Below, in pieces: positions 1 through 64,000 of a stretch of DNA of 64,000 nucleotides. This DNA comes from Shinella sp. PSBB067. GTDB taxonomy: Bacteria; Pseudomonadota; Alphaproteobacteria; Rhizobiales; Rhizobiaceae. Each line of letters opens with the position of its first letter. Position 1 is the first letter of the stretch. Location: assembly GCF_016839145.1 (NCBI RefSeq), contig NZ_CP069302.1, positions 1 to 64,000 on the forward strand, written 5' to 3'. The notes under the pieces were generated by a model. The model saw only the letters and a program-made list of their open reading frames with translations. It made no database searches and had not been told where the DNA came from. Both the position numbers and the translations under genes were made by a program.

Positions 1-821
1 ACGAGGTCTTCCTTGATGGCGCGCAGCGTCTTCGCCGCCTTCGGCCTGTCGGCATAGGCGACGAGGTTGGCCAGCATGTCCACGACGGCGAGATAGGCGT
101 AGCGCGTCGAGGTCGGCCGGAAGATGTTCGTTCCCTCCGGCAGGTCGATCGCGATCACCACGTCGGCCGCTGCCGCGACCGGCGAATGGCTCCGGGTAAC
201 GACGATGGCCGGAACGCTGCGTTGCCGCAGAAGTTCGAGGCAGTGAACGAGGGCGCGGTCGCGGCCGGTGAAGGATGAGGCGAACACCACCGAGCCCGGC
301 TGGGCCGCGGCAGAGAGCATCGCGTTCATGTTGTGATCGTTCGAGGCGGCGATGCGGCATCCGAGCCGGAAAAGCCGGTTCTGCAACTCGTTGACCACCA
401 TCGAGGAATTGCCGCTGGCGCCGAAAGCCAGGATGAACTCGGCGCCGCGCAGCAGCCCGGCCGCCTTTTCCAGGGCGGCAAGATCGACCTGCCGGTGCAA
501 CTGGAACAGCGCCGCCTGCGCATTCGCCAGCACGTCGTCGGCAACCTCCTGCGCCGTTTCCGTCAGCACTTCCGGGCGAACGTAGCGCAGGCCCACCGCG
601 GTCAGCCGCGCGAGTTGTACCTTGAAGTCCGGAAATCCCTTGCATCCCATCCGGCGGCAGAAGCGCGTCACGGTCGGCGGCGAGACCCCCGCGCGCGCCG
701 CGAAGTCGCCGATCGAGGCGTTCATGGCGAAATCCACATTCTCCAGCACGAAATCCGCAAGCGCCCGGTCCAGCCCGGAAAGGCCGCCCTCGTCATCCGT
801 CAGCGCGTGAAAAAGATCCAT
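1..821 (-). CDS. MurR/RpiR-family transcriptional regulator (partial, runs off left edge)
   Basis: About 273 residues are visible and the C-terminus lies outside the window. Translation from the ATG at 821 begins MDLFHALTDDEGG. Residues about 1-75 form the RpiR-type helix-turn-helix (FAARAGVSPPTVTRFCRRMG). Residues about 115-245 form a SIS sugar-phosphate-binding domain (ILAFGASGNSSMVV, then VVFASSFTGRDRALVHC). Regulators of this family sense phosphosugars or other small metabolites and usually control an adjacent catabolic operon. The divergent M81 peptidase gene and the palindromes between the two genes make local control likely. The ligand cannot be read from the sequence. Confidence 0.9.
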   Translation of the reverse strand, partial: MDLFHALTDDEGGLSGLDRALADFVLENVDFAMNASIGDFAARAGVSPPTVTRFCRRMGCKGFPDFKVQLARLTAVGLRYVRPEVLTETAQEVADDVLANAQAALFQLHRQVDLAALEKAAGLLRGAEFILAFGASGNSSMVVNELQNRLFRLGCRIAASNDHNMNAMLSAAAQPGSVVFASSFTGRDRALVHCLELLRQRSVPAIVVTRSHSPVAAAADVVIAIDLPEGTNIFRPTSTRYAYLAVVDMLANLVAYADRPKAAKTLRAIKEDL

Positions 822-1059
822 TCGCTCCCTGCCGACGAAGCGCCCTCCGCCTGTCTGAAAATGCGTTTCCCGCCGTAAACCGTCATAACACAGGGCGCGA
901 CGGCATCAATATGCCGGCTTATTGAAAATGAATTTCATAATTTTAGTCTCTTTTCGGGGTGGGTAATGAAAATTCTTGCAAGAATCCAGAATTTGAGAAA
1001 ATAGATAACGGATTGTCACGCCCAGGACCGGCCGGGCCCATCGTCAGGACCGCCCACCG
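822..1059. promoter_or_regulatory. Divergent promoter region with two palindromes
   Basis: This region lies between the rpiR-type gene and the M81 peptidase gene. It holds an 18-bp near-perfect palindrome at 907-924 (CAATATGCCGGCTTATTG, 16 of 18 positions paired) and an 11-bp perfect one at 928-938 (ATGAATTTCAT) in an AT-rich stretch. RpiR regulators bind inverted repeats of this kind, so these are candidate operators for the divergent regulator (inference). A parS-like 16-mer sits at 865-880. Confidence 0.45.
865..880. other. Candidate parS-like site 1
   Basis: GTTTCCCGCCGTAAAC fits the repABC centromere pattern GTT-N4-GC-N4-AAC. It differs at one base from the 16-mer at 56000-56015. It is intergenic, but about 49 kb from repA, so it is the least certain of the three sites. 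Confidence 0.35.
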
Positions 1060-2541
1060 ATGCGCATCTTCACCGCCTCGCTTGCCACCGAGACCAACAC
1101 GTTCTCGCCCGTCCCCACGGACATGAATTCCTTCAAGGCCGCCTTCTACGCCGGCCCGGGCGAGCATCCGGATACGCCGACGCTTTGCTCGTCCGTCGTG
1201 CCCATCCTGCGACGGCGCGGGCGGGCCGAGGGGTTCACCGTTATCGAGGGCACGTCCTGCTGGGCGGAACCCGCCGGCCTCATCCAGCGGCAGACCTACG
1301 AGACGCTGCGCGAGCGGATCCTCGGCGAGCTCGAAGCCGCGCTGCCGGTCGATGCCGTCGTGCTCGGCCTGCACGGCGCGATGGTGGCGCAGGGATACGA
1401 CGACCCGGAAGGGGATTTCCTTTCGCACATCCGCGCGCTCGTCGGCCCGCAGGTGCTGATTGCCGTCGAGTTCGACCCGCACAGCCATCTCACGGCCAGA
1501 CGCCTTGCCAATCTTGACATCATGGCGGCCTTCCTCGAATTTCCGCACACGGACTTCGAGGAGCGCGGCGAGCATGTCGTAGGACTGGCGCTTCGCACGC
1601 TGAGAGGCGAGATCCGGCCGGCCGTCTCCACTTTCGACTGCCGCATGATCACCATATACCCGACGAGCCGCGAACCGATGCGCTCCTTCGTCGACCGGTT
1701 TAAGGCGATGGAGGGCCGGGACGGCATCCTGTCGATTTCCGTCATCCACGGCTTCATGGCCGGCGATGTGCCGGAAATGGGCACGCGCATCGTCGTCGTC
1801 ACCGACGGCGAGAAGGCGAAGGGCGACGCGCTGGCGGAACGGCTCGGGCAGGAACTCTACCGCCTGCGCCGCAAGACGGCCATGCCGATGCTCGACACGG
1901 AGGCCGGCCTGGACCGGGCGCTCGCGGTGCGCACCGGCCAGCCGGACCGCTCGGTCGTCATTGCCGACGTCTGGGACAATCCCGGCGGCGGGGTCGCGGG
2001 CGATGCGACCTTCATCCTGCGCCGGATGATCGAGCGCGGCTTCGAAAATGTCGCGGTGGCGACGATCTGGGATCCGATTGCCGTCTCCTTCTGCCATGCC
2101 GCCGGCGAGGGGGCGGAGCTGGCCCTTCGCTTCGGCGGCAAGTCTGGGCCGGAAGGCGGCGAGCCGCTCGACCTGCGCGTCACGGTGCAAGGTGTCTTTG
2201 CTGCCGGCTGGCAGAGCTTCCGCAACAGCCGCGTGACGCTTGGCAGCACGGCGGTGGTGCGACCCGTCGGCACGACCATCGACATCGTGCTGATCACCAG
2301 CCGCACCCAGACCTACGAACCGGACATCTTTTCCAACCAGGGGGTGGATTTTGCCGAAAAGGCCTTCCTGCTGGTGAAGTCGACCAACCATTTTCACGCC
2401 GGTTTCCAGCCCGTCTCCTCCGAGATCGTCTACATCGCCGCCCCGACCTCCTACCCGACCGACCCCGCGAAGACGGCCTACCGCAAGGCCCGCCTCGACA
2501 TCTGGCCGCGCGTCGAGGATCCGCTCGGGCTCGACGGCTGA
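1060..2541 (+). CDS. M81 family metallopeptidase (MlrC-like)
   Basis: A 493-residue protein of normal length for the MlrC (microcystin LR degradation protein C) family. The start MRIFTASLATETNTFSP is the typical N-terminus. Family motifs include LHGAMVAQGYDDPEGD (about residue 105), VEFDPHSHLT (about 137), DVWDNPGGGVAGDAT (about 304) and a C-terminal region ending in YRKARLDIWP. The His/Asp positions in these motifs are the expected metal ligands. Members are zinc peptidases or amidohydrolases; most rhizobial copies are of unknown substrate and sit beside transporter genes. The RpiR regulator upstream suggests a catabolic locus continuing beyond the left edge. No convincing Shine-Dalgarno precedes the ATG. 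Confidence 0.85.
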   Translation: MRIFTASLATETNTFSPVPTDMNSFKAAFYAGPGEHPDTPTLCSSVVPILRRRGRAEGFTVIEGTSCWAEPAGLIQRQTYETLRERILGELEAALPVDAVVLGLHGAMVAQGYDDPEGDFLSHIRALVGPQVLIAVEFDPHSHLTARRLANLDIMAAFLEFPHTDFEERGEHVVGLALRTLRGEIRPAVSTFDCRMITIYPTSREPMRSFVDRFKAMEGRDGILSISVIHGFMAGDVPEMGTRIVVVTDGEKAKGDALAERLGQELYRLRRKTAMPMLDTEAGLDRALAVRTGQPDRSVVIADVWDNPGGGVAGDATFILRRMIERGFENVAVATIWDPIAVSFCHAAGEGAELALRFGGKSGPEGGEPLDLRVTVQGVFAAGWQSFRNSRVTLGSTAVVRPVGTTIDIVLITSRTQTYEPDIFSNQGVDFAEKAFLLVKSTNHFHAGFQPVSSEIVYIAAPTSYPTDPAKTAYRKARLDIWPRVEDPLGLDG

Positions 2542-2559
2542 GGCCCTTGCGTCATTTTA

Positions 2560-2607
2560 CCGATGCACGGCCTTGCGGCGGGTTGCCGCAGCAAGGCCGT
2601 GCATCGG
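2560..2607. terminator. Long perfect hairpin downstream of M81 gene
   Basis: Seventeen-base perfect inverted repeat (arms 2560-2576 and 2591-2607) with a 14-base loop that can itself pair in part. It lies 19 bases after the M81 stop codon. No T-run follows on the plus strand, so it may act as an mRNA-stabilising or weak terminator structure. Confidence 0.6.
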
Positions 2608-2757
2608 AAATATTCGCAATTTATGGGGGTATTCTTCGCGCCTGGGTTTCAACATGACGAATGTCAACAGGCTTTTCTTAAGACCGAGCTTTGCATATCG
2701 GCGGGGTGGATGAACCGCTTTTGAAAGGCATGACGCCTCTTCCAGGGAGTGCCTGTT

Positions 2758-4944
2758 ATGCGAATGGTCGACGTTTCCATCAATAAACGCCTTTGGGCAG
2801 CCGTCGCCCTGCCGATGCTGGCGGCGGGGTATCTTGCCTACGCCCAGATTTCGGATCGCTTCCATACCTATGGCGAGATGCGGGAAATCGTCGCCGTCAG
2901 CCACGAGCTTGTGAACCTTGGCGACATCGTTCACCGCCTGCAGGTCGAGCGCGGCCTGACGGCCGGGTTCCTCGGCTCGAAGGGCGTGAAGAATGCCGCG
3001 GAGCTGCGCGATGCCCGTGCTGCCTCCGACGCGGCGACGGCCGGGTTCTCTGCGGTCGTGGACAATCTCGCCAATGCCGCCGCCATCGATCTTTCCGCCG
3101 TCCGCCAGGAATTTCAGGCGCGCCTTTCGGCCGTCTCCGACCTGCGCCGTTCGGTCGACGACCTGAGCGCCGCAAGCGGCGATGTCCTTTCGACCTATGC
3201 CAGCGCCATCGGCAGCATCGTCACGCTCGCCGGCGAGGTTTCGAAGACGGCGGGCGATGCCGCCATCGCCAAGCAGATGACGGGCTACGTGTACCTGATG
3301 CAGGCCAAGGAAATGGCGGGGCAGGAACGGGCCATGGGCAACGGCTTCATCGTGTCCGGCCATGCCGACCCGGCCCGGTTCGACAAGTTCACGAACTACG
3401 CGGGCGCACAGGAGGCGCTGATCTCGTCCGCGCTGTCAGCGCAGGACGAGGCACATCGCGCGCGTTACGAGGCGCTGCTTGCCGGCGCGTCCGGCGAGGT
3501 CGCCGATATCCGCTCCCGCCTGGTTTCCGGCGGCGCCGACGCGGACCTGTCCGGGCTGGAGAGCGCCGGCTGGTTTGCCGCCGCGACACGGCGCATCGAT
3601 GCCATGAAGGAGATCGAGAACGCGACCCTGGAAGAGATCGGCGCGACGGCGGCGGCGGCGGCCGGCACGGCCTATAGAAGCTTCCTCCTCCTTGCTGCGC
3701 TTTGCCTGGCGGGCTGGCTGTTCATGATGGGTCTTTCGAGCCTGATGGCGATGACGGTGGTCCGCCCCATCGGGCGCATGGTCGAAGCCATGCGGCGCCT
3801 GGCATCCGGTGACCTCAACTTCGCCTCCGTCGCGACGGGCCGCAAGGACGAGATCGGCGACATGGAGGCGGCCGTCGAGGTCTTCCACGAGGCCGCGATC
3901 CGCAACCGGGACCTGGAGGCCGCCGAGGCCGGGCGGCGCGAGCGGGCGGAGAGGGAGCGCGCCGAAATGCAGCGCGCCGCGGAAGCCGAGGCCGAAGCCC
4001 GCCTCGTCCAGGCGACCACCATCTTTGCCAGGAGCATGCAGCGCCTTGCCGCCGGCGACCTTGCATGCGAGCTGAACCAGCCGCTCGATTCCCACTTCGA
4101 GGCCCTGCGCGCTGATTTCAACGATTCCGTCCGACAGTTGCGCGAAACGCTCCAGGGCGTGGGGCATGCGGTCGCTACCGTCACCGACGGCTCGCAGGAG
4201 ATCTCCACGGCATCCGACGAGCTTTCCAGGCGCACCGAGCAGCAGGCCGCCTCGCTGGAGGAGACGGCCGCCGCGCTCGAGCAGATCACCGCGAACGTCT
4301 CGGCGACCTCCAAGCGCGCCGCGGAGGCGCGCGACATGGTGCGCCATGCCCGCAGCAAGGCCGATGCCTCCGGGGCCGTGGTCGGCAATGCCGTCACGGC
4401 GATGCAGCGGATCGATCATGCCTCGCGCCAGATCGGCCAGATCATCGGCGTCATCGACGAGATCGCCTTCCAGACGAACCTGCTTGCGCTCAATGCCGGG
4501 GTGGAAGCGGCGCGGGCGGGCGATGCGGGCAAGGGCTTTGCCGTCGTCGCGCAGGAGGTGCGCGAACTCGCCCAGCGTTCGGCCAAGGCCGCCCGGGAAA
4601 TCAAGGAACTCGTCGGCAATTCGGAAGAGGCGGTCGGCGCAGGCGTGCGCCTTGTCGGCGATACCGGCACGGGCCTGAGCGAGATCAGCGACATCGTGCT
4701 GGCGGTCAACCAGCACATGGAGGCGATCGCCACGGCGGCGCAGGAGCAATCCGCGGGCCTTTTGCAGATCAATACAGCCGTCAACCACATGGACCAGACC
4801 ACCCAGCAGAACGCGGCGATGGTGGAGGAGATGAATGCGGCGGGCGCGACCCTGGCGCAGGAAAGCCTGAACCTCAACGAACTGCTCTCGCAGTTCCGGC
4901 TCGAACAGCCGGCGGCCGCGCAGCGATACGGCGTCGCCGCCTGA
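2758..4944 (+). CDS. Methyl-accepting chemotaxis protein with NIT sensor domain
   Basis: A 728-residue transmembrane chemoreceptor. TM1 is at about residues 12-29. The periplasmic region resembles the nitrate/nitrite-sensing NIT domain ([17 protein letters not shown] at about 60, and a later QERAMGNGF). TM2 is at about 305-330, followed by HAMP ([19 protein letters not shown]). The cytoplasmic signalling hairpin contains the conserved tip [20 protein letters not shown]. The ATG at 2758 was chosen because AGGGAG lies eight bases upstream; a GTG nine bases earlier and an ATG at 2764 are alternatives. It would couple periplasmic ligand sensing to CheA/CheW encoded elsewhere. The NIT assignment rests on motif similarity only. 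Confidence 0.88.
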
Positions 4945-5091
4945 GCGGCCACCCTTGCCCACCGCGACGGGCGGCATCGGCCATGCCGGCCCGCCGCGGT
5001 AATGGGGCGGTCCTGACGCATTTCTTTTCCTCATGCGAAAAGCGTCCGATATTTGCCACATCTGCGGCTAGGATGCGCCCGAAGTTTCAGC

Positions 5092-7701
5092 ATGAGTTGC
5101 AAGATGGCGCACGAGAAGAGCGTGGTTATTGAAGGTCGGGCCTCCTGGCTCGTCCGGGTGTTCCTGACATACAGGCTCTATATTCTCGGCGCGGCGAGCC
5201 TGCTGGTCTTCGCGCTGGTGGCGTTCGGCATCTACCGGCTGACGGCGGAGGTGCGCTACGACGAGGTGCTCGATGCGCTTTCGGCGACCTCCTGGCGCGC
5301 CATCGCGCTTGCGGCGCTCTTTACCGGCCTCAGCTTCCTGGCGCTCATCTTCTATGATTCCAACGCCCTCGACTATATCGGCCGGAAGCGACCGTTCCCG
5401 GCCGTCGCGGTGACGGCCTTCATGGCCTATGCGGTGGGCAACACGGTGGGTTTCGGGCCGCTCAGCGGCGGGGCGATCCGCTTCCGCGCCTATTCCCGCC
5501 TCGGCCTTTCGCCGGGCGACATCGCGCGCGTCATCGCCTTCGTCACGCTGTCCTTCGGCCTCGGGCTCCTGTCCGTCAGCGCGCTCGCGACGCTTGCCGT
5601 CGCCCCGCGCGTCGCCGGCATTCTCGGTATCGATGCGTTCTGGCTGCGCGTCATCGCCGTCCTGATCCTCGCAGGGCTGGTCGCTGTGTTCTACCTGGGG
5701 CGCAATGGACGGGTGGTCGGCTTTGCCGGCCTCAGGCTGCGCCTGCCGGACAGCCGCACGACGTCCCGGCAGTTCCTCGTTTCCGCCTTCGACATCGCCG
5801 CGGCCGCATCCGTGCTCTATGTGCTTCTGCCCGACACCCATGTCGGCTGGCCGACATTCCTCGCCGTCTATGCGGTCGCGATCGGCTTCGGCGTCCTCAG
5901 CCATGTCCCCGCCGGCCTCGGCGTGTTCGAGGCCGTGATCATGGCCGGCCTTTCCAACGCCATCGGCATCGACCAACTGCTCGGCAGCCTCGTCCTCTAC
6001 CGGCTGATCTACTACGTCCTGCCGCTGCTGCTGGCGACCGTGCTCCTGCTGATCACCGAGATGCGCCGCGTGGTGCTGAGGCCGGGCGTGGCGGAAGCGG
6101 TGCAGCTTGCCGGAAAGCTCGCCCCGGCGCTGATCGCCACGCTTTCGCTGGTGCTCGGCGCCATGCTGATCTTCTCCAGCGTCGTGCCGACACCCGATTC
6201 GGATCTCGACTTCCTCTCCAACTACCTGCCGCTGCCGATCGTCGAGGGGGCGCATTTCCTGTCGAGCCTGCTCGGGCTGCTCCTCATCGTCGCCGCCCGC
6301 GGCCTCGGCCAGCGGCTGGACGGCGCCTGGTGGGTGGCGCTCGGCGGCGCCTGCGTCGCCTTCGCCTTCGCCTTCCTGAAGGCGGTCGCCGTCTTCGAGG
6401 CCGCCCTGCTCGCCCTCTTCATCGTCGCGCTCCTGGCCAACGCCCGCGCCTTCGACCGCCACAGTTCGCTGCTCCGGCAGGCGCTTGGTCCATCCTGGCT
6501 CGCCGCCATCGCGGTCATCCTCGTCACCGCCTTCGTCATCCTGCTCTTCGTCTACCGCGATACGGACTATGCGCACGAACTGTGGTGGCAGTTCGAATTC
6601 TCCGAGGAGGCGCCGCGCGGCCTGCGCGCGCTGCTGGGACTTGCCATCGCCGCCTCGGCGCTCGCGCTGTCCAGCCTGCTGCGGCCCGCGCATTTCCGCA
6701 CGGAGGGACCGACGGCGGAGGAGCTGCAGCAGGCGGTCGCGATCACGATGGGTCAGGACGTGGCCGATGCCAACCTCGTGCGCATGGGCGACAAGCGGCT
6801 GCTCTTCTCCGCCTCCGGCCGGTCCTACATCATGTACGGCATTCACGGCCGCTCCTGGATCGCGCTCGCCGACCCGATCGGCGCCGAGGAGGAGTTTGCC
6901 GAACTGGTCTGGCAGTTCGTCGGTGCGGCGCGTGCCGGCGGCGGGCGGGCGGCCTTCTACCAGATCTCGCCGGCCCTGCTGTCGGCCTGCGCGGATGTCG
7001 GCCTCAGGGCCTTCAAGCTCGGCGAACTGGCGGTCATCGACCTCACGCATTTCGAGATGAAGGGAAGCCGCTTCGCGAACCTCCGGCAGTCCTACGGCCG
7101 CGGTGCGCGCGACGGTCTCAGCTTCTCCGTCGTCCGACCCGGCGAGGTGGAGGCTATCCTGCCCGAGCTCCGTGCGGTTTCCGACGCCTGGCTCGCCCAT
7201 CACAATGCGAAGGAAAAGACCTTCTCGCTCGGGGCGTTCGCCGACGACTATGTATGCTCGCAGCCGGTCGCCGTGGTGCGGCTCGAAGGACGCATCGTCG
7301 CCTTCGCCACACTGATGGTGACGGATACGAAGGCCGAGGCGACGGTGGACCTCATGCGCTTTGCCCCGGAAGCGCCCAAGGGCACGATGGATTTCCTCTT
7401 CGCCAGCATTCTCGAATATCTGCGCGGCGAGGGCTACCGGCAGTTCAACCTCGGCATGGCGCCGCTTTCGGGCATGGCGCGGCGCGAGGCGGCTCCGGTC
7501 TGGGACCGGGTCGGCGCGACGCTTTTCGAGCACGGCGAGCGCTTCTACAACTTCAAGGGCCTGCGTGCCTTCAAATCGAAGTTCCATCCCCGCTGGGAAC
7601 CGCGCTATCTTGCCGTGTCGAACGGCACCGGGGCGGCACTGGCATTGATGGACGTGACCTTTCTCATCGGCGGCGGCGTCAAGGGAGTGATTTCCAAATG
7701 A
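5092..7701 (+). CDS. lpiA: Bifunctional lysyl-phosphatidylglycerol synthase/flippase, LpiA/MprF family
   Basis: About 869 residues. The N-terminal half has many membrane segments (flippase part, about residues 20-545). The soluble C-terminal part (about 565-850) is the DUF2156/GNAT-like lysyltransferase, with LRQSYGRGARDGLSFS and a tail KGLRAFKSKFHPRWEPRYLAV typical of MprF. It transfers lysine from Lys-tRNA to phosphatidylglycerol and moves the product across the inner membrane, giving acid and cationic-peptide tolerance. It overlaps the next gene by ATGA, matching the acid-induced lpiA-atvA operon of Rhizobium tropici and Sinorhizobium medicae. Start uncertain: ATG at 5092 or 5104; an upstream TTG at 5053 is less likely. 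Confidence 0.92.
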   Translation: MSCKMAHEKSVVIEGRASWLVRVFLTYRLYILGAASLLVFALVAFGIYRLTAEVRYDEVLDALSATSWRAIALAALFTGLSFLALIFYDSNALDYIGRKRPFPAVAVTAFMAYAVGNTVGFGPLSGGAIRFRAYSRLGLSPGDIARVIAFVTLSFGLGLLSVSALATLAVAPRVAGILGIDAFWLRVIAVLILAGLVAVFYLGRNGRVVGFAGLRLRLPDSRTTSRQFLVSAFDIAAAASVLYVLLPDTHVGWPTFLAVYAVAIGFGVLSHVPAGLGVFEAVIMAGLSNAIGIDQLLGSLVLYRLIYYVLPLLLATVLLLITEMRRVVLRPGVAEAVQLAGKLAPALIATLSLVLGAMLIFSSVVPTPDSDLDFLSNYLPLPIVEGAHFLSSLLGLLLIVAARGLGQRLDGAWWVALGGACVAFAFAFLKAVAVFEAALLALFIVALLANARAFDRHSSLLRQALGPSWLAAIAVILVTAFVILLFVYRDTDYAHELWWQFEFSEEAPRGLRALLGLAIAASALALSSLLRPAHFRTEGPTAEELQQAVAITMGQDVADANLVRMGDKRLLFSASGRSYIMYGIHGRSWIALADPIGAEEEFAELVWQFVGAARAGGGRAAFYQISPALLSACADVGLRAFKLGELAVIDLTHFEMKGSRFANLRQSYGRGARDGLSFSVVRPGEVEAILPELRAVSDAWLAHHNAKEKTFSLGAFADDYVCSQPVAVVRLEGRIVAFATLMVTDTKAEATVDLMRFAPEAPKGTMDFLFASILEYLRGEGYRQFNLGMAPLSGMARREAAPVWDRVGATLFEHGERFYNFKGLRAFKSKFHPRWEPRYLAVSNGTGAALALMDVTFLIGGGVKGVISK

Positions 7702-9065
7702 GCATGATCCATCGTGTTGCCGCGGCCGGCATTGTCGCGACATTCCTGCCGCTTGCGGCCATGGCGCAGGATACCCCGCAGGCTTTCACCACCGGCATGA
7801 TCCCGGGCGGCCACATCTTCATGCCGCAGGACCCGCCCGAGGCGAGCGTCTTCCTGATCTCGGACGCTGCGGGCTGGGGGGCGGACGAGGAGAAGGAAGC
7901 GGCCGACCTCGTGGACAAGGGCGCCGCCGTCGTGGGCATCGATTTCCCGACCTATCTGAAGGCTCTGCAGGCCGACGACGGCGACTGCGTCTACATGGTC
8001 TCCGACGTCGAATCGCTCGCCCATCAGGTGCAGCGGGCCGGCGGTGCGACGAGCTACAGCCCGACCGTCATCGCCGGGATCGGCGAAGGCGGCGCGCTGG
8101 CACTCGCCATGATCGCGCAGAGCCCGGCCGCCACCATCGACGAAGCCATCGCCGTCGATCCGGAGGCCGGAATCCCGCTCGACAAGATCCTCTGCACGCC
8201 GGCCTCGAAGACCAAAGCGGACGGCCGCACGGTCTACGGCCTGAGCGACGGCCCGCTTCCCGCCACGGTGACCGTGCTTCTTACCGGAAAGGCGCCGAAA
8301 GGCGGCCGCGATCACGTCGCCGCGCTGAAGGCGGCCCATGCCGACATCGACATCCGTGATGTGTCCTCGTCCGCGACGGAGGCGCTGTCGCAGGCGCTTG
8401 CCGACCGGATGGACGCGGCTGGCGACACCGACACGCCGCTCGGCCTGCCGCTTGCCGTCCTGAAGGCGAAGCCGGCGCATGATACGATGGCGGTCGTCTA
8501 TTCGGGCGATGGCGGCTGGCGCGACATCGACAAGCAGGTGGCCGGCGCCCTGCAGCAGCGCGGCATCCCCGTCGTCGGGGTGGATTCGCTGCGTTACTTC
8601 TGGTCGGAGCGCAAGCCGCAGGAAACGGCCGACGACCTCACTCGCATCATCGACGCCTTCCGCAAGGAATGGAACGTCGAGCATGTGCTGCTCATCGGCT
8701 ATTCCTTCGGCGCGGACGTTCTGCCGGCGACTTATAACCTCCTCACGCCGGAGGACAGGGCGCGCGTGGCGCAGATGACGCTCATGGCCCTTTCACGCCA
8801 GGTGGACTACGAGATTTCGGTCACCGGCTGGCTGGGTGTCGCGGGCGCCGGCGCGGGCGGGGATCCGGTGAAGGACATCGCGAAGATCGATTCGAAGCTC
8901 GTGCAATGCATCTACGGCGCGGACGAGGATGATGATCCCTGCCCCTCGCTGAAGGCGTCCGGCGTCGAATCGATCAGCATCGACGGCGGTCACCATTTCG
9001 ACGGCGACTATGACGCGCTCGCCGAACGCATCATCGCCGGCCTTAAGCAGCGCCTTGGAAAGTGA
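7698..9065 (+). CDS. atvA: AcvB/VirJ-family lysyl-phosphatidylglycerol hydrolase
   Basis: A 455-residue exported protein with a Sec signal peptide (residues 1-26, MSMIHRVAAAGIVATFLPLA, cleavage after AMAQ). Two related alpha/beta regions follow, as in Agrobacterium AcvB. The C-terminal VirJ domain carries the nucleophile elbow IGYSFGADV and a terminal GGHHFDGDYD with the likely catalytic histidine. In Agrobacterium AcvB hydrolyses lysyl-phosphatidylglycerol in the periplasm, so it would balance the synthase encoded just upstream. The ATG overlaps the lpiA stop codon (ATGA), and a GGGAG lies about ten bases before it, so the two genes are translationally coupled. The first region also has GIGEGGALA, which lacks a serine nucleophile. 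Confidence 0.9.
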   Translation: MSMIHRVAAAGIVATFLPLAAMAQDTPQAFTTGMIPGGHIFMPQDPPEASVFLISDAAGWGADEEKEAADLVDKGAAVVGIDFPTYLKALQADDGDCVYMVSDVESLAHQVQRAGGATSYSPTVIAGIGEGGALALAMIAQSPAATIDEAIAVDPEAGIPLDKILCTPASKTKADGRTVYGLSDGPLPATVTVLLTGKAPKGGRDHVAALKAAHADIDIRDVSSSATEALSQALADRMDAAGDTDTPLGLPLAVLKAKPAHDTMAVVYSGDGGWRDIDKQVAGALQQRGIPVVGVDSLRYFWSERKPQETADDLTRIIDAFRKEWNVEHVLLIGYSFGADVLPATYNLLTPEDRARVAQMTLMALSRQVDYEISVTGWLGVAGAGAGGDPVKDIAKIDSKLVQCIYGADEDDDPCPSLKASGVESISIDGGHHFDGDYDALAERIIAGLKQRLGK

Positions 9066-9392
9066 CAAAGCCTGCGGCGATCGCGGAAGATTACAGGTCG
9101 TTCATGATGTGACGGGTCGCAGCGCAATGCGGCCCGCACCGCCACTTCCGCAGGTGCTTGAGATCCAAGGAAAAAGCGCCAGGGAGTTGGCCGCGAACTC
9201 TCCGATCCCGGCAATAATTTGGCAGATCGGCCCTCCGGAATCTTATTTAATTGTAACATGACTTGGCCCGCGCGGCGGGCCTATAGATGGTGTCAGGCTG
9301 GATGCCGCCGGCGGGAGAAGGAGCCCGCGACGCGACGGCATCGGACAGCCGGCGGGAAAGCGAGACCTTTCCCCTCTTCGAGGAGACGCATC
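9066..9392. other. Intergenic stretch, 327 bases
   Basis: No convincing gene. It contains an AT-rich patch around 9240-9260 and, just downstream, a perfect hairpin of GGCCCGC and GCGGGCC (about 9265-9281) followed by TATAGAT. These could be the atvA terminator and the promoter of the next gene. Short reading frames on both strands have no ribosome-binding site. Confidence 0.4.
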
Positions 9393-9833
9393 ATGCGCTC
9401 GACATTCAAGACCATCGCCGTTGCAGCTTTTTCTCTTTCGGTCGGTGCCGGAGGCGCCTTTGCCGCCGGCCATTCGCATCACGGCGACCACCACCATCCG
9501 ATGCAGGCCGTGACCGAGAATTCCGGCGACTTCGACTATTCCACCGTGGAACCCTCGGACGCTCCGGCCACCATGGTCCCGATGGTTCATCATGCCCGTC
9601 TCGACCGGGTGCTGGGTGAACTCGGCTCCGCGCAGCGCTCGATCCGCCGGGATGAAGCCATGCACAGGCTTTCCGCCAGCGCATACCGCAGGCTGGAAGG
9701 CGAGGCCGGCGGCATACGCAGCCGCGCCATGGCCGTCGCCGACACCCACAACGGCGCGATCCCCGAGGCGAGCTACCAGCGCCTGCAGAAGGATATCCGC
9801 AAGCTCGACCGGGACATTGTCCGGCTGAGCTGA
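9393..9833 (+). CDS. Small exported histidine-rich protein
   Basis: A 146-residue protein of no family I recognise. The ATG at 9393 is supported by AGGAG seven bases upstream. It has a clear signal peptide (residues 1-25, MRSTFKTIAVAAFSLSVGAG, ending AFAA), directly followed by the histidine cluster GHSHHGDHHHP that could bind metal. The remainder (about 60-146) is helical and charged, with RRLEGEAGGIRSRAM and a C-terminal YQRLQKDIRKLDRDIVRLS. It lies between atvA and the DegP-type protease gene, so a periplasmic envelope-stress or metal-buffering role is possible. That role is inference only. Confidence 0.75.
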   Translation: MRSTFKTIAVAAFSLSVGAGGAFAAGHSHHGDHHHPMQAVTENSGDFDYSTVEPSDAPATMVPMVHHARLDRVLGELGSAQRSIRRDEAMHRLSASAYRRLEGEAGGIRSRAMAVADTHNGAIPEASYQRLQKDIRKLDRDIVRLS

Positions 9834-9843
9834 TCCTCGCCTG

Positions 9844-9868
9844 CCGGCGGGCCTGCAAGGTCCGCCGG
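9844..9868 (+). terminator. Hairpin after the histidine-rich gene
   Basis: Eleven-base arms (9844-9854 and 9858-9868, one G-U pair) with a three-base loop, ten bases after the stop codon. No clear T-run follows. Confidence 0.55.
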
Positions 9869-10049
9869 ACGATCCGGCCGCCATCGCCTTTGGCCGCGGC
9901 CGGCGAGCGGGGCGGGTGTCGCGCCGACGCCCTGCCCCTCCTGCAACCTCCATCGTGAACACGAAACCGGCCGCCCCTGCCCGCGGTCAGGTTCCGCGCG
10001 CCCGTTGCCGGCACCACAGGCATTCGAGCGCTGAAAAAGGAAGACGACC

Positions 10050-11570
10050 ATGACCAGGATTCTTGAAAAGCATCGTGTCGCAGCGCTTCTCGGCGTTGCC
10101 CTGCTGGTGGTGCCGGTGGCAGCCTCCAGTCTTCTCGGCACACCGGCCGCCCAAGCCGCCGCGGCGGCGCCGGACACTCTTAATTCCACGCTCGCCCAGG
10201 GCTCCTTCGCGCCGATCGTCGCGGTCGACAAGCCCGCCGTCGTCACCATCACGACGACGTTGAAGGCTGAGAACGCATCTGCGGACGGCGTCTCCCCGTT
10301 CGGAGACGACACGCCCTTCGACCAGCAGTTCCGCGATTTCTTCGGCGAGCGCAAGGCGCCGATGCCGCAGCAGCGGCCCCAGGAGAAGGCCGAGGCGCTC
10401 GGCTCCGGTTTCGTTCTGACAAGCGACGGCTATATCGTCACGAACAACCACGTCATCGACAAGGCCAGCACGATCAAGGTGACGCTGGACGACGGCACGG
10501 AGCTGCCGGCCAAGCTCGTCGGCACGGATCCGAAGTCGGACCTTGCCGTCGTGAAGATCGACAGCGGCAAGCCGCTCGCCACGATCGGCTGGGGCGATTC
10601 GGACAGGCTGCGCGCCGGCGATCCGATCCTTGCCATCGGCAATCCCTTCGGCATCGGCACGACGGTGACGGCCGGCATCGTCTCGGCGCGCGGCCGCGAC
10701 CTGCACAGCGGTCCCTATGACGATTTCATCCAGATCGACGCGCCGATCAACCGGGGCAATTCCGGTGGCCCGCTCGTCGGCCTCGACGGAAAGGTCGTCG
10801 GCATCAACACCGCGATCTATTCGCCGAACGGCGGCAGCGTGGGCGTCGGCTTCGCCATCCCGTCCGATCAGGCCGAGGGCATCGTCGCCAAGCTGATGAA
10901 GAACGGCTCGATCGAGCACGGCTTCATCGGCGTGCAGATCCAGCCGGTGACATCCGATGTCGCCGACGCCATCGGGCTGGCCAAGCCGGCCGGCGCGCTG
11001 GTGGCCAGGGTCGATGACGGCACCCCCGCCGCCCTCGCCGGCGTCAGGCCCGGCGACGTCATCACGGCGCTCGGCGGCAAGGCGGTGACCTCGCCGCGGG
11101 ACCTCTCGCGCATGGTCGCCGACCTCGCGCCCGGCGCCCGGGAAGGCCTTACAGTCTGGCGCGGGGGCGCTGACAAGGACCTTTCGATCGTCGTCGGCAC
11201 CAATGACGCGGGCGACAACCCGGTGGTCGCCGATGCGGGCGGCGCACCCGGCGGAGACGCGGCCCAGCGCGTGCCGACAATCGGCGTGCAACTCGGCGAC
11301 CTCACGGCGGACCTGCGGGACTCGCTCGGCCTGCCGGGCGGGGAGCGCGGCGCCGTCGTCGAAGGCGTCAATCCGGACAAGCCCGCGGCCGATGCCGGCC
11401 TCCAGCCGGGCGACGTCATCCTCTCGGTGAACCAGAAGCCGGTCACCTCGGCCAGGGAGGCGAAAACGGCCGTTGCGGAAGCCGGCAAGGCGGGCCGCAA
11501 GGCCGTGCTGCTTCTGGTACAGCGCCAGGACGAGCAGACCTTCGTGACCGTGCCCTTCGCGGCCGGCTGA
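10050..11570 (+). CDS. DegP/HtrA (Do) family periplasmic serine protease
   Basis: A 506-residue exported protease and chaperone for envelope quality control. The signal peptide spans residues 1-37 and ends AAQA. The trypsin-like domain (about 105-270) has the triad histidine in TNNHVID, the aspartate in SDLAVVKID and the serine in RGNSGGPLVG. Two PDZ domains follow, with GFIGVQIQPV starting the first (about 290) and PTIGVQLGDL the second (about 410). An AAGGA lies upstream of the ATG and a strong terminator follows. Rhizobia carry several DegP paralogues, so a specific gene symbol is not assigned. Proximity to lpiA-atvA fits envelope-stress functions grouped together. Confidence 0.93.
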   Translation: MTRILEKHRVAALLGVALLVVPVAASSLLGTPAAQAAAAAPDTLNSTLAQGSFAPIVAVDKPAVVTITTTLKAENASADGVSPFGDDTPFDQQFRDFFGERKAPMPQQRPQEKAEALGSGFVLTSDGYIVTNNHVIDKASTIKVTLDDGTELPAKLVGTDPKSDLAVVKIDSGKPLATIGWGDSDRLRAGDPILAIGNPFGIGTTVTAGIVSARGRDLHSGPYDDFIQIDAPINRGNSGGPLVGLDGKVVGINTAIYSPNGGSVGVGFAIPSDQAEGIVAKLMKNGSIEHGFIGVQIQPVTSDVADAIGLAKPAGALVARVDDGTPAALAGVRPGDVITALGGKAVTSPRDLSRMVADLAPGAREGLTVWRGGADKDLSIVVGTNDAGDNPVVADAGGAPGGDAAQRVPTIGVQLGDLTADLRDSLGLPGGERGAVVEGVNPDKPAADAGLQPGDVILSVNQKPVTSAREAKTAVAEAGKAGRKAVLLLVQRQDEQTFVTVPFAAG

Positions 11571-11594
11571 TCCCGCCCGCCCCTCCTGCCTCCG

Positions 11595-11626
11595 CCGCCG
11601 TCCGGTTTTCGCCGGGCGGCGGTTTT
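11595..11626 (+). terminator. Intrinsic terminator of the degP-type gene
   Basis: Eleven-base GC-rich arms (11595-11605 and 11612-11622, one G-T wobble) with a six-base loop, followed by TTTT at 11623-11626. It lies 24 bases after the stop codon. Confidence 0.8.
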
Positions 11627-11662
11627 GCATGATGCCGGGGATAGTCGGCAGTCGTGCGCGGG

Positions 11663-11694
11663 TTGACTTGCGGGAGCATTTACGTTGATATCAA
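11663..11694 (+). promoter_or_regulatory. Promoter and palindrome upstream of VOC gene
   Basis: TTGACT (11663-11668) and TGATAT (11686-11691) are 17 bases apart. The -10 box overlaps the perfect palindrome TTGATATCAA (11685-11694). Such a layout suits repression by a dimeric regulator, for example an ArsR type, but no such regulator gene is adjacent. Confidence 0.4.
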
Positions 11695-11753
11695 TTCATT
11701 GACTTACCGCCCCGCGGACACGTGCGGATGGCAGGGACAAGGAGGAGACCACC

Positions 11754-12197
11754 ATGAAGATCGTGACCAGCCTGAGCTTCCAGGGGCAATGCCGGGAGGC
11801 GTTCGAATTCTATGCGCAGGTGCTCGGCGGCAAGATCACCGCGGCATTCCCCTATGGCGAGGGGCCGCCGGACATGCCGCTCAGCGACCCGAAATACAGG
11901 GACTGGCTGATGCATTGCTGGCTGGAGGTCGGCGACCAGGCGCTGATGGGCGCAGACATGGATTCGGCCTGGGCGCCCAACGTCGGAAAACCGAAAAACG
12001 GTTTCGACGTGACGCTGCACACGACGGACAAGGCCGAGGCGAAGCGCTGGTTCGATGCGCTGTCCGAAGGCGGCAAGGCCGTCATGCCGTTCGGCGAGAC
12101 CTTCTGGTCGCCCGGTTTCGGATCGCTGGTCGACAGGTTCGGCGTGCCGTGGTTGATCAACAGCATCCCGCCGGCCGACTGGCGCCCGCAGGGCTGA
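11754..12197 (+). CDS. VOC superfamily (PhnB/glyoxalase-like) protein
   Basis: A 147-residue protein with the beta-alpha-beta fold features of the PhnB-like VOC family: opening FQGQCREAFEFYAQVLGGKI, central GFDVTLHTTDKAEAKRWFDAL, and a C-terminal FGETFWSPGFGSLVDRFGVPWLIN. Most members are small cytoplasmic proteins of unknown substrate, often induced under control of ArsR-type repressors. AAGGAGGAG lies seven bases before the ATG. It converges with the VanZ-like gene. Confidence 0.88.
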   Translation: MKIVTSLSFQGQCREAFEFYAQVLGGKITAAFPYGEGPPDMPLSDPKYRDWLMHCWLEVGDQALMGADMDSAWAPNVGKPKNGFDVTLHTTDKAEAKRWFDALSEGGKAVMPFGETFWSPGFGSLVDRFGVPWLINSIPPADWRPQG

Positions 12198-12218
12198 GGC
12201 ATCGGCTGACGGCTCGCC

Positions 12219-12578
12219 TCAGCTCCGGTCTCCCGAGCCGTGTTGCGACATGCCCATATGCAGCAGGGTTCCGGCGATCAACCCGGCAAGGCCGCCCGCC
12301 GCCTTCACCGCGGCGTCCATCAATTGCGGGTGCCGCGTGGGGGAGAGGTACTGGAAGAATTCCGCCCCGCCGGCCACCAGAACCACCAGGGCAGCGACCG
12401 CCCAGCGGTGGCGCGGATAGGCGAAGACGAACAGGGCTGACAGAACGGCATAGGCGGCGGCCCGGTCGAAATTGGTCGATACGAGGTCGCGCGGCCTGTA
12501 GCCGATCGGCGAGACCGTGACGAAGACGATGGCGGCCAGCGCCAGCCATGCGCCGATACGGAAAAGGCGGATTGTCAT
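12219..12578 (-). CDS. VanZ-like small membrane protein
   Basis: A 119-residue protein with about four hydrophobic segments. Its sequence (LVSTNFDRAAAYAVLSALF, then AGGAEFFQYLSPTRHPQLMDA) matches the VanZ-like family pattern of an FxxE/EFxQ and D-A-A-x-(K/N) core near the end. Function is unknown; relatives occur beside polysaccharide and phosphotransferase genes. The ATG at 12578 starts the first membrane segment; the longer upstream extension has no family similarity. It lies downstream of manC on the same strand, separated by a terminator. Confidence 0.75.
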   Translation of the reverse strand: MTIRLFRIGAWLALAAIVFVTVSPIGYRPRDLVSTNFDRAAAYAVLSALFVFAYPRHRWAVAALVVLVAGGAEFFQYLSPTRHPQLMDAAVKAAGGLAGLIAGTLLHMGMSQHGSGDRS

Positions 12579-12649
12579 CGTCGTCTGCCCAGTTCTAGTC
12601 CAGCAAGTGCGCAGCGGTTCTGCATCTGCAATTGCGTCAAAATGAAGAA

Positions 12650-12670
12650 GCGGGCGCGTCCGGCGCCCGC
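12650..12670 (-). terminator. Terminator-like hairpin downstream of manC
   Basis: Perfect eight-base arms (12650-12657 and 12663-12670) with a five-base loop, eight bases beyond the manC stop. On the minus strand it is followed by TTCTTCATTTTG. Confidence 0.65.
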
Positions 12671-12678
12671 GTCGCAAG

Positions 12679-14106
12679 TCACCCCCGTCCGAACTCGTCC
12701 TCGATGCGGATGATGTCGTCCTCGCCGAGATAGGACCCGGTCTGGACCTCGATGAGTTCGAGCAGGATCTTGCCGGGATTGGCAAGGCGGTGCAGCTCGC
12801 CCTGGGGGATGTAGACGGATTCGTTCTCGCGCAGCGGGATCGTCCTGTCGCCGATCGTCACCTCCGCCGTGCCGCGCACCACGATCCAGTGCTCCGAGCG
12901 GTGGTGGTGCTTCTGCAGCGACAGCCGCTTGCCCGGCGTCACGAAGAGGCGCTTGACCTGGAAGCGCTCGCCGTTCAGCACCGACGTATAGCCGCCCCAC
13001 GGACGGTAGGCCGTCGGATGCGCCTGCGTCAGCTTCGCCGTCTTCGGCAGCGCGGCGAGATGCCTGACGAGGCTGCCGACATTCTGGCTGTCCTCCAGCC
13101 GCCCGACATAGACCGCATCCTCGCTGGCGACGACCGCAATGTTGTCGAGGCCCTGCACGGCGACATGGATGTCGCGCGAGATGACCAGCGAGTTGCGCGT
13201 GTCGAGCACCGTCGTGCTGCCGTCGGCGACGTTGCCGTCCGCGTCCTGCCGGCCGGTCTTCCAGACCGAATCCCAGCTTCCAAGGTCCGACCAGCCGATC
13301 GGCGAGGGCACGACGGCGGCGATCGGCGTCTTCTCGAAGATCGCATAGTCGACGGAGATGTCGGGCGCGCGGGCGAAGGCGGCCTCGTCGAGCCGCTCGA
13401 AGTCGAGGTCGTGCTGCGCCTTGGCGACCGCCTCACCAGCAGCATTCAGCACGTCGGGCGCATATTGCTGCAACTCGCGCAGGAAGAGGCCGACCGGCAG
13501 CATGAACATGCCGGAGTTCCAGAGATAGCCGCCGGTCTCCAGCATGGCGGCGGCGGTCTCGCGGTCGGGCTTCTCGACGAAGCGGCGCACCGCATGGGCG
13601 CCGTTGCCGAGGTCCTCGCCGGTCTCGATATAGCCGTAGCCGGTGGCCGGCTCCGTCGGGGTGATGCCGAAGGTGACGAGGCGGCCGGCGCGGGCGGCGC
13701 TCGCGGCTTTGGCGATGCAGTCGAGATAGGTGTCGTCGGCGTCGATCTCGTGGTCGGAGGCGAGCACCTGCATGATCGCCTCGTTGCCGTGGAGGCGGGC
13801 GACGAGGGCCGCGGCGGCGGCAAGGGCCGGGGCGGTGTTGCGCGCGACGGGCTCGAGCAGGATGGCGGTGAGGTCGACGCCGGCGGCGCGGGCCTGCTCG
13901 GCGACGAGGAAGCGGAAGTCGTTGTTGGTGACGACGACGGGCGGGGCGTAGAGCGCCTTGTCGGCAACGCGCGCCAGCGACTTCTGGAAGAGCGTCGTCT
14001 CGCCGAGGAACTCCAGGAACTGCTTGGGCGCCGAGGCGCGAGACAGCGGCCAAAGCCGCGTCCCTTTGCCGCCGGCCATGATCACGGGTACGATCTTCAT
14101 GCTCAT
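12679..14106 (-). CDS. manC: Mannose-1-phosphate guanylyltransferase / mannose-6-phosphate isomerase
   Basis: A 475-residue bifunctional enzyme supplying GDP-mannose for polysaccharide synthesis. The N-terminal nucleotidyltransferase starts with VIMAGGKGTRLWPLSR (about residue 9) and contains RFVEKPDRETA (about 170). The C-terminal type II isomerase cupin (about 350-470) has RPWGGYTSVL, GKRLSLQKHHHRSEHW and NESVYIPQGELHRLANPG. Three in-frame ATGs lie within 16 bases; 14106 is chosen because an AGGA lies upstream at suitable spacing. It is probably the sugar-nucleotide supplier of the adjacent EPS locus. Confidence 0.95.
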   Translation of the reverse strand: MSMKIVPVIMAGGKGTRLWPLSRASAPKQFLEFLGETTLFQKSLARVADKALYAPPVVVTNNDFRFLVAEQARAAGVDLTAILLEPVARNTAPALAAAAALVARLHGNEAIMQVLASDHEIDADDTYLDCIAKAASAARAGRLVTFGITPTEPATGYGYIETGEDLGNGAHAVRRFVEKPDRETAAAMLETGGYLWNSGMFMLPVGLFLRELQQYAPDVLNAAGEAVAKAQHDLDFERLDEAAFARAPDISVDYAIFEKTPIAAVVPSPIGWSDLGSWDSVWKTGRQDADGNVADGSTTVLDTRNSLVISRDIHVAVQGLDNIAVVASEDAVYVGRLEDSQNVGSLVRHLAALPKTAKLTQAHPTAYRPWGGYTSVLNGERFQVKRLFVTPGKRLSLQKHHHRSEHWIVVRGTAEVTIGDRTIPLRENESVYIPQGELHRLANPGKILLELIEVQTGSYLGEDDIIRIEDEFGRG

Positions 14107-14275
14107 CCATTCCATCCTGATGCTGGAGCGGGCAATGCCGGCCGGGAGGAGCAGTCTCTGCCCGATCCTGCGTTCTACCGCGTTACGTAGCGCCAGGCGA
14201 GCACCTGGGTGCGAATGCCGCGGCCGCCTTCATGGTGCCCGGCATTCCGCCACAATCTCGAACCGCCTCGCTCCG

Positions 14276-14809
14276 TCAGAAGCTCGGCTGCTTCTGCCGC
14301 AAGGCATTGCGCATTCGATAGAGCGCCGCGACGGGTGAAGGGAACGGGCGGCGGATGAAGGCGGCCTTCTTCACATAGTCGTCGATGCGCCAGGTCGCCC
14401 AGGTGCGGGCGGCGAAATAGCCCATGTCCCCGGCCCGCAACGTATAGGACGTCCCGTCCTCGTCGGTGATATGAACCTCGCCTTCGAGGATGACGACCGT
14501 CTCGTCCCAATGGAAATACCAGCGGAAGGTGCCGGCGGTGCAATCCCACAGGGCGGAGAACGCGGAATCGTCCGCGCTGCGCACATGGTCGGCCGCGCGC
14601 GCCCTCGGCGCGCCTTCGAGAATCCAGTCCGGCTCGATCGGGGCATCCCGCATCGCAAGGTCCGGCGCACGCTTGCACACCGTTCTCACACGCTGCCGCG
14701 CGAAGGGACTGTCCGACGTGCGGCGTACGGCAAGCGCGACGGCACCTGCCACGAGTAGCTTCAAAACCAAGATTTTCGCTCCATTCCACTCAAACCCTGG
14801 CGGCAACAT
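14276..14809 (-). CDS. Membrane-anchored cupin-domain protein
   Basis: About 177 residues from the ATG at 14809. A single hydrophobic segment (ILVLKLLVAGAVALAV, about residues 10-26) is followed by a cupin of the EutQ/DUF861 type (about 95-165; RWYFHWDETVVILEGEVHI, then LRAGDMGYF). No Shine-Dalgarno precedes the ATG; a TTG start at the hydrophobic segment, with GGAG upstream, is possible. Function is unknown; it sits between manC and the polymerase and may belong to the EPS locus. Confidence 0.7.
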   Translation of the reverse strand: MLPPGFEWNGAKILVLKLLVAGAVALAVRRTSDSPFARQRVRTVCKRAPDLAMRDAPIEPDWILEGAPRARAADHVRSADDSAFSALWDCTAGTFRWYFHWDETVVILEGEVHITDEDGTSYTLRAGDMGYFAARTWATWRIDDYVKKAAFIRRPFPSPVAALYRMRNALRQKQPSF

Positions 14810-15063
14810 AGGCGGCAAGGATGAGAAGCCGGTTGAAAAATCCGTTAGACATTTAACGGCTGCATGAAGTTTGCACGCTGAGGATGCGGTTCCAGCGGAT
14901 TGTGTCTCACTTCGGGATGGATCGCCGCCCTGCATGACGGGACGTGAAACCAACGGCAGCAGGAGGGACGCGGGCGGGATTTAAGCAAAGATTCACGGCG
15001 CTGTGCTTTGGTCGTTTCCTGATGGACCCGTGCTGCGTGCGGGCGGCCTTCAAAGGACGCGAA
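14810..15063. promoter_or_regulatory. Divergent promoter region before the Wzy-like gene
   Basis: Contains the inverted repeat CCGTTA-N6-TAACGG at 14842-14859, a candidate operator. The core CGTTAGAC recurs in the leader region of the GT4 operon near 24458. Nothing else recognisable. Confidence 0.35.
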
Positions 15064-16491
15064 ATGGACTTCATACCCGTCATTCTGTTCTGGGTACTGC
15101 TGCTCGTCGGAATGGCAAGCCGGGGGCCGTTCATCTTCTATCTGCTGTTCGGCTCGATGTCCTTTGGCTCCTTCGCGGTCATCCCGCCGGAGATCACGCA
15201 GGGCCTGAGCTTCACCCCTCCCCCGATCGTCGCCCTCGCCATCGTCTTCATCTATGCCGGTGGGGCGAACGGCCTGTCGCGGATGCTGGACATCGCTCTG
15301 AGGCCGTCCCAGTGCCTGCTGCTGTTCCTGTTCTGGCTCGTCGCCGTCTGGGTCACGCTGTTCATGCCGCGGATCTTCGCGGGCCATGTGACGATCATCC
15401 CGATGCGGCTGGAGGAATGGACCAGCGGCATTCCGCTCTATCCCACGCAGCAGAACATCTCGCAGCTCATGTACCTGACGATCTCGATCGTGACGGTGCT
15501 CGCCTGTGCGCTGGCCTTCCGTTCGGCGCCTGCGCGCCAGCACCTCCTCTCCGCCCTGTGCGTCGGCGGGTGCCTCGTCGTGCTGACGGGCATTGTCGAC
15601 CTGGCGGGCCTCGGCCCCTATCTCGACATGTTCCGCACCGCCCAATATTCCTATCTGACGGATGTCGACATTGCCGACGTCAAGCGCGTCGTGGGCCTGA
15701 TGCCGGAAGCCTCGACCTACGGGTCGCTGGCGGTGTCGTTCCTCTCGGCGATCTATTTCTTCCGCCGTGCGATCGCCGCGCCCTGGCTGCGGCTCTACGG
15801 CGCGCCCTTCCTCATCGTGCTGCTGACGTTCTTCTCGCTGCTTTCGACCTCGTCCGCGGCCTATGCGGGCATCGCCGTCTTCGGCTGCGTGGCCGCTGCC
15901 GAATGGTTCTGGCGCCTTTTGACGGCGGGCAAGGGAAGCGTGGCGCGGGAGGGGCTGGTGGTGGAGTTCTGGGCAGTCCTTCTGGGCTTCGGCGCCGTCT
16001 ATCTGCTGGCGCTCGTCTATCCCAAGGCCTTCGATCCGTTCCTGAAGCTGATCGACACGATCATCTTCCAGAAGACCGCCTCGGACTCCTACGAGGAGCG
16101 CAGCATGTGGACGGCGGTTTCCCTGCAGGCGCTGTGGGATACCTGGGGGCTCGGCGTCGGCATGGGTGCGACCCGCGCCTCGAACGGGATCGTCGCCGTG
16201 TTCAGCAACAGCGGCGTCGTCGGCGGGCTGCTCTATTACGGCTTCATGCTCCAGACCTTCCTGCGCCGCGCGCGGCCGGGCGATGCGACCGGTGCGGCCA
16301 TCCTCAACGCCGTGCGCTTCTACATGCCGCCCGTGCTCATCATGGCGACGCTGGTCGGCACGTCAGCCGATTTCGGCATCATGAACGCCTGCATCTATGC
16401 CCTCGCGGCGGCGACCGCTTGGCCGGTTCCCGCGCGGGCCCTGCCCGCCCATTCCCTGTCCTTCGCCTATCCGGAAAGGCCTCGCCCATGA
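15064..16491 (+). CDS. Wzy-like EPS/O-antigen polymerase family membrane protein
   Basis: A 475-residue integral membrane protein with about ten to twelve hydrophobic segments, starting MDFIPVILFWVLLLVGMASR. The large loop and following residues (GLMPEASTYGSLAVSF; SYEERSMWTAVSLQALWDT; LGVGMGATRASNGIVA) match the Wzy/ExoQ-like ligase-polymerase pattern. It would join repeat units in the periplasm. AAGGACG lies before the ATG; an upstream in-frame extension to 14944 was not used because it is not hydrophobic. The last four bases overlap the flippase gene (ATGA). Low primary conservation makes the polymerase call an inference from topology and context. Confidence 0.75.
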   Translation: MDFIPVILFWVLLLVGMASRGPFIFYLLFGSMSFGSFAVIPPEITQGLSFTPPPIVALAIVFIYAGGANGLSRMLDIALRPSQCLLLFLFWLVAVWVTLFMPRIFAGHVTIIPMRLEEWTSGIPLYPTQQNISQLMYLTISIVTVLACALAFRSAPARQHLLSALCVGGCLVVLTGIVDLAGLGPYLDMFRTAQYSYLTDVDIADVKRVVGLMPEASTYGSLAVSFLSAIYFFRRAIAAPWLRLYGAPFLIVLLTFFSLLSTSSAAYAGIAVFGCVAAAEWFWRLLTAGKGSVAREGLVVEFWAVLLGFGAVYLLALVYPKAFDPFLKLIDTIIFQKTASDSYEERSMWTAVSLQALWDTWGLGVGMGATRASNGIVAVFSNSGVVGGLLYYGFMLQTFLRRARPGDATGAAILNAVRFYMPPVLIMATLVGTSADFGIMNACIYALAAATAWPVPARALPAHSLSFAYPERPRP

Positions 16492-17963
16492 CTGCCGCCG
16501 ATGGCGCTTCCCTCTCCGCGCGGACGATCCGGGCCGGAATCTGGACCGTCGGAGCGCGGCTGTCCTCCCGCCTGATCGATTTCGCGGTCCTGCTCGTCCT
16601 CGCCCGCCTGCTGGGGCCGGCCGACTTCGGCCTGGTGGCGACGGCGATGACCGTCATCTACATCGTCGAAGCCATCCTGGAACTGCCGCTGACATTCGTC
16701 CTCGTCCGCCTGCCGCAGGTGACGGACCGCATGTATGACACGGCCTTCACGCTGGGCCTGATCCGCGGCCTTCTCGTCGCCGGCCTGATGGCCGCGCTGT
16801 CGTGGCCGCTCGCCTCCCTTTACGGCGACCCGCGCCTGATGCCGCTCATCTGCACCCTGGCGCTCGCGCCCGCGGCCCGCGGCCTGATCAGCCCTCGCAT
16901 GGTGATCTTCGAGAAGGCGCTGGATTTCCGCCGCAAGGGCGCGCTCGAACTTCTCGGCAAGGCCGCCGCGGGCGCCATCGCCATTTTCATCGCCGTGAGC
17001 ACGGGAAATTATTGGGCCGTGGCGGCCGGCACGATCTCCGCGCCGGTCGTGATGATGATCGTCTCCTACGTGATGGCGCCCATGCGCCCGCGCCTCTCGC
17101 TGGCCGATTGGCCGATCTTCTCCAACATGACGGGCTGGAACTTCCTGTCGCAGATCGTCTCGGCGCTCAACTGGCAGGTCGACCGCCTCATCCTGCCCAT
17201 CTATATCGACGTCACCTCCTTCGGGCGCTTCACGACGGCCAACGACATCGCGGGGCTGCCCTTCCAGGCGATCGTCCAGCCGACGGCGGTCCCGCTGTTT
17301 TCGGCGCTGGTCAATGCGCGCGAGAAGGGCAGCCTGGTCGGCGCCTATCTCAAGGCCTGCTCCGGCATCGTCATGCTGATGGCGCCGGTGATGTGCTTCA
17401 TCGCGCTGATGGCCGGCCCGGTGATCCATATCCTGCTCGGGCCTGCCTGGGCGAGTGGCGCCCCCATCCTCGCGGGTGTCGCCCTGACGAGCCTCTTCGT
17501 CCTGCCGACCGTTCCCATGTCCGCGCTGGTGCTGGTGCTGGACCGGCCCCGCCTCGTGGCTTTCCGCTCGCTGGTCGAACTGGCGGCGCGCGTGCCGCTC
17601 ACCGTGGTCGGCATCATCTTCTACGGGATTTCCGGCGCCATCGCCGCGAAGGCGGGCGCGGGCGTGGCGCTGCTGCTGATGACGCTCTACTCGGTGCGAT
17701 CCGTCGCCGGCATCCCGATCCGCGACCAGCTCCGCAGCAGCCTTTATCCCATGGTCGCGCTCGTTCCCGCCGTCGCGTTCCTTTATGGCGTGCCCGATCT
17801 CACGCAGTCCGGCCCCTACCTCTACCCGGCCATCGCGGTCGTCGGCCTCGTCTACGGCATGCTCTATGTCGCGGGATTGTACGGGCTTTGGTGGGTGACG
17901 GGGCGGCCCGACGGGCTCGAATCCTATCTCGCCGGCAAGGCAACGGCCTATTTCCGGCGGTAA
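16488..17963 (+). CDS. Wzx-like lipopolysaccharide/EPS repeat-unit flippase
   Basis: A 491-residue polysaccharide transporter of the MOP superfamily. It starts with an amphipathic segment and WTVGARLSSRLIDFAVLLVLAR, followed by LLGPADFGLVATA, the typical flippase opening. About twelve to fourteen membrane segments follow, including SNMTGWNFLSQIVSALNWQVDR and the conserved GRFTTANDIAGLPFQAIVQP. It moves lipid-linked repeat units across the inner membrane for the polymerase encoded just upstream. Translation is coupled through the ATGA overlap. Confidence 0.92.
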   Translation: MTAADGASLSARTIRAGIWTVGARLSSRLIDFAVLLVLARLLGPADFGLVATAMTVIYIVEAILELPLTFVLVRLPQVTDRMYDTAFTLGLIRGLLVAGLMAALSWPLASLYGDPRLMPLICTLALAPAARGLISPRMVIFEKALDFRRKGALELLGKAAAGAIAIFIAVSTGNYWAVAAGTISAPVVMMIVSYVMAPMRPRLSLADWPIFSNMTGWNFLSQIVSALNWQVDRLILPIYIDVTSFGRFTTANDIAGLPFQAIVQPTAVPLFSALVNAREKGSLVGAYLKACSGIVMLMAPVMCFIALMAGPVIHILLGPAWASGAPILAGVALTSLFVLPTVPMSALVLVLDRPRLVAFRSLVELAARVPLTVVGIIFYGISGAIAAKAGAGVALLLMTLYSVRSVAGIPIRDQLRSSLYPMVALVPAVAFLYGVPDLTQSGPYLYPAIAVVGLVYGMLYVAGLYGLWWVTGRPDGLESYLAGKATAYFRR

Positions 17964-17981
17964 CGGGAGGCCTTTCGGCCC

Positions 17982-18878
17982 CTACATGTCGAGGATGTTG
18001 CGCGGGTCGAGCCGGCCGGTAAAGAAGTCGCGCAGGGCAAGGACGTTGCCGTGCAGCCGGCCGCGACGGTCGACCCAGGGTTCCGGGTTGAAGCTGCGGA
18101 CGAGGTTGGAGGCAAAATTCCTGATGCTGCCGCCCCAGGCCTGATACCAGAACATGTTGCCTTTCCGCTGGATATAGATCCGGTTGGCGATCTGCGAATA
18201 GCCGAGCCGCTTGCCGGGGCTTCTGCCGGCCTTCTTGGTTCCAAGATGCACGCCGCGCAACTGGTCGGCCTGCACGATCCTGCCATAGGCGGCAAGCTGC
18301 CGGGAGAAGTCGAGGTCCTCCAGCCAGGCGTAGAACGGCAGGTTCTCGTCGAAGCGGATGGCATGTTCGCGCACCGGCGCAAGGCGGATGGCCATGTTGC
18401 AGCCGTAGCCGTTGAATGTCGGCGAGATGGCGGGCGGGCGGCGAAGTACATCCGCCTCCAGCAGCCTGCGGCCTTCGTCGAATTCCAGCCCCGCGCCGCG
18501 CGCGCCGTCCGCGATGACGTATCCGGTGGCGACCATGATGTCCGGATTGCCCGCAAACAGCTTCTCGACTTCCGTAAGGAAATTCGCGGCAGGCAGGAAA
18601 TCGTCGTCGAAGAAGACGACGACGTCGGCCCTGGAGGCCGCGATCATCACGTTGCGTTGATGCGGCAGGCCGACCGGGCCCGGCAGGATCTCGATGCTCC
18701 CGTCGTAGGCGGACAGCGCTTCGACGTCCACGTCGTCCGGGCGCGACGGGCAGACGAAGAACTCGTCGGGCTTGCGCTCCTGGTTGTTGAGGAACGTGAT
18801 GGTCTGCGTCAGAATATCCCGGCGTCCCGCCGTGGCTATGGCGACGGCTATGGTCAGGCCGTCCTTGCGCATGTTCAT
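17982..18878 (-). CDS. Family 2 glycosyltransferase
   Basis: A 298-residue GT-A fold enzyme. It opens with GLTIAVAIATAGRRDILTQT, the nucleotide-binding start of GT2, and has the metal-binding motif VVVFFDDDFLP (about residue 93) followed by a hydrophobic acceptor region. Later landmarks are YGCNMAIRLAPVREHAIRFDE and FYAWLEDLDFSRQLA, the ED motif carrying the likely catalytic base. It adds one sugar to the lipid-linked EPS unit; the sugar is not predictable. AAGGA lies upstream of the ATG. It converges with the flippase gene and follows the epimerase gene on the same strand, separated by a RIME-like repeat. Confidence 0.92.
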   Translation of the reverse strand: MNMRKDGLTIAVAIATAGRRDILTQTITFLNNQERKPDEFFVCPSRPDDVDVEALSAYDGSIEILPGPVGLPHQRNVMIAASRADVVVFFDDDFLPAANFLTEVEKLFAGNPDIMVATGYVIADGARGAGLEFDEGRRLLEADVLRRPPAISPTFNGYGCNMAIRLAPVREHAIRFDENLPFYAWLEDLDFSRQLAAYGRIVQADQLRGVHLGTKKAGRSPGKRLGYSQIANRIYIQRKGNMFWYQAWGGSIRNFASNLVRSFNPEPWVDRRGRLHGNVLALRDFFTGRLDPRNILDM

Positions 18879-18923
18879 GTCCGGTCCTTGTTCACTCGAG
18901 GCATTGCAGGGTTCGCGCGATTG

Positions 18924-19029
18924 CTAGAGCATTTCCGCTTTTCTTCGAAACGCGAAAACGCTCTATCCTTTTGTTTCTACGCAATTCCGGACGCAAAACC
19001 GCTGCGCACTTTTGCTGGAATTGCTCTAG
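18924..19029. repeat. RIME-like intergenic mosaic repeat, full length
   Basis: A 106-bp element with near-perfect terminal inverted repeats (CTAGAGCATTTCC at the left, complement of GGAATTGCTCTAG at the right, 12 of 13 matching) and an internal palindromic segment around TTCGAA. Length and structure match the Rhizobium-specific intergenic mosaic elements (RIME1, about 108 bp). A shortened relative lies at 63927-63984. Its right end overlaps the stop codon of the epimerase gene. Confidence 0.8.
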
Positions 19030-19997
19030 ACGAAGCGGCCGCCGCTTTCGGCGTTCCACCTGTCGATGGCAGAGGGAAGCCTTCCCCGCGTCGCCTCGCC
19101 CACCGTCTCCAGCCAGCCGGGCACCACGTCCGTCGAGCGCACGAGCTTCATGACGCGGTCGGGATGGATGCCGAGGCCCATGACGGAGAAGGGGCGCAGG
19201 AGCGTCGCGGCCAGCGTCACCACGCCGCGCGGCACGAGGAAGGTCCTGGCGCCGCGCATGTGCTGCGCGCGGAACGCCTCGACGATCTGTTCGAGCGTAT
19301 AGCGATCGGGATAGCAGCCGTTGAAGAGGACGAGACGCTCTTCTCGCCGGGTGGCGAGCTCGATGGCGTCCAGCAGGTCCCCGACATAGAAGCAGGCCTT
19401 GATCGTATCCTTGCGGCCGGGATAGACGAAGAAGCCCTTCTTCAGCAGCTTCGCCATGCGCGTGAAGTTGCCGCCTTCGCCGGGACCGAAGATGACGGCG
19501 GGGCGGCATATGACGAGGCGGCGGCTGTCGTCCTCCTCCAGCCATGCCGTCTGGATGCGCTCGGCCATGTATTTCGACCAGCCATAGGGCGATTCCGGCG
19601 CTGGCCTGGAGTCCTCGCGCTTGGTCTCCTCCCCCGGGCCGTAGACGGAGATGGAGCTGGTGAACACGATGTCGCGGATGTCGAAGCGCCGTGCAAGCGC
19701 CGTGATCGACGTCGCGCCGAGGATGTTCGTCTCGTAGTATTCGTGCGCGGGATGCCCCGGCGTCGTGTGAACGGCCGCGAGATTGTAGATGCGGTCGATG
19801 CGCATGCCGGGGTCGAAGGCCGCGAGATCGCGGACATCGCCTGTCAGATAGGTCACGCCGTCCAGCCTTTCGCGCGGCGGCCGGATGTCGACCGAGACGA
19901 CACGGTGTCCCTCGCCCGCCAGCCGGCGCACAAGATGCGTTCCGATGAAGCCGGAACCGCCGAAAACGACGTCGTTCCTGGGCGTTTCACCAACCAT
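19026..19997 (-). CDS. NAD-dependent epimerase/dehydratase (extended SDR)
   Basis: A 323-residue nucleotide-sugar modifying enzyme. The Rossmann motif is VVFGGSGFIGTHLVRRL (about residue 10), the active-site serine lies in VFTSSISVYGPG, and the catalytic Tyr/Lys pair is YGWSKYMAE (about 145). The substrate-binding half includes FGPGEGGNFTRMAKLLKKG. AGGAGG lies nine bases before the ATG. It resembles UDP-glucose 4-epimerase relatives found in EPS loci; whether it epimerises, decarboxylates or dehydrates cannot be read from the sequence. Confidence 0.9.
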   Translation of the reverse strand: MVGETPRNDVVFGGSGFIGTHLVRRLAGEGHRVVSVDIRPPRERLDGVTYLTGDVRDLAAFDPGMRIDRIYNLAAVHTTPGHPAHEYYETNILGATSITALARRFDIRDIVFTSSISVYGPGEETKREDSRPAPESPYGWSKYMAERIQTAWLEEDDSRRLVICRPAVIFGPGEGGNFTRMAKLLKKGFFVYPGRKDTIKACFYVGDLLDAIELATRREERLVLFNGCYPDRYTLEQIVEAFRAQHMRGARTFLVPRGVVTLAATLLRPFSVMGLGIHPDRVMKLVRSTDVVPGWLETVGEATRGRLPSAIDRWNAESGGRFV

Positions 19998-20282
19998 CGA
20001 GATTGCCTCCTGAGACAGAACGGGCGCGGGAAATTCAAGGCGCACGACGATTTTAATAGGTGCAACTTCTGCATAATTGCTTAAACAGCCGGCTGAAGGG
20101 CCGCCCGGAGCCGGTCTTGGTGAGCAGAGCGTAAATGGCTTGCCGTGCTTCGGAGTTCGAATGGCGAAGATTTGTGCGATGTGCAACGCGAAGTCGCGAT
20201 CCGGTCCCGGTTTCTTAATGAAATTCCGCTTTGCTATGGCCGATTGAAATTCCGGCAGATCGGTGTATCGGGAAAATTGGCA
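19998..20282. promoter_or_regulatory. Divergent intergenic region
   Basis: Lies between the epimerase gene (minus) and the tandem hydrolase gene (plus), so it should hold promoters for both. It is less GC-rich than its neighbours at both ends; no boxes could be assigned with confidence. Confidence 0.3.
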
Positions 20283-22085
20283 ATGCACGGCACGTCCGCT
20301 CGAAATATCCCTCCCCTGCCCGCGGCGCCTGCTGCGGAAAAGGCCGGGGAAAGGCCCGCAGAGGCCGGCCGTCCCGTCACGTTCGCCGGAACCGTCGGCC
20401 TCTATATGCCTGCCGATGCGCGCGTACAGGCGAGCGATACGGCCGTGCTGTTCGTCGGTTCCTGGGGGTTCGAGGAATTGTGCGCCCGCAAGTTCTGGCG
20501 GCTGCTGGCCGAGGACCTGGGACGCCAGGGTATCGCCAGCCTGCGCTTCGACTTTCCGGGGACGGGCGACGCACTCGACCCGGAGGACTGCTCCGCCGGT
20601 CTCGACATCTGGCTGCAAAGCATCGCCTCTGCGGCGGCGGCGCTTCGCGATCTTTCGGGAGGCAGGCGCCTGCTGCTCATGGGGCACGGCATCGGGGCTG
20701 CGCTGGCATGGCGCGCGGCCGAGATGATCGATGACGTCGCGGGCATCGCCATGGCCGCGCCGGCGACCTCCGGCCGCCGCTGGGTGCGCGAATTCATGGC
20801 CCTCAGCCGCATTGCCGATCACGGCGCGATCAAGCATGCGACGCCGCCCGGCGGGCCAGCCATGGGCGAGCAGACCATTCCGGACGCCATTCTCGCCGGT
20901 ATCCGCGCCCTCGACATTTCCCGGAGGGAGAAGGCGGCGGCCCCCGAGGTCCTCGTCCTGTCCCCGGAAGGGCGCGCCGATGCCGCCTTCCTCGACCACT
21001 TGGGTTCGCTCGGAGTGCAGGTGCGGACCGCGCCGTTCGAGGGCTACGACCTCTTCGTCCGCGACGTGCTGCTGTCCATTCCGCCGCGCGCGGCGATCGG
21101 CCGCCTGGTGGACTGGGCATGCGGCCTGAAGGGGACGCAGACGCCCGCCGCGCCGGCGTTGCCGGAAAGCCGGCCGCTTGCCGGCGACGGCTTCACGGAG
21201 ACGCCCGTCCGCTTCGGCGAGGGCGAGCGCCTCTATGGCGTGCTGTGCGAGCCGCAAGGCCCGCGCCGGGGCGCGACGGTGATGATGCTGTCGACCGGTT
21301 ACGACCGCATGTCGGGATGGGGCCGGATCACCACCCGCATCTGCCGGGACCTCGCGCGCGCGGGCATTCCGGCCTTCCGTTTCGACTTCGCCAATGTCGC
21401 GGACAGCCCGCCCTGCCCGCAGGCGCCCGCGCAGGTCATGTACAGCGAAAGCCTCGTCAGCGATGTCGGCGAGGCGCTGGCCTTCCTGGAGGCGCGCGGG
21501 CTCTCGCCGGTCGTCCTGACCGGCCGCTGCAGCGGCGGCTACACCGCCTTCAGAAGCGCGATCCGCTACGGGGCGGTCAAGGCCGTCGTTCCCGTCAACC
21601 CGTTCGACTTCGCCTTGGCACCGGATAAGGACGTCGATGCCCTCATCAACGCGTCGCTCCAGCCGCTCGCCAGCTATGGCGAGAAAATGCGCAGCGGCGG
21701 ATTCTGGAAACGGGTCCTGCGAGGGGAAGTCGATGTGGTGCGGGGCGTGCGCAACCTGTCGCGGATGATCCTTGCCAAAGGCACCGCGACCGCATTGCCG
21801 CTTCTTGTGCGCTTCCCGTTCCTGTCACGCAACGTGACCGCGGCGGCACGCGATTTCAAGGCCGTCGCCGCGAACGGGACGCGGGTATCGCTGATCTATA
21901 GCGAGGGCGACATCGGCGTGCCCAATCTCGAGGCGCGCTTTGGCAAGCGGGGATATCTGCTCGCACGCTACGACAATACGAGCCTTGCCTTCCTCGCCGA
22001 CGCCGACCACAACCTGACGACCGCGCCGGCCCGGCAATATTGGCAGGCCGAGCTCGAGAAGACCGCGCGGCAGTTTCATCCCTGA
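20283..22085 (+). CDS. Tandem alpha/beta-hydrolase protein with altered nucleophile sites
   Basis: A 600-residue protein containing two alpha/beta-hydrolase-like halves (about residues 40-265 and 300-590). In the first, the nucleophile elbow reads LMGHGIGAA, with glycine where serine is expected, so it is probably inactive. In the second it reads LTGRCSGGY, placing cysteine at the nucleophile position; a later ADADHNLTT supplies a plausible histidine. Each half starts like serine aminopeptidase-type hydrolases. Context resembles the exosortase-associated hydrolases of other EPS loci (inference). The ATG at 20283 is chosen as the start of the conserved part; its ribosome-binding site is weak. 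Confidence 0.8.
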   Translation: MHGTSARNIPPLPAAPAAEKAGERPAEAGRPVTFAGTVGLYMPADARVQASDTAVLFVGSWGFEELCARKFWRLLAEDLGRQGIASLRFDFPGTGDALDPEDCSAGLDIWLQSIASAAAALRDLSGGRRLLLMGHGIGAALAWRAAEMIDDVAGIAMAAPATSGRRWVREFMALSRIADHGAIKHATPPGGPAMGEQTIPDAILAGIRALDISRREKAAAPEVLVLSPEGRADAAFLDHLGSLGVQVRTAPFEGYDLFVRDVLLSIPPRAAIGRLVDWACGLKGTQTPAAPALPESRPLAGDGFTETPVRFGEGERLYGVLCEPQGPRRGATVMMLSTGYDRMSGWGRITTRICRDLARAGIPAFRFDFANVADSPPCPQAPAQVMYSESLVSDVGEALAFLEARGLSPVVLTGRCSGGYTAFRSAIRYGAVKAVVPVNPFDFALAPDKDVDALINASLQPLASYGEKMRSGGFWKRVLRGEVDVVRGVRNLSRMILAKGTATALPLLVRFPFLSRNVTAAARDFKAVAANGTRVSLIYSEGDIGVPNLEARFGKRGYLLARYDNTSLAFLADADHNLTTAPARQYWQAELEKTARQFHP

Positions 22086-22115
22086 CCGAACCGCGGCATC
22101 ATCCTGCCGCCGGTA

Positions 22116-23270
22116 TTATTCCGCCGCTATCCGTTCTGGAGCCGTGTCTGCCGCGTCGCGATCGGCAAGCGGCAGGCCGAGGACGTGCGCCAGCTTGCGC
22201 GCGGCGTTTTCCCAGGTGAACGTGGCGGCCTGGCGCCGCCCGGCGTCCCGCATCCGGGCCGAGAGTTCGGCATTGTCGGCAAGCGCGCGGATCTGCTCGA
22301 CCCAGCGGCCGGCGTCGTGCGGATCGGCGGTCAGCGCAGCCTCGCCGCAGACTTCCGGCAGGGCGCCGCAGGGGGCGACGACGGCCGGACAGCCGAGGAT
22401 CATCGCTTCGAGCGGCGGCAGGCCGAAGCCTTCGGTGGTCGAGGGGCATGCGAAGGCGCAGGCATGGATCATCAGCGCGGCAAGCTGCGCGTCGTCGACA
22501 TGGCCGATGAAGCGCACGTTTTCCGGCACAAACGCGCCGAGGCGCTGGAAGTCCTCGCGCGAGGCGGCGCCGAACAGCACGAGCGTCATGTCGCCGAGAC
22601 GCGGATCCGCAAAGGCCTCCAGCAATACCGGGATGTTCTTGTGTGCCTGGGTGTTGGCCAGCGCCAGGACATAGCGGCCCTTTTCCAGGCCGTTTGCGGC
22701 GATGACGCTGTCAGCGGGGCGGTACGCCAGGACATGGTCGCAGCCGTTGTGGATGACCGTGATCCTGTCGGCCGGCGCGACGCCGTAGCGCACGAGCTGC
22801 TGCTTGGAATATTCCGAGACCGTCAGTATCTGCCGGTTCGTTCGCCCGACGAGGGGCTGGAGGAACTTGTACCAGAGGCGAAAGCCCCGCGAATAGGATT
22901 GCGGCGTCAGGTGCACCTGCGCGTCGTGGATCATCGTCACGGCGCGCGGGTGAAGAACCGGCCCGAGATTGCACAGGCTGACCAGCGTGCCCTTGCGCGC
23001 CAGCCAGGGAAGGCTGATCTGCTCCCAGGGAATGTCCTTGGCGATGCCGCTCAGAAAGCTCGTCCTGACGATCCGCGTCCTTGAGAGGGCAAGGTTCCTT
23101 TTCGCCGTCGCAGGGGCGAGCACGAGCGTCTCGGGCGCGCCGTCCAGAGGCGCCAGAAGGCGGTCCAGCGCCTGGATGAGCTCCTGGGCGACGCGGTGGA
23201 CGCCTGTCGGGGCCGCCGCCAGAAATTTGCCGTTGAACACGATCGGCGTCATGCCGGTTTGCGCTTTCAT
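22116..23270 (-). CDS. Family 4 glycosyltransferase
   Basis: A 384-residue retaining GT-B glycosyltransferase. The N-terminal acceptor domain opens FNGKFLAAAPTGVHRVAQEL. The C-terminal nucleotide-sugar domain has ITVIHNGCDHVLAYRP and the GT4 signature ACPSTTEGFGLPPLEAMILG, with the E-x7-E pair. It adds a sugar to the lipid-linked EPS unit in the cytoplasm. Its ATG overlaps the stop of the preceding glycosyltransferase (ATGA), so the two enzymes are probably made together and act in successive steps. Confidence 0.92.
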   Translation of the reverse strand: MKAQTGMTPIVFNGKFLAAAPTGVHRVAQELIQALDRLLAPLDGAPETLVLAPATAKRNLALSRTRIVRTSFLSGIAKDIPWEQISLPWLARKGTLVSLCNLGPVLHPRAVTMIHDAQVHLTPQSYSRGFRLWYKFLQPLVGRTNRQILTVSEYSKQQLVRYGVAPADRITVIHNGCDHVLAYRPADSVIAANGLEKGRYVLALANTQAHKNIPVLLEAFADPRLGDMTLVLFGAASREDFQRLGAFVPENVRFIGHVDDAQLAALMIHACAFACPSTTEGFGLPPLEAMILGCPAVVAPCGALPEVCGEAALTADPHDAGRWVEQIRALADNAELSARMRDAGRRQAATFTWENAARKLAHVLGLPLADRDAADTAPERIAAE

Positions 23271-24382
23271 GCCGTAAGCCTCATGTTTTCCGCCGTCATG
23301 GCGAATCCAGGAAGGTTGCCGAGGAACCTGCGAAGCTCCCTTTCGAAGCGCCGCGGTTCGAACTTGAGGGCGTGGGCGCGGATTTCCGCCGGGGAGAACC
23401 GGCCGGCCTCCTTCTCGAAACGGGCGAGCGCGGCCATCAGGGCCTCGACGCTCTGCTCGTGGAAGAAGAGGCCGGTCTTGCCGTCCACCACCGTCTCCAG
23501 CGCCCCGCCCCGGCCGAAGGCGATCACCGGGCGGCCGCTCGCCATCACTTCGAGCGGCACGATGCCGAAATCTTCCACGCCCGGATAAAGGAGCGCCTTG
23601 CAGGCGGAGAAATGGGCCTCCATTTCCGCATCCGATACCGATCCGAGGAACTGCACCGTCGGGCCGGCCGATTGCCTGAGCTTGGCGGAGGCGCCGTCGC
23701 CGAGCACGACGAGCGGAAGGTTCATCTGCGTGCAGGCGGCGACCGCCAGCTCGATCTTCTTGTAGGGTGTGATCTGGCCGGCGCACAGATAGTAGTCCTT
23801 CGGGCCGTCGGAGATCCTGAAGCGGCTGACCTCGACGGGCGGATGGATGACGGCCGCGTCGCGCCGGTAGAACTTCTCGATGCGCTTTGCGACATAGCCG
23901 GAATTGGCGATGAAATGGTCGACGCGGTGGGAGGTCGTGACGTCCCATTGCCGCAGCTTCGGCGCGGCAAGCGCCAGCACGGTGCGCGCGAGGAAGCCGG
24001 ATTCGGCCATGTACTGGGGATAGAGGTCCCATATGTAGCGCATGGGCGAATGGCAGTAGCAGACATGCACGGCATCCGGCCGCGTGATGACGCCCTTGGC
24101 CGGGCCCGCCTCGCTGGAAATGACGAGATCGTACTCGGTCAGGTCGAGGGATTCCAGGGCGTATGGCATGAGAGGCAGCATCTTCTGGTAATGCTTCCGC
24201 CCGCCGATCTTCTGGAGGAAGGACGTGGTCAGCTTGTGGCGCCGGATCTTCGGCGACAGCTTTTCCGGATCGGCGACGAGGGTGAAGATGTCGGCCTCGG
24301 GGAAGATGTCGCAGAAGGTTTCGAGAACCTTCTCGCCACCGCGCATGCCGACGAGCCAATAATGAACCAGGGCGACCTTCAC
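23267..24382 (-). CDS. Family 4 glycosyltransferase
   Basis: A 371-residue GT-B enzyme, first gene of a two-gene operon. It opens MKVALVHYWLVGMRGGEKVLE and contains VCYCHSPMRYIWDLYPQY (about residue 106), a motif of one GT4 branch, then YYLCAGQITPYKKIELAV and the nucleotide-binding LLYPGVEDFGIVPLEVMASG. The sugar donor is not predictable, though many relatives act as mannosyltransferases and manC is in the same locus. The 5' region carries a bulged hairpin (arms 24391-24402 and 24412-24421) close to the start. Confidence 0.92.
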   Translation of the reverse strand: MKVALVHYWLVGMRGGEKVLETFCDIFPEADIFTLVADPEKLSPKIRRHKLTTSFLQKIGGRKHYQKMLPLMPYALESLDLTEYDLVISSEAGPAKGVITRPDAVHVCYCHSPMRYIWDLYPQYMAESGFLARTVLALAAPKLRQWDVTTSHRVDHFIANSGYVAKRIEKFYRRDAAVIHPPVEVSRFRISDGPKDYYLCAGQITPYKKIELAVAACTQMNLPLVVLGDGASAKLRQSAGPTVQFLGSVSDAEMEAHFSACKALLYPGVEDFGIVPLEVMASGRPVIAFGRGGALETVVDGKTGLFFHEQSVEALMAALARFEKEAGRFSPAEIRAHALKFEPRRFERELRRFLGNLPGFAMTAENMRLTA

Positions 24383-24708
24383 CGCGAACTCCCTCGGGCT
24401 GGTTGTGTATTCCAGCGAGGGTTACGCCAACAATATCGAGAAACCGTGAAAAGGATCGTTAGACTTCGAGTAAAAGCCTATCCGGAAGGTGTTTCCTGAT
24501 CGAATCCGGGAAAAACCGGGGGTGGAAACGCAAACAGGATTAACGATTCACTAAAAATCGACCGGGGTTTACCCGATGGCAGACCTGATTTGAAGCAAGA
24601 ATGCGTCATGCCGGCCGGATCGGGATCTCATGACTGCCGCGCGCCACTTTCTTAATGTTTTCGTGGCTTCCTTCTCAAGAAAAATTGCTGGTAGAGATCT
24701 GTTCGACA
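24383..24708. promoter_or_regulatory. Divergent intergenic region, 326 bases
   Basis: Separates the GT4 operon (minus) from the deacetylase gene (plus). It contains the bulged hairpin at 24391-24421, an occurrence of CGTTAGAC near 24458 that also appears in the operator-like repeat at 14842, and AT-rich DNA near 24540-24560 suited to promoters. No gene is evident. Confidence 0.4.
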
Positions 24709-25491
24709 ATGAATTTCGATGATTTCAAGGATTGTATCGTCGTCGTGGCGCATCCCGACGACGAGATATTGTGGGCGAGCTCCCTGCTTGCTTGCGCGAA
24801 GAAGATCATCATGTGCTACGGCGACAGTCCGGAAAGCGCGCAGGTCAGCGCAGGCCGGCGTGCCCTTCTTCGCCAGTTCCCGCTGAAATCGGTGGTCAGC
24901 CTCGATATAACCGAAGCCCGCGTCTACAAGATGGCGGACTGGCGCCGGCCCGTGGAAACCGCCCACGGCATCCGCTGCGGCCGCGACGGCGCCTATGCGC
25001 GGAATTTCCGGCTGGTGACGGACGCACTGCGCGAGCATCTCGACGACGGCGATCTGGTCGTCACCCACAATCCCTGGGGCGAGTACGGCCACGAGGAACA
25101 TGTTCAGGTCTACCGGGCCGTTTCCGCCTTGCGGCAGCAGAAGGATTTCCGCCTGTTCGTGACGGGCTATGTCAGCGACAGGGTGCTTCACTTCATGGAG
25201 AGGAACATCCCGCGCCTCGGTCCCGCATCCGCCATGCTGCCGACCGACAAGGCGCTTTGCAGCCAGTTGAAGCAGCTATACGAGGCCCATGATGCCTGGA
25301 CCTGGGATGCCGGCTATGAATGGCCCGACCGGGAATGCTTCTACGAGGTCACCAAGCCGGACGCACCGCTTCGCGCCGGCGAAGGGACCATGGCGTCCCT
25401 GCCCGTCAACGTTCTCTGGCTCGATGGACAATTGCCGCTCTGGCGCCGCGTCTACCGCGGGGTGAAACGACGCCTGCGCTCACTTTCCTAG
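24709..25491 (+). CDS. PIG-L/LmbE family deacetylase
   Basis: A 260-residue zinc-dependent N-deacetylase. The metal and catalytic motif VVVAHPDDEILWA lies at about residues 10-22, and the second metal motif NPWGEYGHEEHVQVY at about 125. Family members remove acetyl groups from N-acetyl sugars or similar amides. In this EPS locus it may de-acetylate an amino sugar, leaving a free amine for modification, for example by the acyl or amide genes downstream (inference). The ATG at 24709 gives the usual family length; an in-frame ATG at 24655 is possible. It converges with and overlaps the next gene by four bases. Confidence 0.88.
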   Translation: MNFDDFKDCIVVVAHPDDEILWASSLLACAKKIIMCYGDSPESAQVSAGRRALLRQFPLKSVVSLDITEARVYKMADWRRPVETAHGIRCGRDGAYARNFRLVTDALREHLDDGDLVVTHNPWGEYGHEEHVQVYRAVSALRQQKDFRLFVTGYVSDRVLHFMERNIPRLGPASAMLPTDKALCSQLKQLYEAHDAWTWDAGYEWPDRECFYEVTKPDAPLRAGEGTMASLPVNVLWLDGQLPLWRRVYRGVKRRLRSLS

Positions 25492-26783
25492 GCTCTTTCA
25501 CGTCCTGTGCGGGCGAGGGCTGAGGACGGCTGGCTCTGCGGGCGGCCGGCGCCCAGCAACTCCGCGTAGAGGTCGATCAGCGCTTCGGCCCAGGCGTCCT
25601 GCGTATTGGCGAGGGTCATCCCGTTTGCGCGCGCGCGCTCGCTCATTCCACGCATCGCCTCCGGCGCCATGCCGGCCATCGCGCGAAGCGCCGCGGCGAA
25701 GGCGGCGTTGTCCTGCGTGTTGCAGGCGACGCCCATCCCCCGCTCGACCACCTCGTCGGCCAGGAAGGCCATGTCCGTCAGGATGAGGGGAATGCCGCTC
25801 GCCGCCGCTTCCGCGGCCACGAGGCCAAAGGGCTCGGGAAGGCGAGAGGGAATGACGAGCGCCCTCGCCTTGCCGATCAATCCGCCGATTTCCGCCTGCT
25901 CGCGCCAGCCGTGGAACCGCATTTCCGGATATCGCGCCTCCAGTTCGGCGCGCATGGGACCATCGCCGATGATCTCGAGCGGCACGCCGGCCAGGCGCGC
26001 CGCGGCGAGTGCATCCTGCGCGCCCTTTTCCTGCTCGAGGCGTCCGATGAAGAAGAAGCTTTCGTTGCGTTCGGCGGCGATGCGGCCGGCGACGAACGGC
26101 ATGGCGGGGTTGCGCACCGCCCGCAGGTCGCGTGCCCGGTACCCGGCGCGCGTGAAACCCTCGATCATCTTTTCATGGATGAGGACGATCCTGCCCCACG
26201 GCACGTCCCGCCCCATGGCGGAGAACAGCCGTGCCTGCCGGGCGGTGCGCCAGAGCTTCTGCGCATAGGAGCGCCGGTCGCAGTGGGTGGCGATGCAGCC
26301 CCCGCTCAGCGGCGCGCGCATGCATCTTTCCTCCCGGCGATAGTTCATGAAGGCGCCGTTCGGGCAGGCATGGAAGAAATCGTGCGCGTGGATGGCCGTG
26401 CGCCCGGCGACCCTGCGCAGCGGCACGAAGATCGAAGGGGACAGGATCTGGGACCAGACATGGGTGTGGTAGACCGTGCCCGGCGTGTCGTTCCGGTCGA
26501 TCCAGTCCGAAAGCAGCGCGCTTGCGGAGCGGTTGTTGATGCCATTGACCGCGGATGCCAGCGGATTGCCGCCAAGAAGGGCCTTCTGGCCGAGCGTCAC
26601 GACATCGACGCCGAGTTCGGCGAATGCAGGGTTGTCGCCGTCGTCTCCGGCGATCATCGTGACGGAAATGCCGCGTGCCCTCAAAAGCCGCAGGAGCAGG
26701 AGCACGAGCGTGGTCGCTCCGCCCCGTGCGATGGAGAAGTCGTTGAGCAGGACGACACGCGATATGGGCGTCACGGCGCTCAT
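25488..26783 (-). CDS. Family 4 glycosyltransferase
   Basis: A 431-residue GT-B glycosyltransferase. The N-terminus has VVLLNDFSIARGGATTLVLLL. A cysteine-containing stretch (HDFFHACPNGAFMNY, then CMRAPLSGGCIATHC) is typical of a rhizobial GT4 group. The donor-binding half has SFFFIGRLEQEKGAQDAL and VIPSRLPEPFGLVAAEAAASG with the E-x7-E pair. It is the third GT4 of the locus and appears to be transcribed as a single gene. Confidence 0.92.
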   Translation of the reverse strand: MSAVTPISRVVLLNDFSIARGGATTLVLLLLRLLRARGISVTMIAGDDGDNPAFAELGVDVVTLGQKALLGGNPLASAVNGINNRSASALLSDWIDRNDTPGTVYHTHVWSQILSPSIFVPLRRVAGRTAIHAHDFFHACPNGAFMNYRREERCMRAPLSGGCIATHCDRRSYAQKLWRTARQARLFSAMGRDVPWGRIVLIHEKMIEGFTRAGYRARDLRAVRNPAMPFVAGRIAAERNESFFFIGRLEQEKGAQDALAAARLAGVPLEIIGDGPMRAELEARYPEMRFHGWREQAEIGGLIGKARALVIPSRLPEPFGLVAAEAAASGIPLILTDMAFLADEVVERGMGVACNTQDNAAFAAALRAMAGMAPEAMRGMSERARANGMTLANTQDAWAEALIDLYAELLGAGRPQSQPSSALARTGRERA

Positions 26784-27122
26784 CGATACCCCGATGCATG
26801 GAAGACGGGGAAGCCGACGATGCGAGGAACCCCGGCCACGGGACGCCAGCGCGGCGCCGCGATGGCGGTCACGATTTCCGGTTTTCCTTCGACGACAGGC
26901 ACGATCAACCCCCGGGCACGACGAATCGACGGGAAACCGCAGGTAGAGCGGCGTCCCTTCGCCACGTTAGCGCGCGTTCGTCTCGATATCGATAACGCAG
27001 CGGGAAAACGGCTGCCCGCCGCCGCCGGGGCGCCTGCATATTGAAGGTATGTTTAATAGCAATATAAGATTACCCTTCATTACCTTTCGCCCATGCGCGG
27101 GGGCGTTGCTTCCGGGCCAGGC
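26784..27122. other. Intergenic stretch, 339 bases
   Basis: Upstream of the GT4 gene (minus) and downstream of the co-polymerase gene (minus). The left two-thirds is GC-rich without recognisable signals. An AT-rich segment near 27041-27085 contains an imperfect inverted repeat (GAAGGTA and TACCCTTC, about 27043-27079) that could be a promoter or terminator element. Short reading frames here lack coding character. Confidence 0.35.
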
Positions 27123-29279
27123 TCAGCCGGCGCGCGGAACGCTGCGCTGCTCTTCCTGAACGATCATCGGGCCGACCGGCGTCAGGCCGCGCTGCCTGAG
27201 GAGCGAAACCGCGCTTTCAACGCTTTTCCGGCTGTACCGGCTTCCCAGGACGGCGAAGCGGTCCGCTGCGATTTCCACGGCGGCAATGGGCTTTTGCTGA
27301 TCGAAACGCCCGGCATGGACGATGACGAGATCGAAGCGGCACCCGCTCGCCTCCAGCCAGTCCACCAGGGCGCCCGTTTCGGTGCCTCGCCGTGTCGAGA
27401 CACGGGGCGACCTGCGCCCCGCCGGCATCAGCCAGAAGCCTCCCGTGTCGGAGAGAGTGACGAAATCCCCCTCTATTCTCTGGAGGGAGACGGAATCGAG
27501 CAGGCCGGGAAGCCCCACGGCCGATGCCTGCCGCGTCAAGGCGGCTTCGGCGTCCGCATCGACGAGGAGAACCGAGCTGCCGGAACGGGCGGCCGTGCGC
27601 GCCAGTTGGAAGACGGTGCGGGCGGCATTGCCCTGCACCTGCGTGGAGTAGAGGACGACCGAGTAGTTCGACCGGCCCTCGGCTTCCGCGACGAGCCGCT
27701 GCGCGATGTCGAAATGGCTGCCCTCCACGGCGTCTCCGGATGGCGCCTGCCGCGCATCGCGCGGCAGCGGAAAGGCCAGGGTGTGCTGCCGGTCGGCGTC
27801 GTCGTGCGCCGGAGGCGCCCGTTCCCGTTTCCTGCGGCGGCGCAGCCATCCAAGCAGCCGCGACGGCAGGCGTTCCCCGGCCGGGCGCCTTGCCGCGTCG
27901 GCTGCCTCTTCCGGCCGGTCGTCCTCAAGCGGCTTGCGGTCACGGGCGAGCGCGATGCCGCAGCCGAGCAACAGGCCGAGCACCGTCGCGCCGGCGATGA
28001 TGAGGGAGCGCTTGGGGCCCGCCTTGGTCAGCGGCACCTGCGCGACCGAGATGATTTGCGGATTCTCGCTGACCGTGCGCTCCTGGCCGGAGAGCTGGCG
28101 GGTGCGCAGCAGGAAGGATTCGTAGACCGCGCGGTCGCTGGCGAGCTTGCGCTCCAGCTCGCGCAGGCGAACCATCGACTGGTCCGACTCGTTCAGGCTC
28201 CCCTTCAGCGCGGCAAGGTTCTTGCGGAGCAGCTCGCGCTGGTTCTTCAACTTCTCGCCGTTGCTGGCGAGCGCCGTCGTGAAGTCCTTCAACTGCCCTT
28301 CGAGAAGCGCGGAAACCGCGCGCGTCCTTGCCTTGGCGCTCATGAGGGACGGATGGCGCTCGCCGAAGGAGGACTGGAGCACCGACTGCTGCTCGAGCGC
28401 GGTATGGTAGCGCGTGCGCAGTTCGATGATCGCCGGCGTCAGGGAGGAATCCGGCGTCGACCGAAGGTATTCCGGGTTGGAGCGCGCGCGGGCGAGCTCG
28501 GCGATCTGGGCCTCGTTCTCCGCGATGCTCGCGGAAATGCGCGTGATCTCGGTATTGGTCTCGGTGATCTGCTGCTCGGCGGTCGGCCGGCCCGCGACAT
28601 CCACGAGGTTGTGTTCCGCCTTGTAGGCCTGGATCGCGCGGTCACCTTCCTCGACGGCCTTTTCCAGGCTCGCCAGTTGGGCCGAAAGGTCCGTCGTCGC
28701 CTGGCGCACCAGCCCGTTGTTCATTTCGAGGCGGGTCTGGATATAGGTGTCGGCGATCGCATTGGCGATCCGCGCGACCTTTTCCGGATCATAGGACGTC
28801 ACGGAGAGGTCGATGACGAAGCTCGCCTTGTTGAGCGTGGCGGCGATCGCGCCCTGGAGCGTGGCGAGCGCGCGCTGGGCGCGCTTCTCCCGGTCGGGCT
28901 CATAGGGTTGCGCCGCGCCGAAATCCGGGTCGTCGGCAAGGCCCTGCGATTCCACCACCGCGGAAAGGACCTTCACGGAGGTCAGGATGTATTGCTGGTT
29001 GAGGGTGCGCGCCTCCGTGGCGCGGCTCTCGCCGTTGATCTCGCCGTCCACGATCCGCGAGCCTTCCGGGTCGACCAGGATGCTGACGGTGGAGACGTAA
29101 TAGTTCTTCATGAGCTGCGAAAGGAAGACGGACGCCACGCAGAAAAGGGCCGTGAGGGCGACGATCATCAGGAAGCGGTTGCGCAGGACGGAAAACACAT
29201 GCGCGAAATCGATCTGCGGAATGGCGCCCGGGCTCTGCCCGTCCTCTCTTTCGGCGTGTGAAATGTTGCTGTCGACCAT
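27123..29279 (-). CDS. Polysaccharide co-polymerase of the Wzc/GumC type with degenerate BY-kinase domain
   Basis: A 718-residue inner-membrane chain-length regulator. TM1 (about residues 36-56) follows IDFAHVFSVLRNRF; the Wzz domain and long coiled coils (about 190-410) lie in the periplasm; the proline-rich exit motif SVAQVPLTKAGPKRSLIIA leads into TM2 (about 445-465). The cytoplasmic part (about 540-715) aligns with tyrosine kinases: VLLVDADAEAALT is the Walker A' motif. The Walker A position reads YSTQVQGNAARTVF, without the GK[ST] lysine, and there is no C-terminal tyrosine cluster. It probably assembles EPS without autophosphorylation. Start set at the ATG 29279; a GTG at 29327 is possible. 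Confidence 0.88.
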   Translation of the reverse strand: MVDSNISHAEREDGQSPGAIPQIDFAHVFSVLRNRFLMIVALTALFCVASVFLSQLMKNYYVSTVSILVDPEGSRIVDGEINGESRATEARTLNQQYILTSVKVLSAVVESQGLADDPDFGAAQPYEPDREKRAQRALATLQGAIAATLNKASFVIDLSVTSYDPEKVARIANAIADTYIQTRLEMNNGLVRQATTDLSAQLASLEKAVEEGDRAIQAYKAEHNLVDVAGRPTAEQQITETNTEITRISASIAENEAQIAELARARSNPEYLRSTPDSSLTPAIIELRTRYHTALEQQSVLQSSFGERHPSLMSAKARTRAVSALLEGQLKDFTTALASNGEKLKNQRELLRKNLAALKGSLNESDQSMVRLRELERKLASDRAVYESFLLRTRQLSGQERTVSENPQIISVAQVPLTKAGPKRSLIIAGATVLGLLLGCGIALARDRKPLEDDRPEEAADAARRPAGERLPSRLLGWLRRRRKRERAPPAHDDADRQHTLAFPLPRDARQAPSGDAVEGSHFDIAQRLVAEAEGRSNYSVVLYSTQVQGNAARTVFQLARTAARSGSSVLLVDADAEAALTRQASAVGLPGLLDSVSLQRIEGDFVTLSDTGGFWLMPAGRRSPRVSTRRGTETGALVDWLEASGCRFDLVIVHAGRFDQQKPIAAVEIAADRFAVLGSRYSRKSVESAVSLLRQRGLTPVGPMIVQEEQRSVPRAG

Positions 29280-29541
29280 GCTTCGGCACCGTTGGGTGGT
29301 CTTGCGGACCGTGACGACGGGAATCACGGCTGCTCGGCGCGATGGTATTTTCGATGAGTTAACATATCATTTACCGTAATTTACGCTCACCTGCCCCGGC
29401 TACCGAGCTTTAGGCCGGCCACGCGAAGGCGCGGCAAGGCAAGTCGGGCATTTTGACCTTTTCTTCATGCTCCTCGCGTAAGGAGAGGTCGCGGTGGCCG
29501 CACGCCGGGAACCGGAACGGGCAGGTTCTAAGTGGATTTCA

Positions 29542-30651
29542 ATGTCGAACGTACGTTCATTCGAGGCCGGTGACGTTGACGCTGTCGCGGATATTTTCCA
29601 GCGGCTGCTGCGCAAGGACCGCGCCCCGGCAAGCGCCGATCTCAAGGACTATCTCGGCGCGCTCTATCTCGGCGCCGAAAGCCGGGACGCCCGCCTCGGC
29701 TCGCGCGTCCATGTCCGCGCCGACGGCACGGTATCCGGCTTCATCGGCGTTCTTCCCGTGGAAATGGAATTCGAGGGGCGCCGTGTTCTGGCGGCCAATT
29801 GCGGCTCCTTTGTCAGCGACGACCGCGACTGCGATCCGTTCGCCGGCGCGCGCCTGCTGCGTGACGTCCTGTCGGGGCCGCAGGACCTTTCCTTCAGCGA
29901 AACGTCGAACGACGTCTCCACCGATATGTGGCGGAGCATGCGGGCGCGCGTTCTCGGCCCCTATAGCCTCGAATGGCTGCGCGTCCTGCGGCCGGCCGCC
30001 TTCGCCGTCGAGGCGGCTGCGCGGCGCGTTTCGGCGGCAAGGCTGGCAGGGCCCCTTGCCAAGGCGGCCGATGCCGTGCTGTGCAGGCGCGGCAGGCGGC
30101 GGGCATGGACCTATTACGCGCCGCTCGCGGGCAAGGCGGACGCGTTCCTCGACGAGCCGGCCTCCGACGGCGAATTCATCGATGCCCTGCCGCTTTTCGT
30201 GCAGGGATTTTCCCTGCGCCCGCGCTGGGAGCGGTCGGTACTGGAGACCATGCTCCGGCACGCCGCGCGCAAGGCGCTGCATGGCGAGCGGGTGCAGCAT
30301 CTCGTCAAGACCCGCTCCGGCAAGGCGATCGGCGCGTATCTCTATTATGGCGATGCCGGCGGCATAGGCCGGACGGTGCAGGTCCTGTCGGCGCCGGGCC
30401 AGGAATCGATCGTCGTCGAGTGCCTTCTTCGCAATGCGCACGAGCGCGGTCTCGCCGCGATCCGCGGCCAGACCCAGCCGACGCTTCTGGAGGCGATGAT
30501 CGGCAAGAAATGCGCCTTCCTCCAGGCCTCTTCCACTGTGGTGCACTCCCGCGACCCCGCCCTTCTCGAGGCGATGACGTCGGGCAGGGCCTTTCTCAAC
30601 GGCCTCGTCGGGGAAGGCTGGACGCGCCTCATCGGCGATCGGTTCGGGTAG
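29542..30651 (+). CDS. GNAT-fold acyltransferase-like protein, first gene of the modification operon
   Basis: A 369-residue protein. The N-terminus (MSNVRSFEAGDVDAVADIF) and the segment VHVRADGTVSGFIGVLPVEM look like the N-terminal half of GNAT acetyltransferases. Positions about 280-340 (GIGRTVQVLSAPGQESIVVE; GLAAIRGQTQPTLLEA) could form a second GNAT-like half, as in FemAB-type tandem folds. No catalytic residue is certain. It starts a co-directional run in which the asnB-like gene begins only five bases after its stop, so it is probably part of the same pathway, perhaps an acyl transfer to the polysaccharide (inference). Confidence 0.7.
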   Translation: MSNVRSFEAGDVDAVADIFQRLLRKDRAPASADLKDYLGALYLGAESRDARLGSRVHVRADGTVSGFIGVLPVEMEFEGRRVLAANCGSFVSDDRDCDPFAGARLLRDVLSGPQDLSFSETSNDVSTDMWRSMRARVLGPYSLEWLRVLRPAAFAVEAAARRVSAARLAGPLAKAADAVLCRRGRRRAWTYYAPLAGKADAFLDEPASDGEFIDALPLFVQGFSLRPRWERSVLETMLRHAARKALHGERVQHLVKTRSGKAIGAYLYYGDAGGIGRTVQVLSAPGQESIVVECLLRNAHERGLAAIRGQTQPTLLEAMIGKKCAFLQASSTVVHSRDPALLEAMTSGRAFLNGLVGEGWTRLIGDRFG

Positions 30652-30656
30652 CTGCA

Positions 30657-32606
30657 ATGTGCGGGATAGCAGGATATAACGGAAATACCATCGCACCCGG
30701 CGAGGCTGTGGATCGCCTTGGCCGCATGGTCGGGGCGCTGCGCCACCGCGGGCCTGACGGTGACGGCATCCTCGTTCGTGGTGAAACGGGCCTTGCCCAT
30801 ACGCGTCTTTCCATCGTCGGCCTTGCCGACGGGGCGCAGCCGATGACCAGCGCGGACGGCGGGCTTGCCGTCTCCTTCAACGGCGAGATCTTCAATTACG
30901 TGGAGCTTCGCGAGGACCTGAAGGCGCGCGGCCACCGCTTCCGCACGACCTGCGACACGGAGGTGCTGCTCGCCTCCTATGCGCAGAAGGGCCTCGACTG
31001 CCTTGCGGATTTCAACGGCGACTTCGCCTTCGCCCTGCACGATGCCCGCAGCCGCACGCTGGTGCTCGCCCGTGACCGCATGGGCGTGCGTCCCCTCTTC
31101 TATACAGAGCAGGGCGGCATGCTCTTCTTCGCCTCCGAGATCGGTGCGCTGCTCGCCCTGCCGGGCGTGACGGCGGAGATCGATCCGCTGGCACTCGACC
31201 AGATCTTCACGCTCTGGTGCCCCATTCCGCCGCGCACTGCCTATCGCGGCATCCACGAGCTTCCCCCCGGTCACGTCATGATCGCGCAGGACGGCCGGCG
31301 CACGGTGCGGCCGTGGTGGCAACTCTCCTATCCCGACCGCGCCGATGCGCCCCCCGCCGGCCGGGTGGAGACGCAGGCCGAAGAACTGCGCGCGCTGCTG
31401 GACGATGCCACGCGCATTCGCCTGCGGGCCGACGTGCCGGTCGGCGCCTACCTTTCCGGCGGCCTCGATTCGTCCTTCATCGCGGCGCTGGCGGCGCGAA
31501 GGGTGACGCATGGTCTCAGGACATTCTCCCTGACCTTCCGCAGCGCCGAGCACGACGAAAGCGCCTGGCAGCGGCAGGTTGCCGCGACGCTCGACGCCGA
31601 GGCCGACAGCGTCGAATGCACCGGCGGAGAGATCGTCGCGCGCATGCCGGATGTCATGCGGCATGTCGCCTGCCCGATCCTGCGCACGGCGCCCGTTCCG
31701 CTTCACCTGCTGTCGGCGCGGGTGCGCGCGCGGGGCATGAAGGTGGTGCTGACCGGCGAGGGCGCGGACGAGGTCTTCGCGGGCTACGACATCTTCCGCG
31801 AAGCGCGGGTGCGGCGTTTCTGCGGGCGCCAGCCGGGATCGGCGCGGCGCACGCAGCTCTTCCAGCGGCTCTATCCCTATCTGCCGGGCCTCAGGCAGCA
31901 GACGCCGGAATATCTCGCGCGCTTCTTTTCCTTCGGGTCCGAAGCGCTCGACGACCCGCTCTATTCCCATCGGCAGCGCTTCCGGTCCACCGCCGCGGCG
32001 AAACTGTTCTTCTCCGCCGGTCTCAAGGAGGCCATCGGCGACTACGATGCCGCCGCCGACCTTGCCGGGCGCCTGCCGGCCGATTTCGCTCGCTGGCATC
32101 CGCTGCATCAGGCGCAATATATCGAGACGGCCTTCCTTCTGCCGGGCTATATCCTGTCCAGCCAGGGCGACCGCGTGATGATGGCGAATGCGGTCGAAGG
32201 CCGCTTCCCCTTCCTCGATCACCGGGTCGTTTCCTTCGCCGCAGGCCTTTCGCCCGATGCCAAGCTGCTCGGGCTGCGCGAGAAGCACGTCCTCAAGGAA
32301 GCCGCGCGCGGCATCGTGCCGACCGCGATCATCGACCGCCCCAAGCAGCCCTACCGCGCGCCGGACGCCGAGGCCTTTTCCGGCGCCGCGGCATTCCTCG
32401 ACACCGTCCTTGCGCCGGAGCGGCTGGCGGAAAGCGGGCTTTTCAATGTGCAGGCCGTGGGCAAGCTGAAGGAAAAGGTCCTCAGGAAACAGGTCGCCGG
32501 CTTCCGCGACAACGCGGCCTTCATCGGCATCCTTTCGACCGAATTGCTGCGCGGAACCGACACCGCGCAATCGTCACAAACCTTATCGAACATCGGGGCA
32601 AGCTGA
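30657..32606 (+). CDS. Asparagine synthase-like glutamine amidotransferase
   Basis: A 649-residue AsnB-type enzyme. The class II glutaminase domain starts with the catalytic Cys2 in MCGIAGYNG and contains LRHRGPDGDG, VSFNGEIFNYVELRE and CDTEVLLASYAQ. The synthetase domain (about 240-600) has the ATP-pyrophosphatase loop YLSGGLDSSFIAAL and LTGEGADEVFAGY, and VEGRFPFLDHRVV. It releases ammonia from glutamine and uses it on an adenylated carboxylate. In EPS loci such paralogues are thought to amidate a sugar acid rather than make asparagine. Position two bases before an ACP gene supports a dedicated substrate. Annotated asnB-like; a gene symbol is withheld because it may not make asparagine. Confidence 0.93.
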   Translation: MCGIAGYNGNTIAPGEAVDRLGRMVGALRHRGPDGDGILVRGETGLAHTRLSIVGLADGAQPMTSADGGLAVSFNGEIFNYVELREDLKARGHRFRTTCDTEVLLASYAQKGLDCLADFNGDFAFALHDARSRTLVLARDRMGVRPLFYTEQGGMLFFASEIGALLALPGVTAEIDPLALDQIFTLWCPIPPRTAYRGIHELPPGHVMIAQDGRRTVRPWWQLSYPDRADAPPAGRVETQAEELRALLDDATRIRLRADVPVGAYLSGGLDSSFIAALAARRVTHGLRTFSLTFRSAEHDESAWQRQVAATLDAEADSVECTGGEIVARMPDVMRHVACPILRTAPVPLHLLSARVRARGMKVVLTGEGADEVFAGYDIFREARVRRFCGRQPGSARRTQLFQRLYPYLPGLRQQTPEYLARFFSFGSEALDDPLYSHRQRFRSTAAAKLFFSAGLKEAIGDYDAAADLAGRLPADFARWHPLHQAQYIETAFLLPGYILSSQGDRVMMANAVEGRFPFLDHRVVSFAAGLSPDAKLLGLREKHVLKEAARGIVPTAIIDRPKQPYRAPDAEAFSGAAAFLDTVLAPERLAESGLFNVQAVGKLKEKVLRKQVAGFRDNAAFIGILSTELLRGTDTAQSSQTLSNIGAS

Positions 32607-32608
32607 GC

Positions 32609-32863
32609 ATGACCGCAGAGACCCAGGCCGCAATCCGCGCCTTCATCGTGGAGAATTTCCTGTTCGGCGACGAGAGCCATCCGCTGCCGGCGGATCTGTC
32701 GCTGATCGACAACGACCTCATCGATTCCACCGGCATCCTCGAGCTCGTGGGCTTCCTGGAAGAGCGGTTCGCCATCAAGGTCGCCGATGCCGACATCGTG
32801 CCCGCCAATCTCGACACGATCGAACGGATCTCCGGCTTCATCGCCCGCAAGCAGGCGGCCTGA
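32609..32863 (+). CDS. Acyl carrier protein
   Basis: An 84-residue carrier with the phosphopantetheine attachment serine in DLIDSTGILELVGFLEE (Ser at about residue 39; the usual DSL reads DST here). Helix II and III sequences fit the ACP fold (ERFAIKVADADIVPANLDTIERI). It begins two bases after the amidotransferase stop and precedes the AMP ligase, so it very probably carries an acyl or amino-acyl group activated by that ligase. It is distinct from fatty-acid ACP, which has the conserved GADSLD. Confidence 0.92.
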   Translation: MTAETQAAIRAFIVENFLFGDESHPLPADLSLIDNDLIDSTGILELVGFLEERFAIKVADADIVPANLDTIERISGFIARKQAA

Positions 32864-32877
32864 CGGCGGAAGCGGCC

Positions 32878-34374
32878 ATGCGGATCGAGCACTATCTTCG
32901 CAACAGCGTTGCGCGCGGCGGCACCAGGACGGCAATCGTCGCGGGCGACGTGCGGCTGAGCTACGACCGCTTTCTCGACCTTGCCGCCCGCATGGCGACG
33001 ACGCTTCGCAGCCGCGGCGTCGGCCGGGGCGACAGCGTCCTCATCCTGCTCGACAACGGCTGGCAGGCTGCGGTGACGGTTCTCGCCACCTGGCTGGCGG
33101 GGGCGGTCATCTGCCCTGTCAATCCGGCGTCCAAGGCGCCCCGCCTCCAGCACATCGCGCAGGACTGCACGCCTGCGATGGTGGTGGCGGAGGGGCGGCT
33201 CGAAAGGCTCGTCGCGGATGTCGACGCGCTTTCCGCCGTGCCGCGGCTGGTGACGGGCGCGGCGGGCAGCTTCGAAGCGGGACTGGAGGCCGCGCCGTTT
33301 GCCGGCGAAGCTTTTCCGGACACCGATCTTGCGGCCCTGATCTATACCTCCGGTTCGACCGGCGTGCCGAAGGGCGTGATGCTGGCTCATGAGAACATGG
33401 ATGCGGCCGCACGCTCGATCTCGGCCTATCTCGGCAACACCGCGGCCGACACGATCCTCGTCGTGCTGCCGATGTCCTTCGGCTACGGGCTCAACCAGCT
33501 CGTGACGGCCATGCTTTGCGGCGCGACGCTCGTCATCGAAAAATCCTTCGCCTTTCCGCAGGCGGTCTTCGAGAGGATTCGCGACGAGCGCGTCACCGGC
33601 TTTGCGCTGGTGCCGGCCATGGCCGCCATGATGATGCAGGCGCGCGAACTCGATCCGTCGCTCTTTGCAAGCCTGCGCTATGTCACGAGCGCGGCCGCGC
33701 CCCTGCCGCCCGCCCATCTCGACTGGCTGCGCGCCTTCCTGCCGCATGCCCGCCTTTTCTGCATGTACGGCCAGACCGAATGCACCCGCGCGACCTATCT
33801 CCCGCCGGAGGAGATCGACGCCCGGCGCGGCTCGGTCGGCATCGCCATTCCCGGTCTGCAGGCCGAGGTGGTGGACGAGGCCGGACTGGCCGTGCCGCCG
33901 GGCGCGGTCGGCGAACTGGTGGTCAGCGGCCCGAACGTGATGCGGGGCTACTGGAAAAACGAGGCGGAAACCCGCAAGGCACTTCGGCCCGATCCGAATA
34001 CCGGCACGATCCGCCTTCATACCGGCGACCTCTTCACGGCGGACGCCGACGGCTATCTCACCTTCGTCGCCCGCACCGACGACATCATCAAGTCGCGCGG
34101 CGAGAAGGTCGCGCCGAAGGCGGTGGAGGACGTGCTGCACCGGATGCCGGGGGTCGCGGAGGCGCTCGTCGTCGGCGTGCCGCACGAGGTTCTCGGCGAG
34201 GCCGTGAAGGCGCTCGTCGTCGCCACCGACCCGGCGCTGACGGAGCGGGACGTCATGCGCTTCTGCGCGCAGAACCTGGAGGACCACATGGTCCCGAAGA
34301 TCGTCGAATTCCGGCAGTTCCTGCCGAAAACCGAATCCGGCAAGGCCAGCCGCAGGCTGGCCGCCGCCCTCTGA
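32878..34374 (+). CDS. Class I AMP-forming acyl-CoA/acyl-ACP ligase
   Basis: A 498-residue member of the ANL superfamily. The P-loop is ALIYTSGSTGVPKGVMLAH (about residue 155). Other core motifs are MYGQTECTRATYLPPEE (A5, about 297), the aspartate in LHTGDLFTADADGYL (A7, about 380) and the C-terminal PKTESGKASRRLAAAL carrying the A10 lysine. It adenylates a carboxylic acid and transfers it to a thiol; with an ACP gene fourteen bases upstream the acceptor is probably that ACP. Similar AMP ligases belong to exosortase-associated EPS loci. Confidence 0.93.
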   Translation: MRIEHYLRNSVARGGTRTAIVAGDVRLSYDRFLDLAARMATTLRSRGVGRGDSVLILLDNGWQAAVTVLATWLAGAVICPVNPASKAPRLQHIAQDCTPAMVVAEGRLERLVADVDALSAVPRLVTGAAGSFEAGLEAAPFAGEAFPDTDLAALIYTSGSTGVPKGVMLAHENMDAAARSISAYLGNTAADTILVVLPMSFGYGLNQLVTAMLCGATLVIEKSFAFPQAVFERIRDERVTGFALVPAMAAMMMQARELDPSLFASLRYVTSAAAPLPPAHLDWLRAFLPHARLFCMYGQTECTRATYLPPEEIDARRGSVGIAIPGLQAEVVDEAGLAVPPGAVGELVVSGPNVMRGYWKNEAETRKALRPDPNTGTIRLHTGDLFTADADGYLTFVARTDDIIKSRGEKVAPKAVEDVLHRMPGVAEALVVGVPHEVLGEAVKALVVATDPALTERDVMRFCAQNLEDHMVPKIVEFRQFLPKTESGKASRRLAAAL

Positions 34375-34387
34375 CAGGATCGAACCC

Positions 34388-35368
34388 ATGACAGCACCGA
34401 TGTCCCGCACGCCCTCCTTCGCACCGCTGGTGCTCGATCCGGAAGCGGAGGTCGAGCGCATCGCCGCCTGGATGCGGGCGCGGCTGCGTCTCGATCTGCG
34501 CAAGCGCGGCCTCGTGCTCGGCCTTTCCGGCGGCATCGATTCCAGCCTCTCGGCCGCGCTTGCCGCGCGCGCCCTCGGGGCGAAGAACGTCTTCGCCCTC
34601 TTCATGCCGGAGAACGATTCCGACCCGGAGAGCCTGCGGCTCGGGCGCAGCGTCGCGCAGACCTTCGGCATCGAAAGCGTGGTGGAAGACATCGGGCCGA
34701 CGCTTGCCGCCATGGGCTGCTACGAGCGCCGCGACGCCTTCATCCGTGAGGCGGTGCCGGAATATGGCGCCGGCTGGGCCTCCAAGATCGTCTTCGACAA
34801 TCCGATGACGTCGGGCGGCTACAACATCTCCTCCCTCGTCGTGCGGTCCCCTGACGGCGAGACGCGCAAGGTGCGCCTCGGCGCGGGCGCCTATCTCGGC
34901 ATCGTCGCGGCGACGAACATGAAGCAGCGTACCCGCAAGCAGCTCGAATACTATCACGCCGACCGGCTGAACTTCGCCGTGCTCGGCACGCCGAACCGGC
35001 TCGAATACGACCAGGGCTTCTTCGTCAAGAACGGCGACGGCGCGGCCGACATCAAGCCGATCGCCCATCTCTACAAGTCCCAGGTCTACCAGCTTGCCGC
35101 CTATCTCGGCGTGCCCGCCGAGATCCTCTCCCGCCCGCCGACGACGGATACCTATTCGCTGCCGCAGACCCAGGAGGAATTCTACTTCGCCCTGCCCTAC
35201 GACAAGATGGACATCTGCCTCTACGGCCTGGAGAACGCCGTGCCGGCCGCAACCATCGCGGAGGCGACGGGGCTGAAGGCGGGCGAGGTCGAGCTGGTCT
35301 GGGCCGACATCGCGGCCAAGCGCAAGGTTGCGCGCTACCTGCACAGCCAGCCGCTCGTCATGGGCTGA
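34388..35368 (+). CDS. NAD(+) synthase-like N-type ATP pyrophosphatase
   Basis: A 326-residue NadE-family protein. It has the pyrophosphatase loop LGLSGGIDSSLSAALA (about residue 44) and the family signature GTPNRLEYDQGFFVKNGD followed by AADIKPIAHLYKSQVYQLA (about 200-235). An extra segment (about 135-180, with YNISSLVVRSPDGETRKV) is longer than in short ammonia-dependent NadE. There is no N-terminal glutaminase domain, so it would need free ammonia. Its place thirteen bases after the AMP ligase in an EPS operon suggests a pathway role rather than housekeeping NAD synthesis; that is inference. Confidence 0.88.
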   Translation: MTAPMSRTPSFAPLVLDPEAEVERIAAWMRARLRLDLRKRGLVLGLSGGIDSSLSAALAARALGAKNVFALFMPENDSDPESLRLGRSVAQTFGIESVVEDIGPTLAAMGCYERRDAFIREAVPEYGAGWASKIVFDNPMTSGGYNISSLVVRSPDGETRKVRLGAGAYLGIVAATNMKQRTRKQLEYYHADRLNFAVLGTPNRLEYDQGFFVKNGDGAADIKPIAHLYKSQVYQLAAYLGVPAEILSRPPTTDTYSLPQTQEEFYFALPYDKMDICLYGLENAVPAATIAEATGLKAGEVELVWADIAAKRKVARYLHSQPLVMG

Positions 35369-35370
35369 CG

Positions 35371-35405
35371 AAAAAGGCCGGGGCCGCTTCCGCAGCCGCG
35401 GCCCC
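35371..35405 (-). terminator. Bidirectional-type terminator between nadE-like and ridA genes
   Basis: Perfect eight-base arms GGGGCCGC and GCGGCCCC (35380-35387 and 35398-35405) between convergent genes. AAAAA at 35371-35375 gives a T-run after the hairpin on the minus strand. Confidence 0.7.
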
Positions 35406-35425
35406 GATTGTCGTTCCTGGCCGGC

Positions 35426-35764
35426 TCAGGCGAGCGCGGTGACCTGGATCTCGACCAGCAGTTCCGGCGTGGCGAGGCGGGCTTCCACCGTGGCGCGGAC
35501 CGGCAGGTTGTCCTTGTCGACCCACTGGTCCCAGACCTCGTTCATCTGGCTGAAATGGGCGATGTCGCGCAGCCAGATGCTGGCGCTGATCAGCTTGGCC
35601 TTGGAGGTGCCGGCCTCGGCGAGCAGGGCGTCGATCTGCGCCAGGATGTCGCGGGTCTGGGCGACCGTGTCGGCGCCCTTGCCGGTGACGCCGGCCGTGG
35701 TGACGACGCCGTTGACGACGACGGCGCCGCAGAAACGCTGGCCGGGCTTGATACGCTTGATCAT
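35426..35764 (-). CDS. RidA family protein
   Basis: A 112-residue YjgF/RidA-type protein (GAVVVNGVVTTAGVTGKGAD; SKAKLISASIWLRDIAHFSQMNEVW; PVRATVEARLATPELLVEIQVTA). The conserved arginine in VRATVEA is the imine-binding residue of active RidA proteins. They deaminate reactive enamines formed by PLP enzymes. AAAAGGAGGAC precedes the ATG. It lies 101 bases downstream of the agmatinase-type gene on the same strand and may belong to the same amine-catabolism unit. Confidence 0.9.
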   Translation of the reverse strand: MIKRIKPGQRFCGAVVVNGVVTTAGVTGKGADTVAQTRDILAQIDALLAEAGTSKAKLISASIWLRDIAHFSQMNEVWDQWVDKDNLPVRATVEARLATPELLVEIQVTALA

Positions 35765-35865
35765 GGATGTCCTCCTTTTGGAACGAAACGGTTCGGCCGT
35801 ATGCGTGGCCGCGCGGCATCCATGCCCGAAAGGCTGAGGAAGTGCAACGCGCAGCCCGCCCGGCG

Positions 35866-36819
35866 TCAGCGTCTCTGCACGCCCGGAAGGACGCAGAGCA
35901 TCTCGAAAAGCAGGTTCGCCGCCGTTATCGCCGTGTTGCCGGAGGGATCGTAGGGCGGAGAGACCTCGACGAGGTCGCAGCCGACGAGGTTGAGGCCCCA
36001 GCAGCCGCGGATGATCTCCAGCGCCTGGATCGTGTTGAGGCCGGCGATCTCGGGCGTGCCGGTGCCGGGCGCGATGGACGGGTCGAGGCTGTCGATGTCG
36101 AAGGAGAGGTAGACCGGGCGGTCGCCCATCTGTGCGCGCACCTCCTCCATCAGCGGCGTCAGCGACTTGTGCCAGCACTCTTCCACCTGGACGACCCGGA
36201 AGCCCTGCTCGCGCGGCCAGTCGAAATCGTCGGCGGCATAGCCGGTGCCGCGCACGCCGATCTGGATGCAGCGCTTCGTATCGAGCACGCCGGCCTCGAC
36301 GGCGCGGCGGAACGGCGTGCCGTGGGCGATGGGCTCGCCGAACATGTGCTCGTTGATATCGGCATGGGCGTCGACATGGATGAGGCCGACGGGGCCGTAT
36401 TTCTCCGCCATGGCGCGCAGGATCGGATAGGAGAGCGTGTGGTCGCCGCCGAGCGTCAGCGGCTTGCAGCCGTCCTTGATGATGCCGCGATAGGCATCGG
36501 TGATGATGTCGACGCATTTCGGCAGGTTGAACGTGTCGATCGCCACGTCCCCGATGTCGGCCACCTGGAGGCTGTCGAAGGGGGCCGCGCGGGTCGCCAT
36601 GTTGTAGGGGCGGATCATGCAGCTCTCGGTGCGGATCTGGCGCGGCCCGAAGCGCGTGCCCGGCCGGTTGGACGTGCCGATGTCCATGGGAATGCCCACG
36701 AAGCACGCGTCGAGCCCTTCGGTGGTCGGCTGCGTCGGCAGGCGCATCATGGTGGCCGGGCCGCCGAAGCGGGGCATCTCGTTGCCGCCGAGCGGCTGGT
36801 TGAAGGTCTTCGTCGTCAT
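35866..36819 (-). CDS. Agmatinase/ureohydrolase family protein
   Basis: A 317-residue manganese ureohydrolase with the metal motifs LTLGGDHTLSYP (about residue 125), GLIHVDAHADINEH (about 148) and YLSFDIDSLDPSIAPGTGTP (about 242). The N-terminus (CFVGIPMDIGTSNRPGTRFGPRQIR) resembles agmatinase, guanidinobutyrase and guanidinopropionase. It hydrolyses a guanidino compound to urea and an amine; the exact substrate cannot be set from sequence. A strong GGAGGAACC lies before the ATG. Confidence 0.9.
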   Translation of the reverse strand: MTTKTFNQPLGGNEMPRFGGPATMMRLPTQPTTEGLDACFVGIPMDIGTSNRPGTRFGPRQIRTESCMIRPYNMATRAAPFDSLQVADIGDVAIDTFNLPKCVDIITDAYRGIIKDGCKPLTLGGDHTLSYPILRAMAEKYGPVGLIHVDAHADINEHMFGEPIAHGTPFRRAVEAGVLDTKRCIQIGVRGTGYAADDFDWPREQGFRVVQVEECWHKSLTPLMEEVRAQMGDRPVYLSFDIDSLDPSIAPGTGTPEIAGLNTIQALEIIRGCWGLNLVGCDLVEVSPPYDPSGNTAITAANLLFEMLCVLPGVQRR

Positions 36820-36905
36820 CTCGGTTCCTCCGGCGGGCCGTTCGTTCCTGCGGGCCGCATACTGCCCACGGTTCTAAAGGATTCGGCCGGCGGGAGAAAG
36901 CAAGG

Positions 36906-37838
36906 CTAGGCCCAGGCGTAGCGCACGATGTGGAAGAAGACCGGCGCGGCGAAGACGAGGCTGTCGGCGCGGTCGAGCATGCCGCCGTGGCCCTCGATCA
37001 TGTGGCCCCAGTCCTTCACCCCGCGGTCGCGCTTGATCGCCGAGGCGACGAGGCCGCCGAAGAAGCCCATGATGCAGGCAAGGCCCGCGAGCGTCCCGGC
37101 CTCCAGCGGCGAGAACGGCGTGAGCCAGTAGAGCCCCGCGCCCATCAGCGACGCGCTGGCGATGCCGCCGACGAGCCCCTCCCAGGTTTTCGACGGCGAG
37201 ATGGACGGCGCGACCTTGTGGCGGCCGAAGAGCTTGCCGAAGATATATTGCAGGACGTCGCTGCCCTGGACGGTCGCGATCAGGAAGGCGATCAGGAGGA
37301 GGCCCCTGCCCTCGTTGCCGGGAATGGGCAGCGTCACCAGCGCCGGCACATGGCTGATGCAGTAGACGGAGAGCATGATGCCCCATTGCTGCTCGCTGAC
37401 CCGCTCGAGAAAGCGGGACGTATCGCCCCGCAGCGCCGTCACGGCCGGCATGGCGAGGAAGCAGTAGACCGGAATGAAGATCGAGTAGAGCCCGTACCAG
37501 TCGATCCAGATGAGGTAGTACTGCGCCGGCACCACGACGAGGAACATGCCGAGCAGCGTCCAGCGGTCGGCATGGCGCGTGTTGGTGAGCGTCACGTATT
37601 CCCGAAGCGCGGCGAAGGAGACGAAGGCGAAGAGCGCGATCACGCCACCCTTGCCGAAGAGGAAGGCGATGCTGATGCCCGCCACCATGATCCACCACGC
37701 CTTGATGCGTGCATTGAGGTTGTCGAGCGTTGCCGGCAGGGGCTTTGAGCTGCGCCAGGAGAGGATGCCGGCAACGAGGCTCGCCGTGGCGAGAACGGCG
37801 ACGAGGCCGAGGAAGAGGCGGGTTGTGTCGTCGCTCAT
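36906..37838 (-). CDS. Phosphatidate cytidylyltransferase (CdsA-type)
   Basis: A 310-residue integral membrane enzyme that makes CDP-diacylglycerol from phosphatidate and CTP. It has about eight membrane segments and the CDP-diglyceride synthase signature in two parts: SPSKTWEGLVGGI (about residue 208) and GHMIEGHGGMLDRADSL (about 270). It is the last gene of a phospholipid operon; its ATG overlaps the plsC stop (ATGA). A second copy besides the housekeeping cdsA is common in rhizobia carrying this operon. Confidence 0.93.
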   Translation of the reverse strand: MSDDTTRLFLGLVAVLATASLVAGILSWRSSKPLPATLDNLNARIKAWWIMVAGISIAFLFGKGGVIALFAFVSFAALREYVTLTNTRHADRWTLLGMFLVVVPAQYYLIWIDWYGLYSIFIPVYCFLAMPAVTALRGDTSRFLERVSEQQWGIMLSVYCISHVPALVTLPIPGNEGRGLLLIAFLIATVQGSDVLQYIFGKLFGRHKVAPSISPSKTWEGLVGGIASASLMGAGLYWLTPFSPLEAGTLAGLACIMGFFGGLVASAIKRDRGVKDWGHMIEGHGGMLDRADSLVFAAPVFFHIVRYAWA

Positions 37839-38490
37839 CGGCGGTGTCCATCCTTTCGGGGCGCAAGGGCAAGAAGTGCCGCGCGGGCGCGCTCGAGGAA
37901 GACCTTCCGGTCCTCCCCCTCTTCCAGCGCGACCGGTTCGCCGAAGACGACGCGGCAGAGCAGCGGCACCGGCAGCAGCGCGCCCTTCGGCAGCACGCGG
38001 GACATGTTCTCGATCCAGCAGGGCACGAGCTCGACATCCGGCCGCGCGGCGGCGAGGTTGTAGAGGCCGGAGCGGAAGCGCAGCAGCGGTTCCTCCGTCA
38101 TGTTTCGGGTTCCCTCGGGAAAGAAGATCAGGGATTCGCCGGCATCGAGCGCCGCGAGCATGACCTGCAGCGGATCGGCCTTGCGCTCCACCCAGTTGCG
38201 CTCGACGAGAACGGTGCGCAGGAGTTTGCCCGAGATGAAGCTGCGGACGGTGCCGGCTTCCAGTAGTCCGCACCGGCGACGGCGGCTGTGCGGCTGCGCT
38301 CGGCAGGATGCAGGCAGGTCGAGACGAGGATGAAGTCGCCGTGGCTGGCATGGTTGGCGAAATAGATGCGCTGCCGGCCGTTCGGCTTGACGCCCGCCCA
38401 GATTGGCCGGACGCCGGTGACGGCACGCGACAGGCCGGCAAGCACCGCGCCGCAGGCCTTTTGCAGGAGAGATGCCTTGCCGCCGGTCAT
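37835..38490 (-). pseudogene. PlsC-like lysophospholipid acyltransferase, frameshifted
   Basis: The reading frame from the ATG at 38490 gives a PlsC N-terminus with the catalytic motif FANHASHGDF and runs to ...VAGADYWK. The remaining motifs continue in another frame from 38260: AGTVRSFISGKLLRTVLVERN, then the acyltransferase block FFPEGTRNMTEE and LVPCWIENMSRVLPKG. One missing C in the CC at 38260-38261 (plus strand) restores ADYWEAGTVRSF and gives a normal 218-residue protein. Both ends keep the ATGA overlaps of the operon. As given, it is a broken gene; a sequencing error in a short homopolymer is possible. Confidence 0.85.
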
Positions 38491-38921
38491 GCGCCGCCTC
38501 CCGCCGCATCGAGCAGAAGGATAGCGTAGAGTGCCGTGCCGACGGCGAGCGAGATCCGTTGCAGCCAGACGAGCCGGCGGCATCCGGCAAGGCGTTCCGG
38601 CAAGGTCCTCGTGACGCCGTCCCCTGCCCGCAGGCCCATGCGCGCCAGCACATCGTCGATGGCGGCAAGGCTCGCTTCCTCCGCGTCGTGGGACGCGGCG
38701 AGCCGGAAGAGCGCGGCATCGAACAGGAGATGGACCGAGAACGCGAGCGGCAGCAGGCAGAAGGCGAGCAGCAGCCACCAGGCGAGCGGCCCGGCGAAGC
38801 CGTGGGCGCCCGCGGTCGGCGGCGCAAGGGCGAGGATCAGCAACGCCGCACCGCCGCCGATGAAACCGTTGCGCCGCAGCCGGCGGGCGGCGCTCTTGGT
38901 TGCGGTTTTCCACACCGTCAT
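38487..38921 (-). CDS. Small conserved membrane protein of the phospholipid operon
   Basis: A 144-residue protein of unknown function with about three hydrophobic segments (GGGAALLILALAPPTAGA; AWWLLLAFCLLPLAFSVHLLF; a C-terminal ISLAVGTALYAILLLDAA). It overlaps both neighbours by ATGA (PAP2/phosphatase upstream, plsC downstream), so it is a fixed member of the operon. No catalytic motif is visible. It may support lipid handling or complex assembly (inference). Confidence 0.75.
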   Translation of the reverse strand: MTVWKTATKSAARRLRRNGFIGGGAALLILALAPPTAGAHGFAGPLAWWLLLAFCLLPLAFSVHLLFDAALFRLAASHDAEEASLAAIDDVLARMGLRAGDGVTRTLPERLAGCRRLVWLQRISLAVGTALYAILLLDAAGGGA

Positions 38922-40252
38922 CGCGCCGCCTCCTCGATGAGGGCATAGGCCTCGAACGGCAGATGGACCGGTCGGCCCGCCGCCTTGATCTGCGCCACGG
39001 CCGCGGCGGCATTTTCGGCAAGGCCGGCGCGCACCAGCCAGCACGCCGCGACCACCGCGCTGCGCTGGAAGCCGAGCGCGCAGCAGACGAGGACCGGGCC
39101 ATGCCGGCGCGCCGCCTCGACCGCCAGGGCGGCCGCGCGGATGCGTGCGGCGGGTACGGGCAGCAGGTCGAGCGAGGGGAAGGCGTACCAGGCGAGGCCC
39201 GGCACCGACAGGCCCGGCAGCTCCGCCGTCATGTCGACGACCGACGCATAGGTCGCCAGTTCCCCGCGCGCCGGCATGCGGCCGAGAAAGACACCGTCGG
39301 CAATCTCCGCCGCCGGCGCCAGCCGCCGCGTCCACCAGCGGATGTTCAGCCGCGCGCCCAGCCGGCAGGGCAGGAGCAGCCAGCGGCCCGCAAGGCTCAT
39401 CCGGCCGTCCGCGCTCTTCTGGAACACGCGCTCTCCCGCGCCGGCATAGCCGAGCGCGACGATGGCCAGCGCGAGAGCGGGCCAGACAAGCAGGAGGCCC
39501 GCGCCGGAAACGCGCGTTGCCGGAACGGTCAGCGCGAGGAGAAACGCGGCGCCCGCTGCATAGCAGCCTGCGAGCCGCCGGGCCTTCGCATTCTCCGTCA
39601 GCCGGAAGCCGGCAAGCGGAGAGGCCTGTCCTTGCGGGAAGAGCCAGAGGGCGAAGAGGCCGAGCAGCGCGCCCGTCGGGATGTCGATGACGTGATGCTG
39701 CCATGTGGTGAGCACGGAAATGCCGATCAGCAGGCTCCAGCCGTGCCATATCGCAAGCCATGTCCCGGCGAGCCGCCGGCGCCAATGATCCCAGACGATG
39801 ACGACGAGGGCGATGTGCAGCGAGGGCGCCTGGTTGAACGGCCTGTCGAAGCCGCCGAGCACGTCGAACATGAAGCCCGGCAGCCCGTGCGTTTCCGGCC
39901 GCACGAAGATGGCCTGCAGGGGAAAGGCGATGAAGCAGGCGACGGCGACGACCTGCGCCGTGAGATACCGTCGCGCCAGCCGGCCGACGTCGTCAGGCGT
40001 GTCGTTGACGAAGAGCGAGAGCGCGTAGAAGGCGTTGATCGACCAGTAGGGGACGATGGTCCAGGCGATGAAAGGGATGTGCCCTTCCCAGCCGAAGGCA
40101 AGGTTCGGCACGGCCGTTCCCAGCGAGGCCAGCCAGTTCGACGTGCCGTAGGTCAGGTAGAAGAACGGCGCGAGGAACAGCAGCCAGAGCGCCGCCGCGC
40201 GGAAAACGGCGCGGCGGTCGACGGCACGAGCGGATGCGACACCCTCCCCCAT
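38918..40252 (-). CDS. PAP2 phosphatase fused to a dual-specificity phosphatase domain
   Basis: A 444-residue membrane protein. The N-terminal part (about residues 20-240) has six membrane segments with PAP2 motifs PSLHIALVVIVWDH and WQHHVIDIPTGALLG. The C-terminal soluble part (about 330-440) carries the cysteine phosphatase signature VLVCCALGFQRSAVVAA (C-x5-R). Such fusions can dephosphorylate lipid phosphates on either domain, for example phosphatidylglycerophosphate or phosphatidate. The start MGEGVASARAV at 40252 places it eight bases after the upstream gene. It is part of the phospholipid operon. Confidence 0.88.
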   Translation of the reverse strand: MGEGVASARAVDRRAVFRAAALWLLFLAPFFYLTYGTSNWLASLGTAVPNLAFGWEGHIPFIAWTIVPYWSINAFYALSLFVNDTPDDVGRLARRYLTAQVVAVACFIAFPLQAIFVRPETHGLPGFMFDVLGGFDRPFNQAPSLHIALVVIVWDHWRRRLAGTWLAIWHGWSLLIGISVLTTWQHHVIDIPTGALLGLFALWLFPQGQASPLAGFRLTENAKARRLAGCYAAGAAFLLALTVPATRVSGAGLLLVWPALALAIVALGYAGAGERVFQKSADGRMSLAGRWLLLPCRLGARLNIRWWTRRLAPAAEIADGVFLGRMPARGELATYASVVDMTAELPGLSVPGLAWYAFPSLDLLPVPAARIRAAALAVEAARRHGPVLVCCALGFQRSAVVAACWLVRAGLAENAAAAVAQIKAAGRPVHLPFEAYALIEEAAR

Positions 40253-40260
40253 CGTCGGCC

Positions 40261-42021
40261 TCAGATGCGCTCGGCCAGCGAGACGGTGAAGATGCCCCAT
40301 TTGTCGATGCGCTGCTCGATCTTGCGGAAGCCGGCCGCGGCGACGAGCTGGTCCATCTCCTGCTGGGTCCGCCGCCGCATGATCCAGGCCTCGCCGCCGC
40401 GATGGGAGGTGAGCGCCCGTGCGATCATTTCGAGCTGCGGATGCCAGGGCTGGCTGGTGTAGAGAAGCAGCGATCCGGGCTCCAGCGCCCGCGACAGGCC
40501 ATCGAGCGAGGCTTCGATCAGGCCATTGTCCGGGAAGAGCTCGTAGAGGCCGGAGACGATGGCAAGCGTCGGCCGCGGCTCGACAAAAGCAAGGCCATCC
40601 GCGTCGAAGGCGTCGGCGCGGTGGAAGGAGGCGATGGCCTCCAGGCCGCGCGCGGCGATCAGCGCCGCGCCCTTCTCCACGTTGACCGGCGAAAAATCCT
40701 GCAGCCGGACGCTCTCGGGCTTCGCCTCGGATGCGGCGACGGCATCGAGCACGTAGCGCCCGTGGCCGGCGGCGATGTCGAGGACACGCAGCGGCTTGCC
40801 CTCCGCCCTCAGACGCGCGAGCGCCGTGCCGATCAGCTCTTCCAGATGGATCTTCCGCTGCCGGATGCCGCGCCAGCCGATGGCGTCGAGGAACTGCCGG
40901 TCGATCAGCCGCCCGCCGGGGCCGAGGCCGCGTGCTTCGTCCTCGTAGACATAGTCCAGCGTCGAGCCGGAATCGAAGCCGGTGCGCACGCCCGTGGCGA
41001 GGCCCTTGGAAAAGAGGGCGCCGAGGCGGATCGAGGCGCGCGTCAGCACCCAGTAGAGCCCGCGCGGCGAGACAGGCGAAAGCGGGGTCGCCAGCCGGTC
41101 CGCCTCGTCGCGCGTGTAGCCGGAAAGATGCGCCCGCCGCACGTCCGCCACGACCGGCGGCTCGGCGAAGCGTGCGGCGATGAAGGCGCGCACCTTCTCC
41201 AGCGCTTTGGCGCGGTCCCGTTCGCCGAGCGTGTCGTGGTAGAAGCCGGGCAGGACATGGCGTTCCTTGATCGTGCTGCCGAGGTTCTCGAAGAAGCGGT
41301 GCTGCGGCGCATGGCGCACGACGAAATCGCTGCCGGAAATCAGAAGCTGCGTCGGCACGGTGATCGCTCGCGCATCCGCCACCACGCGATCCGCCGCCTC
41401 GTAAAGCTCAAGCAGGATGTTGGAGGCGATGGGGCGGGTGATCAGCGGATCGCCCTTGAACGAGGCGATGCGGTCCGGATCGTGGGTCAGGAAGCGGGCC
41501 TTGACGTAGGAGTTGACGAAGAACGTACCCTTCAGCTTCTGCCAGAGCGCGATGCCCTCCTTGGCGAAGGGAACGTAGAGCTTCACGTCGAAGGCCGGCG
41601 AGGCGAGCACCAGCGCGCGGATGTCGGGGGCGTAGTCGTGCACCCAGGTCGCGGCAAGTACCGCGCCGACGCTCTGGGCGACGACGGCGATCTCGTTCGT
41701 CGCGAAGCCGTCGGTCGCGCAGATGTGGCGCACGAAGCAGTCGAGGTCGCGCACCTAATGGGCGAAGGAGGGCGAATGGCCGCGCTCGCCGGGCGAACGG
41801 CCGTGGCCGCGCGCATCCCAGGCATAGAAGGCAAAGTCGTCGAGCCCGAGTTCCTCGGCGATATGGGCGACGCGCCCGCCGTGCTCGTGGCCGCGATGCA
41901 GGAGCACGATGGCGCCCTTCGCGGTGCCTGAGCGGGCCGGCCAGACGCGATAGAACAGCTCCACGCCGTCATGGCTCGCAAACGCCTTTTCGATCATGCC
42001 GTCATCCCCTTGCACAGACAT
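40261..42021 (-). pseudogene. Alpha/beta hydrolase-methyltransferase fusion, interrupted by an amber codon
   Basis: The full frame of 586 codons encodes an N-terminal lysophospholipase-like hydrolase (about residues 1-310; DARGHGRSPGERGHSPSF, then VVAQSVGAVLAATW) and a C-terminal SAM-dependent methyltransferase (about 330-585; VLDIAAGHGRYVLDAVAAS). At codon 89 the sequence reads TAG (plus-strand CTA at 41755-41757) in the conserved HSPSFAH-x-VRDLD, where tyrosine codons would fit. Everything else is in frame. A strong GGGGAGGACG precedes the ATG at 42021, while no ribosome-binding site supports re-initiation at the GTG 41754. A one-base substitution (or sequencing error) explains it. Confidence 0.85.
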
Positions 42022-42119
42022 CGTCCTCCCCTATACGGATGAAGACCCGTATTCGCAGTTGATTTCCAATCGGCTGCGCTTTCATTTCAGTCGCAGCAAT
42101 CGAGCGGATTCGCGCTTTC
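42022..42119. promoter_or_regulatory. Divergent promoter region of the phospholipid genes
   Basis: Contains the inverted repeat ATACGG-N8-CCGTAT (42033-42052), a candidate operator between the two divergent phospholipid transcription units. Confidence 0.35.
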
Positions 42120-42716
42120 ATGTCGATCTATAAACTGAAATCGTCCTTCCAGGCCCTGCTCCGCCCGCTGGTGGGGCGCCTGGCCACCATGGGGCTCACC
42201 GCCAACCAGGTGACGCTCGTCGCGGCCATCGTCTCGGTGGGGATCGGCGCGCTTCTTCTCGCCCGGCCCGAGCCGGCGCTCTTCGCGCTCGTGCCGGTCT
42301 GGATGTTGCTGCGCATGGCGTTCAACGCCATCGACGGCATGCTGGCGCGCGAGCACGGCCAGAAGAGCGCGCTCGGCGGTTATCTCAACGAGATCGCCGA
42401 CGTCGTTTCCGATGCCGCGCTCTACATGCCCTTCGCGATGGTCGGCCCCTTGTCTCTGCCCTGGATGGCGGCGATCGTCTTCCTGGCGACCCTGACGGAA
42501 TTTGCCGGCGTGCTCGGCGTCGCCCATGGCAACGGGCGGAGCTACGAGGGGCCGATGGGCAAGAGCGACCGGGCGCTGCTGTTCGGGGCGCTGGGCGCGC
42601 TCGTCGCGGCCTTCGGCACGCTGCCGGCCTGGACGTGGCATATCCAGCCGATGGCCTGCGTGCTGCTCGTCTGGACCGTCGTCAACCGCGTCCGGGCGGG
42701 GCTTGCCGCGCACTGA
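42120..42716 (+). CDS. CDP-alcohol phosphatidyltransferase
   Basis: A 198-residue integral membrane enzyme with about six segments. The signature region reads NAIDGMLAREHGQKSALGGY followed by LNEIADVVSD. Against the family pattern D-x2-DG-x2-AR-x8-G-x3-D-x3-D, the first and third aspartates are asparagines. I recall similar substitutions in a subgroup encoded next to this operon, so it may be a distinct specificity rather than decay. It would join CDP-diacylglycerol to an alcohol acceptor. It is divergent from, and functionally matches, the CdsA/PlsC operon. Confidence 0.85.
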   Translation: MSIYKLKSSFQALLRPLVGRLATMGLTANQVTLVAAIVSVGIGALLLARPEPALFALVPVWMLLRMAFNAIDGMLAREHGQKSALGGYLNEIADVVSDAALYMPFAMVGPLSLPWMAAIVFLATLTEFAGVLGVAHGNGRSYEGPMGKSDRALLFGALGALVAAFGTLPAWTWHIQPMACVLLVWTVVNRVRAGLAAH

Positions 42717-42720
42717 GCCG

Positions 42721-44037
42721 TCAGCGTTTTCCGGCAAAGCGGGCCGGAGTCGGCCGGCCGGTCACCTGTTCCCAATGCTCGTCGGCGCGCCGCTCGAAGG
42801 TGGCGGCATCGCGCGCGTCGCTCTGGTAGAAGGCGCCGCGCGGCACGTCCGGCGCATAGGCCTGGTCGCTCCAGCCGCGCCCGTCGTCATGCGGGAAGGC
42901 GTAGCCGACATGGCCGAGCGCCGCTGCGCCCTTGTAATGCGTATCGCGCAGATGCATCGGCACGGCGGATGGCACCTCGTTCGCCACATGGGCGAGCGCC
43001 AGCGAAATGCCGCGGCAGGCGGAATTGGATTTCGGCGCGCGGGCGACGTGCAGGGCCGCATGGGCCAGCACGATCTGCGCCTCGGGATAGCCGATCTTCT
43101 CGACCGCATGCAGCGCCGCGACGGCGGTCTGGAGCGCGGTGTTGTCGGCAAGGCCGACGTCCTCTGAGGCGTGGATCATGATCCGCCTAGCGATATAGCG
43201 CGGGTCCTCGCCGCCATGGACGAGCCGCGCGAGCCAATAGAGCGTCGCGTCGGGATCGGAACCGCGCATGGATTTCACGAAGGCCGAGACCACGTCGTAA
43301 TGCGCATCGCCCGAACGGTCGTGGTTGACGGGGGCGGCCGCATAGGCCTCCTCGACCATGGCTTCGCTGATGACGACCGGTGCGCCGGGCGCGTGCCCGA
43401 CCGCAAGGCTTTCCAGAACGGTCAGCGCGCGCCGGGCGTCGCCGCCGGAACGGCCGGCGATGCGGCGCAGCAGCGCCGGCTCCAGCGTGACCTCGATGCC
43501 GCGTGCCGCAAGGTGATGCAGGCCACGCCGGACCACCTCTTCCATCTCCTCGATGGCGAGCGGTTCCAGCTTCAGGATGGAGGAGCGCGAAATGAGAGCG
43601 GGGGTCAGGGTGTGGTAAGGATTGCCCGTCGTGGCGCCGATGAAGTCCGCGACGCCCTCCTCGCAGAGCGCCAGAAGGTGATCCTGCTGCGTGGCGCTGA
43701 AGCGGTGCACCTCGTCCGCGAAGAGCAGCGTCGGCCGCATGCGCGCCTCGTCCGCGATCTTGCGGATGTCGGCGACATTGTTGTGGGCGGCGTGCAGCGG
43801 GCGGAAGTTCTTGCCCAGCATGTTGCCGATGGCGCGGGCGATGGACGTCTTTCCGAGTCCCGGCGGGCCGTAGAGGATGATGCTGCCGAGCCTTCCCGCG
43901 GCGATGCGCCGGCGCAGCATCGTGCCGGGGCCGATGACCTTTTCCTGGCCGATCACGTCGTCCAGCGTCGCCGGGCGCAGTTCCGCGGCGAGCGGCATGG
44001 AGCCGGTGCGCGGCGCGGCATCGAAAAGATCGGTCAT
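42721..44037 (-). CDS. rarA: Replication-associated recombination protein A (MgsA-type AAA+ ATPase)
   Basis: A 438-residue AAA+ protein with the Walker A motif YGPPGLGKTSIARA (about residue 57), Walker B LLFADEVHRFSATQQ (about 103), and TTGNPYHTLTPALISRSSIL, the clamp-loader-like arginine-finger region. The C-terminal part (about 260-435) is the MgsA domain with GSDPDATLYWLARLVHGGEDP. It acts at stalled replication forks. The ATG at 44037 follows a gap that holds the hairpin of the downstream ABC operon. It converges with the CDP-alcohol transferase gene. Confidence 0.95.
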   Translation of the reverse strand: MTDLFDAAPRTGSMPLAAELRPATLDDVIGQEKVIGPGTMLRRRIAAGRLGSIILYGPPGLGKTSIARAIGNMLGKNFRPLHAAHNNVADIRKIADEARMRPTLLFADEVHRFSATQQDHLLALCEEGVADFIGATTGNPYHTLTPALISRSSILKLEPLAIEEMEEVVRRGLHHLAARGIEVTLEPALLRRIAGRSGGDARRALTVLESLAVGHAPGAPVVISEAMVEEAYAAAPVNHDRSGDAHYDVVSAFVKSMRGSDPDATLYWLARLVHGGEDPRYIARRIMIHASEDVGLADNTALQTAVAALHAVEKIGYPEAQIVLAHAALHVARAPKSNSACRGISLALAHVANEVPSAVPMHLRDTHYKGAAALGHVGYAFPHDDGRGWSDQAYAPDVPRGAFYQSDARDAATFERRADEHWEQVTGRPTPARFAGKR

Positions 44038-44084
44038 GGGATCCCCCGTCGAAAGGCTCTTTCATTCCGACCGGGGCGTGAAGA

Positions 44085-44134
44085 GACCCGCCCGGCCGGA
44101 TGACGTTCGTCTATCGGCCGGAGCGGGCGGGGTC
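44085..44134 (-). terminator. Long hairpin after the ABC/monooxygenase operon
   Basis: GC-rich imperfect inverted repeat starting GACCCG (44085) and ending GGGGTC (44134), located just after the last gene (ATPase) of the minus-strand operon and before rarA. Confidence 0.5.
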
Positions 44135-44149
44135 AAAGGCAATCATGCG

Positions 44150-44920
44150 TCAATGCAGGCCGAAGAGGTTCAGCAGTTCCTCGCGGTGGCGCACGAATTC
44201 GGGCGAGCTGCGGTCGCGGGGGCGCGGCAGGTCGATCTCGATGAGCCGTGGCGCGGCGTTTTTCTCGCGCGGCAGGATGAGGATGCGGTCGGCAAGATAG
44301 ACCGCCTCTTCGAGGTCGTGCGTGACGAGGATGGTCGTCACGTCCTCGTCGCGCCAGATGCGCGTCAGCTCCTGCTGCATGCCGATCTTCGTCATGGCGT
44401 CGAGCGCGCCGAGCGGCTCGTCGAGCAGCAGGATCTCCGGCTGCACCGCCAGCGCCCGGGCGATGCCGACGCGCTGCGCCATGCCGCCCGAGAGCTGGCG
44501 CGGATAGGCGTTCTCGAAGGCCTGAAGGCCGACGAGTTGCACATAGCGGCGCGCCCGGTTCTTTGCTTCCGCACGGCCGACGCCGCGCGTGTCGAGGCCG
44601 AAGGCAACGTTTTCCAGCACGGTCAGCCAGGGCAGGAGCCGCGGCTCCTGGAAGATGACGGCGCGCTCGGCGCCGACGCCCTCCACGGCCCTGCCGTCGA
44701 TCAGCACCTCGCCGCCATCGGCATTCTCCAGCCCGGCGAGGATGCGCAGCAGCGTCGTCTTTCCCGATCCGCTGGCCCCGACGATGGCAAGGCTCTCGCC
44801 GGAGCGGATGTTCAGGTTCACGTCGCTGAGGACGGGCAGCGGCCGGCCGTCCAGCGTGTAGGACTTGGAGAGGTGACGGATCGCCACCTCTCCGCGCACG
44901 GTTTCGGCGGAAAGGCTCAT
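44150..44920 (-). CDS. ABC transporter ATP-binding protein (sulfonate/nitrate/taurine type)
   Basis: A 256-residue ATPase with Walker A IVGASGSGKTTLLRIL, signature PRQLSGGMAQRVGIARAL, and Walker B EILLLDEPLGALDAMTK. It powers the importer encoded with the permease and binding protein upstream. Sequence type resembles SsuB/TauB/NrtD. It is the last gene of the operon that starts with the flavin enzymes. Confidence 0.93.
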   Translation of the reverse strand: MSLSAETVRGEVAIRHLSKSYTLDGRPLPVLSDVNLNIRSGESLAIVGASGSGKTTLLRILAGLENADGGEVLIDGRAVEGVGAERAVIFQEPRLLPWLTVLENVAFGLDTRGVGRAEAKNRARRYVQLVGLQAFENAYPRQLSGGMAQRVGIARALAVQPEILLLDEPLGALDAMTKIGMQQELTRIWRDEDVTTILVTHDLEEAVYLADRILILPREKNAAPRLIEIDLPRPRDRSSPEFVRHREELLNLFGLH

Positions 44921-44929
44921 GGTCCTGCC

Positions 44930-45904
44930 TCAGTTCGTTGCGGTGTCGGGCGTGTAGAGGACGTCCTTCGCCGCAAGCTGGCCTTCCTTCAGCTTGCCCT
45001 CGCGGACGAGCACGTCGATCCAGAACTGCACGTCCCGCTCGACCGGCAGGCCGCCGGCGCGCACGCCGTAGCCGCGGAAATACTGCGCGATGTCCGGGTT
45101 CTCGCCGCGCTCCTTCAGCGCCTTGGCGAGGAGCTGGCGGGTTTCCTCCGGATGCTCGCGGGCATAGTCGAGCGCGCGGGCGGACTGTTCCACGAAGGCC
45201 TTGGCGGCCTCGGGATGCGCCTTCACGAAGTCGCGGCGCAGCACCACGAAGCCGCCGGCGATCTCGCCGAGCACGTCCGTGTCGCCGAAGACCGCGCGCA
45301 GGCCGCCGTTCTTCCTGGCCGCGCCCTCGAAGGTGGTCTGCCAGTAGCCGAAGGCCGAGATGTCGACCTGGCCGGAACGCAGGACCTGTTCGAGCTGCGG
45401 ACCCGGCACGACGACCTGGTTTGCCGAATCCGACGGCAGGCCGACGGAGTGCAGCGCCTCGCGGATCGTGTAGTCGAGATGGGCACCCAGCGTGTTCACC
45501 GCGATGCTCTTGCCGGCGATATCCTTGATGTCCTTGATGGGGCTGTCTTCCAGCACGTAGAAGATCGACTCCACCTCCTTGTTGATGCCGTTGGAGGGAT
45601 AGGCGGCGACGAAGTCGTTGCCGCCGATGATGGAGTTGAGCACGGCCGAGGTCGCCGCGCTGCCGATCTCCACGTCGCCGGAGGCGAGCGCGATCAGCGA
45701 GGCCGGGCCGCCCGCGGCATAGCCGACATTTTCGAGCGTGATGCCGGTGCCCTCGAAATAGCCGAGCTCGGCGGCCAGCTCATGGGCGGAAAGGCCGCCC
45801 TGGCTTGCAAGATAGCGCAGCTTGACCTCCTCTGCGGAGGCCGCGCCGGCAAGGCCGAGGAAGAGGGCTGCGGAAAGCAGGAGCTTGCGGGAATGGAAGG
45901 TCAT
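44930..45904 (-). CDS. ABC transporter substrate-binding protein (SsuA/NrtA-like)
   Basis: A 324-residue periplasmic binding protein with a Sec signal peptide (residues 1-25, MTFHSRKLLLSAALFLGLAG, ending ASA). The mature part has the NMT1/SsuA-type architecture (VKLRYLASQGGLSAHELAA; GDVEIGSAATSAVLNSII; KSIAVNTLGAHLDYTIREAL). It binds an organic solute; linkage to a two-component flavin monooxygenase favours a sulfonate or another organosulfur/organonitrogen compound (inference). Confidence 0.92.
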   Translation of the reverse strand: MTFHSRKLLLSAALFLGLAGAASAEEVKLRYLASQGGLSAHELAAELGYFEGTGITLENVGYAAGGPASLIALASGDVEIGSAATSAVLNSIIGGNDFVAAYPSNGINKEVESIFYVLEDSPIKDIKDIAGKSIAVNTLGAHLDYTIREALHSVGLPSDSANQVVVPGPQLEQVLRSGQVDISAFGYWQTTFEGAARKNGGLRAVFGDTDVLGEIAGGFVVLRRDFVKAHPEAAKAFVEQSARALDYAREHPEETRQLLAKALKERGENPDIAQYFRGYGVRAGGLPVERDVQFWIDVLVREGKLKEGQLAAKDVLYTPDTATN

Positions 45905-45935
45905 TTCGGTGTCCTTTCGGAAAATGGGAGCAGGA

Positions 45936-46787
45936 TCAGGCGGCCGGCTGCGACCAGCGGCAGAGCTTGCGCTGGAGAAGGACGAGCACGGCATTGGCGG
46001 CAAGGCCGAGCAGGGCGAGCAGCAGGATCGCCGCGAACATCAGCGGGATCTGGAAATTGTACTGGGCGTTCATCACCTGGAAGCCGATGCCCTTGTTCGC
46101 GCCGATCATCTCGGCGGCGATGAGGAGCAGGAGCGCCGTGGTGGCCGACAGGCGCAGGCCCACGAAGATGGCGGGAACCGAGGCCGGTAGCACCACCCGG
46201 CGGAAGATGGTGAAGCGGCTCGCCCCATAGGTTCGCGCCATCTCGATGAGCTTGGTGTCGACCTCCTTCACCCCGCCGATGGTCGCAAGCAGAAGCGGAA
46301 AGAGCGTCGCCCAGAAGATGACGAAGACCTTCGACGTTTCGCCGAGCCCGAGCAGCAGGATGAAGACGGGATAGAGTGCGAGCGCGGACGTCTGGCGGAA
46401 GAACTGCAGCAGCGGATCCAGCGCCTGCTCGACGACGCGCACCTGCCCCATGACGAGGCCGAGCGGGACGCCGATGGCGACGGCCGCGAGGAAGGCGATG
46501 CCGGACCGCTGGAGGCTGATCGCGATGTCGTCGACGAGCGCGCCGCTGGAAATGCTGTCCCACAGCGCGGCGAGGATGGTGTCGAGCGGCGGGAAGACGG
46601 AGGGGTTGACCCAGCCCTGCGTGCTCGAGATCTGCCAGAGCGCCAGGAAGCCCAGCACAATGCCGTAGCGGGCGACGAAGGGCGACAGGGCGGCGCTCAG
46701 CCGTCCGACCCGGGCGGGCGCCGTACGTGGACGCGCGGCCAGGCGGAAATCCGCGCCGAGGGTGGAGTTGACGTTCTCATAGGACAT
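45936..46787 (-). CDS. ABC transporter permease (sulfonate/nitrate/taurine type)
   Basis: A 283-residue inner-membrane permease of the BPD type with about six membrane segments. The EAA loop is MARTYGASRFTIFRRVVLPA (about residue 190), followed by SVPAIFVGLRLSATTALLLLIAAEM and ANKGIGFQVMNAQY. It pairs with the ATPase downstream and the binding protein between them; all genes are on the minus strand. Confidence 0.93.
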   Translation of the reverse strand: MSYENVNSTLGADFRLAARPRTAPARVGRLSAALSPFVARYGIVLGFLALWQISSTQGWVNPSVFPPLDTILAALWDSISSGALVDDIAISLQRSGIAFLAAVAIGVPLGLVMGQVRVVEQALDPLLQFFRQTSALALYPVFILLLGLGETSKVFVIFWATLFPLLLATIGGVKEVDTKLIEMARTYGASRFTIFRRVVLPASVPAIFVGLRLSATTALLLLIAAEMIGANKGIGFQVMNAQYNFQIPLMFAAILLLALLGLAANAVLVLLQRKLCRWSQPAA

Positions 46788-46796
46788 GGCGCCCTC

Positions 46797-48149
46797 CTAT
46801 TCGGCGGCCTGGACGGCATTGCGCGCGCCGGCCCAGCGGTTGACGGGGAACGGCAGGCCGAGGTTTTCGCGCAGCGTCGCGCCCTCGTAGGCGGTGCGGA
46901 ACAGGCCCCGGCGCTGGAGCTCGGGGATCACCAGGTCGACGAAGTCGTCGAGCGCGGTCGGCAGCCACGGCGGCAGGATGTTGAAGCCGTCGGCGGCCTC
47001 GTTCTCGAACCATTCCTGCAACGTATCGACGATCGTCTCGGGCGTGCCGACGATGGTGAAGTGCCCGCGCGCGGTGGCGACCCACTGGTAGAGCTGGCGG
47101 ATCGAGAAATTGTTCTCGTCGGCGATCTGGCGGATGAGCGCCTGCCGGCTTTTCATGCCTTCGGTGGGCGGGGCGGGCGGCAGCGGGCCGTCGACGTCGT
47201 AGCCGCGCAGGTCGAGCGTCCCGCCGGTCAGGCCGTTGAGAAGCCCGACGCCGTCTTCCTCGAGGATCAGCGAGGTCAGGCGCTCGTATTTCTCGCGTGC
47301 CTCCTCCTGCGTGCGGCCGACGAAGGGGGCGACGCCCGGCATGACGAGGATGTGGTCCGGGTTGCGGCCAAGGCCCCGGGCGCGCGCCTTGATGTCGCGG
47401 TAGAATTCCTGCGCCGTCTCGATGTGCTGGTGGGCGGTGAAGATCACCTCGGCCGTGGCCGCGGCAAGCCCGCGCCCGTCATCCGACTGGCCCGCCTGCA
47501 CGATGACCGGATGGCCCTGGGGCGAGCGGGGAACGTTGAGCGGCCCGCGCACCTGGAAATGTTCGCCGCGATGCTCGCTCTCGTGCAGCTTTTCCGGATC
47601 GTAGAAGACGCCGCTCTCCTTGTCACGGATGAAGGCGTCGTCCTCGAAGCTGTCCCAGAGCTTCTTGACCGCCTCGACATGCTCGCCGGCGCGGCGATAG
47701 CGCGCGGCGTGCGGCAACTGGGTCTCGCGGTTGAAGTTCTGCGCGGTCGGATCGCCCGTCGTCGTGACGACGTTCCACCCGGCCCGGCCTCCCGAAATGA
47801 GGTCGAGCGAGGCGAATTTGCGGGCCGTGTTGTACGGCTCCTCGTAGGTGGTGGATGCCGTGGCGATGAAGCCGAGGTTCTTCGTGAAGGGCGCGAGCGC
47901 GGAGAAGAGCGTCACCGGCTCGAAGCCCGCGACGCGGGCGTTGCCGCCCTCCCTCGCCCCGCCGAAACCGATGGCGAGGTTGTCGGCCAGGAAATAGGCG
48001 TCGAAGAGGCCGCGTTCGGCCGTCTGGGCGAGTTGCCGGTGGAAGTCGAGGCTGGTTGCGCCGTCGGCCGGCTGGTCCGGATGCCGCCACGAGGCGATGT
48101 GCTGCCCGCCGCCCGGAAGGAATGCGCCAAGCCTGATCTTGCGTGTCAT
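46797..48149 (-). CDS. LLM-class flavin-dependent monooxygenase (NtaA/SnaA/DszA/SoxA type)
   Basis: A 450-residue FMNH2-dependent oxygenase. The N-terminus IRLGAFLPGGGQHIASWRHP, then FDAYFLADNLAIG and SLDLISGGRAGWNVVTTTGD are hallmarks of the nitrilotriacetate/desulfurisation monooxygenase branch. It needs reduced flavin from a partner reductase, which is encoded just upstream on the same strand. It would cleave a carbon-sulfur or carbon-nitrogen bond of an imported compound. Substrate unknown. Confidence 0.93.
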   Translation of the reverse strand: MTRKIRLGAFLPGGGQHIASWRHPDQPADGATSLDFHRQLAQTAERGLFDAYFLADNLAIGFGGAREGGNARVAGFEPVTLFSALAPFTKNLGFIATASTTYEEPYNTARKFASLDLISGGRAGWNVVTTTGDPTAQNFNRETQLPHAARYRRAGEHVEAVKKLWDSFEDDAFIRDKESGVFYDPEKLHESEHRGEHFQVRGPLNVPRSPQGHPVIVQAGQSDDGRGLAAATAEVIFTAHQHIETAQEFYRDIKARARGLGRNPDHILVMPGVAPFVGRTQEEAREKYERLTSLILEEDGVGLLNGLTGGTLDLRGYDVDGPLPPAPPTEGMKSRQALIRQIADENNFSIRQLYQWVATARGHFTIVGTPETIVDTLQEWFENEAADGFNILPPWLPTALDDFVDLVIPELQRRGLFRTAYEGATLRENLGLPFPVNRWAGARNAVQAAE

Positions 48150-48263
48150 CTTGTTTCCTTTCGCTTCTTTTCGAAGGTGGCCGCCTTTGGCCGCAGTTTC
48201 GCGTTCCCGCCGACGGGCGGGTCGTCCATGCCTGGATGTCGCTTGATGGAAGCCGCCCGGCCG

Positions 48264-48806
48264 TTACCGAGGCACGGCGTGATAGCGGCCGTCCTGATAG
48301 AGCAGCGAGTGACCGGTGCCGATGCGGATCGCCTGCACCTTGCCGATGACGATCACATGGCTGTGCCGCTCGATGGCTTCCTCGACGGTACAATCGATGG
48401 CCGCGACGGCATCGACCAGCAGGGGCGCGCCGCTGATGGCGGTGGTCCATTCCGCGCCGCGGTAACGATCGGGACCGCGCAGGCCGCCACGGCCGGCGAA
48501 CTGGTCGGCAAGCGTCTCATGGGCGGGGCCGACGATGTTGATGCCGAGATGGCCGTATCGCTCGACGACGGGCCAGGTCGAGGAGGTGCGGTTGAGGGAA
48601 ACGAGCATGCGCGCCGGCTCGACGGAGAGCGCGGTCGCGGAGGTGACGGTGGCGCCCGTTCGCGTCTCCCCCTCCCCTGCCGTGATGATGCTGACCCCGC
48701 CGCCCAGCGTGCGCAGCGCAGCCTTCAGGGTGTCGGCATCGGCCGGATGGTCCGGCGGCACCGTACCGCGGATGTTGAAATGCGTGTTCTCGATATGGGC
48801 ATTCAT
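48264..48806 (-). CDS. Flavin reductase family protein
   Basis: A 180-residue FMN reductase of the short flavin-reductase-like domain type (LKAALRTLGGGVSIITAGEG; GATVTSATALSVEPARMLVSL; PVVERYGHLGINIVG; a C-terminal HSLLYQDGRYHAV). It supplies reduced flavin to the LLM-class monooxygenase gene 114 bases downstream. It is the promoter-proximal gene of the operon. AT-rich inverted repeat TATTTT-N5-AAAATA (48893-48909) lies 87 bases upstream of its start and is a candidate operator. Confidence 0.9.
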   Translation of the reverse strand: MNAHIENTHFNIRGTVPPDHPADADTLKAALRTLGGGVSIITAGEGETRTGATVTSATALSVEPARMLVSLNRTSSTWPVVERYGHLGINIVGPAHETLADQFAGRGGLRGPDRYRGAEWTTAISGAPLLVDAVAAIDCTVEEAIERHSHVIVIGKVQAIRIGTGHSLLYQDGRYHAVPR

Positions 48807-48892
48807 CGTTCCCGCTCCGCTGGAGACCCCTGAGGCTTATAGGGATACCAAACGAAAACGGGGGCCAGCAGGCACGGCTTTCTTTAATTGAC

Positions 48893-48909
48893 TATTTTTA
48901 TAGAAAATA
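48893..48909. promoter_or_regulatory. AT-rich palindrome upstream of flavin reductase operon
   Basis: TATTTT-N5-AAAATA, perfect six-base arms, in the 180-base gap before the operon. Candidate regulator or promoter site; no regulator gene adjoins it. Confidence 0.35.
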
Positions 48910-48986
48910 TGAACATAGAAGGGTGGCGCGATGGCCGATGTTCCCAGGAAGGCCCTTGCACGCCGGGGATCGCGGCATGGCCGGCA

Positions 48987-49379
48987 TCAGAAAGACCCGC
49001 GCCGCGCGGCCATGGCCGTCACCTCCACCTTCATGCCGGGATCGGCGAGCGCACTGACGCCGACGGCACAGCGGACGGGATAGGGCTTCCTGAAAAAGCT
49101 GCAGTAGACCTCGTTGAAGGCGGGACGGTCGGCCATGTCGGTGAGATAGATCGTCAGGTGTATGACGTCGGCGAGGCTGCTGCCGGCCTTTTCCAGCGAG
49201 GCTTTCAGGCTTTCGAGCGTGGCGACGCTCTGCGTCCTGATGTCACCCGTTTCCAGCGAACCGTCCGCGCGAAGCGGAATATGTGTCGTCATCAGGAGGT
49301 TGCCCAGGCCCGCGACGTCGGACGAAATCTCGCCCTCGTCCGTATCCTCGATGAAGAAGGGTGCGTTGTTTTCGGCCAT
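48987..49379 (-). CDS. RidA family protein (second copy)
   Basis: A 130-residue RidA-like protein (GNLLMTTHIPLRADGSLETGD; SLADVIHLTIYLTDMADRPAF; YPVRCAVGVSALADPGMKVEVTAMAARRG). Here the residue aligned with the catalytic arginine lies in PVRCAVGV. AAGGGAGAA precedes the ATG at 49379. It is not clearly linked to either neighbour and lies upstream of a divergent gene of unknown function. Confidence 0.88.
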   Translation of the reverse strand: MAENNAPFFIEDTDEGEISSDVAGLGNLLMTTHIPLRADGSLETGDIRTQSVATLESLKASLEKAGSSLADVIHLTIYLTDMADRPAFNEVYCSFFRKPYPVRCAVGVSALADPGMKVEVTAMAARRGSF

Positions 49380-49545
49380 GCGATTCTCCCTTGGCGGTGG
49401 TTGGCGGCAGCACCACCGTTTTACCATCCCGCCGTCAACCGAAAACGCCGTGCTGACGTGCGATGCAAAGCGGGTGGCGCCGGGTGGCGCTGCGCACTAT
49501 GGTTTGCAGACCCCTCGCGATGGTCGTCATTCAGGTCGGATAGGC

Positions 49546-50178
49546 ATGCCGCTTCAAAACCGTGTCACACCGTTCGGCGAGATCGTCGCCATCGCGCAGC
49601 GAGGCCTTTTCACCGGCAATCGCGGCATCATTCACGATCCGGCGACCAGAACGCTTCTCGGCAAACGCTGGGCCGGCAAGGCGTGGCTGATCTGCACCTG
49701 CGAATACAGGAACCGTCGCCGCGTGGTGATGGGCGGCAGAAGCTGGACCGAGCTGTTTTTCCTCGACGAGGCCGTCGCCCTCGCCGCCGGCCACAGGCCC
49801 TGCTTCTTCTGCCGGCGCGAAGCGGCGGAGGCATTCCGCGCCCTCTGGGTTTCGGCAAAACGGGAACCGCTTCCCTCCGCCGCCGCGATCGACGCCACGC
49901 TCCATGGTGAGCGCCTTGTGGGACGGAAGAAACGGCTGCATCCGATTGCAGGCCCCCTCGTGGCGCTTCCCGACGGCACGGTCGTCGCCGTCGGAAAGGA
50001 CGCGTTCACGCTTTGCGCTGGACTTGCCTATCGCTGGACCGAAGCCGGTTACGCCCTGCCGCAGGGCCTCGACAGGGCCGACGGGCTTCTCACGCCGCCT
50101 TCGACGGTGCTGGTGCTGGCTGCCGGATACCGGCCCGTTTTCCACCCCTCCATGGGTACGGCAATAAACGGTGGGTAA
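49546..50178 (+). CDS. Conserved protein of unknown function with Cys motifs
   Basis: About 210 residues from the ATG at 49546. Distinctive motifs are LLGKRWAGKAWLICTCEYR and a CFFCRREAAEAFRALW region, with LHGERLVGRKKRLHPIAGPL in the middle. The cysteine pairs suggest a structural zinc site, which is inference. No membrane segment or signal peptide. The longer frame upstream is rejected because it overlaps the divergent RidA gene. I do not recognise a named family. Confidence 0.7.
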   Translation: MPLQNRVTPFGEIVAIAQRGLFTGNRGIIHDPATRTLLGKRWAGKAWLICTCEYRNRRRVVMGGRSWTELFFLDEAVALAAGHRPCFFCRREAAEAFRALWVSAKREPLPSAAAIDATLHGERLVGRKKRLHPIAGPLVALPDGTVVAVGKDAFTLCAGLAYRWTEAGYALPQGLDRADGLLTPPSTVLVLAAGYRPVFHPSMGTAINGG

Positions 50179-50285
50179 CGTCGCCTGCATCTGTCTGGCG
50201 GCGCCGCGCCACGCTAGAAGAGTATGGCAAGCAATGCCTGCGGCCCGGCAAACGCTGGCGCGCGAGGGCTCGCGGTTACTTTCCG

Positions 50286-50293
50286 TTAACCAT
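50286..50293 (+). promoter_or_regulatory. CtrA-like half-site TTAACCAT upstream of repA
   Basis: TTAACCAT lies 87 bases before the chosen repA start, followed by TAATGCC. The octamer matches the CtrA half-site known in Alphaproteobacteria. A second copy is at 54126-54133 downstream of repC. Binding is not proven by sequence. Confidence 0.3.
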
Positions 50294-50379
50294 TAATGCC
50301 TTGCTCTAACATCAGAATCGGTTCTAAATGCGGTTTAATCCCTCATATGGGCTTGAAATCGCATTTTGAGATTCTCGAC

Positions 50380-51588
50380 ATGAATATGGCCGCAATGTTC
50401 GGACAGGCAATTTCCGAGGTCGATCAACTGATCATCGGGCAGGCGCACGAACTGTCAGACAAGTTGAAGCAGCACCGGCTGGAGATGTTCCCGCCCGTTG
50501 CGCAGAAGACCCTGCGCCAGTTCCAGCTGAGCGAGGCTGCCCACTTCCTCGGCGTCACCAGCGGCTACCTGCGCAATCTTTCGCTCGAATCCAAGGGGCC
50601 GCTGCCGCAGGTCACGCCGTCCGGCCGCCGCTCCTATACGGCCGAGCAGTTGCAGGAAATGCGCGAGTATCTGGAACAGAACAGCCGCGGCCAGCGCTAT
50701 GTGCCGCGGCGGCGCGGAACCGAGCATCTGCAGGTCATCGCGGTGGTGAACTTCAAGGGCGGCTCGGGCAAGACGACGACGACGGCGCATCTGGCGCAAA
50801 ATCTCGCGCTGACGGGGCACCGCGTCCTTGCCGTCGATCTCGACCCCCAGGCCAGCCTTTCGGCGATCCACGGCTTCCAGCCGGAATTCGACGTCAACGA
50901 GAACGAGACCCTCTATGGCGCGATCCGCTATGACGACCAGCGCCGACCGTTGAAGGAGATCATCCGCAAGACGAATTTCCCGGGCCTCGACATCGTGCCC
51001 GGCAATCTCGAGCTCATGGAGTTCGAGCACGACACCCCGCGCATTCTCGCGCAGGGCAATAGCGGCGACTACGGCCGGATCTTCTTCGCGCGGCTCGACG
51101 AGGCGCTTTCGTCCGTGGCCGACGACTACGACGTGGTGGTGATCGACTGCCCGCCGCAGCTCGGCTTCCTGACGATGAGCGCCATCTGCGGCGCCACCGC
51201 GGTGCTCATCACCGTTCATCCGCAGATGCTCGACGTCATGTCCATGTGCCAGTTCCTGCAGATGCTGGGCGAGGTGCTGAACACGCTGAAGAGCGCCGGC
51301 GGCAACATGAACCTCGACTGGCTGCGCTACCTCGTCACCCGCTACGACCCGGCCGACGGCCCGCAGACGCAGATGGTCGCCTTCATGCGCTCGCTGTTCA
51401 AGCAGCATGTTCTGACCAACCCGATGGTGCGAAGCGTCGCCATCGCGGATGCGGCGCTGACCAACCAGACGCTCTACGAGGTCGACCGCAGCCAGTTCAC
51501 GCGGGCGACCTACGACCGCGCGCTGGAATCCATGGAAGCGGTCAACGCGGAAATCGTCGATCTCATTCACAAGGCATGGGGGCGTTGA
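50380..51588 (+). CDS. repA: Plasmid partition ATPase RepA (ParA family)
   Basis: About 402 residues from the ATG at 50380 (an ATG at 50347 in the same frame would add eleven residues). An N-terminal DNA-binding part (FQLSEAAHFLGVTSGYLRNL) precedes the deviant Walker A VVNFKGGSGKTTTTAHLAQN (about residue 125) and the A' motif LAVDLDPQASLSAIHG. DYDVVVIDCPPQLGFLTMSA is the Walker B region. RepA with RepB segregates the replicon and represses the operon promoter. It is followed after two bases by repB. Confidence 0.96.
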   Translation: MNMAAMFGQAISEVDQLIIGQAHELSDKLKQHRLEMFPPVAQKTLRQFQLSEAAHFLGVTSGYLRNLSLESKGPLPQVTPSGRRSYTAEQLQEMREYLEQNSRGQRYVPRRRGTEHLQVIAVVNFKGGSGKTTTTAHLAQNLALTGHRVLAVDLDPQASLSAIHGFQPEFDVNENETLYGAIRYDDQRRPLKEIIRKTNFPGLDIVPGNLELMEFEHDTPRILAQGNSGDYGRIFFARLDEALSSVADDYDVVVIDCPPQLGFLTMSAICGATAVLITVHPQMLDVMSMCQFLQMLGEVLNTLKSAGGNMNLDWLRYLVTRYDPADGPQTQMVAFMRSLFKQHVLTNPMVRSVAIADAALTNQTLYEVDRSQFTRATYDRALESMEAVNAEIVDLIHKAWGR

Positions 51589-51590
51589 TC

Positions 51591-52616
51591 ATGGCGCGCA
51601 AGAACGTTCTTTCCAACCTGATGAACCCGGCGCCGGAGAAGTTGACGCCGGTAAACCCGGTTTCGGAAGAACCGCGCCAGCACGTCACCTACAAGGGGAT
51701 CGGTGCGCTCGGCGCCGTGACGCGCAGCATCGACGCGCTTGCCGCCAAGGCCGACGCCGCCAAGGAAATCGAGGCGAAGCTGACGGCCGGCGAGGTCGTC
51801 ATCGAGCTCGAGCCCGACCAGATCGAGGAATCCTTCATTTCCGACCGTCTGGTGCATTCCGACCAGCAGTTCCAGGAACTCGTCGAGGCAATGCGCGTGC
51901 GCGGCCAGGATTCGCCGATCCTCGTGCGCCCCCATCCCGCAAAGGACGGAATCTACCAGATCGCCTTCGGCCACCGGCGCGCGAAGGCCGCCCGCCTGCT
52001 CGGCCGGCCCGTCCGCGCGGTGGTCAAGGTGCTGACCGACCGCGACCACGTCATCGCCCAGGGCCAGGAGAACAGCGCGCGGGCGGATCTTTCCTTCCTG
52101 GAGCGGGCGACCTTCGCGGGAGAACTGGAAGCGCGCGGCTTCGACCGCGAGACGATCATGGCGGCGCTCAGCGCGGACAAGACGACCCTTTCGAAAATGC
52201 TGTCGGTCGTGAACCGGATACCGAAGGCGGTCCGTTCCGGCATCGGTCCGGCGCTCTCCATCGGCCGCGATCGCTGGCACGAGCTCGCGACGCGTTTCGA
52301 CGACCCCGCCAACGAAGACAAGGCCGTGGAGTTTCTGGCGCGCGAGCGTATCAAGGCCCGTTCGCCGGAAGAGCGCTTCAACCTTCTTGGCAGCCATCTG
52401 GCGCGGACGGATACGCTCGTGGTCGCCAAGGCGGCGCCGGCCACATGGCGGCGCAAGGATGGGCCGGTCGAGGCCAGCATCAAGACCAACGGCCGCCAGT
52501 ACACGATCGCGCTGAAAGCGGCGGAAGCGGCCGCCTTCGGCGCCTACATCACCCGTAATCTGGATCGCCTCTACGAGGCGTACCGCTCTGAAAACAATCA
52601 GAAATCAGGAGATTGA
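51591..52616 (+). CDS. repB: Plasmid partition protein RepB (ParB family)
   Basis: A 341-residue centromere-binding protein. The ParB/Spo0J nuclease-like box is in PILVRPHPAKDGIYQIAFGH (about residue 105), continuing RRAKAARLLG. A helix-turn-helix follows (ARADLSFLERATFAGELEAR, then IMAALSADKTTLSKML at about 184). The C-terminus is the dimerisation region. It binds parS sites; three candidates with the repABC consensus are listed in this window. A degenerate 13-of-16 match lies inside its own N-terminal coding region (51641-51656). Confidence 0.96.
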   Translation: MARKNVLSNLMNPAPEKLTPVNPVSEEPRQHVTYKGIGALGAVTRSIDALAAKADAAKEIEAKLTAGEVVIELEPDQIEESFISDRLVHSDQQFQELVEAMRVRGQDSPILVRPHPAKDGIYQIAFGHRRAKAARLLGRPVRAVVKVLTDRDHVIAQGQENSARADLSFLERATFAGELEARGFDRETIMAALSADKTTLSKMLSVVNRIPKAVRSGIGPALSIGRDRWHELATRFDDPANEDKAVEFLARERIKARSPEERFNLLGSHLARTDTLVVAKAAPATWRRKDGPVEASIKTNGRQYTIALKAAEAAAFGAYITRNLDRLYEAYRSENNQKSGD

Positions 52617-52621
52617 TCCGC

Positions 52622-52677
52622 AAAAGAAAAAGGCCCCCTCAACGTTACCGTCGCGGAAGCCCTTCTCATCGTTTAGC
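52622..52677 (-). ncRNA. Counter-transcribed RNA (ctRNA, inc-alpha type) antisense to the repC leader
   Basis: On the minus strand TTGACT (52707-52712) and GATTCT (52684-52689) are separated by exactly 17 bases, giving a start near 52677. The RNA ends at a GC hairpin followed by TTTTT (52627-52631). This is the conserved repB-repC intergenic antisense RNA of repABC plasmids, which lowers RepC synthesis and determines incompatibility. End positions are approximate. Confidence 0.85.
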
Positions 52678-52741
52678 AGCCTGAGAATCGCACTTCCCCG
52701 AATCACAGTCAAGCCTTTTCGGCGCCGGTTTCGGTGATGGG

Positions 52742-52772
52742 GTCTCTTTTGCCTGTTGAAAGGTGAAGAGAC
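52742..52772 (+). promoter_or_regulatory. Hairpin sequestering the repC ribosome-binding site
   Basis: Perfect GTCTCTT (52742-52748) and AAGAGAC (52766-52772) arms, continued by CCT and AGG (52752-52754, 52761-52763). The 3' arm contains the AGGTGAAGAG ribosome-binding site and ends one base before the ATG. It corresponds to the S-element of the repC leader: ctRNA pairing to the leader lets it form and block translation. Confidence 0.75.
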
Positions 52773-54086
52773 ATGGAGATGGACGGCATAACGACGCCCT
52801 TCGGGCGGCGTGCGATGACGCTTGGCATGCTGGCAAGCCAGGCGATCGCCAAGACGGTCTCGCCCGAGGCGAGCGTGGACAAGTGGAAGCTCTATCGCTG
52901 GCTCTGCGAGGCGCGGCCGAAGCTCGGCATCAGCGATCGGTCGCTGTCGGTGCTCAATGCGCTGATGAGCTTCTATCCGAAGACCGACCTCGTCGGCAGC
53001 GAGGGGCTGGTCGTGTTTCCCTCCAATGCCCAGCTTTCGCTGCGCACGCATGGCATGGCCGAGACGACGCTGCGCCGCCATCTCGCCGCGCTTGTCGAGG
53101 CCGGCCTGCTGGCGCGCCGCGACAGCCCGAACGGCAAGCGCTATGTGCGCCGCGACCAGCAGGGCACGATCGGCGAAGCGTTCGGCTTCTCCCTTGCGCC
53201 GCTGCTCGCCCGGGCCGGGGAGATCGAGACGCTGGCCGCCGAAGTCTCGGCCGAACGGCTCCTGCTGCAGCGGCTGCGCGAACGCGTGACGCTGGTCCGC
53301 CGCGACATCGCCAAGCTGATCGAGACCGCTTTGGAAGACGGCCTGGCCGGCGACTGGCTGGGATTCGAGGCGGAATACCACCGCCAGGTCCAGGCGCTGC
53401 CGCGCGTTGCAACTGTAGAACTACTGGCGCCGATCCTCGCGGCGCTCGAGACCCTGCGCGCAGACGTCCTTAAATGCCTGGACCAGCAGGTAATTTTTAA
53501 GAATCCGGCTGGCAATGCCGACCATACTGAGCGGCACAAACAGAATTCAAAATCCGACTCCACCTCTGACTTTGAACCTCGCTTCGAAAAGAAGCCGGGT
53601 GGCGATGGTGAAACCCCACCTCGACCGGCGGCAGGATGGGAGACGTCGGCGGCACCCGAAGGCGAACCTTTGAAATCGGAAGCGCGGATGCAGGCGGTCC
53701 GCCGCAATCACGGTCATCTTTCGTCAGGGGCCGATCCGCACAAGCCCTACCCGCTGCCCCTCGTCCTGCAGGCCTGCCCTGAAATCGTGCCCTTCGGGCC
53801 TGGCGGCTGCATTTCGAACTGGCGCGACTTCATGACGGCGGCCGTCGTGGTGCGTTCGATGCTGGCCGTCAGCCCGTCGGCCTATGAGGAGGCCTGCGCG
53901 GCGCTCGGCCCTGAAAATGCGGCGACGGTGATCGCCTGCATTCTCGAGCGCGCCGGCCATATCAACTCGGCGGGCGGTTATCTGCGCGATCTCACCCGCA
54001 GGGCTGAGCGTGGTGAATTCTCGCTCGGCCCGATGCTGATGGCCCTGGCACGAGCGAACGGCGCGCCGGCAAAGCGTGCCGGATGA
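52773..54086 (+). CDS. repC: Replication initiator RepC
   Basis: A 437-residue initiator. The N-terminal half contains MDGITTPFGRRAMTLGML and SVLNALMSFYPKTDLVG, and a winged-helix-like region (VFPSNAQLSLRTHGMAETTL, then RRHLAALVEAGLLARRDSPNGKR). A variable linker (about residues 245-310) coincides with AT-rich DNA. The C-terminal domain (about 330-435) has KPYPLPLVLQACPEI and INSAGGYLRDLTRRAE. RepC is the only protein required for repABC replication and its gene contains the origin. Translation is controlled by the antisense RNA and the hairpin upstream. Confidence 0.96.
   Translation: MEMDGITTPFGRRAMTLGMLASQAIAKTVSPEASVDKWKLYRWLCEARPKLGISDRSLSVLNALMSFYPKTDLVGSEGLVVFPSNAQLSLRTHGMAETTLRRHLAALVEAGLLARRDSPNGKRYVRRDQQGTIGEAFGFSLAPLLARAGEIETLAAEVSAERLLLQRLRERVTLVRRDIAKLIETALEDGLAGDWLGFEAEYHRQVQALPRVATVELLAPILAALETLRADVLKCLDQQVIFKNPAGNADHTERHKQNSKSDSTSDFEPRFEKKPGGDGETPPRPAAGWETSAAPEGEPLKSEARMQAVRRNHGHLSSGADPHKPYPLPLVLQACPEIVPFGPGGCISNWRDFMTAAVVVRSMLAVSPSAYEEACAALGPENAATVIACILERAGHINSAGGYLRDLTRRAERGEFSLGPMLMALARANGAPAKRAG
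53478..53595. other. Candidate replication origin (AT-rich segment in repC)
   Basis: An AT-rich patch (TAATTTTTAAGAATCC region at about 53490, then AATTCAAAATCC near 53545) stands out inside otherwise GC-rich repC. In studied repABC plasmids the origin lies in such a segment of repC. Placement is by analogy. Confidence 0.6.
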
Positions 54087-54125
54087 TGGCAGGAGGCGCC
54101 ACGAATCCGCTTTGGAAACCGCATG

Positions 54126-54133
54126 TTAACCAT
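54126..54133 (+). promoter_or_regulatory. CtrA-like half-site TTAACCAT downstream of repC
   Basis: TTAACCAT within the imperfect palindrome CGCATG-TTAAC-CATGCG (54120-54136), 40 bases after repC and 50 bases before the DUF6074-like start. The same octamer precedes repA. Confidence 0.3.
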
Positions 54134-54175
54134 GCGCTTCCTAATCATGGGCGGAAGACAAGGAAGCCCGAATCA

Positions 54176-54466
54176 ATGCCGTCATTTGCCTCGGCCCAGC
54201 CGCGCCGCTCCATTGCCGCCAAGTCCGGCCCCATCGTGCCCTTCCCCGCCGAGCGGAGGACCGCGCATGTGCGGCGCTGCGCCGGGGAGCTCGACGGCCT
54301 GCAGGGCGAGGATGCCCGCCTCTACTGGATGAAAGTCTGCCGCGAACTGGCAGAGGAATTGCGCAAGCTCGGAACGAGCGAAAACCAGGCGCGAGCGGCG
54401 GTCTTCGCCTTTCAGGACGAGGTGCAGCAGGAGCTTTCCCGCATGCACCTTGCGGAAGACCTCTGA
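54176..54466 (+). CDS. DUF6074-like small protein
   Basis: A 96-residue cytoplasmic protein. The core IVPFPAERRTAHVRRCAGELD followed by RLYWMKVCRELAEELRKLG matches a small rhizobial family frequently placed next to repC; I recall it as DUF6074. Function unknown. The ATG at 54176 is preferred because conserved residues begin shortly after it; an upstream in-frame start (54083) would overlap repC. Confidence 0.7.
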   Translation: MPSFASAQPRRSIAAKSGPIVPFPAERRTAHVRRCAGELDGLQGEDARLYWMKVCRELAEELRKLGTSENQARAAVFAFQDEVQQELSRMHLAEDL

Positions 54467-54468
54467 CC

Positions 54469-55050
54469 TCAGATCATGCCGGAGGCACTGCCGGCAAGCC
54501 CGATCGAGAATGCCGCGAGGCAGAAGGCCGCGATCCGGTAGATCAGGCGCGGTGAAAGCAGCGGTGTCCGGCCGGCGAGGCTGCCTAGCGTCAGGAAACC
54601 GGTTCCGGCGCAAAGCACGAGCAGGCTGAAAAGGCCGAGGGCCGGTGCGATATCAACAAGCGCTCCGTGCGGCATGATGACGAGCCCGATGATCGGCGCC
54701 TTCGGATTGAGAAGCGTGGTCAGGAACACCTGGCCGACCGTTACGGGCGCCGATGAACTCCGAGCCTTCTCGACGGAGGAAACCCGCCAGAGCCGGATCG
54801 CCAGGAACAGCACCCAGCAGGCGGCGAGCAGGCGAAGGCCGGCGGCAAGTGCCGGGCGACCTTCCAGAAGGGAGGTCGCAATGGTCGCCAACGGGACAAC
54901 GACGACCAGATAACCCAGAATCTCGCCCAGAAGCAGCGGCAGGCTGGCGCGCAGGCCACGCGCTGCCGCGCCCACGGTCAGCAGCGTGTTGGTCGGCCCC
55001 GGCGTCAAGAGCAGCGCGAGAATGGCGAAAGCGAAGAAACTGTCCGGCAT
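54469..55050 (-). CDS. LysE/RhtB family amino-acid exporter
   Basis: A 193-residue protein with about six membrane segments. It opens MPDSFFAFAILALLLTPGPT, the LysE signature (TPGPTNTLL), with conserved LLNPKAPIIGLVIMP near the middle and a C-terminal YRIAAFCLAAFSIGLAGSAS. It exports amino acids or related metabolites to the periplasm. Single-gene unit converging with the DUF6074-like gene. Confidence 0.92.
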   Translation of the reverse strand: MPDSFFAFAILALLLTPGPTNTLLTVGAAARGLRASLPLLLGEILGYLVVVVPLATIATSLLEGRPALAAGLRLLAACWVLFLAIRLWRVSSVEKARSSSAPVTVGQVFLTTLLNPKAPIIGLVIMPHGALVDIAPALGLFSLLVLCAGTGFLTLGSLAGRTPLLSPRLIYRIAAFCLAAFSIGLAGSASGMI

Positions 55051-55185
55051 CGGAAATCCATCGGTCGATTGAGGTGGCCCACACTAGGGTTTTCGTGCAC
55101 CGCATCCTTGATCTCCGTCAAGCCGCCCTTCCCCTCGATAGCGAGTCCCGGTAGAAGCGGTCAGGTGAAACCGAGGGAGGCGGCG

Positions 55186-55686
55186 ATGACGGAGACGATT
55201 GCGCAGGACATCCGGCGACTGGAAGAACAAGAGCGTCTCCTGCGATTCAGCAGCTTCGGTGTGGAGGACGCCTGGGTGCTTGGAAACCGTGTTCGCGAAA
55301 CCGCCCTCGCCCGCGGCGCCGGCGTCGCGATCGACATTTCGCTGCGCGACCGCACGCTTTTTCATACCGCCCTGCCCGGCAGCACGACCGACAACGCCGA
55401 ATGGATTCGCCGCAAGCGCAATACCGTGCTGCGCCTGTGGAACGCCTCCTATCTCGTCGGCCGTCGGCTGGCGCTTTCGGGGCGCGATCAGCTCGAAGCG
55501 CGCAACCTTTCCCATGCTGACTTCTCCGTCCATGGCGGCAGTTTTCCGCTTTTCGTCGGCGATCTCGGCTGCGTCGGCGCCGTGACGGTATCGGGCGTGC
55601 CGGAACGGATCGACCATGCGATCGTCACGGATGCGATCGCGTCGTTCCTGAATATCGCTCTCGGCGACGCGCGCCTGCCGGAGTGA
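55186..55686 (+). CDS. HbpS/GlcG-like heme-degrading-domain protein (UPF0303 type)
   Basis: A 166-residue protein. AGGGAGGCGGCG before the ATG at 55186 fixes the start. The GlcG/HbpS-like core is LARGAGVAIDISLRDRTLFH, then GSFPLFVGDLGCVGAVTVSG, and VTDAIASFLN. Members bind heme or act in redox sensing; enzymatic activity is unproven for most. The iron-related receptor gene a kilobase downstream is suggestive but not co-transcribed. Confidence 0.85.
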   Translation: MTETIAQDIRRLEEQERLLRFSSFGVEDAWVLGNRVRETALARGAGVAIDISLRDRTLFHTALPGSTTDNAEWIRRKRNTVLRLWNASYLVGRRLALSGRDQLEARNLSHADFSVHGGSFPLFVGDLGCVGAVTVSGVPERIDHAIVTDAIASFLNIALGDARLPE

Positions 55687-56181
55687 GTTCTCCCCTCCCC
55701 TCTCAATGAGCACGTAGGGGATCGACCAAGGCGTCCCGCCGGAATGATGTGGGACTCCTTCGTCCAATAAGGCGGCCTCATACCGTGGTCTTAGCGCTGC
55801 CGTGCTGTCGTTTGCTTCATCGCGGCGTGCACGGCGGGTCTGAAGAAAAGCCACCGGCCCTGCATGTTCCTTGCCGGCCATGCGGTAGCCTGTATCCCCT
55901 TCTCCTTATGTCCTGCAGCGCCCGCTCGGCCCTAAAGCCGGAAGCGCGATTGTCCATACTGGCAAGCCAATACCGGCACGGCAACTCTCGCAACGCCGGT
56001 TTACCGCCGTAAACTCTCCCATACCACGTCCGTTTCTCCCTTCCCCGCCATCGGAAGCCGTCGCAATGGCCCTGATTCGCGCGTGAGGTCACAGCCGGTC
56101 CCCTTCCGATTTCCGGGATATTGCATTGCGGCCTGGTGCACGATAAAACTTGATGGGAGTTAGAAGGTATTGATCGGCGAG
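55687..56181. other. Intergenic stretch, about 495 bases
   Basis: No gene supported: the frames here (for example 55749-56012) lack ribosome-binding sites and coding character. It carries the best parS candidate (56000-56015) and presumably the promoter of the AraC gene. Confidence 0.4.
56000..56015. other. Candidate parS site 2 (best match)
   Basis: GTTTACCGCCGTAAAC is a 14-of-16 palindrome that fits the repABC centromere pattern GTT-N4-GC-N4-AAC and differs by one base from an ideal symmetric GTTTACCGCGGTAAAC. Intergenic, 1.9 kb downstream of repC. Confidence 0.6.
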
Positions 56182-57066
56182 ATGACATTCCAGCCGCGCA
56201 TGCAGAACCGGATCGAAGGCTTTTCCGTCGTCGGGGATCTCAACCGCCGGCATTGGAACGGCATCGTCGCCGACGTATGGGACGTGGAATGCGCGCCCTT
56301 TGCGGGGGGCTATTATGTCGGCCAGGATCCGCGGCTCTTCATTCTGCTCGACAAGCGAGGACCGGGCCAGTCGCGCATCCGCATGTCGCCGGGCGGCAAG
56401 GAGACGGTGGCGGACTGGGGGCGTCGCCCGATCGCCTATATCCCCGCCGATTTCGAGCTCTGGGCCGACCTCGTCGATCATCAGTTCATGCGTCATCTCG
56501 ACCTGCATTTCGACGTCGAGACGATCAGCCGGCGCCTTGCGGAGGATCTCGATCCCGAGCGTCTTTCCGTGCCGCAGCTCTTCTTCTCCGACAGCAGGCT
56601 CTTCTCCCTCGCGCAGCTCATCGCCGCCGAATGCGTCAACCCGCGGCCGCTCCATGATCTCTACGGCGACGGCCTCTCGCTTGCCCTGATCATCGATGTC
56701 ATGAAGCTCGCCAAGGCGCCGGGCCGCAAGCGCAGCAGGCTTGCCGGCTGGCAATTGCGCCGCGCCACCGATTTCATCGAGGAAAACTGCCTGCGCAATA
56801 TCCGCCTGGAGGAACTGGCAGTCCTCGTCGGCCTTTCCCAGTCCCATTTCAGCCACGCCTTCAAGGCATCCACCGGCATCGCGCCCCACCAATGGCAAAT
56901 GAATGCGCGGCTGGATCGCGCCAAGCTCTTGATTCGAAATGGAGAATACTCCCTGACAGAGGTCGCGGCCGAAACCGGTTTCGCCGATCAGGCCCATTTC
57001 ACGCGCGTCTTCCGCAAGAACGTCGGAACGACGCCCGCCCACTGGCAGAAGACGCAAATTGCCTGA
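56182..57066 (+). CDS. AraC-family transcriptional regulator
   Basis: About 294 residues from the ATG at 56182 (a TTG at 56170 would add four). The C-terminal AraC DNA-binding domain (about 195-292) has two helix-turn-helix motifs: LEELAVLVGLSQSHFSHAFKA and LTEVAAETGFADQAHFTRVF. The N-terminal part is a ligand or partner domain of no recognised type. It lies 150 bases upstream of, and co-directional with, the siderophore receptor gene, a common arrangement for siderophore-responsive AraC activators (inference). Confidence 0.92.
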   Translation: MTFQPRMQNRIEGFSVVGDLNRRHWNGIVADVWDVECAPFAGGYYVGQDPRLFILLDKRGPGQSRIRMSPGGKETVADWGRRPIAYIPADFELWADLVDHQFMRHLDLHFDVETISRRLAEDLDPERLSVPQLFFSDSRLFSLAQLIAAECVNPRPLHDLYGDGLSLALIIDVMKLAKAPGRKRSRLAGWQLRRATDFIEENCLRNIRLEELAVLVGLSQSHFSHAFKASTGIAPHQWQMNARLDRAKLLIRNGEYSLTEVAAETGFADQAHFTRVFRKNVGTTPAHWQKTQIA

Positions 57067-57153
57067 GGCGTTTGCGGGCGAATATCCGCCATCGGGAGAA
57101 TTGCCCAAGAACGTTCAATTTTCGCGGAATGCGACAATCCCGCCGAATAAATC

Positions 57154-57168
57154 TGAGTTAATCACTCA
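57154..57168. promoter_or_regulatory. IRO-box-like operator (RirA-type) before the TonB receptor
   Basis: TGAGTTAATCACTCA fits TGA-N9-TCA, the iron-responsive operator recognised by RirA in rhizobia. It extends to an inverted repeat CTGAGT-N5-ACTCAG with flanking AATAA and TTATT. It lies 49 bases upstream of the receptor start, so iron-dependent repression is plausible. Confidence 0.6.
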
Positions 57169-57216
57169 GCTTATTGCGGCTGCCTGGGATGGGCGGCCTG
57201 TTCGGGGTGTCTGCTG

Positions 57217-59415
57217 ATGATAATGAAGTCGAGGAAACTACAATCGCCAAGGCTGGCTCTGGCTTGCGGAACCGCAATCGCCCTGCTGGCACCGCTGCCT
57301 GCCCACGCGCAGGATGGCACGCCGTCCACGCAGCTTGAGGAAATTCGCGTCGAGCAAGGCAATGCGGAAGGCGATACCAACGGCGTCGGTCCGGTAAAGG
57401 GCGTTGTTGCCAAAACGACCCGGTCTGGCATGAAGTCCGCCACCCCCCTCACTGAGATTCCTCAGTCGGTCGTGGTCGTTGGCCGCGAGCAGCTTGACGA
57501 CCAGAGCCCGCAGAAGCTCGACGAGGCTATGCGCTACGTGGCGGGCGTCAACACCTCGACATATGGCACGGATTCGGACACGGACTGGTTCTTCATCCGC
57601 GGTTTCCAGGCCGAGCAGACGGGTGTTTTCCTCGACGGGCTTTCCCTTTTCCAGACCGGTTTCGGTACCTTCCTCATCGACCCGTTCTTCCTTGAACGAC
57701 TTGAAGTCGTCAAGGGACCGAGTTCCGTGCTCTATGGTGGCGGAAATCCGGGCGGCTTCATAAACATGATCAGCAAGCGCCCGACCGAGGAGCCTCTTCG
57801 TTACGTCGAGACAGGCGTGAACAGCTTCGGCAACGGCTACCTCGGACTTGATTTCAGCGACAAGGTCGGCAGCAGCGATGTGCTGAGCTATCGCCTCACC
57901 GGCAAGATTTCCGGCGGCGGCTGGGAAACGGACAAGGCCAGGGACTTCCGTGGCACGATTGCGCCGAGCCTGACCTGGAGTCCGGATGATTCGACCAGCC
58001 TGACGATCCTCGGCTCGTACCAGAACGTCGACCTGACACACACGAGTACCGGCTTCCTTCCCTATGTCGGAACGGTCGTTCCTTCGCCGGATTTCGGCCG
58101 AATTCCGCGCGACTTCTTCTATGGCGAGGAGGATTTCGATACCTACGATCGTCAACAGGCCATGGTTGGATATGAGTTCGAGCACACCTTCGACAGCGGC
58201 TGGACGGTACGGCAGAACCTGCGTTATGCGAATGTTTCGCTGAACGAGGATGCTCTGTATCCCAATGGCCCATCGACTCTCGACCCGACAAAGCTCACCC
58301 GCTACCGGTTTGCACACGACACCGATGTCAGCCTGTTTACCGTGGACAACCAGCTTGAGGGCGAGTTCGCGACCGGTGGGCTGCAGCATAATATGCTCTT
58401 CGGGCTGGATTATCGGCATTACAACATAGACCAGACACAGGCCACGGGCGGATTTAGTGCTACTGACCTGGACATCGACCCGCACAATCCGGCATATGGC
58501 GTGGCCGTTCAGCCGGCGCTCGGCTCCCCCTATCTGGACAACGAATTCACGCGAGGCCAGCTTGGTCTCTATGCGCAGGACCAGATGAAATTCGGCGACG
58601 GCTGGATTGCGACGTTGAACGGGCGCTACGATTTCGTCTCGACGAAGATCGACGATCGTACGGCAGGTGCTCCCGGCTCCACCGATACCGACGAAGGCAA
58701 GCTCACATGGCGGGCAGCGCTGGCCTACGAGTTCGCGAGCGGCATCACCCCATATGTAAGCTACTCGACGTCCTTCAATCCGGCGACGCTTGTGGATCCG
58801 GTCAACGGCTTGCCGGCTCCGGAGACCGGCAAGCAGTGGGAAGTCGGGGTGAAATACCAGCCTGACTTCATGGATGGGCTTGTCAGCCTCGCCTATTTCG
58901 ATGCGACGCGAAACAATGTCGTCAAATCGCAATGGGACGGCACGCGGTCGCGATACTACGCCATAGGCGAGGTGGACTCACGCGGGTTCGAAGCGTCCCT
59001 GCAGGCCAATGTCACGTCGGGCCTCAAGGCCATTGCGGCGTTGACCTATCTCGACATGAGCGTCGCCAAGGACCTCAATCCGGCATTGATCGGCAAGATG
59101 CCGGTCCAGGTCCCCGACCTCACCGCCTCGATGTGGCTCGACTATTCCTTCCAGAACGAGAGGCTCGAAGGGCTGAGCGTTGCCGCGGGCGTGCGCCATG
59201 TGGGCAAGTCCTGGGCGGACGACGCCAACACGTTGAGGGTGCCTTCCGCAACGCTCCTCGATGCGGCGATCCGGTATGAGAAGGATAACTGGGCGATCGC
59301 ACTGAACGCTTCAAACCTGTTCGACAAGCGGTACGTGGCGTCTTGCCAGAGCGCGGGCAGTTGCGGTTACGGTGCGGGTCGCACCTTCATGCTGAAGGCC
59401 AGCACATCCTGGTAG
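57217..59415 (+). CDS. TonB-dependent siderophore receptor
   Basis: A 732-residue outer-membrane receptor. The signal peptide spans about residues 1-32 (ending AHAQ). The plug domain (about 65-175) has LTEIPQSVVVVGREQLDDQ and VKGPSSVLYGGGNPGGFIN. The barrel follows, ending in an aromatic C-terminus (YGAGRTFMLKASTSW). Sequence type is the FhuA-like siderophore class (hydroxamate or other ferric siderophore). It is preceded by an AraC regulator and an IRO-like site. No TonB or ABC genes accompany it. Confidence 0.94.
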   Translation: MIMKSRKLQSPRLALACGTAIALLAPLPAHAQDGTPSTQLEEIRVEQGNAEGDTNGVGPVKGVVAKTTRSGMKSATPLTEIPQSVVVVGREQLDDQSPQKLDEAMRYVAGVNTSTYGTDSDTDWFFIRGFQAEQTGVFLDGLSLFQTGFGTFLIDPFFLERLEVVKGPSSVLYGGGNPGGFINMISKRPTEEPLRYVETGVNSFGNGYLGLDFSDKVGSSDVLSYRLTGKISGGGWETDKARDFRGTIAPSLTWSPDDSTSLTILGSYQNVDLTHTSTGFLPYVGTVVPSPDFGRIPRDFFYGEEDFDTYDRQQAMVGYEFEHTFDSGWTVRQNLRYANVSLNEDALYPNGPSTLDPTKLTRYRFAHDTDVSLFTVDNQLEGEFATGGLQHNMLFGLDYRHYNIDQTQATGGFSATDLDIDPHNPAYGVAVQPALGSPYLDNEFTRGQLGLYAQDQMKFGDGWIATLNGRYDFVSTKIDDRTAGAPGSTDTDEGKLTWRAALAYEFASGITPYVSYSTSFNPATLVDPVNGLPAPETGKQWEVGVKYQPDFMDGLVSLAYFDATRNNVVKSQWDGTRSRYYAIGEVDSRGFEASLQANVTSGLKAIAALTYLDMSVAKDLNPALIGKMPVQVPDLTASMWLDYSFQNERLEGLSVAAGVRHVGKSWADDANTLRVPSATLLDAAIRYEKDNWAIALNASNLFDKRYVASCQSAGSCGYGAGRTFMLKASTSW

Positions 59416-59439
59416 CGCAGCCGAACGACCTGCTCGTTC

Positions 59440-59479
59440 AACCGAAGGCCCGGCGAACCCTTTCGCCTGGCCTTCGGTT
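59440..59479 (+). terminator. Strong terminator between TonB receptor and DeoR gene
   Basis: Perfect eleven-base arms AACCGAAGGCC (59440-59450) and GGCCTTCGGTT (59469-59479), extended inside by GGCGAA and TTCGCC. It lies between convergent genes. Confidence 0.8.
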
Positions 59480-59492
59480 TACTGCGGTCAAC
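59477..59492. other. Candidate parS site 3
   Basis: GTTTACTGCGGTCAAC fits GTT-N4-GC-N4-AAC and matches 14 of 16 positions of the symmetric consensus. It lies in the 77-base gap between the receptor gene and the DeoR gene, overlapping the edge of the terminator hairpin. Confidence 0.45.
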
Positions 59493-60254
59493 TCAGCGGG
59501 CGAGGGTTACGGTGACGCCCGCTGTCTTGAGGGCGGCGGCGATGTCGCGGGGAGGGGCCCTGTCGGTGAAGAGGTCGGTGAGGGCGCCGAACTCGCAGAC
59601 CCGAACGAGCCCCTGCCGCCCGAACTTGGTGTGGTCGGTGATGACGACCGTGCGCTTGCCGCGCGAGACGACGGCGCGGGCGAACTCGGCTTCCTCCAGG
59701 TCGTAGTCCATGATGCCGATCGCCGCATCGATCGCGCCTGCGGTGATCACCGCATGGCCGACGGTGAAATGGCTGATGAACTCGATGGACGAGACGCCGA
59801 ATGCCGCTCCGTTGTCGCTGCGCAGCTCGCCGCCGGCCATGTAGACGCGATTGTCGTTGACCGTCGAAAGGGTGCGGGCGATGTCGGACGAGTTGGTCAC
59901 CACCGTCAGCCGGCGATGGCTGAGGAGTTCGCGGGCGAGGTAGCTCGTCGTCGTTCCCGTGTCGAGCATGATGGAATCGCCGTCATGAATGGTGGCGGCC
60001 ATGGCGATGGCGATCGCTTTCTTCGCCTCGCTGTTCTCGCGCATGCGCTTTTCGAACGGCGCCTCGCCGACGACGGAGGGCAGCGCCACCGCGCCGTGCA
60101 TCTTCACCACGGCTCCGTTGTCGGTCAGCGGCCTGATGTCGCGGCGCACGGTTTCCAGCGAGACGTCGAGCTTTCTGGCGAGGTCGGCGATCGTCACCGT
60201 CCCGTGCTGCTGGAGAAGCCGGATGATGTCGTTGTGGCGCTTGGAATGGTTCAT
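59493..60254 (-). CDS. DeoR/GlpR-family transcriptional regulator
   Basis: A 253-residue repressor. The N-terminal helix-turn-helix (residues 3-60) includes IIRLLQQHGTVTIADLARKL and VSLETVRRDIRPLTDNG, the DeoR signature. The C-terminal sugar-phosphate sensor (about 75-235) has DSIMLDTGTTTSYLARELL. It is divergent from the kinase/dehydrogenase operon and probably controls it. Repeats of CATAA at 60287, 60322 and 60341 in the divergent gap could be operator elements. Confidence 0.92.
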   Translation of the reverse strand: MNHSKRHNDIIRLLQQHGTVTIADLARKLDVSLETVRRDIRPLTDNGAVVKMHGAVALPSVVGEAPFEKRMRENSEAKKAIAIAMAATIHDGDSIMLDTGTTTSYLARELLSHRRLTVVTNSSDIARTLSTVNDNRVYMAGGELRSDNGAAFGVSSIEFISHFTVGHAVITAGAIDAAIGIMDYDLEEAEFARAVVSRGKRTVVITDHTKFGRQGLVRVCEFGALTDLFTDRAPPRDIAAALKTAGVTVTLAR

Positions 60255-60503
60255 GTCGGTCGAATCCGGGGAGCGTTCCCTCGTTTCATAATCCGTCCCG
60301 CGGCGGCTGGCAAGAAAGCGTCATAAACGGGCAGAAACACATAAAAAACCACATCCCGGGATTGACAGCCTCACGTTGCCGGAACGACATTGGTGAAAAG
60401 GCGGTCGGCAGGACAATCGGGGAGCGATGCGCGGGCGGTTGGGCAGGCAATTGCAGGGCTGGGGACGCCCTTGCCGCTCCGGCCAGCTTAGGGAGGGACG
60501 TTG
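60255..60503. promoter_or_regulatory. Divergent promoter region of deoR and kinase operon
   Basis: Contains three CATAA repeats (60287, 60322, 60341) in an otherwise GC-rich sequence and GGGAGGGACG before the kinase start. Candidate DeoR operator region. Confidence 0.35.
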
Positions 60504-61415
60504 ATGGACGGGCATGCCTTGCTCGCCCGCGCGGTCGAAGACCGTATCCGGTGCCTGCCATGCTGGCGCGGCGCCATCGAGATCGCACCGTTGAGCGGCG
60601 GCATCAGCAACGAGAGCTACCTTGTCAGCGACGGGGCAGGGCGCCATGTGGTGCGCTTCGGCAAGGATTACCCCTTTCATCACGTTGTCCGCGAGCGGGA
60701 ACTGATGACCGCGCGCGCCGCCCATGCCGCGGGCTTCGGGCCGGAAATCCGCTATGCGGAGGCGGGTGTCATGGTGTCGGCCTATCTCGGGGCACGGACC
60801 TTCGGGGCAGGGGACGTCGTCGCGCAGCGGCGGCGCGTCGCCAACCTGCTGCGCCGGTTCCACGCCGCAATGCCGGCGGAGATCAGCGGCGCCGCCTTCC
60901 TCTTCTGGCCGTTCCATGTGGTGCGCGACTATGCACGGACCCTGAGGGCGGGGGGCAGCCGCATGCTGCCGCAGCTTCCCGCCTATCTCGCGCTTGCCGG
61001 CGAACTGGAGGCGGCGCAGGTGCCATTGCCCATCGTCTTCGGCCACAACGACCTCCTGCCGGGCAACATCCTCGATGACGGGGAGCGGCTGTGGCTGATC
61101 GATTTCGAATATGCCGGCTTTTCCACCGCCATGTTCGACCTCGCCGGTGCGACCTCCAATGCCGGGTTTTCGCCCGAGGCGGCGGAGGACTTCCTGGACG
61201 CCTATTTCGGCGGGCCGCCGGACACGGCGATCCGCCGGGCGCACGGCGCCATGCAATGCGTCTCGCTCCTGCGGGAGGCGATGTGGAGCATGGTATCGGA
61301 GCTGCACCTTGCCGCGCCCGGCGCGGACTATGCCGGCTACGCGGCGGAAAATCTCGCGCGCCTCGACAAGGCGCTCGACCAGTACAGGACGACATACGGG
61401 AAATGCACCAAATGA
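60504..61415 (+). CDS. Phosphotransferase family protein (choline/aminoglycoside kinase fold)
   Basis: A 303-residue kinase-like protein. The Brenner motif VFGHNDLLPGNILDD (about residue 179) and DFEYAGFSTAMFDLAG (about 200) are the catalytic and metal-binding loops of choline/ethanolamine kinases and relatives; the N-lobe starts with IAPLSGGISNESYLVSD. It probably phosphorylates a small alcohol or amine. GGGAGGGACG fixes the ATG at 60504. Its stop overlaps the next start (ATGA). Confidence 0.88.
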   Translation: MDGHALLARAVEDRIRCLPCWRGAIEIAPLSGGISNESYLVSDGAGRHVVRFGKDYPFHHVVRERELMTARAAHAAGFGPEIRYAEAGVMVSAYLGARTFGAGDVVAQRRRVANLLRRFHAAMPAEISGAAFLFWPFHVVRDYARTLRAGGSRMLPQLPAYLALAGELEAAQVPLPIVFGHNDLLPGNILDDGERLWLIDFEYAGFSTAMFDLAGATSNAGFSPEAAEDFLDAYFGGPPDTAIRRAHGAMQCVSLLREAMWSMVSELHLAAPGADYAGYAAENLARLDKALDQYRTTYGKCTK

Positions 61416-63853
61416 CCCTGCCTACCCACGCCGAAATCATCGTCATCGGCGGCGGCATCATCGGTTGCTCGACGGCCTACCATCTTGCGCGCGACCACAA
61501 GGCGGATGTCGTTCTTCTGGAGCAGGGCACGCTGACCTCCGGCTCGACCTGGCATGCGGCGGGCCTTGTCGGCCAACTCCGTTCCTCGGCCTCCATTACC
61601 CGCGTGCTGAAATACTCCGTCGATCTCTACAAGGATCTCGAAATCCAGACAGGCCTTGCGACCGGCTGGAAGATGACCGGGTGCCTGCGCCTTGCGACGA
61701 ACCGGGACCGCTGGACGGAATTCCGCCGCCTCGCCACCACGGCGAAGAGCTTCGGCATGGACATGCACCTGCTGACGCCGAAGGAGGTGACGGCGATGTG
61801 GCCGCTGATGGAGGTCGGCGACCTCGTCGGCGCCTCCTTCCTGCCGACCGACGGACAGGCAAGCCCGTCCGACATCACCCAGTCGCTCGCCAGGGGCGCG
61901 CGCATGCACGGTGCGCGGATCGTCGAGAACGTCCGCGTCACGGGCTTCGAAATGGAGGACGGCAGCATCAGGCGCGTGCGCACCACGCTCGGCGACATCG
62001 CCTGCGAGAAGGTCGTCAACTGCGCCGGACAGTGGGCAAGGCAGGTCGGCGCCATGGCGGGCTGCAACGTGCCGCTCCAGCCCGTCAAGCACCAGTACAT
62101 CATCACGGAAAAGGTGCCCGGCCTTGCCGGCGATGCGCCGACGGTGCGCGATCCGGACCGCCGGACCTATTTCAAGGAGGAGGTCGGCGGGCTCGTCATG
62201 GGCGGCTACGAGCCGAACCCGCAGCCCTGGACGACCGGCGACGTGCCCGACGACTGGGCCTACCGGCTGTTCGACGACGATTTCGACCATTTTGAGCAGC
62301 ATATGGAGCAGGCCATCGCCCGGGTGCCTGCGCTTGAGAGGGTCGGCGTCAGGCAGATGATCAACGGGTCGGAAAGCTTCACGCCGGACGGCAACTTCAT
62401 CCTTGGCGCCGCGCCGGAATGTAGCAACATGTTCGTGGGTGCCGGTTTCAACGCTTTCGGCATCGCCTCGGGGGGAGGGGCGGGCTGGGTGCTGGCGCAA
62501 TGGGTGGTCGACGGCGAGGCGCCGCTCGATCTCTGGGCGGTCGACATCCGCCGGTTTTCCGGGATGCACCGCGACCGCCAATGGGTGCTCGACCGGACGC
62601 TCGAAGCCTACGGCAAGCATTACGCCATCGCCTTCCCGCACGAGGAATACCAGAGCGGCCGGCCGCGCATCGTCTCGCCGCTCTACGAACGTCTCAAGGC
62701 CCGTGGAGCGGTCTTCGGCTCGAAGCTCGGCTGGGAGCGGCCGAACTGGTTCGCGCCGGAGGGCGAGGCGCCGCGGGACATCTACTCCATGGGGCGGCAG
62801 AACTGGTTTGCCGCGGTCGGCGAGGAGCACCGCCATGTGCGTGAGGCGGTCGGCCTCTTCGACCAGTCCTCCTTTGCCAAGTACGAGATGACCGGGCCGG
62901 ACGCGTTGAAGGCGCTCGACTGGATCTGCGCCAACGATGTCGGAAAACCCGCCGGCCGGCTGACCTACACACAGCTTCTCAACAGCCGGGGCGGCATCGA
63001 GGCGGACCTGACGGTCGCGCGGCTTTCGGACACGACGTTCTATATCGTCACGGGCACGGGCTTTCGTACGCACGACCTCGGCTGGATCGCGGACCATCTT
63101 CCCGAGGGCCTCGACGTCACGCTGCGCGACGTGACCGAGGATTTCGGTACCCTCTCGCTGATGGGACCGAGGGCACGCGACGTGCTGGCCGCCGCGACTG
63201 ACGCCGATGTCGACAATGCGGCCTTCCCCTTTGCCCATGTGCGCGAGATCGTGATCGCCGGTCATGTCGTGCGCGCACTGCGCGTCACCTATGTGGGCGA
63301 GCTGGGCTGGGAGCTGCATATGCCGATCTCCGCCGTCGGGGACGTGTTCGACACGCTGATGACCGCCGGGGCGCCTTCCGGCATACGTCCGGTCGGCTAC
63401 CGCGCGCTGGAATCGCTGCGCCTCGAAAAGGGCTACCGTGCCTGGGGGGCGGACATCACGCCGAACGACACGCCCTTCGACGCCGGGCTCGGCTGGGCGG
63501 TGAAGCTGCGCAAGAACACGGATTTCCTCGGCCGTCGGGCGCTGGAGGCGGTGCGGGGCGAGCCGCGCAGGAAGGCTTTCGCCGGCTTTACGGTGGATGA
63601 TCCGGACATCGTTCTCGTCGGCCGCGAGACGATCCTCAGGAACGGCGAGCCTGTCGGCTACCTGACCAGCGGCGGTTACGGCTATACGCTCGGCAGGAAC
63701 ATCGGCTACGGCTATGTGCGCCGCGTCGACGGGCTCGACGGCGACTTCCTGAGAGGCGGCGACTATGAGCTCGTCGTCGCCATGGAGCGCACGCCCGCGA
63801 AGATCCATTTCGAACCGCTTTACGATCCCTCCGGCGCGCGGGTGAGGGGATGA
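61412..63853 (+). CDS. Dimethylglycine dehydrogenase-like FAD protein with GcvT domain
   Basis: An 813-residue cytoplasmic enzyme. The FAD-binding DAO domain (about residues 8-390) starts IIVIGGGIIGCSTAYHLARD, and GSTWHAAGL contains the histidine that covalently holds FAD in dimethylglycine and sarcosine dehydrogenases. The C-terminal half (about 455-740) is the folate-binding GcvT/aminomethyltransferase domain (LGELGWELHMPI-like YVGELGWELHMPI), closed by GcvT-C. It oxidises an N-methyl amine and passes the one-carbon unit to tetrahydrofolate. ATG 61412 overlaps the kinase stop (ATGA); ATG 61403 is less likely because its spacing to GGGAAA is too short. Confidence 0.92.
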   Translation: MTLPTHAEIIVIGGGIIGCSTAYHLARDHKADVVLLEQGTLTSGSTWHAAGLVGQLRSSASITRVLKYSVDLYKDLEIQTGLATGWKMTGCLRLATNRDRWTEFRRLATTAKSFGMDMHLLTPKEVTAMWPLMEVGDLVGASFLPTDGQASPSDITQSLARGARMHGARIVENVRVTGFEMEDGSIRRVRTTLGDIACEKVVNCAGQWARQVGAMAGCNVPLQPVKHQYIITEKVPGLAGDAPTVRDPDRRTYFKEEVGGLVMGGYEPNPQPWTTGDVPDDWAYRLFDDDFDHFEQHMEQAIARVPALERVGVRQMINGSESFTPDGNFILGAAPECSNMFVGAGFNAFGIASGGGAGWVLAQWVVDGEAPLDLWAVDIRRFSGMHRDRQWVLDRTLEAYGKHYAIAFPHEEYQSGRPRIVSPLYERLKARGAVFGSKLGWERPNWFAPEGEAPRDIYSMGRQNWFAAVGEEHRHVREAVGLFDQSSFAKYEMTGPDALKALDWICANDVGKPAGRLTYTQLLNSRGGIEADLTVARLSDTTFYIVTGTGFRTHDLGWIADHLPEGLDVTLRDVTEDFGTLSLMGPRARDVLAAATDADVDNAAFPFAHVREIVIAGHVVRALRVTYVGELGWELHMPISAVGDVFDTLMTAGAPSGIRPVGYRALESLRLEKGYRAWGADITPNDTPFDAGLGWAVKLRKNTDFLGRRALEAVRGEPRRKAFAGFTVDDPDIVLVGRETILRNGEPVGYLTSGGYGYTLGRNIGYGYVRRVDGLDGDFLRGGDYELVVAMERTPAKIHFEPLYDPSGARVRG

Positions 63854-63926
63854 CCGCGATAGATAGTCCAGCGTCCGGCTTCGATTTCCTGCTTCAGAGG
63901 CACATGCAAGCGTCGGGCCGGGGGGA

Positions 63927-63984
63927 AGCATTTCCGCGCATCCGGACGCAAAACCGCTACGCACTTTCGCCGGAATTGCTCTAG
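63927..63984. repeat. Truncated RIME-like repeat
   Basis: A 58-bp relative of the 18924-19029 element: it shares the start AGCATTTCCGC and the run CCGGACGCAAAACCGCT with GGAATTGCTCTAG at the end, but the central 45-50 bases with the TTCGAA palindrome are missing. It lies after the dimethylglycine dehydrogenase-like gene. Confidence 0.75.
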
Positions 63985-64000
63985 GCTCGGATTCGCCCTG

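Follow-up and report, generated by a model that had tools for sequence, protein, structure and literature searches.

An exosortase-independent AsnB-carrier-ligase-NadE cassette in Shinella and its relatives, with a double-GNAT protein or a thioesterase as candidate off-loading enzyme

Introduction

Companion sets of XrtA/PEP-CTERM exopolysaccharide (EPS) loci include an AsnB-type amidotransferase, an AMP-forming ligase and hydrolases near EPS genes. In the parts of the literature reached by our search, the ligase and carrier protein that accompany exosortases are given no chemistry that has been put to the test. What, then, might such genes do where no exosortase is at hand? The question is raised by a locus of Shinella sp. 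PSBB067 in which genes for a GNAT-like protein, an AsnB-like amidotransferase, a carrier protein, a ligase and a NadE-like enzyme stand side by side. They lie in the window, by which we mean the whole stretch of 64,000 nucleotides that was analysed (contig NZ_CP069302.1, positions 1 to 64,000). The original prediction saw in them an EPS-linked cassette without an exosortase, acting together with an upstream PIG-L deacetylase.

The core quartet itself has been seen before, in S. meliloti, whose carrier-ligase pair is described in a published study (PMC7232532). No paper on the five-gene set was found in a literature search conducted mostly at the level of listings. New here are two candidate alternatives for the off-loading enzyme, a PrmC-like paralogue found only with ligases that have an Asp at the amine-binding position, and the loss of this Asp in the window's lineage.

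Results

The five genes are co-directional, as predicted, and occupy positions 29542-35368 of the plus strand with intergenic gaps of 5, 2, 14 and 13 bases (range 2-14; Table 1). They had been described as following a Wzc/GumC-type gene. That gene is real (Wzz and GNVR domains), but it lies on the minus strand and the cassette is divergent from it.

Table 1. Genes of the cassette and of its surroundings in the window
Feature	Positions	Strand	Remarks
Membrane protein, guessed polysaccharide polymerase/ligase	14944..16491	+	No Pfam match; 88% in S. zoogloeoides
Wzx-type flippase	16488..17963	+	Polysacc_synt_3
Two alpha/beta hydrolase domains in one chain	20145..22085	+	Later start near 20283 possible; 81% in S. 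zoogloeoides
PIG-L family deacetylase	24655..25491	+	Pfam
Wzz/GNVR (GumC-type) polysaccharide co-polymerase	27123..29327	-	Pfam Wzz + GNVR; divergent from cassette
Double-GNAT acyl/aminoacyl transferase-like protein	29542..30651	+	369 aa; alternative GTG start 29494
AsnB-type glutamine amidotransferase	30657..32606	+	649 aa; MCG start and SGGLDSS loop retained
Acyl/peptidyl carrier protein	32609..32863	+	84 aa; Ser in DST stretch
AMP-forming ligase / stand-alone adenylation enzyme	32878..34374	+	498 aa; Gly 202 where NRPS A4 has Asp
NadE-like amide synthetase	34388..35368	+	326 aa; a better NAD synthetase match, its paralogue, lies elsewhere in the genome

Pfam assigns Asn_synthase and GATase domains (PF00733, PF13537) to the AsnB-like protein, an AMP-binding domain to the ligase and an NAD_synthase domain to the NadE-like protein. 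Curated cut-offs are exceeded by AsnB for TIGR01536 (476.8 against 267.1 bits) and by the NadE-like protein for NF002048, the PRK00876 NadE-like subfamily (500 against 313 bits). A PF02540 match of 247.8 bits, stronger than that of the cassette protein, lies elsewhere in the genome, and the cassette NadE-like protein is, to judge from these matches, unlikely to be the main NAD(+) synthetase. For the carrier protein, Pfam gives nothing at E<=0.001; its matches to NCBIfam carrier families are all below the cut-offs, the best being to the ornithine-lipid carrier family (53.5 vs 130 bits), and its best matches in the PDB are peptidyl carrier proteins. The Ser of the phosphopantetheine type is kept in all 53 aligned rows. 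The GNAT-like protein matches nothing in Pfam or NCBIfam, and its AlphaFold2 model (pLDDT 92.3) has a tandem double-GNAT fold. Eighteen of 35 members of its family are picked up by PF13527 at E<=1 (best 6.1e-7), the window member not being one of them. The folds found closest by VIA-align include N-myristoyltransferases; no Fem protein appears within the 50 rows shown, which excludes nothing.

Conservation of the set was studied in two samples. Sample 1 consists of 80 loci ranked by likeness to the window NadE-like protein (the best 80 of 582 relatives) and is biased to close kin; among the matches listed, the nearest relatives of the gene are mostly named Shinella. By tblastn, these best 80 of 582 loci hold AsnB in 70 cases, the carrier protein in 79, the ligase in 79 and the GNAT family in 71. 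Two lie on short contigs (L053, L006) and one (L062) is without a ligase at the locus. AsnB is missing from nine of the 80 (best 80 of 582) on contigs long enough to show it, and all nine genomes have an AsnB of 59-64% identity elsewhere, in one of them in two frames.

Evenly drawn genomes show the NadE-like family to be sparse: with the own genome counted, draws from the class have it in 2 of 142 genomes (E<=1e-30), those from the phylum in 12 of 299 and those from the order in 16 of 249 (E<=1e-60). The union of these draws minus the own genome gives sample 2, 22 genomes for which the NadE-like gene was the sole criterion of selection, three of which (L125, L126, L127) are also in sample 1. 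The carrier protein and the ligase stand beside the NadE-like gene in all 22 and AsnB in 21. Gene order varies, with AsnB-ACP-LIG-NadE in 13 genomes, NadE-AsnB-LIG-ACP in six and AsnB-LIG-ACP-NadE in one; AsnB is split off in one and absent from another. Twenty control stretches, at hand-picked positions in 18 sample-2 genomes, contained no cassette gene. In Azospirillum thermophilum the order is ACP-LIG-AsnB-NadE followed by an annotated GNAT, within an EPS locus with a polysaccharide deacetylase; this GNAT has no tblastn match to the window GNAT-like protein. The AsnB-ACP-ligase-NadE quartet emerges from the comparison as a genuine unit. As it is kept together through rearrangement in the 22 genomes of sample 2, there is strong evidence, at the level of gene neighbourhoods, that AsnB, carrier protein, ligase and NadE-like enzyme work in one pathway.

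On pSymB of S. meliloti, genes for AsnB, carrier, ligase and NadE-like protein lie on one strand in the same order as in the window. A 2009 study by Ramos-Vega is said to give the operon as asnB-SMb20651-SMb20650-nadE1, and reportedly found C12 and C18 chains on acylated SMb20651. We take SMb20651 (carrier) and SMb20650 (ligase) as the orthologues of the cassette pair, a match of tags to genes that we infer, the pSymB record of S. meliloti 1021 being unannotated. According to PMC7232532, SMb20650 and the carrier protein SMb20651 are cotranscribed from pSymB, co-expression of SMb20650 in E. coli yields acylated SMb20651, and SMb20650 replaces FadD neither in S. meliloti nor in E. coli. The four genes, their order and the carrier Ser are shared with the window, and acylation of the carrier is reported for S. 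meliloti (PMC7232532). Unlike in the window, no GNAT gene heads the Sinorhizobium operon; S. medicae has a GNAT-like family member about 10 kb behind NadE.

That no exosortase is encoded in the window had been noted from the start, and in the whole genome (5.77 Mb, four contigs) TIGR02602 and PF09721 have no match at E<=0.001. The PEP-CTERM domain (PF07589) has no match in the own genome and none in the control genomes either. Among 49 cassette genomes drawn from sample 1 (best 80 of 582), a single one, that of L018, has an exosortase. The predicted kinship with the XrtA companion set is borne out. The window ligase matches TIGR03098 with 399.3 bits and AsnB matches TIGR03108 with 404.1 bits, under the cut-offs of 592.35 and 816.9 respectively. 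Each domain of the double hydrolase resembles one exosortase-A-associated hydrolase (hydr2_PEP 52.4 bits, hydr1_PEP 69.2 bits, both under cut-off).

In the 299-genome draw, 17 genomes have a ligase above the TIGR03098 cut-off and 12 have the NadE-like gene, with no overlap. We built a ligase tree of 85 rows, rooted at the midpoint, that includes 31 of the 88 cassette-cluster rows and the window, as well as those 30 of the 43 TIGR03098 matches that came with loci. Fifty-four rows including the NadE-cassette ligases form one group (support 100/97), and an adjoining group of 27 rows holds all 17 XrtA-type ligases (100/99); neither group takes in the divergent cassette ligases of L120 and L121 or two second ligases. 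The exosortase searches and this grouping lead us to regard the cassette as kin to the XrtA set and not a member of it. The window differs from that set in having no exosortase match, an added NadE-like gene, and a ligase and AsnB under the curated cut-offs. Membership itself was rejected on the missing exosortase match, the two missed cut-offs and the 1 of 49 cassette genomes with an exosortase.

The description of the cassette as EPS-linked holds in part. EPS genes were sought with a handful of single sequences, with which distant EPS genes may be missed. At least one was found near 33 of 75 sample-1 loci of at least 15 kb (best 80 of 582) and near 1 of 20 controls (Fisher p 0.001). In sample 2 the count was 5 of 22 loci against 1 of 20 controls, which is not significant (Fisher p 0.19); both values ignore the relatedness of rows. 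A Pfam scan of 20 chosen sample-2 neighbours showed an O-antigen ligase in L119 and in L117, a glycosyltransferase in L120 and, in L131, a polysaccharide deacetylase adjoining NadE. An HfsH-like deacetylase lies at 24 of the 80 sample-1 loci (best 80 of 582), and a search of the own genome for HfsH gave one short sub-threshold match.

The locus of S. zoogloeoides is colinear with the window, running through a mannose-1-phosphate guanylyltransferase, a cupin, a membrane protein, the flippase, a GT2, an epimerase, the double hydrolase and two glycosyltransferases to the cassette. PIG-L, one glycosyltransferase and GumC are missing at the corresponding place. This absence, together with the failure to find PIG-L at any of the 80 sample-1 loci (best 80 of 582) or the 22 sample-2 loci, led us to reject PIG-L and GumC as members of the unit; the place that the original prediction gave to PIG-L in the pathway is not supported.

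At four loci (L001, L002, L003 and L005), those of S. lacus, S. daejeonensis, S. curvata and an Agrobacterium, EPS queries had no match, and in the three Shinella cassettes among them (L001-L003) the neighbours scanned with Pfam add no EPS gene either. The ten neighbours scanned at the four loci proved to be two carbohydrate kinases, two FAD oxidases, an AMP-binding protein, three solute-binding proteins, a MauE/glutaredoxin protein and an aconitase. The polysaccharide genes of S. meliloti and S. medicae, among them GumC-type ones, begin at a distance of some 13 kb or more behind NadE, on the far side of the min genes. Given the sample-2 rate, the Shinella and Agrobacterium loci without EPS genes and the distance of these genes in Sinorhizobium, EPS linkage of the cassette is frequent and not a fixed property.

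The Asp of NRPS adenylation domains holds the amine of the substrate. We read the residue aligned with this Asp of motif A4 in 89 sample-1 ligase rows (best 80 of 582) and found Asp in 49, Gly in 18 (window included), Thr in eight, Asn in four, Ile in nine and Ala in one. The nine Ile rows, which are second ligases, and the Ala row (L043_03), an unrelated minus-strand ligase, are kept in the total. Asp is present in all 17 XrtA-type ligases and in the Sinorhizobium ligases (L014, L015), in contrast to the window ligase, which has Gly 202 in place of this amino-acid-type Asp. Sixteen of the Gly/Thr rows, those around the window, are joined in the tree in a supported group (96/93) that lies among Asp rows; Gly or Ser at this position also occurs outside the window group (L090, L119, L133). 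As read from the alignment and tree, the ligase of the window's lineage has lost the A4 Asp. Since the lost residue is the amine-holding one, the acid activated by the window ligase is probably one without an alpha-amine, unlike that of the Asp-type majority. Most of the ligase family, we predict, activates an amino acid, and the change from Asp to Gly/Thr gives a direct prediction on substrate choice.

A methyltransferase of the PrmC/HemK type goes with the Asp-type ligases. By tblastn it occurs at 28 of 80 sample-1 loci (best 80 of 582) and 7 of 22 sample-2 loci. In sample 1 (best 80 of 582) it accompanies 28 of 49 Asp-type rows and none of the 30 Gly/Thr/Asn rows, and all seven sample-2 loci are Asp-type. 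The NPPY motif is present in all 26 methyltransferase rows inspected. With 175-184 bits, three cassette methyltransferases stay below the PrmC cut-off (199.1) but pass that of the wider HemK family. Eleven genomes searched, the own genome included, all have a PrmC over the cut-off, which covers profile positions 1-252 in ten and 20-252 in one. Nine of them carry a second PrmC-like copy at the cassette locus, whose match does not start until profile position 32-53. Such a copy is lacking at the cassettes of the own genome and of G373; the second PrmC match of the own genome is of another kind (profile 3-223) and far away. PrmC methylates the side-chain amide of glutamine. This analogy suggests that the PrmC-like partner may N-methylate an amide made by AsnB or the NadE-like enzyme.

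The seven methyltransferase loci of sample 2 are the same seven in which a thioesterase-domain protein stands beside the cassette (7 of 22). The thioesterase domain was recognised by Pfam in L117, L123, L129 and L130, and in L124, L128 and L137 by 58-63% identity to those. Adenylation and thioesterase domains are joined in a single protein in L123, and full-length likeness indicates the same for L124 and L128; by eye, the L123 protein has a carrier-type GGDS stretch between the two domains, although Pfam finds no carrier domain in it. The GNAT family is present in 11 of the 22 loci. Two further loci have a divergent GNAT, that of L121 recognised by Pfam and that of L119 by its 31% identity to the L121 protein. 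GNAT and thioesterase were found together in none of the 22 genomes, and neither was found in two (L120, L133). That the two were never found together in sample 2 suggests alternative routes by which the carrier-bound group may leave: transfer to an amine by the GNAT, or off-loading by the thioesterase.

Discussion

The cassette is real, conserved and exosortase-independent, and it varies a type of which S. meliloti and the XrtA loci had already given a glimpse. What it makes has to be argued from genes observed together, a predicted fold, conserved motifs and co-conservation; the chemical steps, their order and the acceptor are our inference. We favour, tentatively, an assembly line in which an acyl group with amides is built on the carrier protein and passed by the double-GNAT protein to an amine, most plausibly that of a deacetylated or free amino sugar. 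The ligase would adenylate a small carboxylic acid and load it on the carrier protein. AsnB, fed by glutamine, and the NadE-like enzyme would convert to amides the carboxylates of this acid, or of the acceptor, for instance a uronic acid. The double-GNAT protein would then take the acyl group from the carrier and form an amide with an amine, most plausibly on an amino sugar of a surface polysaccharide precursor. In the GNAT form of the cassette, the group would most likely go to a glycan amine; a released metabolite is the main rival.

In that rival reading, the product would be a diffusible small molecule, a short NRPS-like compound with amide groups that is released by the thioesterase or passed to a soluble amine by the GNAT, and the closeness to EPS genes would be incidental or regulatory. 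It is favoured by the thioesterase-domain proteins in 7 of 22 cassettes, by the joined adenylation and thioesterase protein of L123, L124 and L128, by the PrmC-like methyltransferase in the same seven cassettes, and by the kinases, oxidases, solute-binding proteins and the like that make up the ten scanned neighbours of L001, L002, L003 and L005. The seven cassettes with a thioesterase-domain protein, in which no GNAT was found, fit a released small molecule better than a decorated glycan. EPS linkage is not significant in sample 2 (5/22 vs 1/20, p 0.19) and L001-L003 have no EPS gene by the queries used, which also counts against the glycan. We nevertheless consider the small-molecule reading somewhat unlikely; against it, GNAT-bearing loci in Bosea, Sinorhizobium, Rhodopseudomonas and others adjoin genes for GumC, a flippase, a polymerase or an HfsH-like deacetylase.

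A pathway to a lipid or aminolipid, in which the ligase loads fatty acids and the GNAT, like an N-myristoyltransferase, moves the fatty acyl group to an amine, seems to us improbable. The acylated SMb20651 obtained in E. coli upon co-expression of SMb20650 speaks for it (PMC7232532), as do the N-myristoyltransferases among the closest folds of the GNAT-like model and the ornithine-lipid carrier family as best, sub-threshold match of the carrier protein. Yet SMb20650 cannot stand in for FadD in S. meliloti or E. coli (PMC7232532), the likeness to N-myristoyltransferases is one of fold only, and 49 of 89 ligase rows of sample 1 (best 80 of 582) have the amine-binding Asp, which would be unexpected of a fatty-acid enzyme. 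Ordinary asparagine and NAD metabolism genes together by chance, as the scores above the TIGR01536 and NF002048 cut-offs might suggest, are very improbable given the better NAD synthetase match elsewhere in the genome and a set that stays together across rearrangements. An XrtA-type protein-anchoring or EPS module relying on a distant exosortase, to which the TIGR03098, TIGR03108 and hydr1/hydr2 matches point, is hardly credible with no exosortase match in the own genome, one in 1 of 49 cassette genomes (from the best 80 of 582) and the NadE-like gene in 0 of 17 genomes with a ligase above the TIGR03098 cut-off.

Chemistry that combines a deacetylase, a GNAT and an amidotransferase has precedents (PMC7468200, PMC5362036). 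In the Wbp/Vim system of Porphyromonas gingivalis, a deacetylase is accompanied by VimA, a GNAT-type protein for which transfer of an amino acid onto the amine of a sugar has been proposed, and by the AsnB-type WbpS, which makes a uronamide (PMC7468200); AsnB as a uronamide maker is also cited in PMC3684757. The window has a predicted GNAT fold and an AsnB, its PIG-L neighbour not being conserved; the available part of PMC7468200 names no carrier protein, ligase or NadE-like enzyme for Wbp/Vim. The holdfast proteins HfsH and HfsK, set beside the window by description only, pair a deacetylase with a tandem-GNAT protein thought to modify a surface polysaccharide, and the closest solved structure of HfsK is given as FemX (PMC5362036). 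Deletion of hfsK in Hirschia is without effect on the holdfast (PMC8449245), an observation that does not favour the glycan reading. Stand-alone adenylation enzymes with peptidyl carrier proteins (the prolyl-carrier ligase 6o6e, PigG; 3wvn) are PDB matches of the window ligase and carrier protein, which differ from such systems in standing with AsnB, a NadE-like enzyme and a GNAT.

A wider picture, which we consider unlikely as a whole but worth stating, would make the cassette a sister of the XrtA decoration module that does without an exosortase. A dedicated carrier-protein pathway would build an aminoacyl group carrying an amide, which the PrmC-like enzyme would also N-methylate in the Asp-type lineage, and the double-GNAT protein would graft this group onto glycan amines; a lineage containing Shinella would have switched to a non-amino acid, and cousins with a thioesterase would release a group of this kind as a metabolite. 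With a related module that works without exosortase and has two different enzymes for off-loading, the chemistry of acyl and amide groups would stand apart from protein sorting. Ligase, carrier protein, AsnB, NadE-like enzyme and GNAT form a small set that can be rebuilt in vitro.

Some minor observations concern expression. A promoter scan gave no promoter-like site, and a hairpin 3' of the NadE-like gene is no better than in shuffled sequences; the terminator scan found seven terminator-like sites against 4.0 expected. In S. meliloti, smb20650 is listed as down-regulated under predation (PMC10315480).

Genes neighboring the cassette

The two-domain hydrolase upstream of the cassette, a single chain, resembles exosortase-A-associated hydrolase 2 in its N-terminal domain and hydrolase 1 in its C-terminal domain, and this architecture is retained in the colinear locus of S. 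zoogloeoides. In the second sample (22 genomes picked by their NadE-like gene), a protein combining an adenylation domain with a thioesterase domain was seen at L123, from a genome of the same family as the window's organism, as well as at L124 and L128; at L137, a 743 aa frame has matches of both kinds. The polysaccharide deacetylases of L131, from this sample, and L074, a relative's cassette locus, are 78% alike.

Genes found around the NadE-like gene and the cassette
Feature	Location	Strand	Remarks
Adenylation + thioesterase domain protein	L123:6781-9516	+	Immediately upstream of NadE
Two-domain alpha/beta hydrolase, single chain	window 20145-22085	+	Likeness to exosortase-A-associated hydrolases
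Polysaccharide deacetylase	L131:8278-9336	-	PF01522; immediately behind NadE-like gene
Polysaccharide deacetylase	L074:11035-12090		Immediately behind NadE-like gene

Observations at single loci

On a Nitratireductor rhodophyticola plasmid (L093), the cassette is immediately preceded by genes whose annotations read Mu transposase C-terminal, TniB and TniQ, a position hinting that this cassette is able to move; its first gene was called GNAT from place and size only. Devosia crocina (L062) retains the GNAT, AsnB, carrier and NadE genes, and the ligase was not found at its cassette locus.

Among the matches listed, the cassette layout in a record titled Bacillus subtilis SK6B4 (L061) resembles the one in Pseudochrobactrum (L079), and a Shinella-like NadE (92.6%) is encoded on a plasmid whose record is titled Roseateles (NZ_CP084753.1). 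In both cases the DNA appears to be alphaproteobacterial and mislabelled.

We adopted the ATG at 29542 as the start of the window's GNAT-like gene. Within 29480-29496, the Shine-Dalgarno-like AAGGAGAGG precedes a GTG (at 29494) that shares the reading frame of this gene.
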